Part shown: in pieces, positions 1 to 36,073 of the stretch
Layout: every line of letters starts with the position of its first letter
Numbering within the stretch: position 1 is the first letter of the stretch
Source of the DNA: a virus
Direction: 5' to 3' (one strand)
DNA: 36,073 nt
Virus record (IMG/VR): IMGVR_UViG_3300013101_000039
Location: 1-36,073 of that record
Notes under the pieces: generated by a model
What the model was told of the DNA's origin: nothing
What the model saw: only the letters and a program-made list of their open reading frames with translations
The model's database searches: none
Translations under genes and position numbers: made by a program

Positions 1-1
1 A

Positions 2-349
2 CATAAGCCGACACCAGAAACTAGAGCGGTAGTTGCATCATTAAATAGTTACGGTATAACCCAAGCAGAGATTTGCTTATATATAGGCATTACCGATAAG
101 ACGCTAAACAAACATTACAAAGAGGAAATACTAACCTCACATATCAAAGCAACGGCCGCGGTCGCACGACGCTTATACAAGAAAGCGGTTGAAGACGGTG
201 ATACAACTTGTATTATCTTCTGGCTAAAGACTAGAGCTAGGTGGCGCGAGACTGATTCTAAAGAAATTCGAGAAGAGAATGAAACTATCTTAGCTGAATT
301 GAAAGAATTAAGAGCAGACCTAGACGCTAAAAACCTAAAAGACTACTAG
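2..349 (+). CDS. Terminase small subunit, 5' end missing
   Basis: An open frame runs from the left edge to a TAG that directly abuts the large-terminase ATG. The 115 visible residues contain a helix-turn-helix-like stretch (ITQAEICLYIGITDKTLNKH, residues about 19-38 of the fragment), followed by a helical C-terminal half rich in Glu, Lys and Leu. Small terminases use such an N-terminal HTH to bind pac DNA, then assemble into a ring and hand the DNA to the large subunit. The assignment rests on the HTH and the position directly before terL; sequence similarity could not be searched. No in-frame start is visible, so the first residues lie outside the window. Confidence 0.8.
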   Translation, partial: HKPTPETRAVVASLNSYGITQAEICLYIGITDKTLNKHYKEEILTSHIKATAAVARRLYKKAVEDGDTTCIIFWLKTRARWRETDSKEIREENETILAELKELRADLDAKNLKDY

Positions 350-1900
350 ATGATTAGCCAAGACAAAGAGCAGCTAGCTAGTGAATTACGCGGCAGCCTA
401 TTATTATTTATTAGGTTTTTCTTTAAGATTGTAACGGGTCGCGAGTTTACTATTAGCCACCCGATTGGTCGCGAATCACACCACGTTATAATATGTAGAG
501 CCTATACGGAATTAACCAGGGTGCAAAAGTCAGCGCATGGCTTATTAGTGAACGTGCCCCCGGGTTATGGTAAATCAGTTATATCATCTATGTTTGTGGC
601 GTGGTGTTTTGCTAATTATGATAAATGTAATTTCATGTATATATCGTATTCGCATGACCTAGCATCTAAACACACCGCGTTCATTAAGATGGTTATGTCT
701 TGTCATCAATATAAATTCCTGTTCGGGGTAGAGATTAGAGCCGACTCAAGAGCTAAAGACCATTTTGTAACTAGTGGTAATGGCGAGGTTAGTGCATTTG
801 GTAGTTCGGGCGCAATTACGGGTCGTAATGCTGGCCTCCCGAATGAAAAAGTGTTCACCGGTTGTGTAATAATTGATGATGCACATAAACCAGACGAGGT
901 TCATTCAGATACTATCAGAGCGTCGGTGATAAGAAACTATCAAGAGACAATCTTGCAAAGACCTCGTGATGTCAAAGTACCCATTTTGTTCATCGGCCAA
1001 AGATTGCATGAAGATGATTTAGCTGCTTACCTAATGTCGGGTAAGGATGTTAGGACTTGGGATGAAATTATATTACCTGGAATAGACGTGGCCGGTAATG
1101 CCCTCTATCCAGAGGCACAACCATTAGAATATTTACGAGAGCTTCAAGAGAAACAACCTTATACTTTCTCAAGCCAAATACAACAGGAACCAATACCAGC
1201 AGGCGGCTCACTATTTAAACCAGAGTGGTTTTTTGAAATGGATGAAGAGCCAGAGGCTTTGGCTACATATATTACATGTGACACAGCTGAAACCGACAAA
1301 ACCTACAATGACGCCAGCGCCTTCAGTTTCTGGTCAGTCTACGAACTTAAAAGAGAGGGTCGCGGTACAGGGCAACTAGGTATTCATTGGTTGGACACCT
1401 TAGAAACCAGAGTGGAACCAAAAGACTTAGAGGCCACGTTCATGGATTTCTACTCAGAGTGCAATAGACATAAATGCCCACCATTTATTGCGGCGATAGA
1501 AAAGAAAAGTACCGGCGTAACATTAGTAAGCGTTCTTAAATCCCTAAGAGGTTTAACGATAAGGGAAATAGATCGAACGCGTGCGTCAGGCTGTAAAACG
1601 CAAAGATTCCTGGATATTCAATCAATTGTAGCTTCACAGCGTGTTTCTTATACCAAAGGCGCGCGACATATAGATATGTGTTTAACTCATATGAGTAAGA
1701 TAACTGCTAACAATACCCACCGACATGATGATATAGCGGACACCATGGCGGACGCGGTGAGATTGGCGTTAATTGACAAAACGGTGTATTCTTTCCAAAA
1801 GGAAGATAAAAAACAAGACGCAGTTTTAGACAAACTGGGTCAGTCAATACAAGCTCGATTAAGAGTAGGAAGACACCGATACCATGGTAATAGCAGCTAA
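350..1900 (+). CDS. terL: Terminase large subunit (packaging ATPase/nuclease)
   Basis: Encodes a 516-aa motor that pumps DNA into the prohead and cuts the concatemer. The ATPase half shows a Walker A-like PPGYGKS (residues 70-76), Walker B VIIDD (173-177) and a coupling motif GQRLHEDD (216-223). The RNase H-like nuclease half begins at about residue 305 with TCDTAETD (D311), continues through IEKKSTG (383-389) and ends with the acidic HDDIAD (459-464), giving the expected metal-binding Asp/Glu set. Length fits the roughly 500-aa family. The gene starts directly after the small-subunit stop and its 3' end overlaps the portal start by 17 bases, so the three genes are translationally linked. Together with the P22-like head genes, headful packaging is likely but not shown. 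Confidence 0.96.
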   Translation: MISQDKEQLASELRGSLLLFIRFFFKIVTGREFTISHPIGRESHHVIICRAYTELTRVQKSAHGLLVNVPPGYGKSVISSMFVAWCFANYDKCNFMYISYSHDLASKHTAFIKMVMSCHQYKFLFGVEIRADSRAKDHFVTSGNGEVSAFGSSGAITGRNAGLPNEKVFTGCVIIDDAHKPDEVHSDTIRASVIRNYQETILQRPRDVKVPILFIGQRLHEDDLAAYLMSGKDVRTWDEIILPGIDVAGNALYPEAQPLEYLRELQEKQPYTFSSQIQQEPIPAGGSLFKPEWFFEMDEEPEALATYITCDTAETDKTYNDASAFSFWSVYELKREGRGTGQLGIHWLDTLETRVEPKDLEATFMDFYSECNRHKCPPFIAAIEKKSTGVTLVSVLKSLRGLTIREIDRTRASGCKTQRFLDIQSIVASQRVSYTKGARHIDMCLTHMSKITANNTHRHDDIADTMADAVRLALIDKTVYSFQKEDKKQDAVLDKLGQSIQARLRVGRHRYHGNSS

Positions 1901-4055
1901 GCATTCAGAGCGTCTCGAGGAATTAAAAAAGAAAGTAGAGGATTGGCATAAATACTTTGGCGGGAACATAAAACGCTATGAAGAATTTATGCGCTTTGTG
2001 TTTAAAAGCACTATGACTAATGACGAGAAAGACGCTTTAAAAGATATAGATAAACCCACATTAGAATTCAATGTCCTAGAATCATTTATTAGTAAGCTTA
2101 GAGGTGAGTTCGCCAAACAGCAACCAGGTCTAACTATTCGTGCTCAGGACGGCATACCACTCCGAATGCTTACGCCCAAATTCACAGAAACCATGAAAGT
2201 TGTAGAGGCTCACTTAAGAGCTATCTTCTTTGATGGTTCTAACGATATGTTAGAGTACAACATTTACACTGATTTACTAGCTGGCGGCTTTAGTGCGCTT
2301 AGAGTATTCACAGAATATGTAAATGAGCTAAGTTTTGAGCAAAAGATAGGTTTGGAGCGAGTATTCAACCCCACCTTAGTTGGGTTTGATCCTTTAGCGG
2401 TTAAATCCCACAAGGGCGACGGTCGCTACTGCTTCGAGTTATATCCTTTGACAAAAGACCAATTCGAGGATGAATTTGGTAAAGAAGCCATGGAAGGCGT
2501 TAAATTTACGCGTGGTCTTGGTGATTTCGACTGGTCTTATAAGAATGAGGACGAGGAGATTGTCCTAGTTTGTGATTTCTATGAGAAAGTTGGTAAGCGC
2601 GAGAAGATCATAAAATTAACTAATGGCTACACTGTTCGTGAGCGCGAGTATGAGGCAATAGTTAAAGAGTGGGACGACATGGGTATGACGGCTCAGCCGC
2701 CACAGCCAATGGGTAAACCCAGGTGGACTGTAACCGAAACGGTAGTGCGTTATAGATTCTGTGAAAGCGGGGTGCTTGAACATACGGTAACTAACTACAA
2801 ACATCTGCCTATTATATTTGTTGATGGTAATAGCGTACAGATAACCGAGTCGGGTTCGACCGAACAATACACGCGGCCTTACGTTTATAACGCGATGGGC
2901 GTGCAAAAGCTTAAGGATTATTCTGGTAACTGTCTAGCAAATGAATTAGAAAATATGGTGCAACATAAATTTATTGTTGCCAAAGAAGCTATACCAGATA
3001 ACCCGCAATACATTGATGCATATACAAATGTCCAGAAAGCTGACGTACTTGTTTATAATCATTTTCAAAACAGAGACAATCCAGAGGTTGTACTACCACC
3101 ACCAAGAGAGGTACAAAGAACACCAATTCCACCAACCATACAGGAAACTTTTAGACTTTCCGATGAAATGACCGTGGCTATTCTTGGTGCTTTTGATAAT
3201 ACCGGTGCTAGTAGAGCAGATTTATCGGGCGTGGCTGTAGCTAGAAATGCTATACAAAGTAACGCCGCATCGGTTCCGTATATTGTAGGCTTCATAAAAG
3301 GAATTAATAGGGGCGCAGAAATAATAGTTGATTTAATTCCTAAATATTACCGCACGCCGCGAAGCTTACCTATATTAAAAGCCAACGGCAAGCGTGAATA
3401 TGTTGAAATTAACAACGATCAAAACCCAGATAGTCTATACATGGACTATGACTCTAATGCTCTTGATGTGAAAGTTGAGGTCGGTACTAATTTTGCGATT
3501 CAAAAAGAGGTAGCTCTCCAGACTATATTAAGTTTAATGGGCGCGTCTGAAATATTTAGCCAGTTCATAAATCAACACGGCCTACAAATACTATTAGATA
3601 ACATAGATATAAGAGGTGTTGAAGAACTGCAAGAAAAAGCAGCTGTGTTTGAACAAGAATTACAACAACAGGCAGAGCAGGCCAAGCAACAGCAAGCTCA
3701 AGAATCACAAATGATGCAACAACAAGCCGAGCTGCAATCCAAGCAGGCACAGGTTGGCGTTGCATTAGCTGAGAAGCAGTTGAACGTTCCTACTAAAGAG
3801 GAGCTGGAAATGCTTAAGCTTCAAGAGAAGTCATCTTTCGATCAAGCAACCGTAGCGGTTAAAGAAAGAGACGCTGAAACTAATTTCTTAAGCTTACTGA
3901 GTACCATTAGAAGCGAGTCGGTTGAGAATGAATTAAAAGCCGCTCAAATAGATGCCGAGAATGCAAGAACCGCAGTACAAGCCCACCTTGATATATCTAA
4001 GCATCACCATGAAGTGAAACAAGCGAACAAACCAGAGCCAAGTAAGGATAAATGA
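1884..4055 (+). CDS. Portal protein, P22 gp1-like
   Basis: A 723-aa protein, almost the length of the P22 portal (725 aa), in the portal position between terL and scaffold. The N-terminal core contains the typical FNVLESFISKLRGEF (about residues 55-69) of P22-type portals and a long alpha/beta body. From about residue 577 the sequence becomes strongly Gln-rich and coiled-coil-like (many QQ, QQQ runs to about 640), matching the helical barrel or C-terminal crown region of long portals. The dodecameric ring is the DNA entry/exit channel and docks terminase and the connector proteins. The ATG lies inside the terL coding end, and the stop overlaps the next small gene as ATGA. Confidence 0.93.
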   Translation: MVIAAKHSERLEELKKKVEDWHKYFGGNIKRYEEFMRFVFKSTMTNDEKDALKDIDKPTLEFNVLESFISKLRGEFAKQQPGLTIRAQDGIPLRMLTPKFTETMKVVEAHLRAIFFDGSNDMLEYNIYTDLLAGGFSALRVFTEYVNELSFEQKIGLERVFNPTLVGFDPLAVKSHKGDGRYCFELYPLTKDQFEDEFGKEAMEGVKFTRGLGDFDWSYKNEDEEIVLVCDFYEKVGKREKIIKLTNGYTVREREYEAIVKEWDDMGMTAQPPQPMGKPRWTVTETVVRYRFCESGVLEHTVTNYKHLPIIFVDGNSVQITESGSTEQYTRPYVYNAMGVQKLKDYSGNCLANELENMVQHKFIVAKEAIPDNPQYIDAYTNVQKADVLVYNHFQNRDNPEVVLPPPREVQRTPIPPTIQETFRLSDEMTVAILGAFDNTGASRADLSGVAVARNAIQSNAASVPYIVGFIKGINRGAEIIVDLIPKYYRTPRSLPILKANGKREYVEINNDQNPDSLYMDYDSNALDVKVEVGTNFAIQKEVALQTILSLMGASEIFSQFINQHGLQILLDNIDIRGVEELQEKAAVFEQELQQQAEQAKQQQAQESQMMQQQAELQSKQAQVGVALAEKQLNVPTKEELEMLKLQEKSSFDQATVAVKERDAETNFLSLLSTIRSESVENELKAAQIDAENARTAVQAHLDISKHHHEVKQANKPEPSKDK

Positions 4056-4192
4056 TGCCATTAAAGAAAGGTAAATCCAAAAAAATAATTTCGGAAAATA
4101 TAGCCACTGAGGTAAGGAGTGGAAAAAAACCAGCGCAAGCTGCGGCGATAGCTTACTCCAAGGCCGGGAAATCCAAAAAGAAAGGGTACTAG
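4052..4192 (+). CDS. Small basic protein after portal
   Basis: A 46-codon reading frame whose ATG overlaps the portal TGA (ATGATG; the second ATG at 4055 is equally possible). The product is very Lys-rich, with K-K-G-K-S-K-K near the start, a central helix containing NIATEVRSGKKPAQAAAIAY, and a basic K-K-K-G-Y end. Small proteins of this pattern (Lys-rich ends, NIxxEhxxGKxxxQAxAIA centre) are common beside phage portal genes; their role is not known to me. The overlap with portal and the protein-like central motif argue that this is a real gene despite its size. Possible roles such as DNA binding or head assembly would be guesses. Confidence 0.75.
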   Translation: MMPLKKGKSKKIISENIATEVRSGKKPAQAAAIAYSKAGKSKKKGY

Positions 4193-4212
4193 AACAGGCG
4201 ATAGATGTAGTG

Positions 4213-4218
4213 TATAAT
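4213..4218 (+). promoter_or_regulatory. Consensus -10 box directly before the HNH gene
   Basis: A perfect TATAAT ends seven bases before the ATG at 4225. The corresponding -35 region (about 4190-4195, TAGAAC) is poor. If used, the transcript would begin at or within a base or two of the ATG, giving a leaderless message. No good Shine-Dalgarno sequence precedes this ATG. Confidence 0.35.
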
Positions 4219-4224
4219 TGATGG

Positions 4225-4713
4225 ATGAAGACAAGAGAAGGTAAAGACATCCAGTGTGCCGCGTGCAACAACTTATTCTATGTGCCTAAATATAGAATTA
4301 AGACTGCTAAATTCTGTTCATTAGAATGCCAGAATCACAAACAATATGATAAATATATTTTTAACTGTGTTAGTTGTGATAAAAAAGTTATAACTTCGCC
4401 GTCTAGGCGTAATTATAAGAAGAAATTCTGCTCAATAGAGTGCAGGGAATTAAATGCACAATCAGACAAGGAAAGGAGAAGAAAGCAGAAATCTATAACT
4501 ATACTTAGAAGAGGCCACACAAAGGCGCGAACATTAAGACGTTATATATCAGAGTATAAAGAAATGAAATGTCAGAAATGCGGGTATGATGAGCATGAAT
4601 TTTGCCTAGACATGCACCATATTGATGAAGACCCCACAAATAACGTCGTTGACAACATTGCAATCTTATGTGCCATATGTCATCGAGTACATCACCACTC
4701 AAAGAAAAAATAA
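4225..4713 (+). CDS. Free-standing HNH endonuclease
   Basis: A 162-aa protein with two N-terminal zinc-finger-like units, each with two Cys pairs (C11/C14 with C31/C35; C48/C51 with C69/C73), then a basic linker and a C-terminal HNH fold. The HNH part has CxxC at 116-119, DMHHIDED at 129-136 with N139/N140, and CxxCH at 149-153 followed by HxxHHH, so both structural zinc ligands and catalytic His/Asn are present. Such genes are mobile homing-type nucleases that cut phage DNA lacking the gene. It sits alone between portal and scaffold, with its own -10 box upstream and a terminator downstream, consistent with insertion as a moron. It may instead help packaging, as some HNH proteins do near terminases. 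Confidence 0.9.
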   Translation: MKTREGKDIQCAACNNLFYVPKYRIKTAKFCSLECQNHKQYDKYIFNCVSCDKKVITSPSRRNYKKKFCSIECRELNAQSDKERRRKQKSITILRRGHTKARTLRRYISEYKEMKCQKCGYDEHEFCLDMHHIDEDPTNNVVDNIAILCAICHRVHHHSKKK

Positions 4714-4722
4714 CCCTCGATT

Positions 4723-4757
4723 AATCGGTTACCACCCCCTTTGGTACCGATTCTTTT
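4723..4757 (+). terminator. Rho-independent terminator after HNH gene
   Basis: The arms AATCGGTTACC (4723-4733) and GGTACCGATT (4743-4752) pair with one bulged T, leaving a short C-rich loop, and are followed by CTTTTT. It lies ten bases after the HNH stop codon and would end transcripts of the packaging genes or of the HNH gene. Confidence 0.65.
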
Positions 4758-4764
4758 TACATCT

Positions 4765-4789
4765 GGGCGCGCCTAATTTGCACGCGCCC
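4765..4789. repeat. GC-rich hairpin GGGCGCG / CGCGCCC
   Basis: A perfect 7-bp inverted repeat (4765-4771 with 4783-4789) with an 11-nt loop lies directly after the terminator. It has no long T run, so it may reinforce termination or protect the 3' end. Its right arm overlaps the putative -35 and spacer of the following promoter. Confidence 0.45.
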
Positions 4790-4806
4790 TATTTGTCGTA
4801 TATAAT
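4778..4806 (+). promoter_or_regulatory. Putative promoter for the capsid operon
   Basis: TTGCAC (4778-4783), a 17-bp spacer and a perfect TATAAT (4801-4806) precede the scaffold gene, giving an untranslated leader of about 150 bases. The -35 matches consensus in only three positions. The leader holds two small hairpins (4839-4853 and 4902-4915), each with a 5-bp stem. The position after a terminator favours independent expression of scaffold and coat. Confidence 0.5.
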
Positions 4807-4961
4807 TTATATAAATCAGGATTACGCAAGTAGTCTGCTGTGTACGCAACACATAAAACTAGCGGCTCTCACGTTATAGCTTACGGATTAAGTTATCGAC
4901 ACTCATCGACATGAGGCTATCACCGCGTTCACACGGGTAAACTGAACAAAAAAGGATTTAT

Positions 4962-5660
4962 ATGCAAGAACAGGAAGTGTTGGAGCAGGTTGAACAACCG
5001 GTCGAGCAGCAAGAGAAAATGTTGACGCAAGACCAAGTTAATAAAGTTGTACAACGTGAGAAAGTTTTAGCAGCTGAACGTGCCAGAAAGGAAGTGGAAG
5101 CAGAATATCAACAACGCGCCGAACAGGCCTCGCAAATCCCAGCCCAACAGGCTGAGACAAACGAGAATACTTCGCGTGAACTTGATGTCGGTGCCATTAC
5201 TCAACAAGTACGAGAACAGCTAAATAAAGAAATGCAGCAAAAGGCTTTCGAGACAGAAATGTCGACGGTTGCAGATAATTATTTATCTAAAGCAGACTTA
5301 GCTCGAACTACTTATGAGGACTTCGATAAGGTCACAGCAAATTTTAATCCGGGTGATTTCCCGCAGCTAGTTTACCTAGTTAGTGGTATGGAAAATGGAG
5401 GCAGTGTCATTTATGAGCTTGCCAAGAACCCTAAAAATTTGATGTTACTGAGCCAAATGGCGAAAGAAGCACCTCAAATGGCGCAACAAGAGTTAGCCAC
5501 AATTGCACAATCAATCACGCTTAATAAGCAAGCGGTTGATAATGCAGGTGACTTTGAGACGCCAGCCCCACTTGACAGACTAAATCCATCACGAGTTTCA
5601 GGCGGTAATGGTGAACAGTCAATTAAAGATTTAAAAGCGGCTCCTTGGTTAAGGGGTTAA
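4962..5660 (+). CDS. Scaffolding protein, P22 gp8 position
   Basis: A 232-aa protein between portal and coat. Its first 75 residues are extremely Gln/Glu-rich and helical, the middle continues as predicted coiled coil (about 75-130), and the C-terminal part is helical with a basic/aromatic tail (KDLKAAPWLRG). Scaffolds of this type guide coat assembly into a prohead and leave or are degraded on packaging; a short helical, positively charged C-terminus usually contacts coat. No catalytic protease residues are recognisable, so it is unlikely to be a fused protease. AAGGA lies about nine bases before the ATG. The assignment depends mainly on composition and on its place before the coat gene. Confidence 0.85.
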   Translation: MQEQEVLEQVEQPVEQQEKMLTQDQVNKVVQREKVLAAERARKEVEAEYQQRAEQASQIPAQQAETNENTSRELDVGAITQQVREQLNKEMQQKAFETEMSTVADNYLSKADLARTTYEDFDKVTANFNPGDFPQLVYLVSGMENGGSVIYELAKNPKNLMLLSQMAKEAPQMAQQELATIAQSITLNKQAVDNAGDFETPAPLDRLNPSRVSGGNGEQSIKDLKAAPWLRG

Positions 5661-5715
5661 AATTTAAATCTGAATAGTAGCCATTGCTCAGTGTTTTTTT
5701 AACAAGGAGAGTTCA

Positions 5716-6951
5716 ATGGCTAATAATGTCCTACAGGATGTCGTAACCTACAATAAAGCTGGATTGGCTTTATTACAAAATTCATATGCATTCATTTCGA
5801 CTGCAAATAAAAAATATAAAGACTTCGATAGACAAGTGCCGCAAAATTTAGGTGCTACAGTCTCGTTCGATTTGCCTCCGCGCTTCAATACTGTTAACTC
5901 GTTAGTTATCAGTTCGCAATCAGCAGAGCAAAGAGTTCATCAATTAACAGTAGATAAAGAAGCTTCGGTTTCTTATGATTTTACGGCTCAACAGTTCGTA
6001 TTTAACGTACGCGATTACATGGACGTGTTCGGCAGGTCTGCAGTGGCTGAAATTGGCGCAAAAGTAGAGGCTGATATTGCTCTTAACGCTAAGACAGCTC
6101 CGTTTAGATTCTACGGTGATGGTGTAACTCCAATCTCGTCATATTTGTCTCTAGCCAATGCCTTGGCATATTTCCGAAATTTTGGAGCCGCTAAAGATAA
6201 TACTCGCGGTTACTTATCGGATTTAACTTTTCCGGCTATTGTAAATTCTGGATTAAATCAATTTACACCGAATCGGAATGAAAAAGAGATGAATTCGTGG
6301 GAGGTTGGTGATTTCTCTAGGTGCCAGTGGTATCAGAGTAATTTACTTCCTACTCATACAGCCGGATCAATTGGTGAGGCTGGCACAACCTTAACGGTTG
6401 TATCATTCGTACCTGCTGCAGATGGTTCTATTAGCGCTATTACATTTAGTGGTGCTGGTACTGATCCAGATGCTGTTAAAGAGTTTGATAGCGCACAGTT
6501 CTCTGATGGCGTAGCTGGACAAGCTAATCTTAGGTTCTTGACCTTCATCGGCCACGAAATTAGTCAGTCGCCTGTGCAAATGCGGGTTACTGCTGATGCA
6601 GCATCGGCTGCTGGTGCGGTTACAATTAGCTTTGAACCACCTCTACAATCTAACGCTGGTAAAGATAAAAATATCAATGTTGCGATTGCTGCTGGACAAC
6701 AAATTACCATCTTACCATCACACCGTTGCGGTTTGATTATTGCTGGTAATCCACTGTTCTGTGCAATGCCACGTCTTCCGGACGAAAATCCGTTCCCGAC
6801 TTCTAACTTAATGGATCCTGAAACAGGCGCTGCATTAAGAATGTATCACGGTTCGTTGTTTGGTCAGAATCAAAGGGCAAATGTGCACGACATAATTTGG
6901 GGTTCTACATTAGTCCCAGAATATTCCATGAAAGTGGCTTTACCATTGTAA
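5716..6951 (+). CDS. Major capsid (coat) protein, P22 gp5-like
   Basis: A 411-aa protein directly downstream of the scaffold, with a strong AAGGAG Shine-Dalgarno sequence, in the coat position of the P22 gene order (P22 gp5 is 430 aa). It begins MANNVLQDVVTYNKAGLALL, typical of the N-terminal arm of P22-type coats. It shows the HK97-fold spine-helix region around residues 100-120 (AEIGAKVEADIALNAKTA), an inserted beta-rich segment around residues 220-260 that could correspond to an I-domain, and a C-terminal beta-rich part ending in STLVPEYSMKVALPL. No N-terminal cleavage region of HK97 type is evident. It forms the icosahedral shell. Confidence 0.92.
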   Translation: MANNVLQDVVTYNKAGLALLQNSYAFISTANKKYKDFDRQVPQNLGATVSFDLPPRFNTVNSLVISSQSAEQRVHQLTVDKEASVSYDFTAQQFVFNVRDYMDVFGRSAVAEIGAKVEADIALNAKTAPFRFYGDGVTPISSYLSLANALAYFRNFGAAKDNTRGYLSDLTFPAIVNSGLNQFTPNRNEKEMNSWEVGDFSRCQWYQSNLLPTHTAGSIGEAGTTLTVVSFVPAADGSISAITFSGAGTDPDAVKEFDSAQFSDGVAGQANLRFLTFIGHEISQSPVQMRVTADAASAAGAVTISFEPPLQSNAGKDKNINVAIAAGQQITILPSHRCGLIIAGNPLFCAMPRLPDENPFPTSNLMDPETGAALRMYHGSLFGQNQRANVHDIIWGSTLVPEYSMKVALPL

Positions 6952-6959
6952 TTACAATA

Positions 6960-6973
6960 GGGGCGCGAGCCCC
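6960..6973. repeat. GGGGC-GCGA-GCCCC hairpin after coat gene
   Basis: A 5-bp all-GC stem closes a GNRA-type GCGA tetraloop nine bases after the coat stop. There is no T run, so it is more likely an mRNA-stabilising or processing hairpin, or a weak attenuator, that keeps coat expression above that of the downstream genes. Confidence 0.5.
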
Positions 6974-6994
6974 TTCATCTAATTGGAGACAAAT

Positions 6995-7777
6995 ATGTCA
7001 AATGTTCCTATAAAAAATGCCGGACTCAAATATGTCAACGGCTTAAAAGTAAGTAATGATGCAACAACCCCTGACGAAATTGTGAATATTGCACCTGGTG
7101 CTGCTCGCGACTCATCTAATGTCTGGGATATCGACTTAGCTGAAGCAGTAAACTCTGCTGGCGCTGGTCTTGGCTGGGGCGCGCATGTGAATGGCGCTGT
7201 AGTTGGTGTTAACGGTTTAGATGTTGGTACTCTAGCTGCTAATGCGCTATATGGCGTTTATGCAATCGGCGACTCTACTAAATACGAAGCTGCTGCTGGT
7301 CTTTTATCACTAGCATCTAACGCAGCTCCTGCGCTACCTGCTGGCTATGACGTATATAGACGAGTTGGTTATGTACTAACAGACGGCACAAACGATGTCT
7401 TGTTGTTCGATCAACGTGGCAACGGTTCAGATCGTGAAATGTGGTACAGAGCTGCGGTAGCTACTGATATTACTGCTGGTGCTTCTGCCACTTACGCGGC
7501 TGTTGATTGTTCTGGTTCAGTACCAGCGCAAGCTTCGAGCGTTGTATTTTCTTGTGCATTTACACCTACAGCGCCTAATGATGAACTGAACTTACGTTCT
7601 GGTGATTCTGCTGCTGCTGGTGATAGTCAAGCGGTTGCATCGGGCGCAGTTGCGGCTGTAGTCGAGAAAACAATGCTTAGATGTCCTTGTAGTGCAACAG
7701 CTGCTGAAGCGGTTGATTACAAAGTCACAGGCTCAGCTGTTGCTCTTAACGTGCAAGCGTACTTAGACCAACTATAA
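6995..7777 (+). CDS. Putative head-associated structural protein
   Basis: A 260-aa protein between coat and the gp4-like connector. The ATG at 6995 is preferred because GGAG lies seven bases before it; an upstream TTG at 6983 overlaps that Shine-Dalgarno sequence. The protein is rich in Ala, Gly, Ser and Thr, with beta-strand-like alternation, a YDVYRRVGYV segment near residue 120, and a Cys-containing C-terminal half. It has no transmembrane segment or coiled coil. Its placement and composition fit a head decoration or head-fibre protein, which P22 itself lacks at this position. No family was recognised, so the function is an inference from context. Confidence 0.85.
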   Translation: MSNVPIKNAGLKYVNGLKVSNDATTPDEIVNIAPGAARDSSNVWDIDLAEAVNSAGAGLGWGAHVNGAVVGVNGLDVGTLAANALYGVYAIGDSTKYEAAAGLLSLASNAAPALPAGYDVYRRVGYVLTDGTNDVLLFDQRGNGSDREMWYRAAVATDITAGASATYAAVDCSGSVPAQASSVVFSCAFTPTAPNDELNLRSGDSAAAGDSQAVASGAVAAVVEKTMLRCPCSATAAEAVDYKVTGSAVALNVQAYLDQL

Positions 7778-7786
7778 GAGGCGATT

Positions 7787-8815
7787 ATGTCCAACACCGT
7801 TAACGAATTAATATCGGGTGCCTTCTACGCTTCAGGCGTGGTCGCGCGTGAATTTGAAACCGTTAGCGGTGGCCAGGTAACAGACGGCCTGCAATGGTTG
7901 AATGATATCTTAGGAGATAAAGCAGTGGGCGTGGATATGGTTCCTTATGAAACTATATACACGTTCAACTCTGAAATAGGCGTTGAAGAATATTATATAC
8001 CAGGTTTAGCCGTGATAGACACGCTTGTCTTTTATAAAGATAATGTGCGCTATGCCATGAAATATAATAAACGTAACGAGTATTTTGGAAAAGCACGAAC
8101 GAACGGAATTAACGCTCTGCCATTTGATTGGTATTTTGAGCGAAGCTTTGGCGGTGGTAAATTATACATGTACTTCACCCCCGACAGGTCTTATGAAACA
8201 GAAATACACGGCGTGTTTAGATTGCAAGACGTAGTAAAAGGACAAGATTTGTCCTTAAATACTACAGTCGCTAATCTAGGTATCGCAACCGTAACAGGCA
8301 CAGGTGAAATAGGTACAGGTCAATTAGTAGTAAATGATATTGATTTAGCTGGTACTTACGCCACGCCCGCTGCGCTAGAAACTTACGTGAACACAGGCGT
8401 AATTGCAGGTGTAACGGCCTCTATATCAGGCACACAGTTTATTTTAACCAGCTCTACTCACCCGCAGCCTAATAATATTAGAGTGGTGACGCTTGGAACA
8501 GAAGACGCGGTTAATAATATTAACTTTGCTGATTTTAGTTTAACTAGCGGCGCACTTACAAAATATTATAGACCGCGAGGCTTAGATACGTTTTATATAT
8601 CTTACCTACGGTATTCTTTAGCGGATAGAATATGTGCGGAATATAACTTAGATGTTCCACAGAATGTTTCACGGCAATTAAACAAATACGAAGCACTAAT
8701 AAGTAAACAATCGCGAGCTTTAGACTTAAGAAATACTAAAGTTTCAATACTACAAGATGGAAGCGACTTAAACTGGGGTCAGATCAACATCGGCCGCGGC
8801 TACACAACTAGATAA
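7787..8815 (+). CDS. Head-tail connector, P22 gp4-like (tail accessory factor)
   Basis: A 342-aa protein in the gp4 slot, directly before the gp10-like gene. The N-terminal helices (VNELISGAFYASGVVAREFE, then DGLQWLNDILGDKA), the middle Tyr/Phe-rich beta part and the C-terminal helical part (residues about 265-325, YISYLRYSLADRICAEYNLD) have the character of P22 tail accessory factors that bind below the portal and close the channel. P22 gp4 is only 166 aa. The extra length includes a Thr/Gly-rich beta domain at about residues 160-255 inserted between the conserved halves. GAGG precedes the ATG. Confidence 0.82.
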   Translation: MSNTVNELISGAFYASGVVAREFETVSGGQVTDGLQWLNDILGDKAVGVDMVPYETIYTFNSEIGVEEYYIPGLAVIDTLVFYKDNVRYAMKYNKRNEYFGKARTNGINALPFDWYFERSFGGGKLYMYFTPDRSYETEIHGVFRLQDVVKGQDLSLNTTVANLGIATVTGTGEIGTGQLVVNDIDLAGTYATPAALETYVNTGVIAGVTASISGTQFILTSSTHPQPNNIRVVTLGTEDAVNNINFADFSLTSGALTKYYRPRGLDTFYISYLRYSLADRICAEYNLDVPQNVSRQLNKYEALISKQSRALDLRNTKVSILQDGSDLNWGQINIGRGYTTR

Positions 8816-8828
8816 CATAGGAGGGACT

Positions 8829-10412
8829 ATGCCAACAAGTAATGTAACATCAGTTCCTGTTAACGTGGTTGGCTCTAGTGTTTTTGGAATATACCCTAAA
8901 ACCAACATCGAGAAAACATACAACATGTTTATTTCTTCTGATGAATGGTTACTTAACTATGCGGGTTATAAAAAAGTATTGATAACCGGCTCAGGCCTGC
9001 AAGGGCGCGGCATTTACGCGTCATACCGTGGCGGCTTTATGATTACCGTAGTAGGTACGTCAGTATATAAAGTTACAACAGGTTTAGGTACAGAATTATT
9101 AGGCGCGTTAGATACGTCGCGCGGCGCGGTCAGTATTGCTGAAAACTTATCAAGACAAATATGCATAGTCGATGGTCTGAAAGCATACATTTACAATTAC
9201 GATACAAATCAATTTGCAGCTCAAGCACTTACGTGGAACACCACAACAATAGTCACACCTAATTATGTTGATTTCCATAATGGTTTTTTCTTACTAGCGT
9301 CAAGCCCAAGCTCATTAAATCCACAGTCTTGGTACGCGGCTGCATTCGCCACAGCGACCACTATAGCGATTGCGTTACAAGACCAATTTACTCTATCAAC
9401 CAAGCCTGATAGCGCGCTAGCCGTGCTTAGAATCCCTGGACGTGGCAATAACGTAATAGTTATAGGCGCTACGGTTGCAGAGATATGGACAGCCGTTGGT
9501 GGAGAGGAAAATTATAGAAGGGTGGCGTCTACAAACATCAATCTAGGAACGGTGTCTGTAGAAACTATAGCTACTAGTGACGACCTGGTGGTGTACTTAG
9601 CGCAAAATGAAGATGAAGCGCCTGTTATTATTGCAACTAACGGCTCTGAAAATAAAATCATATCAACAGATGGAATATCACATTTACTAGAAGGATTAAG
9701 CCGTCCTGATAAATCAACAGGGTTTATCTATAAACAAAACGGTCATCTTTTTTATCACCTAACATTTTATGATGCAGCTGATAATATATCTTTGCTTTAT
9801 GATTTTAATACCGACAAATTCTTTCATGTATCAGACGAAAAGCAAGACTTTTACCCCGCCCGGAACACTGCTTTTTTCAATAAGAAAATATACTTTATTT
9901 CATTAAATGATAATGGTATATATGAAATGAGCCAGGAATTGCTGACGTATAAGTATGATATAGACAACACGCCAGGCGAGATTATACCAAGAATCAGGGT
10001 TACTAAAACTATTCGTAAAGAGGACTCAAGCGTATTTAGAGCTAATCAGTTTTCTTTCTGGTTAGAGCAGGGCGTGACCGGGTTCTTTGTAGGCGGTTCA
10101 GATACTATATTTGGAAAGCTTATTACTGAAGCTATAGGCGATACCGTAATATCTGAAGATGGTTTAACTCTTCTAAGCGAAGAAGGTTTGGCTTTTGTTA
10201 ATCCAGACAGGCCGCGTGTTGATTTGACTATATCTAAGAACGGTAACCAATCTTTTAGTAATATTGTGTCGCGTGAAATGAATAGCGAAGGGAATTATCG
10301 TAATCAAATTAACTGGCATAGGCTAGGCCAAGCCAATGAAATTACTTTCCAGCTGAGATTCTGGGGTTTTCAAAGATTCGTGGCAAATAACGCTGCGCTG
10401 GAGTTGTATTAA
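8829..10412 (+). CDS. Packaged-DNA stabilisation protein, P22 gp10-like
   Basis: A 527-aa protein (P22 gp10 is 472 aa) following the gp4-like connector, with AGGAGGG before the ATG. It starts with a proline/valine-rich stretch (SVPVNVVGSSVFGIYPKTN) and a YNMF segment like the gp10 N-terminus. It continues as a mostly beta protein that would form the hexameric tail hub below gp4, where spikes or fibres attach. An acidic repeat-like stretch lies around residues 435-460. Its stop overlaps the next ATG (TAATG). Assignment follows gene order and N-terminal resemblance. Confidence 0.82.
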   Translation: MPTSNVTSVPVNVVGSSVFGIYPKTNIEKTYNMFISSDEWLLNYAGYKKVLITGSGLQGRGIYASYRGGFMITVVGTSVYKVTTGLGTELLGALDTSRGAVSIAENLSRQICIVDGLKAYIYNYDTNQFAAQALTWNTTTIVTPNYVDFHNGFFLLASSPSSLNPQSWYAAAFATATTIAIALQDQFTLSTKPDSALAVLRIPGRGNNVIVIGATVAEIWTAVGGEENYRRVASTNINLGTVSVETIATSDDLVVYLAQNEDEAPVIIATNGSENKIISTDGISHLLEGLSRPDKSTGFIYKQNGHLFYHLTFYDAADNISLLYDFNTDKFFHVSDEKQDFYPARNTAFFNKKIYFISLNDNGIYEMSQELLTYKYDIDNTPGEIIPRIRVTKTIRKEDSSVFRANQFSFWLEQGVTGFFVGGSDTIFGKLITEAIGDTVISEDGLTLLSEEGLAFVNPDRPRVDLTISKNGNQSFSNIVSREMNSEGNYRNQINWHRLGQANEITFQLRFWGFQRFVANNAALELY

Positions 10413-10702
10413 TGACCGTGCCTAGCCTGCCTCCATTTTACGACATGAACTACACCGATAAAGACGGTAATTTAACTACTGAAAGTTTAACTCATAACGA
10501 TCAAACTTTTCAGACATTAAATACAGTAGTTGATCGCGTTAATAATGGCTGGACTTTTCCAAGTTATACGAATGCAGATATCGCAGCGTTCGGAGCTGAC
10601 ACTAGTGTTGCAGCTGGAACCGTTTGGTTTAGTACTGACGATAGTAAGTTAAAATTAAAAACGGCAGCAGGGACGATTGTCGAAATAGATTCAACACCGT
10701 AA
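10412..10702 (+). CDS. Small tail-region protein (gp26/gp14 slot)
   Basis: A 96-aa protein whose ATG overlaps the stop of the gp10-like gene. It starts with LPPFYDMNYTDKDGNLT, a central helix with NTVVDRVNNG, and ends with a small beta-rich region (GTVWFSTDDSKLKLKTAAGT) that resembles the short beta repeats of phage tail and fibre proteins. In P22 this slot holds the tail needle (gp26) and gp14, but this protein is too short and lacks the long heptad coiled coil of a needle. It could be a tail-tip plug or fibre-attachment protein. The role is not established. Confidence 0.75.
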   Translation: MTVPSLPPFYDMNYTDKDGNLTTESLTHNDQTFQTLNTVVDRVNNGWTFPSYTNADIAAFGADTSVAAGTVWFSTDDSKLKLKTAAGTIVEIDSTP

Positions 10703-10711
10703 GGAAATACA

Positions 10712-11350
10712 ATGGGAATATTTAGTAGCCAAAACCCTACGCATGAGCAGAATAAGTATTTTGATCGGATAAATACACAGTCTCACCAGACTTATGATCC
10801 TTATATTCAACAAGGTCAACAGGCGGGACAACAGTTAGGTCAACAATACGGACAGATGGCACAAGATCCAGGAGCATTTTACGAGCAATTAATGCAGGGT
10901 TACCAGCCGTCAAAGCAATATCAAATGCAAAACGACGCGCAGCAAAGATCCGCGGGTAACAGCGCTGCCGCTGGTGGCATGAGAGGCACGCAACAAGACA
11001 TAGGTAACGCCGCTCAGATATCAGACAGGTTAATGGGCGATGATATGAAGCAGTGGTATGGAAATATAAGTGGTCTGATGACCGCAGGTCAAGCTGGTCA
11101 GCAAGGTATGGCTAATCGAGGTTATGACGCTGCAACAGGTCTTGGTGGCGATTTAAATAATATATTTGGCATGCAAGCCGGACAGGCAATGCAAGATGCG
11201 CGCGGTCATCAAGATACACGAGGTCGTGTTTTTGGTGGTTTAATGGGTGCAGGTGCGGGAGCTATACAGGGCGGTATGACAGCGGGGCCATGGGGCGCAG
11301 TCGCAGGCGGTTTATACGGTGGCGCCAAAGGCTCCGGATTCATGAAATAA
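10712..11350 (+). CDS. Probable ejection (DNA injection) protein, gp7 slot
   Basis: A 212-aa Gln/Gly/Ala-rich protein, the first of three genes in the ejection-protein position of P22 (gp7, gp20, gp16). The N-terminal half is a Gln-rich repeat-like region with several QQGQQ and GQQ units. The C-terminal 60 residues are Gly/Ala-rich and hydrophobic (FGGLMGAGAGAIQGGMTAG), a glycine-zipper-like stretch suited to membrane insertion. Ejection proteins leave the virion before DNA and form a conduit through the cell envelope. AAGGAAA precedes the ATG. The family assignment is from context and composition. Confidence 0.75.
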   Translation: MGIFSSQNPTHEQNKYFDRINTQSHQTYDPYIQQGQQAGQQLGQQYGQMAQDPGAFYEQLMQGYQPSKQYQMQNDAQQRSAGNSAAAGGMRGTQQDIGNAAQISDRLMGDDMKQWYGNISGLMTAGQAGQQGMANRGYDAATGLGGDLNNIFGMQAGQAMQDARGHQDTRGRVFGGLMGAGAGAIQGGMTAGPWGAVAGGLYGGAKGSGFMK

Positions 11351-11360
11351 GGTATAAATT

Positions 11361-12185
11361 ATGGTTTTCGATCCAAATAGTTACAATGTTACCGGTCAGC
11401 ATGAGTTTCAAGTTGATCCAATGATGCAAGGTTTAGGCCAAGCTTTACAAGTACCTCAGCAAATGCAGCAGCAAAAGCTAAGGGATGATTTAATGCGGGC
11501 GCAAACCCAAGAAGCACAAGCTAAAGGGGATTTTCAAGTTGGTAAAAATAATTTTGTAGCCAATGGTGGTTTAGGCGGCGGTGGTGATGGTACTGGCGGT
11601 GGGGGTGGTGGATTGCAAAATTCAGATTTGCGTAAACTATACGGCTTTGACTCTGAAACACCAGAGCAACTGGAAGCGCGCGCAATACGAACAAGTCAAA
11701 TCAAAGCCCAGCAAAATAAAGCTCTTAATAAGAGCGAAGGTACAGAGACTTTCATAACAGATAGACAAAAAGCCCAAAACTCAGCAAAAATGGCAATCGA
11801 CCCTATTAAAGACTTAATGAAGAATAATATCCCTGGATTTTGGAAGGCTCACGTCGTAGGTGGTGATGATGAAACCGAAGCAGATAATACCTCGCTATTA
11901 GCTGCTGATAATTATATGAAAAGTAAAGGCATACAACCAACTGAGCAAAACCTTGAAAAGTTTCATAAGCTGTTCAGACGAGGATCAAATGAGGGCGATA
12001 CATCTTATCTTAAAAGACTTGCTAAATACTTAAAAGAAACGGAGAAACTAGCGAAGGGCGATTCTAGCGACGAAAAAGATGCGCCATTAAAAACCACCTT
12101 TAGCAGTAAAGCTGAGTTTGATGAGTATAAAGGCGGCTTGTCTCCTGAAAGACTACAAGAATTTCAAAAAGCAATGGGGTTTTAA
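11361..12185 (+). CDS. Probable ejection protein, gp20 slot
   Basis: A 274-aa protein with a Gln/Met-rich helical N-terminus (MMQGLGQALQVPQQMQQQK, residues 21-39), then a Gly-rich hinge around residues 70-90, then a charged helical C-terminal half. There is no signal peptide or transmembrane helix. It lies between two other ejection-type genes, with three bases or fewer separating it from the next gene, so the three are probably co-translated and packaged together. Such proteins in P22-like phages assemble on the portal inside the head and are expelled at infection. No enzymatic motif is visible. The call is by position and composition. Confidence 0.72.
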   Translation: MVFDPNSYNVTGQHEFQVDPMMQGLGQALQVPQQMQQQKLRDDLMRAQTQEAQAKGDFQVGKNNFVANGGLGGGGDGTGGGGGGLQNSDLRKLYGFDSETPEQLEARAIRTSQIKAQQNKALNKSEGTETFITDRQKAQNSAKMAIDPIKDLMKNNIPGFWKAHVVGGDDETEADNTSLLAADNYMKSKGIQPTEQNLEKFHKLFRRGSNEGDTSYLKRLAKYLKETEKLAKGDSSDEKDAPLKTTFSSKAEFDEYKGGLSPERLQEFQKAMGF

Positions 12186-12187
12186 TC

Positions 12188-14218
12188 ATGGGTTATAAAC
12201 CTACCGCAGCAGATTTTGCAGATACAGGCACTAGCCAGGGTGGTTATACGCCTACTGCTCAGGATTTCGCCGCGCCTGAACAAGAGCCAGATAATAGAAG
12301 TTACTGGAGCCAATTTAGCGACCGCATGACAAATGATTTAGCTGATTACAGAAAAGAGCAAAGCGTTAACGAAGACGGAAGCCAAAAAACTGATTGGGAA
12401 AAAATGCAAAGCATAACATCTAACCCAGTATCAAGGTTTGAGCGTAGGTTCGGCGCTAATGCATTATCTAGTATTGGTGAAACCGGTAAACAATTTCATA
12501 ATCTAATGTCTGACTTAGGCGTTCCAGGCATGACTAAACTACCCGATACTAACTTTGATGAAGTGCTTGGAATTAAAGACCCTAACGTGGTTGATTCATT
12601 AATGAAACTTGCGCCAGAGATAGTGGGCAGCTTATTAGTTCCTGAAGCTAAAGGAATACAGTTAGCTGGGAAGATTGGTAAGTATTTAAACCCAGCTAGT
12701 AGAGTAATTTCTAATGCGGTAAGACAGGGTGGCGTTGCTGCCGCTTTTAACCCTAAAGACGCAGTTGACGCGGCAACAACCGCGACCGCATCAAGCGCAC
12801 CATTCTTTGCGGTTTCTGAAGCAATAGGTAGTAATAGCCCTAAAGTTAGAACGGCAGCACGCGTAGGCCGAAGCTTATTAGGCGCACTAATGGGTGGTGA
12901 ACTGGGCAATAAAGTTGCTGGCGGTTACGGCGGCGCGGCGGGAGCGGCGTTAGGTGCTATAACCGGTGGTCGAGGAGTGCATAAGGATGAAGTGCGTAAG
13001 ATTAAAAAAGCTATGGATAAAAATCCTGACTACGCTAAAAGAATGGAAGCGGCAAGAAGGCAAGGCGTAGACTTAAGACCTGCCGAGGCGTTAGACTCAC
13101 CAGCAATAGCAACACAGCAAGGTAAGCTAGAAAGAGGCGATAAGACACAACAGATTATGTATGATTCTGGTCAAGCCCGCGTTAAGCAAGAAGAAAAAGC
13201 CATTAATAAATTTTATGACTCGGTTTCCAGTAAAGAGGACGAGGCTAAGATTGATAAGCTATATAGCAAATCTGGTAAAGTTAAGGTAGATAAAAAATAC
13301 CAAGACAAGTGGGAAGGTAAAGCAACGAGAAGTAAAACTGTTGAAACTAAAGAAGGCGAAGTTATAGCCAAAAAAGATTTATTCGAGGCTAAACCAGGTC
13401 AGGATTTTGTAGAAACGCTAGACGGCGAAATTATACTTAAAAAAGATTTCATGCCAGAAGCCGTCGGCAAAGTTAAAGGCGGTAAGCAGATATTTAAAGA
13501 CGCTGTCAAAGAATTAGAAAGCGATAAAGCTTATACAGATGTATTAAAAGGCGCTCATAAAAATAGCATAAAATATTACGACCAAGTAAAACGAAAACTT
13601 TATGCAAAAGAAAAAGCTTATAGACTAAAAGGCGACAATGCTGGCGCTGATAATATAGCTAAAGTTAGAAAGAATATGGTCAAAGAATTAGATCAGTTTT
13701 CAAAAGATTACGCTTTAGGTCGAAAGTTCAGCGAAGCACAAAAAACAAGAGAAAAAATAGAAAACTCTTTAAATGAAGGTGATGTGAAAGGTAGTAACTT
13801 CTATACTAAAGTTAAGAATCGCAAGCTATATGATGAATTATCGTTTCATTTGCGAGACAACCCTAAAGCACTAAGTAATCTAGAAGATTTAAGGCTAATA
13901 AGTAAAGACTTACTTAACCCGCCAACTGTTAAAACGGCTCGAGGTTCTGCTAAAGGCGGCATGGATGAGGCTAGAAATACTAAAGTTGAAATTTATAACG
14001 AGTTATCTAACAAATTCCTAGATATGATAGCTGGTAAGCCTGGTCAAAAAACAGCTAAATTGATTACCGATCCTAACTGGGATAAAAAAATAGCACAAAT
14101 ATTAGAGCTAAGCAAAGGCCAGAAGATGACAGCCGCAACTAGCAAGCAGTTAGGCAGGGTCATAAGTCAGGCCGTGGCAGCGTCTACAAGTGAACCAGAC
14201 AAAAAGGGAAATAAATAA
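12188..14218 (+). CDS. Large ejection protein, gp16 slot
   Basis: A 676-aa protein in the place of P22 gp16 (609 aa). The N-terminus carries a duplicated short motif, GYKPTAADFA (residues 2-11) and GYTPTAQDFA (19-28). Residues about 125-260 are hydrophobic and Gly/Ala-rich (VGSLLVPEA, then repeated GG and GA pairs), resembling amphipathic or membrane-active helices. From about 265 on, the protein is highly charged, Lys/Glu-rich and helical. No lytic transglycosylase Glu-Ser motif was recognised. The TAATG at its end couples it to the first tail gene. Its role in forming a trans-envelope DNA channel is inferred from position. Confidence 0.8.
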   Translation: MGYKPTAADFADTGTSQGGYTPTAQDFAAPEQEPDNRSYWSQFSDRMTNDLADYRKEQSVNEDGSQKTDWEKMQSITSNPVSRFERRFGANALSSIGETGKQFHNLMSDLGVPGMTKLPDTNFDEVLGIKDPNVVDSLMKLAPEIVGSLLVPEAKGIQLAGKIGKYLNPASRVISNAVRQGGVAAAFNPKDAVDAATTATASSAPFFAVSEAIGSNSPKVRTAARVGRSLLGALMGGELGNKVAGGYGGAAGAALGAITGGRGVHKDEVRKIKKAMDKNPDYAKRMEAARRQGVDLRPAEALDSPAIATQQGKLERGDKTQQIMYDSGQARVKQEEKAINKFYDSVSSKEDEAKIDKLYSKSGKVKVDKKYQDKWEGKATRSKTVETKEGEVIAKKDLFEAKPGQDFVETLDGEIILKKDFMPEAVGKVKGGKQIFKDAVKELESDKAYTDVLKGAHKNSIKYYDQVKRKLYAKEKAYRLKGDNAGADNIAKVRKNMVKELDQFSKDYALGRKFSEAQKTREKIENSLNEGDVKGSNFYTKVKNRKLYDELSFHLRDNPKALSNLEDLRLISKDLLNPPTVKTARGSAKGGMDEARNTKVEIYNELSNKFLDMIAGKPGQKTAKLITDPNWDKKIAQILELSKGQKMTAATSKQLGRVISQAVAASTSEPDKKGNK

Positions 14219-16857
14219 TGGCATTAGATGAGAAATATTTTATAAGCGCGCCTTTAGATCAATATTTTGTTGATAAAGACACTGGCTTACCTTTGTGTAA
14301 TGGCACTATAACTTTTTTTCGTGACAGCGCACGTACAACTCCAAAAGCTGTATTTCAATTATCAGGCACGCCTGCTAATTATACATACACCGCTCTAACC
14401 GACCCTGTTGTGTTAAGTAGTGTTGGTACATTACAAAACGCTGGCGGCGATAACGTCGCGCTATATTATTACCCTTACGATAGCGAGGGTAACTTAGATT
14501 TATACTATGTGGTTTGTGAAAACGAGGGTGGTATTGAGCAATGGACGCGTGAGGGGTGGCCTAACATAACGTCCGCAAATGATCCGACTGATGATGAATT
14601 TCCAATACAAAACCAAATAGCCAATCCCCAGTTTACAAGGGTATTTCTAAATGAAGGAATCACTACTACTTATTCTGTATCTTCTGCTGTTACTGAATTT
14701 AATCTTGCTCCTGATTGGAATATTGAAGTAAGTAATCTTGTTGGCGCTGGTAGTGTGATAGTGCAAAGAATTGCTGTAACAGGCTCAGCTAATATCGTGA
14801 CAAGTCCTCCATATGTTTTAGATGTCGAGGTATCTGCTGGCACAACTTGCAGGTTGATCCAAAGACTAAAAGTAAATTCTGGACTTTGGGCAAGCACCGA
14901 CGACCAAGAAATATTTTTAGCTGGAGTAATGGTTGGCACAAATATTAACGTGGGTGATGCTGCTGTTAATATGTACTACAAAGAATCAAGCTCAGCTACA
15001 GGAATTTTAGTGGCGGCAGGTTCTTTTGCTAATGGCTCTTATAGTATTACAAAATCAGGCACGCTTGACCCAATACCGTTATCAACAAACGGCAGTAGTA
15101 GCTCTGATGGTTACGTAGAAATTTATCTAGAATTTGCAGGAAGCACACACGTTAGGGTTTCTAGTTTACAGGTAGTACCAACTCTATCAAATGCTAGCGT
15201 TGCGTCGGGCGTTAATATTGTTCCTTATGATGCTAAAGCTAGTAATCGTGAACAAGCATTAATGGGCAGTTACTACATACCTAATTTAGAATCTAAGCAA
15301 GTACCAAGTCTTTTAACAGGCTGGGACTTTCCTTTAAACCCAACCCAATTTGGTGAAGATCATACATTGGGCGCGGCTACTGCTTACGTTTGGGATCAAA
15401 CAATTGGCTTAAGACTCACTGGTAATGTGGCTGTCACTCGTAATGCTGCGTCAGGTGGCATGAACTTAATTAATGCATCGGCCTCTGAAGTGTTTTATAT
15501 AATGCAATACTTAACAGGTGGTGATGCTAAAAAAATACTTACTAATAAAATGTCGGTTAACGCGGTAGCTTATAAAGGATCGGTTGGTTCAGATGTTACT
15601 ATGCGTGTTTATATGTATAGAACGATAGCCTCATATAGCTCATGCGTCGCAGTTACTGCGGCAGCCTATGCTAACGTGACTTACAATGATGTTAATCCAG
15701 GCGCAACATTGACTAATGATGGAGCTGCTGGCGCTTATGTTATTTTTCCTATAGATGGCTTAACACCTGCTGTAGGTTCTAGGGTTTTAGTTAAAGACCA
15801 AGCGGCCACTCTTCAAAATGGTGTCTATACTGTAACTACGGTAGGTGATGCCGTAAATATCAACTGGGTTCTTACTCGTGCGACTGACTACGACACAACT
15901 GCCGAGGCAATAAAAGGTGCAATATTCCCAATTGATTTTGGCGGTGATACTTTAAGTTTAACTAGCTGGTCGCAAGATAACACTGTTGGTACATTAGGAA
16001 CAGACCCTATTACATTTACTCAAACTGCAAGCGTTCCTTTAGTTGGAGCGTCAATTGGTACAGTTGCAGCCAGCGGGGAGTTCACGCTGAACGCGGCGTC
16101 AGGACAAGGATTAAACTGGACTGAGATTGAAAGAAATGGATTAGGAGTAGCAACCGCAACGCTACCGACAGTAACAGCATCAACAGACCTAAATAATAAT
16201 ATAGATACTAAGTTTTCAAACTGGCAGGTTACTGACGCAGCAGAAATTAGCAATACAGATAAATTTGCTATAGTTGCAACCTTTGTGGTTCCTACGGATA
16301 ACACTCAAGTAACAATTGATTCTATAAGTGTCACGCCTGGTAATATACCTTGCAGACCTGGCGCTAAAAGTGAAGCGGAAAGCCTAGCTGACTGCAGACA
16401 GTATTACGAGAAAAGCTATGAGCTTGGAACTGCTCCACCAGTAGCAGCCACGCCTACTGTGCCAGCTACATTTACAGGGGTAAAAATAGTTACTGCGCCC
16501 TTAGCGTTTACTACAACAGGTAGCACCAATAGACTTATGCGTCCTAATTTTAATCTTGAGTATGTAAATAAACATACCGTGCCGCAAATTACTATATATT
16601 CACCAAACATTGTTGGTGGCGCAACTTTGATAAATAAATTGTATATGGCTCAAAGCACAAATGGTGTGTACAGCAATCCTTTTTTGTTAAATGGATACTT
16701 AGGTACTTCTCCTGACTGGCGTATTGACTCAACCACGAGAGACAGGACTTATATGAGGGTTATAGATTCAAATGCAATTGCTAATCTTGGTGTTTTGGAT
16801 TTCGAGGCTGTGCTCGCGTATCATTTTGTCGCTGATGCGCGTTTGGGCGTGGTATAA
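14218..16857 (+). CDS. Tail fibre / receptor-binding protein with virion anchor
   Basis: An 879-aa protein starting at the TAATG overlap. The first 130 residues (FVDKDTGLPLCNGTITFFRD, then YYYPYDSEGN) form a beta-rich domain common at the N-termini of phage fibre and spike proteins. Residues about 477-600 match a recurrent fibre module with the pattern VGSRVLVKDQAATLQNGVY and VLTRATDYDT. The C-terminal part has a conserved-looking ADCRQYYEKSYELGT (about residue 722) and a final beta domain. No chaperone-type or hydrolase active site was recognised, so enzymatic depolymerase activity cannot be claimed. It is the first gene after the ejection proteins, where P22 places its tailspike region. Confidence 0.82.
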   Translation: MALDEKYFISAPLDQYFVDKDTGLPLCNGTITFFRDSARTTPKAVFQLSGTPANYTYTALTDPVVLSSVGTLQNAGGDNVALYYYPYDSEGNLDLYYVVCENEGGIEQWTREGWPNITSANDPTDDEFPIQNQIANPQFTRVFLNEGITTTYSVSSAVTEFNLAPDWNIEVSNLVGAGSVIVQRIAVTGSANIVTSPPYVLDVEVSAGTTCRLIQRLKVNSGLWASTDDQEIFLAGVMVGTNINVGDAAVNMYYKESSSATGILVAAGSFANGSYSITKSGTLDPIPLSTNGSSSSDGYVEIYLEFAGSTHVRVSSLQVVPTLSNASVASGVNIVPYDAKASNREQALMGSYYIPNLESKQVPSLLTGWDFPLNPTQFGEDHTLGAATAYVWDQTIGLRLTGNVAVTRNAASGGMNLINASASEVFYIMQYLTGGDAKKILTNKMSVNAVAYKGSVGSDVTMRVYMYRTIASYSSCVAVTAAAYANVTYNDVNPGATLTNDGAAGAYVIFPIDGLTPAVGSRVLVKDQAATLQNGVYTVTTVGDAVNINWVLTRATDYDTTAEAIKGAIFPIDFGGDTLSLTSWSQDNTVGTLGTDPITFTQTASVPLVGASIGTVAASGEFTLNAASGQGLNWTEIERNGLGVATATLPTVTASTDLNNNIDTKFSNWQVTDAAEISNTDKFAIVATFVVPTDNTQVTIDSISVTPGNIPCRPGAKSEAESLADCRQYYEKSYELGTAPPVAATPTVPATFTGVKIVTAPLAFTTTGSTNRLMRPNFNLEYVNKHTVPQITIYSPNIVGGATLINKLYMAQSTNGVYSNPFLLNGYLGTSPDWRIDSTTRDRTYMRVIDSNAIANLGVLDFEAVLAYHFVADARLGVV

Positions 16858-16882
16858 TAATTTAAATTTTAAGGATGAAATA

Positions 16883-17227
16883 ATGATTAGAAATTATATA
16901 GGGCAGCAAGCAGTGGACGATTTCGGTCAAGTTTTTGCCAGCTATAAATATAGCGCTGCTGTTGCGGCAACTACTGACACTCTTTTAACTGTTCCAGGTG
17001 GCGCGGCTAGATTTAAGGCGCTAATCAAAGCAGGTGTAGACGCTGAGATTTGGGTAGCATTAAATGAGGTTGCAGACATTCCGGCTGGCGCGGGTTTTGC
17101 TGCCGATACATCTGAGTTAGTGACTGTTAATGGTGAGGTTTGCCGTGAGGTAACCGCTGGTGACGTGTTGCACTTCTATTCAACAGCTGGTGGAACTGTA
17201 AGCGTGGTATTTTACGCAGTTATATAA
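16883..17227 (+). CDS. Small virion-type beta protein
   Basis: A 114-aa protein. The ATG at 16883 is chosen because AAGGA lies seven bases upstream; the frame is open further left, but that part overlaps the previous gene out of frame. It is rich in Val, Ala and Gly, with beta-strand spacing and no hydrophobic segment long enough for a membrane helix. The segments TDTLLTVPGGAARFKALIKA and REVTAGDVLHFYSTAGGTV look like a compact beta-sandwich, as in small decoration or fibre-associated proteins. It sits between two fibre genes, suggesting a virion accessory or fibre-joining role, but no family is recognised. Confidence 0.82.
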   Translation: MIRNYIGQQAVDDFGQVFASYKYSAAVAATTDTLLTVPGGAARFKALIKAGVDAEIWVALNEVADIPAGAGFAADTSELVTVNGEVCREVTAGDVLHFYSTAGGTVSVVFYAVI

Positions 17228-17249
17228 GTAAATAACAGAGGGCTAAGGA

Positions 17250-20027
17250 ATGGCTGACAAAAAATTTAGTGACTTTACCGATGGTAATGAAGTCCAGGTT
17301 GGTGACACCGTTGTCGGCCTTCGAGCTGGTGTAAACTACAAATTCGATTTTCCTGGTGATGGCATAAAAGATAGTAATGGTAATTACTTATTTAAATATG
17401 CGTCTGCTGGTGCGGCTAGTGTAAATTACTTAACCTTTACTAACTCTGCTGCCGGTAGCGCGGTCATTTCAGAGGCTGCCGGTAGTGATGCAAATATTGA
17501 TTATATTATTAGAGCTAAAGGTGCTGGTGTTATACAGATGCCTGCTAACCTTACTCTTTTAACGCAACTCCAAGTTGATAACATCACAATTGATGGTAAT
17601 ACAATTAGTAGTGTTGGAGATTTAAATTTCGTTCCAGATGGTACTAATAATGTCAGTCTAGGTAATTATACTTTTGATGCAGATCAAACTGTTGGTGCCG
17701 GTCAAGATGATTATGTAATGACATATGATAATGGTACTGGTTTAGTATCATTAGAGGCTGCTACTGGCAGCACATCACCGTTAACAACCAAGGGTGATTT
17801 GTTTGGTTTTACTACTGTTGATGTTAGATTAGCTGTTGGTGCTACTGATGGTATGATGCTGCAAGTCAGTGCTGCTGAGGCTACAGGCTTAGCATGGTCA
17901 ACTGCTACTTATCCAGCTACAACAACAATTAATCAATTGCTATACAGTTCATCAGCAAATATTGTTGCTGGGTTAGCTACTGGCAATGACAGTGTATTAG
18001 TTACAAGCGCAGGTGGAGTGCCGTCATTAGCGACCACATTACCATCAGGATTAACAATACCTGGCTTTGCAACAGTAGTCGGCGTGCAAAATAGTGCATA
18101 TACATATTCCGCTGATACTGGTGCGGCTGATGCATATGTTATAACACCATCACCAGCGATTACAGTCTATACCGATGGTCAGCAATTCATTATGAATGCT
18201 GTAAATCCTAATACTGGCGCATCGACAATAAACATTAATGGTTTGGGACTTATTGATATTGTAAATACCGATGGCAGCACACTGCTTGCAGCAAATATCA
18301 AAGCTGATGGCATCTATTATTTGGTTATAGATGTTGGCGGAACTAAAGCCAAGCTACTGAATCCAAATAATGCAGCAGAAGCAGCGCAGCCATACTTTAA
18401 CAGTACATTCCTAGAATCACCAACAGTAACGATGACTTACGGTGGCGGTAATGTCACACTTAACCTACAAGATGCTAGTGGCACAGATGATTTAACAGCC
18501 CTCACAAGTGAAGGTGCTTTGATTTTTGACTGCACACCAGTGGCGACAGTTAATGTGACTGCTGGAACTGATACCGTTCCGGTTCAAACTTATGTGTATA
18601 TCTTGGTATCAAATCTGCCTGGTAGCACGATGACGACTTCAACAGTTGGTTGGCCTAGTGCTGAGTATATTGCAGTTGCTACAGTAGTTACACAGTCTGC
18701 GACTACCGCTGCGGTTGACGGGGTAATTAAGCTACAGGCATGGACAGACCATGTTAAGAATTCAATTGATAACGGTCATAGCTCAGAGATAAATTTCTGG
18801 ATTAGGCAGCAAAACGCCACATGGTTTTCTGGTGTTGCATCAACTACTACCCCTGTTAATGGTGGCGGTGCTGGTGCGGCTGGCGTATTTAGTCTTGCTA
18901 CTACTGCTGGTGTCACACTACAGTTACATCAACATGCATACCCTGTATTTAATACTGGTACAGGCTCGCACGTATATGTACCTAACGATAGTTCATCAGC
19001 GTACAGACGAGTCACAGACCTAGCAACAATGCTAACAGATGCTAGTGGTAACTCGATGAGCAATAAGCGTTACAATCTAGTGGTGTGGGGCAGCAGTTGC
19101 GAGGGCGTTGGTCTAGGCACAATGTTTGTAAATCTACCTACTGATTCATACAATAACGATCAAGATGCAATTGATGATATAAATAGAACTACTGTTTTTA
19201 CCATCCCTAAGATATTCAAAGGCACTGGATTCTTAATAGCTAGAATTACGGCAAGGCATGTGGCATCTGGTAATACCTGGGAAGTATTAAACATAGAAGA
19301 TTTAAGGGGTATAGCTCCTTCTGTGGCGACTGGCTCTGGTGTGGGCGGCTTGACTGAAATCGTTCAAGACACAAACCCAGTATTTGGTGGCAATGTAGGG
19401 ATGGGTGCGTATCGCATTAAAGATTTAATAGCTTGTGACGCAGCGGATGTTACTAAAGAATTCGAGGTTGATTGTAACGCAGCTACAACTTCAACAAAGA
19501 CTACTTTACTGTCTAGCCAAACTGCAAATAGGAGTATCACGCTACCAGATGCTACAGATACTTTGGCTGGTAAAGCAACTACTGATGTTTTCACTAATAA
19601 ATCTGTAGACCTAACAGATAACACATTAACTGGAACGCTAACCGAATTTAATACTGCCTTAGCTAGTGATAGTTTTATGAGCTTAGGTGTAGCGCAAGAG
19701 TACACTAAGACTAAAAACTTTAACGCTACCACACTGACCAGTACAACTAATGCAGTTGCTTGGGATTTAGAATCTAATCAGGTAGCTACCCATACCGCAA
19801 CAGAAAACACTACTTTATCAGCTCCGACTAATCAGGTGGCTGGTGCGACATACATACTAATTTTTGTACAGGATTCAACACCTAGGACTTTAGCGTTTAA
19901 TGCGGCATATATGTTCCCTGGCGGAACTGCCCCCACTGTTTCAACTGGTAGCGGAGCAATAGATATACTAACCTTTGTAAGTAACGGAACGAATATGCTT
20001 GGAACATTCGCCCAGGATTACAGCTAA
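17250..20027 (+). CDS. Large tail fibre protein
   Basis: A 925-aa protein with AGGGCTAAGGA before the ATG. It begins MADKKFSDFTDGNEVQVGD, an N-terminus typical of phage fibres (a short anchoring domain with the pattern KISDFTDGG and VQVGD). Residues about 175-260 contain TTKGDLFGF and WSTATYPATTTINQLLYSSS, units also found in a later fibre gene of this window (22484-24856). Residues about 375-690 form a separate beta-rich domain. The C-terminal 200 residues have the pattern of beta-helical or knob domains (TLAGKATTDVFTNKSVDL, a common fibre unit). It ends with a TAATG overlap into the Gly-rich protein gene, suggesting that the two products act together. Confidence 0.85.
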   Translation: MADKKFSDFTDGNEVQVGDTVVGLRAGVNYKFDFPGDGIKDSNGNYLFKYASAGAASVNYLTFTNSAAGSAVISEAAGSDANIDYIIRAKGAGVIQMPANLTLLTQLQVDNITIDGNTISSVGDLNFVPDGTNNVSLGNYTFDADQTVGAGQDDYVMTYDNGTGLVSLEAATGSTSPLTTKGDLFGFTTVDVRLAVGATDGMMLQVSAAEATGLAWSTATYPATTTINQLLYSSSANIVAGLATGNDSVLVTSAGGVPSLATTLPSGLTIPGFATVVGVQNSAYTYSADTGAADAYVITPSPAITVYTDGQQFIMNAVNPNTGASTININGLGLIDIVNTDGSTLLAANIKADGIYYLVIDVGGTKAKLLNPNNAAEAAQPYFNSTFLESPTVTMTYGGGNVTLNLQDASGTDDLTALTSEGALIFDCTPVATVNVTAGTDTVPVQTYVYILVSNLPGSTMTTSTVGWPSAEYIAVATVVTQSATTAAVDGVIKLQAWTDHVKNSIDNGHSSEINFWIRQQNATWFSGVASTTTPVNGGGAGAAGVFSLATTAGVTLQLHQHAYPVFNTGTGSHVYVPNDSSSAYRRVTDLATMLTDASGNSMSNKRYNLVVWGSSCEGVGLGTMFVNLPTDSYNNDQDAIDDINRTTVFTIPKIFKGTGFLIARITARHVASGNTWEVLNIEDLRGIAPSVATGSGVGGLTEIVQDTNPVFGGNVGMGAYRIKDLIACDAADVTKEFEVDCNAATTSTKTTLLSSQTANRSITLPDATDTLAGKATTDVFTNKSVDLTDNTLTGTLTEFNTALASDSFMSLGVAQEYTKTKNFNATTLTSTTNAVAWDLESNQVATHTATENTTLSAPTNQVAGATYILIFVQDSTPRTLAFNAAYMFPGGTAPTVSTGSGAIDILTFVSNGTNMLGTFAQDYS

Positions 20028-20887
20028 TGACTTTTGTAACGCCAGTCACATTTTACCAAGTAGGCGGCAGTGCATTTACTGAAGCCACGGGTGGTACAAT
20101 TACCACGGATGGAAATTATAAAATCCACACCTTCACCAGTAGTGACGATTTTGAGATCACTGGACTTGGTGCTGATGATACGTTCGACGTATTAGTCGTT
20201 GCTGGCGGTGGTGGTGCCGGTGGGATGAGTGGATCGGTCGGGCCGAGTGGAGGCGGCGGCGCAGGCGAATATATATATCAAACTGGTGTTACAACATTCA
20301 GCACTGTTGGTATTAAAACCATAACGGTAGGCGCAGGTGGTGCAGGCGGTATAGGTGGTTCTGTTTCAGGCGTTGTGGGCGATGATTCAAGCATTGATGC
20401 TACTTATGTTGCTGACGGTGGTGGTAAAGGTGGTTCGACTGGAACATATAAAGAAGCTGGTGACGGTGGTTCAGGTGGTGGCGCAGGCTCACTGGCAACT
20501 GGTGGTGGCGGTGCTTCTACTGCAACTTATGACGGTAACACCGGTGGTGCTAACTCAAGTTATAATTGTGGTGGTGGTGGCGGTGCCGGTGCTGTTGGTG
20601 CTGGTAATGCTGGTGTCGGTGGCGTAGGTTTGTCTAACGATATATCCGGGTCTACACTGTTCTACGCTGGTGGCGGAGGTGGTGGTGGTAATGGCTTTTT
20701 GGGTGGCGCTGGAGGAAATGGCGGCGGCGGTGATTCGGTCTATGTGGTTGGAGATACATCGCCAGGCGATCCTGGTGATGCTAATACCGGAGGTGGGGGC
20801 GGCTCTATTTCAAGCTCTGGTTATATAGCTCAAAATGGCGGGGCAGGCGGGTCGGGTATCGTTGTGATTCGGTATCTGTACCAGTAA
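20027..20887 (+). CDS. Polyglycine-rich adhesin-like fibre tip protein
   Basis: A 286-aa protein translated from the TAATG overlap with the large fibre. After a 55-residue beta N-terminus, nearly all of the rest is built of GG, GGG and GGGG runs separated by short polar segments. It ends GSGIVVIRYLYQ, the usual closing strand of such glycine-rich domains. This resembles the polyglycine-II sandwich of T-even gp38-type adhesins (Salmonella phage S16 gp38), where Gly helices scaffold variable receptor-binding loops at the fibre tip. No similarity search was possible, so the link to gp38 rests on composition and position after a long fibre gene. In T-even phages gp38 likewise follows gene 37. Confidence 0.7.
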   Translation: MTFVTPVTFYQVGGSAFTEATGGTITTDGNYKIHTFTSSDDFEITGLGADDTFDVLVVAGGGGAGGMSGSVGPSGGGGAGEYIYQTGVTTFSTVGIKTITVGAGGAGGIGGSVSGVVGDDSSIDATYVADGGGKGGSTGTYKEAGDGGSGGGAGSLATGGGGASTATYDGNTGGANSSYNCGGGGGAGAVGAGNAGVGGVGLSNDISGSTLFYAGGGGGGGNGFLGGAGGNGGGGDSVYVVGDTSPGDPGDANTGGGGGSISSSGYIAQNGGAGGSGIVVIRYLYQ

Positions 20888-20914
20888 ATAAACAAAACTA
20901 AAAAGGATTTTAGT

Positions 20915-22063
20915 ATGTCAATAAAGGACATTAAAACAGATTCGGTAGGTCATTCAGGTGTGACACCGAAGATTGTTTACATATCAACGGATGATACTTT
21001 GGCTACAGTTACGGCAACTGGTTGGCTGAACGGTTTAATTACTCAAGGGTACGATATAAAAGAATCGGATGCTTTTCTTATAACAACTAAACTTACTCCA
21101 AATGCTGCTGCATCGCAAGCCAATTGGCTCGAAGCTAGCAAGTCGGGGGGCGAGTGGTCACTTATAGGTATGCCATCCCCAGCATCAGTAACTAGCGTAT
21201 CTGGTACGGCAGGTAGAGTTACATCGACTGGTGGCGCAACCCCTGTTATTGATATCGATGCTGCTTATGTTGGTCAAACATCACTAGTTACGCTCGGCAC
21301 TGTGACTTCTGGCGTTTGGTCTGCAACTGGTATTGCGGTAAATAAAGGTGGTACTGGAGTTTTAACTACAACTGCTTATTCAGTTCAATGTGGTGGTACA
21401 ACCGCTACGGGCGCACATCAGAATGTAGCTGGGGTGGGTACGACTGGGCAAGTTCTCACTAGTGCTGGGGCGGCTGCATTACCAGCATGGTCAACACCTG
21501 CTGGAGGGGGTACGTCCTTAGCTTTAGGTTTAAATGGTGATGCAAACACAGGTGATAATTATATAACCCCATGGGGATATATCTTTACCACTTCCGCATC
21601 AACCCCTACAGTTAATAAAATAAACTTTTTAGCTATATACGTCCCTGGTGCGACATACACTAGAATTGGTGTGTACGTCGCCACAGGGGCATCTTCTGGG
21701 ACGGCTAGGCTCGGTTTATATGAGGTAGATACTGATGGTTCCCCTGGTGACTTAGTGTTAGATGCTGGAACCGTCGATTTGACTAGCACAGGCGCACTAG
21801 AAATTACAATCTCTCAAGCTTTAGATGAGGGTTGGTATTATATTTGCTATATTCCTAGTGCTAGTGATGGATCAGTGAGAAGAGGTGTGAGCACTTATTT
21901 CGGCATGTCTCTTTTAGGTGCTACAAGTATAAGCGCAGCATCTTTAGGTTGGTCAAAAGTAGATGCAGCACAGCACACGGCACTTTCTGATCCTGCTGTC
22001 TCTGCACTATCGACAATAACGTCAGTAACAGGCACACAAGCTTTGTGGGTGAGGGTGGTTTAA
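20915..22063 (+). CDS. Tail fibre protein, shared anchor type A
   Basis: A 382-aa protein. Residues 1-90 (IKDIKTDSVGHSGVTPKIVY, then DTLATVT and an LNGL element) form an N-terminal domain also present in the genes at 22484 and 25899. Residues about 126-195 carry the widespread fibre module with VTSGVWSATGIAVNKGGTGV and TGQVLTSAGAAALPAWSTP. The last 180 residues are a different, probably receptor-binding, beta domain (YIFTTSASTPTVNKINFLAI). It shares its stop with the following small ORF (TAATG). Variable C-terminus behind a constant anchor fits a receptor-recognition protein. Confidence 0.82.
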   Translation: MSIKDIKTDSVGHSGVTPKIVYISTDDTLATVTATGWLNGLITQGYDIKESDAFLITTKLTPNAAASQANWLEASKSGGEWSLIGMPSPASVTSVSGTAGRVTSTGGATPVIDIDAAYVGQTSLVTLGTVTSGVWSATGIAVNKGGTGVLTTTAYSVQCGGTTATGAHQNVAGVGTTGQVLTSAGAAALPAWSTPAGGGTSLALGLNGDANTGDNYITPWGYIFTTSASTPTVNKINFLAIYVPGATYTRIGVYVATGASSGTARLGLYEVDTDGSPGDLVLDAGTVDLTSTGALEITISQALDEGWYYICYIPSASDGSVRRGVSTYFGMSLLGATSISAASLGWSKVDAAQHTALSDPAVSALSTITSVTGTQALWVRVV

Positions 22064-22443
22064 TGAGTGATTATACGGAACTAAAGGCTAAACAAGAAGT
22101 ACAGCTTGCTAATTATAAAGGTAAAAAACTTACAGTTTCAGATGGTAAAGGAAATATTGTTGAGCAAAGCGATACAAGAACTTTTCAAGGGCATTACCTT
22201 GAGTGTCGAAAACATCTAAAGTCCATATTTTCGGATAAGTACAGCGAGAAGTATCAGCAGTACAAGGTTGATAAAGCAAGATCGAGATCATTACCAAGCA
22301 AGCATGAGCAAAAAGAGATACTAGATTTTGATATGGAGATGATGGCTCACTACAATGATGTTAAGCAGGACTTGAAAGCGGCTAAAACCATAGCTGCACT
22401 TGAGGCTGTCTTTGCAAAACACAAGGATAAATTAAACACATAA
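22063..22443 (+). CDS. Putative fibre accessory or assembly protein
   Basis: A 126-aa protein starting at the TAATG overlap, with GAGGGTGG as Shine-Dalgarno; a GTG at 22045 inside the previous gene is less likely. It is mostly helical and charged, with no Gly-rich or beta-repeat character, unlike the fibres around it. In several phages a small helical protein directly after a fibre gene is a tail fibre assembly chaperone; the position fits, but no Tfa motif is visible. The N-terminal 45 residues look like a small beta hairpin (KGKKLTVSDGKGNIVEQSDT), and the rest like a helical bundle. Confidence 0.8.
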   Translation: MSDYTELKAKQEVQLANYKGKKLTVSDGKGNIVEQSDTRTFQGHYLECRKHLKSIFSDKYSEKYQQYKVDKARSRSLPSKHEQKEILDFDMEMMAHYNDVKQDLKAAKTIAALEAVFAKHKDKLNT

Positions 22444-22483
22444 TTTATTCTTAATATAAACCAATAAATGACAAGGATGTCAG

Positions 22484-24856
22484 ATGACTGTTAATTACGT
22501 TAAAACGCAATCAATCGGGGAGTCCGGACAAAGCCCTAAGATTGTATATATAGATACAAATGACACGCTAGCAACCGTGACAACTGCTGGTTTCCTTAAT
22601 AAAATAGCAAAACAATATGCGCTTGCAGAAGGCGATGCAATTTTAATAACTACAACAGCCACTCCTACCACAAGACAAAAGCAATTAAGCTTGCTAGATG
22701 TGACTTTCTTGAATGGCAACTGGTCATTAATTACAATGACAGCCCCATCAACAGTAGCTAGCGTGACTGGGACAGCAGGCGAAATTATAGCAACGGGTGC
22801 AACCAATGTTGTGATAAGTATAGATCCAAATTATCCAGGATCACTTAATATCACAGCCGTGGGCACGATCACAAGTGGAACTTGGAATGGTAGTACCATT
22901 ACGGTACCATACGGTGGCACAGGCACTACCGCATTCACTCCTTACTCTGTAGTACTGGGTGGCTCTACTTCTACAAGCAACCTGCAAAGCGTAGCAACAC
23001 TTGGGGCTTCTGGGCAAGTATTAACGAGTCAAGGCGCATCTGCGGTTCCAATATGGACAACCATTGCTGGTGCTGGCGATATGATTCTAGCCGCTGTACA
23101 AACGAATACTGGTGCTAAAACTTTTGATGCCAACACGTTTATTTTAGCTGGTAGCACTAGTGGCACGATAACAGTAAATGCGGCAGCGGTTGCAGGAACA
23201 CAGACTATCGTAATGCCAGCACAATCAGGAACAATTGCTTTAACAAGTGACATTCCTGCCGATCCTGTTCCACTAGTCAACGGTGGCACAAATGCAGCGT
23301 TAGTAGCATCTAATGGTGGGGTGTTTTACAGCACAGCTACAGCAGGTGCTATATTAGCTGGGACAGCTACAGCAGGTCAGATGTTACGCTCAGGTGCGAC
23401 AGCTGCCCCAACTTGGTCAACAGCTACTTTCCCTAATTCAGCTGGTAATACCGGAAGGGTATTACGTGCTGATTGTACAAACTGGGTAGAATCTACAAGT
23501 ACATATGGCGACGTATATACCGCTAATGATATTCTATTTGCATCGTCAACAAATGCTGTATCTGGCTTATCCACCATCAATGACGCTGTACTAATATCTG
23601 GCGCAACAGGAATACCATCCTTTAGTACAACATTACCAGCTGGAGTTTTATCCAATATCACAACGCTCGGTACTGTAACAACTGGCACCTGGAACGCTGA
23701 TACCATTACGGTACCATATGGCGGCACAGGAAATACGACTTTCACTGCCTACTCTGTTATTTTAGCAGGGGCGACAGCACAAGGTGCGTTTCAAAATGCA
23801 GTAGGACTAGGTACTAGTGGTCAGGTATTAACTAGCGCAGGCGCAGGTGCAGCACCAGCGTGGGCAACTCCTGGAACTGGTGGCGCAGTAGCTACCGTTG
23901 TTGGAACTGCCAACAGAATTGATGTTGATTCTACTGACGCAGCTAATCCAATTGTTAACATTGACACTGCATATGTTGGTCAAGCATCAATCACAACGCT
24001 TGGCACAATCGCAACAGGCGTTTGGTCTGCAACTGATGTCGCATTAGCGGCAGGTGGCACGAATGCAAGCTTAACGGCAGATGACGGGGCAATCGTATAT
24101 AGCACAGCAACAGCAATGGCACTTCTTGCGGCAACAGCTACAGCAAGTAAAGTTCTGATGTCAGGTTCGAACGCAGCTCCGATTTGGTCGACACCAACAT
24201 ACCCATCTGGTTCTGGAGCGGCAGGAAAAGTAGTAAGGGCGGATGGGACTAATAATGTTTACAGTACATCTACTTTCGCAGATACATATGCGGCTAGTTC
24301 GTTATTGTATTCAAATGGCGCAAATACCGTAACGGGTTTAGCTAAAGTTAACAATGCAGCCTTGGTGAGTAGTGCTGCTGGAGTTCCAGCCTGGGAAGCC
24401 TTAACTGATGGTGAGATCATCATTGGTTCTGCCGCTGGAGTGCCTATTGCAGCTAATATTACTGGTGGTACTGGCATTACAGTTGTTGATGGTAATAACA
24501 GTATTACAATTTCAACTACAGCAACGGGTACGACTTGGTCAGAGATAGTAGGCACAACACAAGCTGCTGCTATTAATAATGGCTATATAGTTGGTAACGT
24601 GGCTCAGACCACAATTACACTCCCTGCAACCGCTGCGGTTGGTTCTGAGGTTCAAATTGTAGGTAAAGGTGCTGGTGGGTGGATATTATCAGCCAACACA
24701 GGCGATACAATTATTAATGGTGATGACGAAACAGTGGCTGGCGGTAATCTTACTGCGGCTAATGCTCATAACTCCATAAGGGTTATATGTATTACTGCTA
24801 ACACGACATGGACTGTTGTTTCTACATACAGTACTGGCATAACAGTTGAAGTATAA
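22484..24856 (+). CDS. Long modular tail fibre protein, shared anchor type A
   Basis: A 790-aa protein beginning with the same anchor domain as the genes at 20915 and 25899. The shaft contains an internal duplication: residues about 263-380 (VNGGTNAALVASNGGVFYST, then a VLRAD element) and about 530-650 (AAGGTNASLTADDGAIVYST, then VVRAD). The GGTG module occurs at about residues 125-195 and 393-465. The C-terminal 130 residues (GSEVQIVGKGAGGWILSANT, then NTTWTVVST) match a terminal domain seen in many phage fibres. Shine-Dalgarno AAGGATG precedes the ATG. No enzymatic site is seen; a trimeric receptor-binding fibre is likely. Confidence 0.84.
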   Translation: MTVNYVKTQSIGESGQSPKIVYIDTNDTLATVTTAGFLNKIAKQYALAEGDAILITTTATPTTRQKQLSLLDVTFLNGNWSLITMTAPSTVASVTGTAGEIIATGATNVVISIDPNYPGSLNITAVGTITSGTWNGSTITVPYGGTGTTAFTPYSVVLGGSTSTSNLQSVATLGASGQVLTSQGASAVPIWTTIAGAGDMILAAVQTNTGAKTFDANTFILAGSTSGTITVNAAAVAGTQTIVMPAQSGTIALTSDIPADPVPLVNGGTNAALVASNGGVFYSTATAGAILAGTATAGQMLRSGATAAPTWSTATFPNSAGNTGRVLRADCTNWVESTSTYGDVYTANDILFASSTNAVSGLSTINDAVLISGATGIPSFSTTLPAGVLSNITTLGTVTTGTWNADTITVPYGGTGNTTFTAYSVILAGATAQGAFQNAVGLGTSGQVLTSAGAGAAPAWATPGTGGAVATVVGTANRIDVDSTDAANPIVNIDTAYVGQASITTLGTIATGVWSATDVALAAGGTNASLTADDGAIVYSTATAMALLAATATASKVLMSGSNAAPIWSTPTYPSGSGAAGKVVRADGTNNVYSTSTFADTYAASSLLYSNGANTVTGLAKVNNAALVSSAAGVPAWEALTDGEIIIGSAAGVPIAANITGGTGITVVDGNNSITISTTATGTTWSEIVGTTQAAAINNGYIVGNVAQTTITLPATAAVGSEVQIVGKGAGGWILSANTGDTIINGDDETVAGGNLTAANAHNSIRVICITANTTWTVVSTYSTGITVEV
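22894..22911 (+). repeat. 18-bp direct repeat within fibre gene, copy 1
   Basis: TACCATTACGGTACCATA is identical to 23701-23718 and encodes the STITVPYGG / DTITVPYGG part of the two GGTG modules. Identity at every base, where the flanking codons differ, suggests recent duplication or recombination. Confidence 0.7.
23701..23718 (+). repeat. 18-bp direct repeat within fibre gene, copy 2
   Basis: The second copy of the exact 18-bp sequence at 22894-22911, in the same reading frame and at the same place in the protein module, about 807 bases downstream. Confidence 0.7.
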
Positions 24857-24874
24857 TTCAAGGAGAATAATTAA

Positions 24875-25855
24875 ATGGTTACTAGAAATCAATTAAATTT
24901 AACCCTAGCGGAGCAGAGTGGTACGGGTAAGTTTGCTGGTACAGTCAGTCCAACATTCGAGACACCGATACTAGGGGTGCCACAATCAGGTGATTTATCA
25001 ACGTGCAGTGATTACCCACTTAGCGCATTAACTGGGCTTGGTACAAATGTGGAAGCATGGCTTGCAGCTCCAACCAGCGCAAATCTGATCGCTGCTGTAA
25101 CCACAGACAATACTGGTACTGGGGCATTAGTTTTTGCGACTAATCCTGTTTTCGTAACTCCAAATATTGGAACGCCTTCGGCTGGTGTATTGACAAACTG
25201 TACTGGTTTATTAGTAACAGGCGGCGGCACAGGTGTTGCGACTAGTGTTGCTTACGGTGTTCAAGTAGGTGGAACAACAGATACAGGAGCGCATCAAGTA
25301 ATTACACCTGGCACAGCTGGGAAAGTACTTACCAGTGGTGGTGCTTCGGCTGTTCCAACATGGGAGACTGCTGGCGGTGGTGGTGGTGGTATAGTTTTCG
25401 GGACACCTCAAGCCACTACTTCAGGGGGGGTATTTACTTTTTCCAGTTTACCAGCATTAATAAAGAGAATAACATTAATGTCTAAAGATTTTACCACTAC
25501 AGGATCACAGAGCTTCATTCGCTTAGGTACTTCGGCAGGTATCGCTACGACAGGATATAAAATAGCTAGATTTGCAGGCGGTTCACAGAATTCAATATCT
25601 ACTACCCAAATAAAAATTGACGATACGCCAAGTTCAAATGGTGGCGGTTTTACTTCCTTAGTACTAACTAGATATGAATCAGGTTCAGATGTGTGGATAG
25701 TGTCAGGCTTAACAACTCATTACGATGAACCGAACCAAGACACTCATACGGTAATTGGCTCTGTTTCGCTACCAGGTGAGCTAGACAGATGGAGCATCAA
25801 CAGCACGTCAGGTGCTATGAATGGGGGTAGTGCTAATTATACATATGAGCTGTAA
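24875..25855 (+). CDS. Tail fibre / receptor-binding protein
   Basis: A 326-aa protein with AAGGAGAA eight bases before the ATG. It lacks the type A anchor. It begins MVTRNQLNLTLAEQSGTGKF, carries the recurrent fibre pattern PTFETPILGVPQSGDLSTCS, and then a GGTG module at residues about 113-168 ending SGGASAVPTWETAGGGGGG. The C-terminal half (about 175-326) is a new beta domain with many Ser, Thr and Gly. The Gly run may be a flexible hinge between shaft and tip. It lies between two genes with type A anchors and may be the distal half of a fibre whose proximal half is encoded by the gene before it. Confidence 0.83.
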   Translation: MVTRNQLNLTLAEQSGTGKFAGTVSPTFETPILGVPQSGDLSTCSDYPLSALTGLGTNVEAWLAAPTSANLIAAVTTDNTGTGALVFATNPVFVTPNIGTPSAGVLTNCTGLLVTGGGTGVATSVAYGVQVGGTTDTGAHQVITPGTAGKVLTSGGASAVPTWETAGGGGGGIVFGTPQATTSGGVFTFSSLPALIKRITLMSKDFTTTGSQSFIRLGTSAGIATTGYKIARFAGGSQNSISTTQIKIDDTPSSNGGGFTSLVLTRYESGSDVWIVSGLTTHYDEPNQDTHTVIGSVSLPGELDRWSINSTSGAMNGGSANYTYEL

Positions 25856-25898
25856 TTAACACAGACTAATTTAAATACATAATATCAAGGAAATAATA

Positions 25899-26393
25899 AT
25901 GACTATAAAAGACATTCAAGTAAATAACGTAGGTCAAGCTGGTGTGGCTCCATCAATACTATATATTGACACAACAAGCACTCGTGCAGAGGTCAACGCA
26001 AGTGGCTTCTTAAATGGTGCGGCTCAAAAATGGGGCGTTAGTTTTAGCGATAAACAACTAGCTCTTGTATCAACTAAAACCGCTCCTAACGCATCGGCTA
26101 CCGAGGTCGATGTATATAGATTAAGTGGTTCTAGCCAGTCATGGTCTTTAGTACCTGTCAGTAATGACAAGTTCGCTGGTAAAGTAGCAGACGGCGGTGG
26201 TTCAGCTACAATTGCAATCACTGTGGCAGGGGTTGAAACAACTGACGTGGTTTTCGCGCAAGTAGAGGCCAGCACCGACCCTGTTAGTGTAATTAAAGTA
26301 ACGCCGACAGCTAATACTGTAACAGTAATTTTGTCTGCTGACCCTGGTGCATCAACAGTTATTTCGTACCAAGTGCTAAGAGCATATTCTTAG
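25899..26393 (+). CDS. Short fibre protein, shared anchor type A
   Basis: A 164-aa protein that joins the type A anchor (IKDIQVNNVGQAGVAPSILY, residues 3-22) directly to a small compact C-terminal beta domain (GSATIAITVAGVETTDVVFA, then VSVIKVTPTANTVTVILSAD). There is no shaft module. This is the last gene of the late region and is followed by a terminator. A short fibre or base of a branched fibre, occupying the same virion site as the longer paralogues, is plausible. AAGGAAA precedes the ATG. Confidence 0.83.
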   Translation: MTIKDIQVNNVGQAGVAPSILYIDTTSTRAEVNASGFLNGAAQKWGVSFSDKQLALVSTKTAPNASATEVDVYRLSGSSQSWSLVPVSNDKFAGKVADGGGSATIAITVAGVETTDVVFAQVEASTDPVSVIKVTPTANTVTVILSADPGASTVISYQVLRAYS

Positions 26394-26467
26394 TTGCATA
26401 GCTAGGCTATAGTATATTATAGTTTAGTGTGACCGGGTTTTTAGAACTTACCCCGTCTCCTAACTCA

Positions 26468-26505
26468 AACCGTTTCTGGAATTAGCACTGGAAGCGGTTT
26501 TTTAT
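26468..26505 (+). terminator. Rho-independent terminator of the late region
   Basis: AACCGTTTC (26468-26476) pairs with GAAGCGGTT (26491-26499) with one G-U pair and a 14-nt loop, followed by a TTTTTT run. It ends the long structural/fibre operon about 75 bases after the last fibre gene. Confidence 0.82.
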
Positions 26506-26662
26506 TGCCTCCGATTGCTGCATGTATGCAACTATATGATTTATCAGCAAAAAAACAGCCAAAAAAACAGACCTTTTTCTTTTATCTTTTTATTGATATT
26601 TGTGAATCATATTTTCGCTTAAAAAGATAAGGGGCATAACATGTTTATTTCAAATTCCATAC

Positions 26663-26697
26663 GGAAAGTTTTGCCCTGTAAATTTTAAAAACTTTCC
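26663..26697. repeat. Perfect 10-bp inverted repeat at a leader-like ORF
   Basis: GGAAAGTTTT (26663-26672) and AAAACTTTCC (26688-26697) are exact reverse complements with a 15-nt loop. The left arm lies in the 15-codon frame at 26641-26688 and the right arm starts on the last base of its stop, so translation would open the hairpin. There is no T run after it. Confidence 0.6.
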
Positions 26698-26803
26698 CGA
26701 TACGACTCCCGGCGGGAACACTGTAACACATTTAAAATTAATCAATAAGCAGCGACGCTCGCTATGGGTAGGGGTAGTGTTGGTTCATATAAGATGGCTA
26801 ACT

Positions 26804-26838
26804 ACTGTAATTACAGTGAATTGCACTGCAATTACAGT
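26804..26838. promoter_or_regulatory. Tandem palindromic operators 21 bp apart
   Basis: ACTGTAATTACAGT (26804-26817) is a perfect 14-bp palindrome. ACTGCAATTACAGT (26825-26838) is the same site with one change. Their centres are 21 bp apart, two helical turns. Between and overlapping them lies a second perfect palindrome, AATTGCA-C-TGCAATT (26819-26833). An 11-bp direct repeat AATTACAGTGA (26809-26819, 26830-26840) underlies the array. They sit 54-88 bases before the ATG at 26892, so they probably control that gene and the nuclease after it. The binding protein is unknown. Confidence 0.7.
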
Positions 26839-26891
26839 GACTTTTGGTCGTTCTTATGAAACCAACTATACTTATATGCATAGGGGGTGTT

Positions 26892-27149
26892 ATGATGAGT
26901 AAAAAGAAGATCGCATATATTATATTTGTTATTTTTATGACCTTTCATGAAGTATCAGAGGTAATTAACGGCGGCCATAGCAGCGACACGTTCAGTATTT
27001 TCAACTTCACTGATAATACGGACTGCAATCCAGCTCAATGTGAGATCCCCGACTGCATGAAGGACGTGCCAGATTGCGATGAAGGTGTTAATATTGGGAA
27101 GGCGTTATCAGCGATTAATCTTATTAGTAAAGGATTCACGGATTATTAA
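26892..27149 (+). CDS. Small exported or membrane-anchored Cys protein
   Basis: An 85-aa protein. The ATG at 26892 (tandem ATGATG) is preferred because AGGGGG lies five bases upstream; an upstream TTG would place the operators' edge too close. Residues 4-18 have three Lys followed by a hydrophobic segment IAYIIFVIFM, either a signal peptide or a short membrane anchor. The remainder is acidic and has four Cys (45, 50, 55, 62) in a 20-residue stretch, suggesting disulfides in the periplasm. No family is recognised. A lysis accessory, superinfection-exclusion or other envelope protein is possible. It forms a unit with the VRR-NUC gene two bases downstream. Confidence 0.75.
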   Translation: MMSKKKIAYIIFVIFMTFHEVSEVINGGHSSDTFSIFNFTDNTDCNPAQCEIPDCMKDVPDCDEGVNIGKALSAINLISKGFTDY

Positions 27150-27151
27150 TC

Positions 27152-27508
27152 ATGAAGTTTCTTAAGGGAGGAGAAATAAGCGAATACACCATTCAGAAAA
27201 TGGTTGTCTCTTATTTAAATCTTTTAAAAGTGGGTCACGCCGTAATTAAAATTGATAACGAAGGCTCAAAAGGGCGCGGCAAAGCTGGGTTAGGGTTAAG
27301 GCCTGGCGCTAGTGATATATTCATTGCCCGCGGTCGACACGGTAAGTTTGGGTTTTGGTTAGAGCTTAAAAGCAAGAAGGGCGTATTAAAACCCAATCAG
27401 CTTAAATTCTTTGAAGATATGGAAAGAGAAAATTATTATACCGCGGTGGCGTGGTCATTTGACGAAGCCAAAGACCACATCGACTGGTATCTATTAGAAA
27501 AAGATTAA
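27152..27508 (+). CDS. VRR-NUC domain nuclease
   Basis: A 118-aa protein that is a stand-alone VRR-NUC domain (PD-(D/E)XK superfamily). It shows E11/Q15 in the first helix, NEGSKGRGKAG (36-46), GASD with D55, the catalytic ELK at 71-73, and Q83 in the PNQLKFF helix, so the active-site set is complete. Phage VRR-NUC proteins are structure-specific nucleases thought to resolve branched DNA before packaging or during recombination; here it could replace a RuvC/Rus-type resolvase, which is not otherwise visible. It is convergent with the leftward operon and the two stop codons overlap (27505-27508). Confidence 0.88.
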   Translation: MKFLKGGEISEYTIQKMVVSYLNLLKVGHAVIKIDNEGSKGRGKAGLGLRPGASDIFIARGRHGKFGFWLELKSKKGVLKPNQLKFFEDMERENYYTAVAWSFDEAKDHIDWYLLEKD

Positions 27509-27759
27509 AGAATGATTTTTATTCTAAAGGAGCTACTTTTTCTCTCTCTTATTTTATTGACCATTATATCGCTAAGCGCAAGCGCGAACGTCGCGGCATG
27601 CTCATTACAATCAAACCCAAACGTACTGCATCCTGTAGATACATAGCTAATTAAAACCTGGCAATCATGAACACTATAGTTTGTGATATGACCGGTGTTT
27701 ATAACGGTAAAGTTAACCCCTTTTTGATTCTCATCTATTCTATTTATTTGTATTAGCAT
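27505..27759 (-). CDS. Unknown protein, last gene of leftward operon
   Basis: An 84-aa protein whose ATG overlaps the helicase stop (frame-shifted overlap TTATGCTAA), so it is translationally coupled to the helicase. It has three Cys (33, 44, 51), no transmembrane segment and a basic C-terminus (KIRERKSSSFRIKI). No family is recognised. It could be a helicase partner, but that is only inferred from coupling. Confidence 0.72.
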   Translation of the reverse strand: MLIQINRIDENQKGVNFTVINTGHITNYSVHDCQVLISYVSTGCSTFGFDCNEHAATFALALSDIMVNKIRERKSSSFRIKIIL

Positions 27760-30050
27760 AAATTATCCTTATAGTCTTTAAGTGTGTAGTCGTTTTCTAA
27801 AATTGTACCGTCATCAAGGATATATTGTTTTATTCTTATGTCCCAACGGCCTTCTTGCTCTATTGTTATTTCGCTTAACCGATTTTCTTTATAAAGTTTA
27901 AGTAGCGTATAACTAAAATAGTCTTTCATAGGAAAAAACAGGTGCTTATTTTCTTTAGCGTCATAACCGTAACATCTTAGGCTAAAAGATTTATGCATGT
28001 CGTTATCCATTTTTATATTAATAATTTTAAATCTAAAGGTATCATAATATTGCTCTTGGGTGGCCGGTCTTTGTGTGACGTAAGTGCTCTCACCCTCATC
28101 ATAATGAATAATATCTTTTACATTTTTACCGTCAAATACTATATATTTTGGTTTTTCTAATTCAGTATTAGCTCCTATGGCTTGAACTAAGCTTAACTCT
28201 TTTGAGCCAAACTCTTTTTTAAATCTTGCATGATCAATCTTATCTAAAACCGAATAGCTAACACCTCGACTTATAAGTTTATTATTTAAAATAGCCTTAT
28301 AGACAACCTGCAAGGCTGTAGTCTCAGGGTATGATCTAAATTCCACAACTAACGCTTTTTCATTAGCTAATTTTATAGGGTTATCGCTTTCTATGTTTCT
28401 TACAAAAACCTTAAGTCCATCATATGTTTCTACACCTTCTATATTCACAATTTGCTTTAACTTATTTCTTCTAATAAGTGATTTTAATGTTTTTTCATTT
28501 ATTTCTATGTCTTTTTCTTTGCAAATATCGTTAAATATCGCTTTTTTGAACTTATCAATACCTGATTGACTCTTAATAGAGTGTTTTTCTGTGTAGTACC
28601 CATACTTTTGATTAAGATAATCATTATCAAAGCTGTACATTATTTCAAAATGCGTAGAGTTACAATGATACATAGACCTAGTTACAAAAGATTTAACTTT
28701 ATCTTTACAGGACGGAAATTCTGTTAGTTTCAAGTCAGGGTCTATCAATTCACACTTGCAATGCCTACATTTTCTAGCGCGAACATCATTTTTACCAGAG
28801 CAATAAGGGCAGCTTTTAAATCTAAATAAATAACTACAAACCGCACAACTTGACGCGCTTGTTAGGTTAAAGTTATTACACTCAGGGCATTCTAAATTAT
28901 ACTCGTGGCTTTCGTTTCTAAATGCAATGTAAGCGTCCCTAATAAAGGGGTTTTCTAAATCGCCGTGCCTTTCTAAGTTTTTAGCATAATCTAATACTAA
29001 ACATTCTTTTTTGTCGGGATAAAGACGAAGGCCACGCCCTATACATTGAGTGTATAATACTAATGATTCGGTAGGCCTAACCATAACGATAGTATCAAAA
29101 TTTGGTATATCAACGCCCGTGGTAAGCACGTTAACATTTATTAGATATTTAATACTACCAATCCTAGCCGCGTCTAAAATGCGGGCGCGGTCTCTTTCAC
29201 TAGTTTTACCGGTAATAACCGCCGCACGCTGTGTTCCTAATAGCTTCTGACAATCATAACAATGCTTTATTGATGAGGTGAAAATAAACACGCCGTTTCT
29301 ATCTTTGGTGATTTGCTGCACTTGTCGCATTATTCTATTTGTGCGATGTGTATCTTGGTCGACAATCTTAGCTAATGACTGCTGTGTGAACGTGCCTAAT
29401 TTATTTGTTTTCGCTTGTGAAAAATCATAATAAAGACCTGAATCAAAAAAACCCCAGACCGGTGGCACTAAATATTTATTTTTAACTAACCATTCAGTTG
29501 TTATGTTAGCGACAGATTCTTTGAATAACTTATGCTCGCCTACTATCGACAAACCTTTACCGCGAAAGGGCGTGCCGGTTAAACCAATAACAATTAATTT
29601 AGGATTAACCTCTTTGTAGTGTGTGATTATTTGCATGTAAGACGTCTTACCGTCGTCATCATTACAGTTATGCGCCTCGTCAATAACTAAAATACTAAAA
29701 TGTATGGCGGCTATTTCGTCCTCTGCCTCTATAGCTTTCTTAACTGAAATAGGCGCGCCAAACACAACCGCACCTTTCGCACTTTTAACATTTAGAGCAG
29801 CACAATATATGCTAGCCGAACCACCTTGTCTAATATATGCTTGGTAATTCTGGCTTATTAGCGTGCTATTCATTGTTAAACATAAAGCTCGCTCACCCTT
29901 AAGCTCTATGTGCCTTAATGTTTCGGCTATTATTAAAGACTTACCAGCGCCAACACTTGCGTTGACTAATATATTGTCTTTGTATTCATTATCTATTTTT
30001 AGAATCAAAGAAGCCACGGCCTCTTTTTGGTAAGGTCTCAATGTTAACAC
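27753..30050 (-). CDS. SF2 helicase with double zinc ribbon
   Basis: A 765-aa DEAH-type superfamily 2 helicase. A Q-motif-like LRPYQKEA (4-11) is followed by Walker A VGAGKS (33-38), DEAH (124-127), the GLTGTPFRG motif (156-164), a TGVDIP element (311-316) and motif VI QCIGRGLR (335-342). Two CxxC-CxxC zinc ribbons follow (C388/C391 with C402/C405; C414/C417 with C428/C431), which may bind DNA or a partner. The C-terminal 320 residues are unlike anything I recognise. The start is GTG at 30050, with AAAGGGA upstream. Phage helicases of this kind unwind forks or remodel recombination intermediates; here it probably supplies the replicative or branch-migration activity beside RecT and SSB. Confidence 0.9.
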   Translation of the reverse strand: MLTLRPYQKEAVASLILKIDNEYKDNILVNASVGAGKSLIIAETLRHIELKGERALCLTMNSTLISQNYQAYIRQGGSASIYCAALNVKSAKGAVVFGAPISVKKAIEAEDEIAAIHFSILVIDEAHNCNDDDGKTSYMQIITHYKEVNPKLIVIGLTGTPFRGKGLSIVGEHKLFKESVANITTEWLVKNKYLVPPVWGFFDSGLYYDFSQAKTNKLGTFTQQSLAKIVDQDTHRTNRIMRQVQQITKDRNGVFIFTSSIKHCYDCQKLLGTQRAAVITGKTSERDRARILDAARIGSIKYLINVNVLTTGVDIPNFDTIVMVRPTESLVLYTQCIGRGLRLYPDKKECLVLDYAKNLERHGDLENPFIRDAYIAFRNESHEYNLECPECNNFNLTSASSCAVCSYLFRFKSCPYCSGKNDVRARKCRHCKCELIDPDLKLTEFPSCKDKVKSFVTRSMYHCNSTHFEIMYSFDNDYLNQKYGYYTEKHSIKSQSGIDKFKKAIFNDICKEKDIEINEKTLKSLIRRNKLKQIVNIEGVETYDGLKVFVRNIESDNPIKLANEKALVVEFRSYPETTALQVVYKAILNNKLISRGVSYSVLDKIDHARFKKEFGSKELSLVQAIGANTELEKPKYIVFDGKNVKDIIHYDEGESTYVTQRPATQEQYYDTFRFKIINIKMDNDMHKSFSLRCYGYDAKENKHLFFPMKDYFSYTLLKLYKENRLSEITIEQEGRWDIRIKQYILDDGTILENDYTLKDYKDNLC

Positions 30051-30061
30051 GCAAATTCCCT

Positions 30062-30292
30062 TTATTTTTTAATTTTACCAACAATAATATCTTTTATTTT
30101 TTGTTGTAATTCTTTTATTTTATTTAGATCGTCACGCGTTAGTGTTTTAAATATTTTATAATCCTTATAATAACTATAAAGATAAACTATATTAAACGAT
30201 AGAACGCACGACCACAGAGCTACATGGTAGCTTTGTGGTAAAACGTTAAACAACACGCCGACAAGAAACCAGGATAGTACCTGCACGCCCAT
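30062..30292 (-). CDS. Small two-helix membrane protein
   Basis: A 76-aa protein starting one base after the SSB stop codon. Two hydrophobic segments (about 4-19, LSWFLVGVLFNVL, and 24-41, ALWSCVLSFNIVYLYS) are followed by a charged, helical, Lys/Ile-rich tail (about 50-76). The pattern, small, two transmembrane helices and a basic C-terminus, also fits a class II holin, but the gene is in an early replication operon, which makes a membrane anchor for replication or an exclusion protein equally plausible. No family is recognised. Confidence 0.7.
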   Translation of the reverse strand: MGVQVLSWFLVGVLFNVLPQSYHVALWSCVLSFNIVYLYSYYKDYKIFKTLTRDDLNKIKELQQKIKDIIVGKIKK

Positions 30293-30293
30293 T

Positions 30294-30689
30294 TTAAAAT
30301 GGAATCTCTAGATCATCAAAAGGGTCTACAGGTTCTTTTGGTTTATCGTAGTTTTCAGCCACGTTCTTTTTACCGTTTGGTAGTAACTTTAACTCGCTAC
30401 CGGTAATAGAGTATATCCAACGCACGCCGTTCGCGTCTTCTATTTTCTTATTGCTAATCTCACCCTCAATATAAATAAGGTCGCCTTTCTCAGTGTACTT
30501 ATTTGCAATCTCAGCAAGCTTATTGAAAAAATAAACAGTGTGCCACGTTGTGTTTTCTCTTTGTGCGCCTTGTTTATCTATATACTTTCGATTAGTAGCG
30601 ATAGATAGGGATGTCATATCATTACCTGTTTTAGTTTGCTTATGGTCTTTATTGCCAATTCTGCCGAGTATTGTGGCTTTATTTATCAT
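30294..30689 (-). CDS. ssb: Single-stranded DNA-binding protein
   Basis: A 131-aa protein with the OB-fold pattern of bacterial SSB: INKATILGRIG at the N-terminus, SLSIATNRKY (27-36), WHTVYFFNKLAEIANKY (49-65), and GDLIYIEGEISNKK (69-82). The acidic C-terminal tail DPFDDLEIPF (122-131) is the conserved protein-interaction tip that recruits host repair proteins. It probably acts as a tetramer, protecting ssDNA made by the exonuclease and during replication. It overlaps the end of the previous small gene by 11 bases. Confidence 0.95.
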   Translation of the reverse strand: MINKATILGRIGNKDHKQTKTGNDMTSLSIATNRKYIDKQGAQRENTTWHTVYFFNKLAEIANKYTEKGDLIYIEGEISNKKIEDANGVRWIYSITGSELKLLPNGKKNVAENYDKPKEPVDPFDDLEIPF

Positions 30690-30846
30690 TTCTAATTTTC
30701 TCCGATAACAGCTTTATATCTTTTTTTAGTATGTATTGCTCTTGTAGCAGTTCGTTTAATTTCTCTTTCATTTTAGCGTGTTCAATTGACATCCAAATCA
30801 CGGCCGAGAAGGCCACGAGATTAAATATTATATATATTGTATGCAT
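30679..30846 (-). CDS. Tiny membrane coiled-coil protein (55 aa)
   Basis: A 55-codon gene in the gap between SSB and the 64-aa gene. It starts MHTIYIIFNLVAFSAVIWMS, a single hydrophobic helix, and continues as a charged heptad-like helix (KMKEKLNELLQEQYILKKD). Its ATG is two bases after the stop of the upstream gene and its TAA lies inside the SSB start region, so it is tightly packed in the operon, which supports a real gene despite its size. Its architecture resembles its neighbour at 30849-31043. Confidence 0.7.
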   Translation of the reverse strand: MHTIYIIFNLVAFSAVIWMSIEHAKMKEKLNELLQEQYILKKDIKLLSEKIRNDK

Positions 30847-30848
30847 AA

Positions 30849-31043
30849 TTATTTACTAAGGTCTTCCCAGTTATTTTCGATCTCTTGTAGCCTGCTCGTT
30901 AGTAGCTTTTCAATAGACTCTAGCTGAGGCGAGATAACCTTACCTATATTTTGATTGATGTCCCAAAGACGATTGTTTACGTGGTGCAGCTCGAAACATA
31001 TCAAAGCCACACCTATAATTAAAATAAACAACATGAATAACAT
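30849..31043 (-). CDS. Tiny membrane coiled-coil protein (64 aa)
   Basis: A 64-aa protein whose ATG directly follows the recT stop. It has an N-terminal transmembrane helix (MLFMLFILIIGVALICFEL) and a helical C-terminal part with heptad-like Leu and Ile (IGKVISPQLESIEKLLTSRL). Small proteins with one membrane helix and a coiled coil include inner-membrane spanins, but no partner outer-membrane lipoprotein is seen. Location in the recombination operon suggests a membrane-associated function in replication or exclusion. No family is recognised. Confidence 0.68.
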   Translation of the reverse strand: MLFMLFILIIGVALICFELHHVNNRLWDINQNIGKVISPQLESIEKLLTSRLQEIENNWEDLSK

Positions 31044-32015
31044 TTAAGCCTGCTCCAACCGTGAAATAAAGTCGTTAGCTTGCTCGCTATCAACGCTTTC
31101 AATAGCGTCTATCTTGTAGTGGGCGAGCGCCTTTTCCATTCTGCCGTTATTGAATTCTTTTATTTCAACAAGCTCTTTAATTTTTTTAAGTTGATCAAGC
31201 GAAGCGGGTTCGGCTTTCGCAGGCGCGTCAACAACATCAGCTTTTTGTTGTCCAGCTGGCGCCACCTCTCCGGTGACCTCGTCCACCTCTGGCGCGTCCG
31301 AATGATTGATATTCGCAGTTTGATTATGAGTTTTCGCATTCCCTTGTGCCTCCGGTTTTTTTGTTGCCGTTACAGCTCCCTTGGCAAACCGTTTGTTTTC
31401 GTCTATCAAAGAGTTTAATCTATTAACGTCCTCTTTAATAATAGTTGACCGATTTCTTGGCGTTACGTCTTTAATTTGATAGTCCTGTACCTCTTCAGCT
31501 ACAGATATCCCCGACAACGCGTCCGCAAATGTGTCGCGCAATGCGAAACCACGCGCTCGCATCTGCATCATTCTATCTGGGTAAGCAGCCCAAGTATTGC
31601 GACCCCATAAGCCAGCTCTTTTGGCGTCTTCCATAGTAAATATTCTTACCGTTTCTTCTGGGTACGACCTGCGTTTAACATGGCATTCAAAGCCTGTTAC
31701 ATCACCCTTACCATTTTTAATAGGTATCTCTTTAATGTATTCAAAGTCTGCGTGAGCTTGACATACCGCCAACACAGCGTCACCCCACATACATGGCTTA
31801 CCGTTGATTACTGAAATATTTTGCAACGACTGAAGCTGGCCAAGACCAAGTGACCTGCCAAACTCAAAGGCAACTAACACATCCGCTGGCTTATTCTGAT
31901 ATGCTTTAGGTATTAATTGTGTTGTACTAATCATTTTAGCTATTCTAAATGCATGCTCAAATTTTGACTCGCTAAATAAGCTAGCATCTTGTTTGATTTG
32001 TAATTCGTTTGTCAT
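31044..32015 (-). CDS. recT: RecT-family single-strand annealing protein
   Basis: A 323-aa protein. The N-terminal 175 residues carry the RecT pattern: LIPKAYQNKPADVLVAFEFG (35-54), GLGQLQSLQNISVINGKPC (56-74), a WGDAVLAV element, and the hallmark DRMMQMRARGFALRDTFADA (147-166) with AVAEEVQDY-like sequence after it. A long Pro/Ala/Glu-rich linker (about 185-265) precedes a small C-terminal helical domain. RecT proteins bind ssDNA and anneal complementary strands, acting with a 5'-3' exonuclease, here the PD-(D/E)XK gene two positions upstream in the operon. Stop/start TAATG overlaps with the preceding gene support co-translation. Confidence 0.94.
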   Translation of the reverse strand: MTNELQIKQDASLFSESKFEHAFRIAKMISTTQLIPKAYQNKPADVLVAFEFGRSLGLGQLQSLQNISVINGKPCMWGDAVLAVCQAHADFEYIKEIPIKNGKGDVTGFECHVKRRSYPEETVRIFTMEDAKRAGLWGRNTWAAYPDRMMQMRARGFALRDTFADALSGISVAEEVQDYQIKDVTPRNRSTIIKEDVNRLNSLIDENKRFAKGAVTATKKPEAQGNAKTHNQTANINHSDAPEVDEVTGEVAPAGQQKADVVDAPAKAEPASLDQLKKIKELVEIKEFNNGRMEKALAHYKIDAIESVDSEQANDFISRLEQA

Positions 32016-32380
32016 TATACATTCCCCGTTAAATCATTAAACATATCTATTAAAAAGCTATTTAAATAATCAGTGTAATACTGCTCGCGCACCTCTTTTT
32101 TGTGGTCACCTAGATATTTAGACCCTTCATTTTCATTAACCATCAACTCTAGCCTGCCGACAGATTTATTCCACCTTAACAATACATCAGTATGTTCATC
32201 TAAAACCTGCTCATAATCAGGTAGACATTTCATTGAGGCAAGCCTGCTTTCTACCAATTTAATTTGGTTACTAACGATATTATACAAAAGCGCATCACTG
32301 TCATTCGCTTGCTTTAAGTTGTTTAATGATTTATTAATTTCTTGGCTATAGTCTTCATGCCACTTAAGTTGTTTACTCAT
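32015..32380 (-). CDS. Unknown helical protein between exonuclease and RecT
   Basis: A 121-aa, mostly helical, acidic protein with no transmembrane segment and one Cys. Its ATG lies two bases after the exonuclease stop, and its stop overlaps the recT start, so it is part of the recombination cassette. The helix pattern (SLNNLKQANDSDALLYNIVS) and lack of catalytic motifs suggest a scaffold or regulator of the exonuclease/annealase pair. No family is recognised. Confidence 0.82.
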   Translation of the reverse strand: MSKQLKWHEDYSQEINKSLNNLKQANDSDALLYNIVSNQIKLVESRLASMKCLPDYEQVLDEHTDVLLRWNKSVGRLELMVNENEGSKYLGDHKKEVREQYYTDYLNSFLIDMFNDLTGNV

Positions 32381-32382
32381 GC

Positions 32383-33201
32383 CTAGTCCTCGTATTGTGC
32401 GTAATGTGGTATTGATAAAATCTTAGGTTCGTATGAATCCCAAGCGTCTGCTTTTAGTGATTCTGCGTAATCACCCATTAACTTATTGAAAAGGTGTTCA
32501 CCGTACTCTAGCGCCTCATCATCTAATAGATAATAAGTACAAGCATAAGGCTCTACTTTTTCAACGCAGTAAAATATAAACTTCTGAAACTCAACGCCCA
32601 ACGACTCAACCGCCGCTTTAATCATTGCTGCTTGCAAGAAATATCCATATTGAAACGCTGAATTTTGAAACGGTCGATAGCTACCGTCTTTAACTGTCTT
32701 TAAGTCGGTTATAACGCCGCCAATCATAGCGTCAGGCCTTACTTTACATTGTAAGCCTGTTGGCTCATGAGTAAAATAAATTGATTTCTCAACGTCACTA
32801 CCTACAAATAACCCTTTAGCCATATCATCATTTAATACTAATTTGGCCATAGCTTGCGCGGCAGCCATATCGTCTGTCATAACGATTTCTCTGTGGCCAG
32901 CATAGTGCAGTGCATTTGCGTGTGCTTCCTTGCCTACCTTAGTAGCTCGACTAACCTTGTTCATCACAAAATACCTATCATCAATTTCACTAGGCTCTAA
33001 TACCAATGTATGTATTAGGTTGCCCAGCGCAAAGGCCGCCGATGGTTTGGGTGGGGTGTAATCAGGGTTTAGGTATCTATGCCAATAATGTTTAGGTGAT
33101 TGCTTATAAAGCCATAAAGCTGAGCGCGACACGCCCTGGCTGCCATGATACTCGTCATTAGTTATATCATGTAGCCCATTTTCAAATTGTGGTTTCAACA
33201 T
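32383..33201 (-). CDS. PD-(D/E)XK exonuclease, RecE/ExoVIII C-terminal type
   Basis: A 272-aa nuclease of the lambda-exonuclease-like fold, as in the nuclease domain of RecE. Visible active-site elements are GNLIHTLVLEP with H64, E138 in VEKS, CKVRPDAM with D157, the DLK at 166-168, and the GYFLQAAM helix with Q190. The N-terminus has the substrate/fold element SRSALWLYKQSPKHYWHRYL. It resects dsDNA 5'-3' to load RecT, for recombination-dependent replication. It is the first gene of the leftward operon, with GGAG before the ATG, downstream of a strong leftward promoter (33252-33280). Confidence 0.92.
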   Translation of the reverse strand: MLKPQFENGLHDITNDEYHGSQGVSRSALWLYKQSPKHYWHRYLNPDYTPPKPSAAFALGNLIHTLVLEPSEIDDRYFVMNKVSRATKVGKEAHANALHYAGHREIVMTDDMAAAQAMAKLVLNDDMAKGLFVGSDVEKSIYFTHEPTGLQCKVRPDAMIGGVITDLKTVKDGSYRPFQNSAFQYGYFLQAAMIKAAVESLGVEFQKFIFYCVEKVEPYACTYYLLDDEALEYGEHLFNKLMGDYAESLKADAWDSYEPKILSIPHYAQYED

Positions 33202-33246
33202 CTTATATCTCCTATATGCTTATATGTAATTTATTGTTACCAACGC

Positions 33247-33275
33247 TTGTAATTCTATTCAATTTTGGCTAAGAT
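33247..33275 (+). promoter_or_regulatory. Rightward early promoter (PR-like)
   Basis: TTGTAA (33247-33252), a 17-bp spacer and TAAGAT (33270-33275) give a moderate promoter for the Cro-like gene with a start near 33282. It occupies nearly the same bases as the leftward promoter, so the two polymerases cannot bind together. Confidence 0.6.
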
Positions 33276-33280
33276 GTCAA
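33252..33280 (-). promoter_or_regulatory. Leftward early promoter (PL-like)
   Basis: On the minus strand TTGACA (33280-33275), a 17-bp spacer and TAGAAT (33257-33252) form a near-consensus promoter with expected start near 33245, directing the exonuclease/RecT/SSB/helicase operon. The -35 lies within the operator arm GTCAAT, so a bound repressor would block it. Confidence 0.82.
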
Positions 33281-33298
33281 TAAGAATTGACGTTAACG
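33276..33298. promoter_or_regulatory. Operator of the early promoters
   Basis: GTCAAT-AAGA-ATTGAC (33276-33291) is a perfect 6-bp inverted repeat, followed by CGTTAACG (33291-33298), itself a palindrome. The 11-mer TTGACGTTAAC (33287-33297) recurs at 34182-34192. It overlaps the -35 of the leftward promoter and the start of the rightward transcript. The adjacent Cro-like protein is the obvious candidate binder. Confidence 0.65.
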
Positions 33299-33311
33299 AG
33301 GAAATAAACAG

Positions 33312-33557
33312 ATGACAATTACACAAGTTATAAAGTACTACGGCAGTGCGTACAAGGCTGCTATTGCCTTAGGCGTGACTAGACAGGTGCTAAGCTCTTG
33401 GAAGAAAAAAGAAAATGTGCCATTATTGCAACAGTACAGATATGAAAGACTTACTGCAGGTAAGTTGACCGTAAGAGATGAAATGCTTAAGATACAACTT
33501 AATAAACAAAAGAATAGGGAAATTCAAAATGAGCGAACAGGCAGCGGCACCGACTAA
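33312..33557 (+). CDS. Cro-like repressor
   Basis: An 81-aa protein with a helix-turn-helix at residues 11-30 (GSAYKAAIALGVTRQVLSSW) and the following YRYERLTAGKL, the arrangement of P22/lambda-type Cro proteins (first gene of the rightward early operon, about 60-80 aa). It would bind the operator before its own gene and switch off both early promoters. The C-terminal 25 residues are a charged extension. The gene follows its promoter by about 30 bases, with ACGAGGAAA as ribosome-binding site. A CI-type partner is not found. Confidence 0.88.
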   Translation: MTITQVIKYYGSAYKAAIALGVTRQVLSSWKKKENVPLLQQYRYERLTAGKLTVRDEMLKIQLNKQKNREIQNERTGSGTD

Positions 33558-33828
33558 AAGTGAAGAATTAAAAGTTAACTCTGATGTGTTGGGATTTAAA
33601 GATTTTTTAACACTAGAGCTTAGCAACTGGGTTAAAATTCTAGAAGACACTAAGACCAAGGTTGCATCGGCACCTGACGATCTATATTCCCCGATACTAC
33701 AAAACGCGCATAGTCTGATTAGAGCATGCGACAGAGAGGTAGTATATATGCACAAGCTAGAAGAGTTAGCTCTTGCTCAGCACGAAGAGGCTTTAAAAGA
33801 TGCGGAGCCATTAGTCGCTAAAGCATAG
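33529..33828 (+). CDS. Unknown early protein
   Basis: A 99-aa protein. The ATG at 33529 is favoured by AGGGA eight bases upstream and gives a 29-base overlap with the Cro-like gene; an earlier ATG at 33478 would overlap it by 80 bases and lacks a ribosome-binding site. The sequence begins MSEQAAAPTKSEELKVNSDV and is helical throughout, with no HTH or membrane segment. No family is recognised; position after cro suggests an early regulatory or host-takeover role. Confidence 0.8.
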   Translation: MSEQAAAPTKSEELKVNSDVLGFKDFLTLELSNWVKILEDTKTKVASAPDDLYSPILQNAHSLIRACDREVVYMHKLEELALAQHEEALKDAEPLVAKA

Positions 33829-33837
33829 GCTGTTTAA

Positions 33838-34143
33838 ATGAATGTTTATGCAGATCTAAAAAAGCAGCTTAAGCAAGTTTGTATAAGACAGGACACTTTA
33901 GCCTTAGAGGCGCGCCAGCTTGATTATGAGGCGCTAAAAGGTAAACGTAATACTGTCTTTGTACATTTAAGTCACGCCCTAGATATGGCTTTTCAGGATA
34001 TGTACGGTGCTACTAACCCCGAGGTTCAATTTATACTCAAAGAGTTTTTTAGGGATTTTAATGATTCATTCATTTTAGTTGACGACTTACTAAAGGAGCA
34101 TAGAAAAGATATGAACTGTTGCAAATCAAAAGAGCTGCGTTAG
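33838..34143 (+). CDS. Unknown early protein
   Basis: A 101-aa helical protein with a charged C-terminus and a CC pair near the end (NCCKSKELR). The central part has an amphipathic helix pattern (VFVHLSHALDMAFQDMYGAT). It lacks a recognisable domain. It lies in the rightward operon between an unknown and a winged-helix gene, with no strong ribosome-binding site, so translation may be coupled to the preceding gene nine bases upstream. Confidence 0.8.
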   Translation: MNVYADLKKQLKQVCIRQDTLALEARQLDYEALKGKRNTVFVHLSHALDMAFQDMYGATNPEVQFILKEFFRDFNDSFILVDDLLKEHRKDMNCCKSKELR

Positions 34144-34171
34144 GCGCGCTAGACTTATACCAAATATCATG

Positions 34172-34194
34172 TAAGATGTTGTTGACGTTAACAA
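34172..34194. promoter_or_regulatory. Second operator with the same 11-mer
   Basis: TAAGATGT (34172-34179) is followed by TTGACGTTAAC (34182-34192), both also found at the early operator, although their spacing differs (10 instead of 17 bases). TTGTTGACGTTAACAA (34179-34194) is a 16-bp palindrome with one mismatched pair. TAAGAT may be a -10 with a TAGACT-like -35 at 34150-34155. The site directly precedes the GTG-started winged-helix gene. Confidence 0.55.
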
Positions 34195-34210
34195 TATAAG
34201 GAGTATGTAA

Positions 34211-34486
34211 GTGTCAACAATAAAAGAAAAAGAGGTTATCACAATCAACCGCGATGCTTTAATGGATAGTGATTTTAACCTACTAGACTTAAGAGTATAC
34301 CTACTTACAAAGCTAGAATCTGAAAAAGCTAATGCAAACGGCGGGGAATTTGCACCTGAGAATATATCATTTGCGACAGAAATAGGAATTCACCCTAGAA
34401 CATTACAAAAATCTTTTGAACGGCTAGAAAAGCGTGGCTATATATTGCGCGAAATGAAAGACGGTAAAAGGTACGTTTATTTATAA
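34211..34486 (+). CDS. Winged-helix DNA-binding protein
   Basis: A 91-aa protein starting at GTG (34211), with AAGGAG seven bases before it; an ATG at 34205 is followed directly by a stop. The helix-turn-helix FATEIGIHPRTLQKSFERLE (residues about 55-74) is followed by the beta-wing KRGYILREMKDGKRYVYL, typical of small winged-helix regulators and of phage replication-associated proteins. It is preceded by its own operator-like site and followed by a weak terminator. In gene order it holds the place that cII has in lambda, between cro and O. Confidence 0.82.
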   Translation: MSTIKEKEVITINRDALMDSDFNLLDLRVYLLTKLESEKANANGGEFAPENISFATEIGIHPRTLQKSFERLEKRGYILREMKDGKRYVYL

Positions 34487-34506
34487 CGGGACTGGATCTT
34501 AAAATG

Positions 34507-34536
34507 AACTTAGGTAATAATAACTCTAAGTTTTTT
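34507..34536 (+). terminator. Weak terminator after the winged-helix gene
   Basis: AACTTAG (34507-34513) and CTAAGTT (34526-34532) form a 7-bp AT-rich stem, followed by a run of T (to 34536). The low stem stability suggests partial termination, leaving the downstream replication genes to a separate promoter as well as read-through. Confidence 0.5.
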
Positions 34537-34540
34537 GGAC

Positions 34541-34567
34541 AATAAAAAGCCGGTCATGAAACCGGCT
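34541..34567 (-). terminator. Leftward rho-independent terminator
   Basis: On the minus strand AGCCGGT (34567-34561), loop TTCATG and ACCGGCT (34554-34548) form a 7-bp stem followed by TTTTATT. On the plus strand no T run follows the stem, so it acts leftward. No leftward protein gene lies upstream of it, which implies a short non-coding transcript. Confidence 0.75.
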
Positions 34568-34574
34568 AATTAAA

Positions 34575-34602
34575 TTCAAAGACCACAAACACATGGTATT
34601 CT
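34575..34602 (+). promoter_or_regulatory. Rightward promoter for replication genes
   Basis: TTCAAA (34575-34580), a 16-bp spacer and TGG-TATTCT (extended -10, 34594-34602) predict a start near 34609. The -10 and its flank are an exact inverted copy of the leftward promoter's -10. It would serve the leader ORF and replication proteins. The -35 is only a partial match. Confidence 0.45.
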
Positions 34603-34630
34603 CTTCGACTTGGCAGTTGAGAGAATACCA
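34594..34630. repeat. 11-bp perfect inverted repeat carrying two -10 boxes
   Basis: TGGTATTCTCT (34594-34604) and AGAGAATACCA (34620-34630) are exact reverse complements with a 15-base centre. Each arm contains an extended -10 element for one strand. The repeat could be a regulator-binding site, an RNA hairpin in read-through transcripts, or both. Confidence 0.75.
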
Positions 34631-34693
34631 ACACTAACAAACCATGTCAACCGCCAAGACGGTTAAAACTGCCACAAACAAGGGGGTTTTAAC
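34611..34693 (+). promoter_or_regulatory. Structured leader of the replication operon
   Basis: Four pairings can form in the plus-strand RNA: TGGCAGTT (34611-34618) with AACTGCCA (34667-34674); CTTGGC (34609-34614) with GCCAAG (34653-34658); AACCG (34649-34653) with CGGTT (34660-34664); and GTTAAAAC (34662-34669) with GTTTTAAC (34686-34693). Several share bases and exclude each other. The last one covers the edge of the AGGGGG ribosome-binding site of the leader ORF, the first would free it. This is an inferred switch. Confidence 0.45.
34622..34650 (-). promoter_or_regulatory. Strong leftward promoter of the small RNA
   Basis: On the minus strand a perfect TTGACA (34650-34645), a 17-bp spacer and TATTCT (34627-34622) with TGG before it (extended -10) are seen. 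This and the leftward early promoter are the only perfect TTGACA boxes found with 17-bp spacing in the gene-free stretches read. Start expected near 34615. Confidence 0.7.
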
Positions 34694-34694
34694 T

Positions 34695-34814
34695 ATGTCA
34701 TTGATACCAAAGAAAAACAACTTTACTATTCACACTAAGATAATCTTTGATTTATACTTAATCAACGCGGCCGATTCGGCTATGCCACTAAAAAACACAT
34801 GGAGTGTGAATTAA
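34695..34814 (+). CDS. 39-aa leader ORF before the replication initiator
   Basis: An ATG-TAA frame with AGGGGG (34681-34686) eight bases before the ATG, giving a 39-aa product that begins MSLIPKKNNFTIHTKIIFDL. Its TAA overlaps the initiator ATG as TAATG, so translating it would deliver ribosomes directly to the initiator. It has no recognisable domain. A leader-peptide role coupling initiator translation, as known for plasmid replication genes with leader peptides, fits the setting. It might also be a simple small protein. Confidence 0.55.
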   Translation: MSLIPKKNNFTIHTKIIFDLYLINAADSAMPLKNTWSVN

Positions 34815-35233
34815 TGTCCTATTTTACGATACCAAGTTTTGTTGTAGACAATAAAGTACTATCGGTTGCTGAAAAGTATTTATATGGTTATTTCCATACA
34901 CATTACTTTAACGGCAATACTATTTTTGTTAGTAATGCTAACTTAGCTGGGATGCTTAACTGCGAGGTACGACAGATTCAAAATATATTAAATAGTTTAG
35001 AGACTAAGAAATATATAACTAGGGATGAAGAGAATATAAAGGGCAAGAATAGGCGCGTGATAACACCACTTGTAACCGCGAAAGGTAAGGTTATAAACGA
35101 AGAAAAAGATATCCACAACCACCATGCAATAAATTGCATACAGAAAGAAAAGAAGAAAGAAAAGAAGAAAGAAAAGAACGTAACGTACGTAGCGGTCTTT
35201 CTACGAAAGAAGATAAAACAAAAGAAGCAATGA
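34814..35233 (+). CDS. Replication initiator, winged-helix N-terminal part
   Basis: A 139-aa protein. The ATG at 34814 overlaps the leader stop and has GGAG nine bases upstream; an ATG at 34799 is the alternative. Residues 1-90 are a winged-helix domain of the phage/plasmid replication type: FTIPSFVVDNKVLSVAEKYL, SNANLAGMLNCEVRQIQNIL (HTH), then a wing NRRVITPLV. From about residue 105 the sequence is low-complexity Lys/Glu. Phage O-like initiators have this build, with the origin inside the coding region. The frame ends in a TGA overlapping the next ATG (ATGA). A -1 shift in the repeat would instead join it to the next ORF. Confidence 0.82.
   Translation: MSYFTIPSFVVDNKVLSVAEKYLYGYFHTHYFNGNTIFVSNANLAGMLNCEVRQIQNILNSLETKKYITRDEENIKGKNRRVITPLVTAKGKVINEEKDIHNHHAINCIQKEKKKEKKKEKNVTYVAVFLRKKIKQKKQ
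35124..35139. repeat. Palindrome ATGCAAT-AA-ATTGCAT inside the initiator gene
   Basis: A perfect 7-bp inverted repeat with a 2-base centre lies three bases before the homopurine tandem repeat. It may be a binding site for the initiator or part of the origin. Confidence 0.7.
35142..35178 (+). repeat. 12-bp homopurine tandem repeat (about 3 copies), possible origin
   Basis: AAAGAAAAGAAG is repeated at 35144-35155 and 35156-35167 and, in 11 bases, at 35168-35178; the plus strand has only A and G for 37 bases. Iterons and an AT-rich, strand-asymmetric tract inside the initiator gene are the arrangement of the lambda origin within gene O. It could serve as iterons or as the unwinding element. It encodes the KEKKKEKKKEK linker. 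Confidence 0.6.
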
Positions 35234-35751
35234 TTTACCTTAAGTCAAAACTTAAAGATCCTCTTATCAGCAGAGGCCAGGTAGAACAGATATTAAAAGC
35301 ACATACACCTGACGCCAAACTAAGTTGGTCAGTTGATAATTATTTATATTACTTAAGTACAGACGCAGCTAAGGGTATTAAAAAACCATTCCCTGTATTT
35401 ATGTCTCACATAAAAGATGTGGGCTACTTTGAAGATTATAAACAATACATCAAGTCTAAGGACGAGAGTGATGATTCTGGCGATCTAGGCACGCCTGAAG
35501 GACTTTATGAAGCACTAATGGCTAATGACTTGGATGAGGCTAAAAGAATCGCACATAAGGCCTCAAACAAGAACACATACACATTGGATGAAGCGCAGAA
35601 AATATGGTTCGAGTCATGGTTAGAAAAGGTAGCTACCCAATCAGAAAAAGATAGATTCCACGGTAAGCCACAAAGAAAGATATTTGAATATTACATAGCT
35701 AATCAGTGGATTGATGACTTTGAATTTGCTAAAAGCAAGATAGTAGCTTAA
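35230..35751 (+). CDS. Replication protein, C-terminal part or helicase-loader-like
   Basis: A 173-aa protein from the ATG that overlaps the previous TGA (ATGA). It is helical and charged, with YLKSKLKDPLISRGQVEQIL near the start, a middle WSVDNYLYYLST and a C-terminal QRKIFEYYIANQWIDDFEFA. In lambda the product of the gene after O is a helicase loader (P); here neither AAA+ motifs nor a clear DnaC-like Walker A is present. The same frame stays open back to a TTG at 35134 through the tandem repeat, so it could also be expressed as the C-terminal half of the initiator by a -1 frameshift. Confidence 0.75.
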   Translation: MIYLKSKLKDPLISRGQVEQILKAHTPDAKLSWSVDNYLYYLSTDAAKGIKKPFPVFMSHIKDVGYFEDYKQYIKSKDESDDSGDLGTPEGLYEALMANDLDEAKRIAHKASNKNTYTLDEAQKIWFESWLEKVATQSEKDRFHGKPQRKIFEYYIANQWIDDFEFAKSKIVA

Positions 35752-35777
35752 CTATTATATAACTAACAAGGATTGTT

Positions 35778-36065
35778 ATGGGTAAAGATGATCGTATATC
35801 GCAAAACGATAAGAGTAGGGCGGATAGGTATCATGACGAATTTGCTGAATGGATGTTGCTGTTTTATACAGCCGACGACGCTAATAGAGAGGTACGCCTT
35901 AAGTTTATTGAAGATAACAAAGAGGAGTTTCCAAAACTAGAACACCCCCACATGAGTTTTAGGGTAACCTCTAGGCTATACTTTGATAAATACATATACT
36001 CTTTAAGAGAAGAGACTTATAATCGTGAATCGCTGCCCAAGCACAACCCTGGCGGGTGGTTATAA
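35778..36065 (+). CDS. Unknown protein, end of rightward operon
   Basis: A 95-aa acidic, helical protein with AAGGATT seven bases before the ATG. It has segments SRADRYHDEFAEWMLLFYTA and SFRVTSRLYFDKYIYSLREE, with no recognisable catalytic motif or membrane segment. It ends two bases before an ATG (36068) that begins a gene at the right edge. Role unknown; its place just before the packaging genes in the inferred circular order would fit a late regulator or nothing of the kind. Confidence 0.8.
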   Translation: MGKDDRISQNDKSRADRYHDEFAEWMLLFYTADDANREVRLKFIEDNKEEFPKLEHPHMSFRVTSRLYFDKYIYSLREETYNRESLPKHNPGGWL

Positions 36066-36067
36066 TA

Positions 36068-36073
36068 ATGAGG
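36068..36073 (+). CDS. Start of a gene cut by the right edge
   Basis: ATGAGG follows the previous stop by two bases, with GGCGGGTGG about 10-18 bases upstream as a possible ribosome-binding site. Only two codons are visible. In a circularly permuted P22-like genome the next gene would be the small terminase, whose start is missing at the left edge. Confidence 0.35.

Follow-up and report, generated by a model that had tools for sequence, protein, structure and literature searches.

The window analysed here is the whole of an IMG/VR virus contig of 36,073 bases, which is linear and possibly incomplete. It contains matches to the P22-type portal, coat, scaffold and tail-hub proteins, a leftward helicase/SSB/RecT/exonuclease VIII gene set and, at the head of a rightward early operon, a P22_Cro-like regulator. 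The description of this phage as P22-like in an earlier note on the DNA hence holds for the structural genes and for the Cro-like protein (33312-33557). Downstream in the early operon, a leftward promoter and a leftward terminator lie between a gene in the cII position and the replication initiator. The features of the region are as follows (+, rightward; -, leftward).

33312-33557, +: P22_Cro-like regulator opening the rightward early operon, by profile match
34211-34486, +: winged-helix protein of 91 aa in the cII position, resembling the N-termini of replication initiators, not CII
34540-34567, -: intrinsic terminator, 8-bp stem (5 GC) and T-run
about 34543-34617, -: predicted OOP-like RNA of about 75 nt without an ORF, placed by the promoter and terminator signals
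34594-34630, +: inverted repeat TGGTATTCTCT-15-AGAGAATACCA, 11 bp and perfect, spanning the leftward -10; predicted hairpin in the mRNA
34622-34650, -: sigma70-type, pO-like promoter, TTGACA-17-TATTCT with extended -10
34661-34694, +: hairpin in which the leader ORF's GGGGG Shine-Dalgarno is paired, in the predicted rightward mRNA fold
34667-34674, +: AACUGCCA, 8-nt complement of the CUUGGCA hairpin tip (P about 0.006 by shuffling)
34695-34814, +: leader ORF of 39 aa with a GGGGG Shine-Dalgarno, its stop overlapping the initiator start (TAATG), in the place of P22 orf48
34814-35233, +: replication initiator of 139 aa, winged helix (HTH_36; PHROG 270/186/678)
35230-35751, +: next ORF of the replication operon, with an ATGA overlap with the initiator stop

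The protein encoded by 34211-34486 matches replication-initiator profiles (PHROG 8102 at 2.3e-6 and PHROG 428 at 2.1e-5), while no match to Phage_CII was found anywhere in the record. Integrase, HTH_3 and S24 repressor families were also not found in this linear and perhaps incomplete contig. The proposal that the winged-helix gene is a functional cII was therefore not borne out. The matches of the initiator itself are confined to HTH_36 and phage O/DnaD-like families, and its C-terminal coding end is a run of 12-nt AAAGAAAAGAAG repeats (35142-35178). There is no need to invoke a frameshift in the initiator (34814-35233 / 35134-35751), because the ATGA stop/start overlap at 35230 accounts more simply for the change of frame.

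Farther upstream, cro and the leftward exonuclease/RecT operon point away from each other across only about 110 bp (33201-33312), with no repressor gene between them, unlike in P22. The sequence TTGACGTTAAC, part of a near-palindrome, is found at 33286-33297 before cro and is repeated at 34181-34192 before the winged-helix gene; these sites are candidate Cro operators. A long inverted repeat, strongly structured on both strands, is located 3′ of the late genes (26750-26960).

The leftward unit and the leader of the initiator mRNA

On the minus strand, the -35 hexamer TTGACA (34650-34645) is separated by a 17-nt spacer from the -10 hexamer TATTCT (34627-34622), which is extended by a TG at 34630-34629 (TGgTATTCT), and the promoter scores 10/12 matches. 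The terminator stem-loop follows 73 nt further along this strand and is composed of the stem AGCCGGTTTCATGACCGGCT (34567-34548) and then TTTTATTGTC, which by sequence acts leftward only. Such a promoter and terminator within 150 nt of each other are found only once in the whole record, both strands included. A genome shuffled at order 2 yields 0.86 loose promoter-terminator pairs, and pairs as strong as the unit at 34541-34650 were found in 0 of 800 order-2 shuffled strands. The promoter and the leftward-only terminator, noted earlier as bracketing about 75 nt with no protein gene, are thus both present, and the feature is confirmed as real.

From the promoter spacing, the 5′ end of the predicted RNA would be A34617 or a position at most 3 nt away. 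Its predicted folding is 3.6 SD above shuffles, with the terminator supplying most of the excess. In agreement with the earlier note, the RNA would end about 55 bases before the winged-helix gene (the gap to 34486 is 55 nt), and from its position its predicted antisense overlap is limited to the intergenic leader in front of the initiator. The unit had also been placed directly upstream of the initiator; it is upstream, the promoter lying about 170-190 nt 5′ of the initiator start, but the 39-aa ORF (34695-34814) intervenes before the ATG at 34814. A blastn search of 33500-36073 against 50,697 phage records gave no DNA match, and Rfam gave nothing at gathering scores for the window, an evalue search returning chance-level matches only.

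The leader itself is unusually structured. Folded as the rightward mRNA, 34487-34840 exceeds shuffles in stability by 6.5 SD, and among 150-nt segments taken every 100 nt on both strands of the whole window, the plus strand of 34501-34650 ranks 1 of 720 (z -6.9). The folding z at the gene start at 34695 is likewise low, -5.5, where the median over 35 gene starts is -0.3. In the predicted fold, the inverted repeat at 34594-34630 forms a long, strong hairpin with the tip CUUGGCA, and the initiator's own Shine-Dalgarno is, like that of the leader ORF, mostly paired. The complement of the tip, AACUGCCA, is located just 5′ of the leader ORF Shine-Dalgarno and is possibly a pseudoknot strand, or else part of a repeated protein site. 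This leader structure strengthens the better part of the earlier reading, namely its preference for the leader or the read-through mRNA, over the coding end, as the probable target. In a free-energy model in which the stretch covered by the antisense RNA was blocked, the pairing of the leader ORF Shine-Dalgarno was unchanged; direct translational control by the RNA is hence hypothetical.

Leftward signals in related phages

No close relatives emerged from IMG/VR, whether searched with proteins (initiator, winged-helix protein, exonuclease and second ORF) or with the exact sequence of the inverted repeat, and one initiator family scanned against genomes gave no matches. A terminase scan yielded 80 loci, and P22_Cro was located in 26 of the 40 longer contigs, whose downstream regions were compared. 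No host is claimed, because most of the terminase relatives found in genome assemblies come from metagenome bins with mixed labels. Of 17 initiator regions, 9 have promoter-terminator pairs upstream of the initiator on the left strand and 1 on the right strand. Two further scans led to a set of 97 non-redundant initiator regions, related to varying degrees and giving counts which are not fully independent, in which such pairs number 9 on the left strand against 2 on the right (p 0.07 alone) and hairpins with a GGA loop 29 against 5 (sign test, about 4e-5).

Of these 97 regions, 33 have a leftward TATAAT at the start codon of the initiator, preceded by TG in 21. The corresponding ATTATA just before a start was found for 12 of 766 ORFs, 8 of the 12 being initiators by inspection, and its position in the relatives is that of lambda pO. 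In several loci (L111, L112, L119, L121, L122, L124, L134 and others), the start codon of the initiator (ATTATAnnATG) coincides exactly with a leftward extended -10, TGnTATAAT. Complete units, running 43-69 nt from the initiator start to a terminator, are found in L111, L119, L120 and L125, while L116, L118, L113 and L128 have promoter-terminator units elsewhere in the upstream region; in L118 (the same locus as L027), iteron-like repeats lie between promoter and terminator. Leftward signals before the initiator are thus a group feature across many unrelated sequences. The self-terminating form is less common and in the minority, because most relatives show the leftward promoter signal and lack a near terminator.

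A second conserved leftward unit is found farther upstream in L119, L113, L111 (L084 2582, minus strand), L114 (L087 145, plus strand) and L120. It consists of TAnAAT, then (C)TCACCAC-loop-GGTG(C/T)AGTT and later GGCTTACGCCA, and ends in a long terminator hairpin, the stem of which differs between phages.

In addition, a separate leftward RNA family, here called R1, is seen in the relatives as a conserved stretch of about 140 nt upstream of initiators, in phages with three initiator types. Its members include the following, together with L138, L143, L147 and others.

L137, 1305-1442, -: R1 family member
L127, 3740-3879, -: R1 family member
L071, 1203-1340, -: R1 family member

R1 contains a hairpin with a GCCAA loop and a hairpin with a TTGGC loop, which are able to pair with each other in 12 of 12 sequences (GC, AU and GU types). 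A third hairpin, GGCAGG(A/G)(A/T)GCC, seen as GGCAGGAAGCC, has a loop resembling the CsrB repeat, whose loop is CAGGA(U/A/C)G (PMC7652899). By this analogy, R1 is possibly a phage-made CsrA-binding RNA. The GU count for the RNA strand, 4 against 2, is weak. A covariance model of R1 matched 5′ of initiators in several more loci and found nothing in the window, lambda or P22, and the family has no Rfam entry; a loose motif search for one of the relatives' RNAs was too permissive to serve as sole evidence. CsrA binding by the RNA of the window itself was rejected, as there is no GGA on the minus strand of 34487-34700.

A possible role in replication control

With moderate confidence, we read the window's unit as an OOP-type device which damps and times the replication operon in cis, through an RNA antisense to the leader combined with polymerase collision. 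The leftward RNA would pair with the complementary leader of the initiator mRNA, after which RNase III would cut the message or the leader ORF and the overlapping initiator would no longer be translated. Meanwhile, polymerases from the leftward promoter would collide with rightward polymerases entering the replication genes. As the number of template copies goes up, so would the leftward RNA, hence a negative feedback. What the relatives conserve is a leftward promoter opposed to the replication operon, and the window phage, in which no lysogeny genes are visible, combines it with a good terminator. The sequences themselves show the promoter, the terminator, the layout, the predicted leader fold, the lack of CII, integrase and repressor families in the contig and the excess of leftward signals in relatives; that the RNA is transcribed and pairs, that translation of the two ORFs is coupled and that replication is affected is what we infer. 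Restraint of the operon in cis is suggested because, in lambda, both pO (PMC3985674) and oop together with ori (PMC3349717) affect replication.

The most probable of the alternatives, although still unlikely, is that promoter activity alone matters, opposing polymerases interfering and so setting the transcription that reaches the origin, with the RNA as a by-product. This would be nearest to the lambda result, where an inactive pO increases rightward transcription past pO and weakens replication while stabilizing the oop RNA changes little (PMC3985674), and it suits the relatives, which commonly have the promoter without a near terminator. However, transcription of intact oop plus ori silences lambda replication independently of CI, and this silencing required the intact oop sequence, beyond mere initiation at pO (PMC3349717); in the window, moreover, the terminator is good and the target unusually structured. 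Somewhat less likely is a copy-number switch of the plasmid type in the place of oop, a CopA/Inc-RNA-like translational control within a phage replication operon. In such a switch, the UUGGC tip would pair with AACUGCCA, freeing the start signal of the leader ORF, and the 5′ end of the leftward RNA would cover the tip and block the pairing, turning off the leader ORF and the coupled initiator.

A classic OOP role, in which the RNA would trigger cleavage of a joint mRNA and so reduce expression of the gene at 34211-34486, as OOP does with cII, appears improbable. The gene does occupy the cII position, and an overlap with the coding end would not be strictly needed, since both reported RNase III sites in lambda are outside cII (PMC5869508). 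Against this, its product is initiator-like and not a CII, no lysogeny genes were found in the record and the RNA stops short of the gene. Least probable of all is a DNA site, origin or operator, at which the inverted repeat 34594-34630 and CTTGGC(A/G)GTTGA would bind the initiator or the winged-helix protein, the promoter being incidental or repressed. The perfect 11-bp repeat does overlap the -10, CTTGGC(A/G)GTTGA occurs on both strands and the iteron-like repeats of L118 are consistent with such a site, but it leaves unexplained both the leftward terminator and the left-strand bias of the relatives' hairpins and promoter signals.

In textbooks, OOP is the antisense RNA of cII. Work on lambda has nevertheless repeatedly hinted at a second role of OOP, in replication. 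That the device is retained in a phage without visible cII, repressor or integrase suggests that it can serve the control of replication and not just the choice between lysis and lysogeny, and that replication may be the wider of its roles; the leftward promoters and structured RNAs found at the same place in relatives of unrelated sequence point the same way. The window phage and its relatives thus offer natural systems in which OOP could be tested without a lysogeny circuit.

Comparison with lambda, P22 and plasmid antisense RNAs

The lambda pO-oop-tO unit, with its OOP RNA of 77 nt, and the unit of the window are both leftward, short and self-terminating, face pR and lie between the gene in the cII position and the replication initiator. 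As in OOP units, a leftward sigma70 promoter opposes pR before the initiator operon, and the predicted RNA, 75 nt from the DNA signals alone, falls within 60-80 nt and ends at an intrinsic terminator. Unlike in lambda, there is no cII and no overlap with the upstream gene, where OOP RNAs overlap the 3′ end of cII (c1), and the searches against phage records and Rfam revealed no similarity to lambdoid DNA. In addition, the lambda promoter is located at the first codon of the initiator, whereas that of the window precedes it by the leader ORF. P22 oop is an RNA of 63 nt detected by RNA sequencing (PMC13397905). P22 and the window share the order of oop terminator, oop promoter and short ORF overlapping the initiator start (orf48 and gene 18 in P22); however, the P22 promoter is on the orf48 start codon and its RNA is antisense to c1, the window differing in both respects, and the sequences are unrelated. 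The view that this is the lambda OOP device in a different sequence therefore stands for the leftward self-terminating unit, its position and its P22-like order, and fails for the cII role: the unit would be OOP-like in its working, yet is outside the lambda/P22 OOP family by sequence and target.

In I-complex plasmids, the leader ORF RepY is coupled to the RepZ initiator. The Inc RNA/RNAI of these plasmids (RepY-RepZ) and CopA of R1 are directed against the leader of an initiator's mRNA, as the predicted RNA of the window would be. Plasmid counter-transcript systems and the window also share a short leader ORF overlapping the initiator (in the window, the 39-aa ORF with TAATG) and, in the window by prediction, a hidden Shine-Dalgarno. 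The plasmid leaders have a target hairpin with a UUGGC tip and a complementary strand downstream, to which the predicted hairpin of the window and its complement may correspond. For I-complex leaders, works cited in PMC10724649 and PMC7646527 describe the loop motif 5′-rUUGGCG-3′ and a pseudoknot switch. The initiator of the window is not of the plasmid RepA/RepZ family, and the window has no Rfam match. Its hairpin tip UUGGCA has 5 of the 6 letters of UUGGCG, and the 8-nt complement (P about 0.006) is a candidate pseudoknot partner near the leader start. The likeness to the I-complex is a lead and, if true, a CopA/Inc-RNA-like switch would sit inside a phage replication operon.
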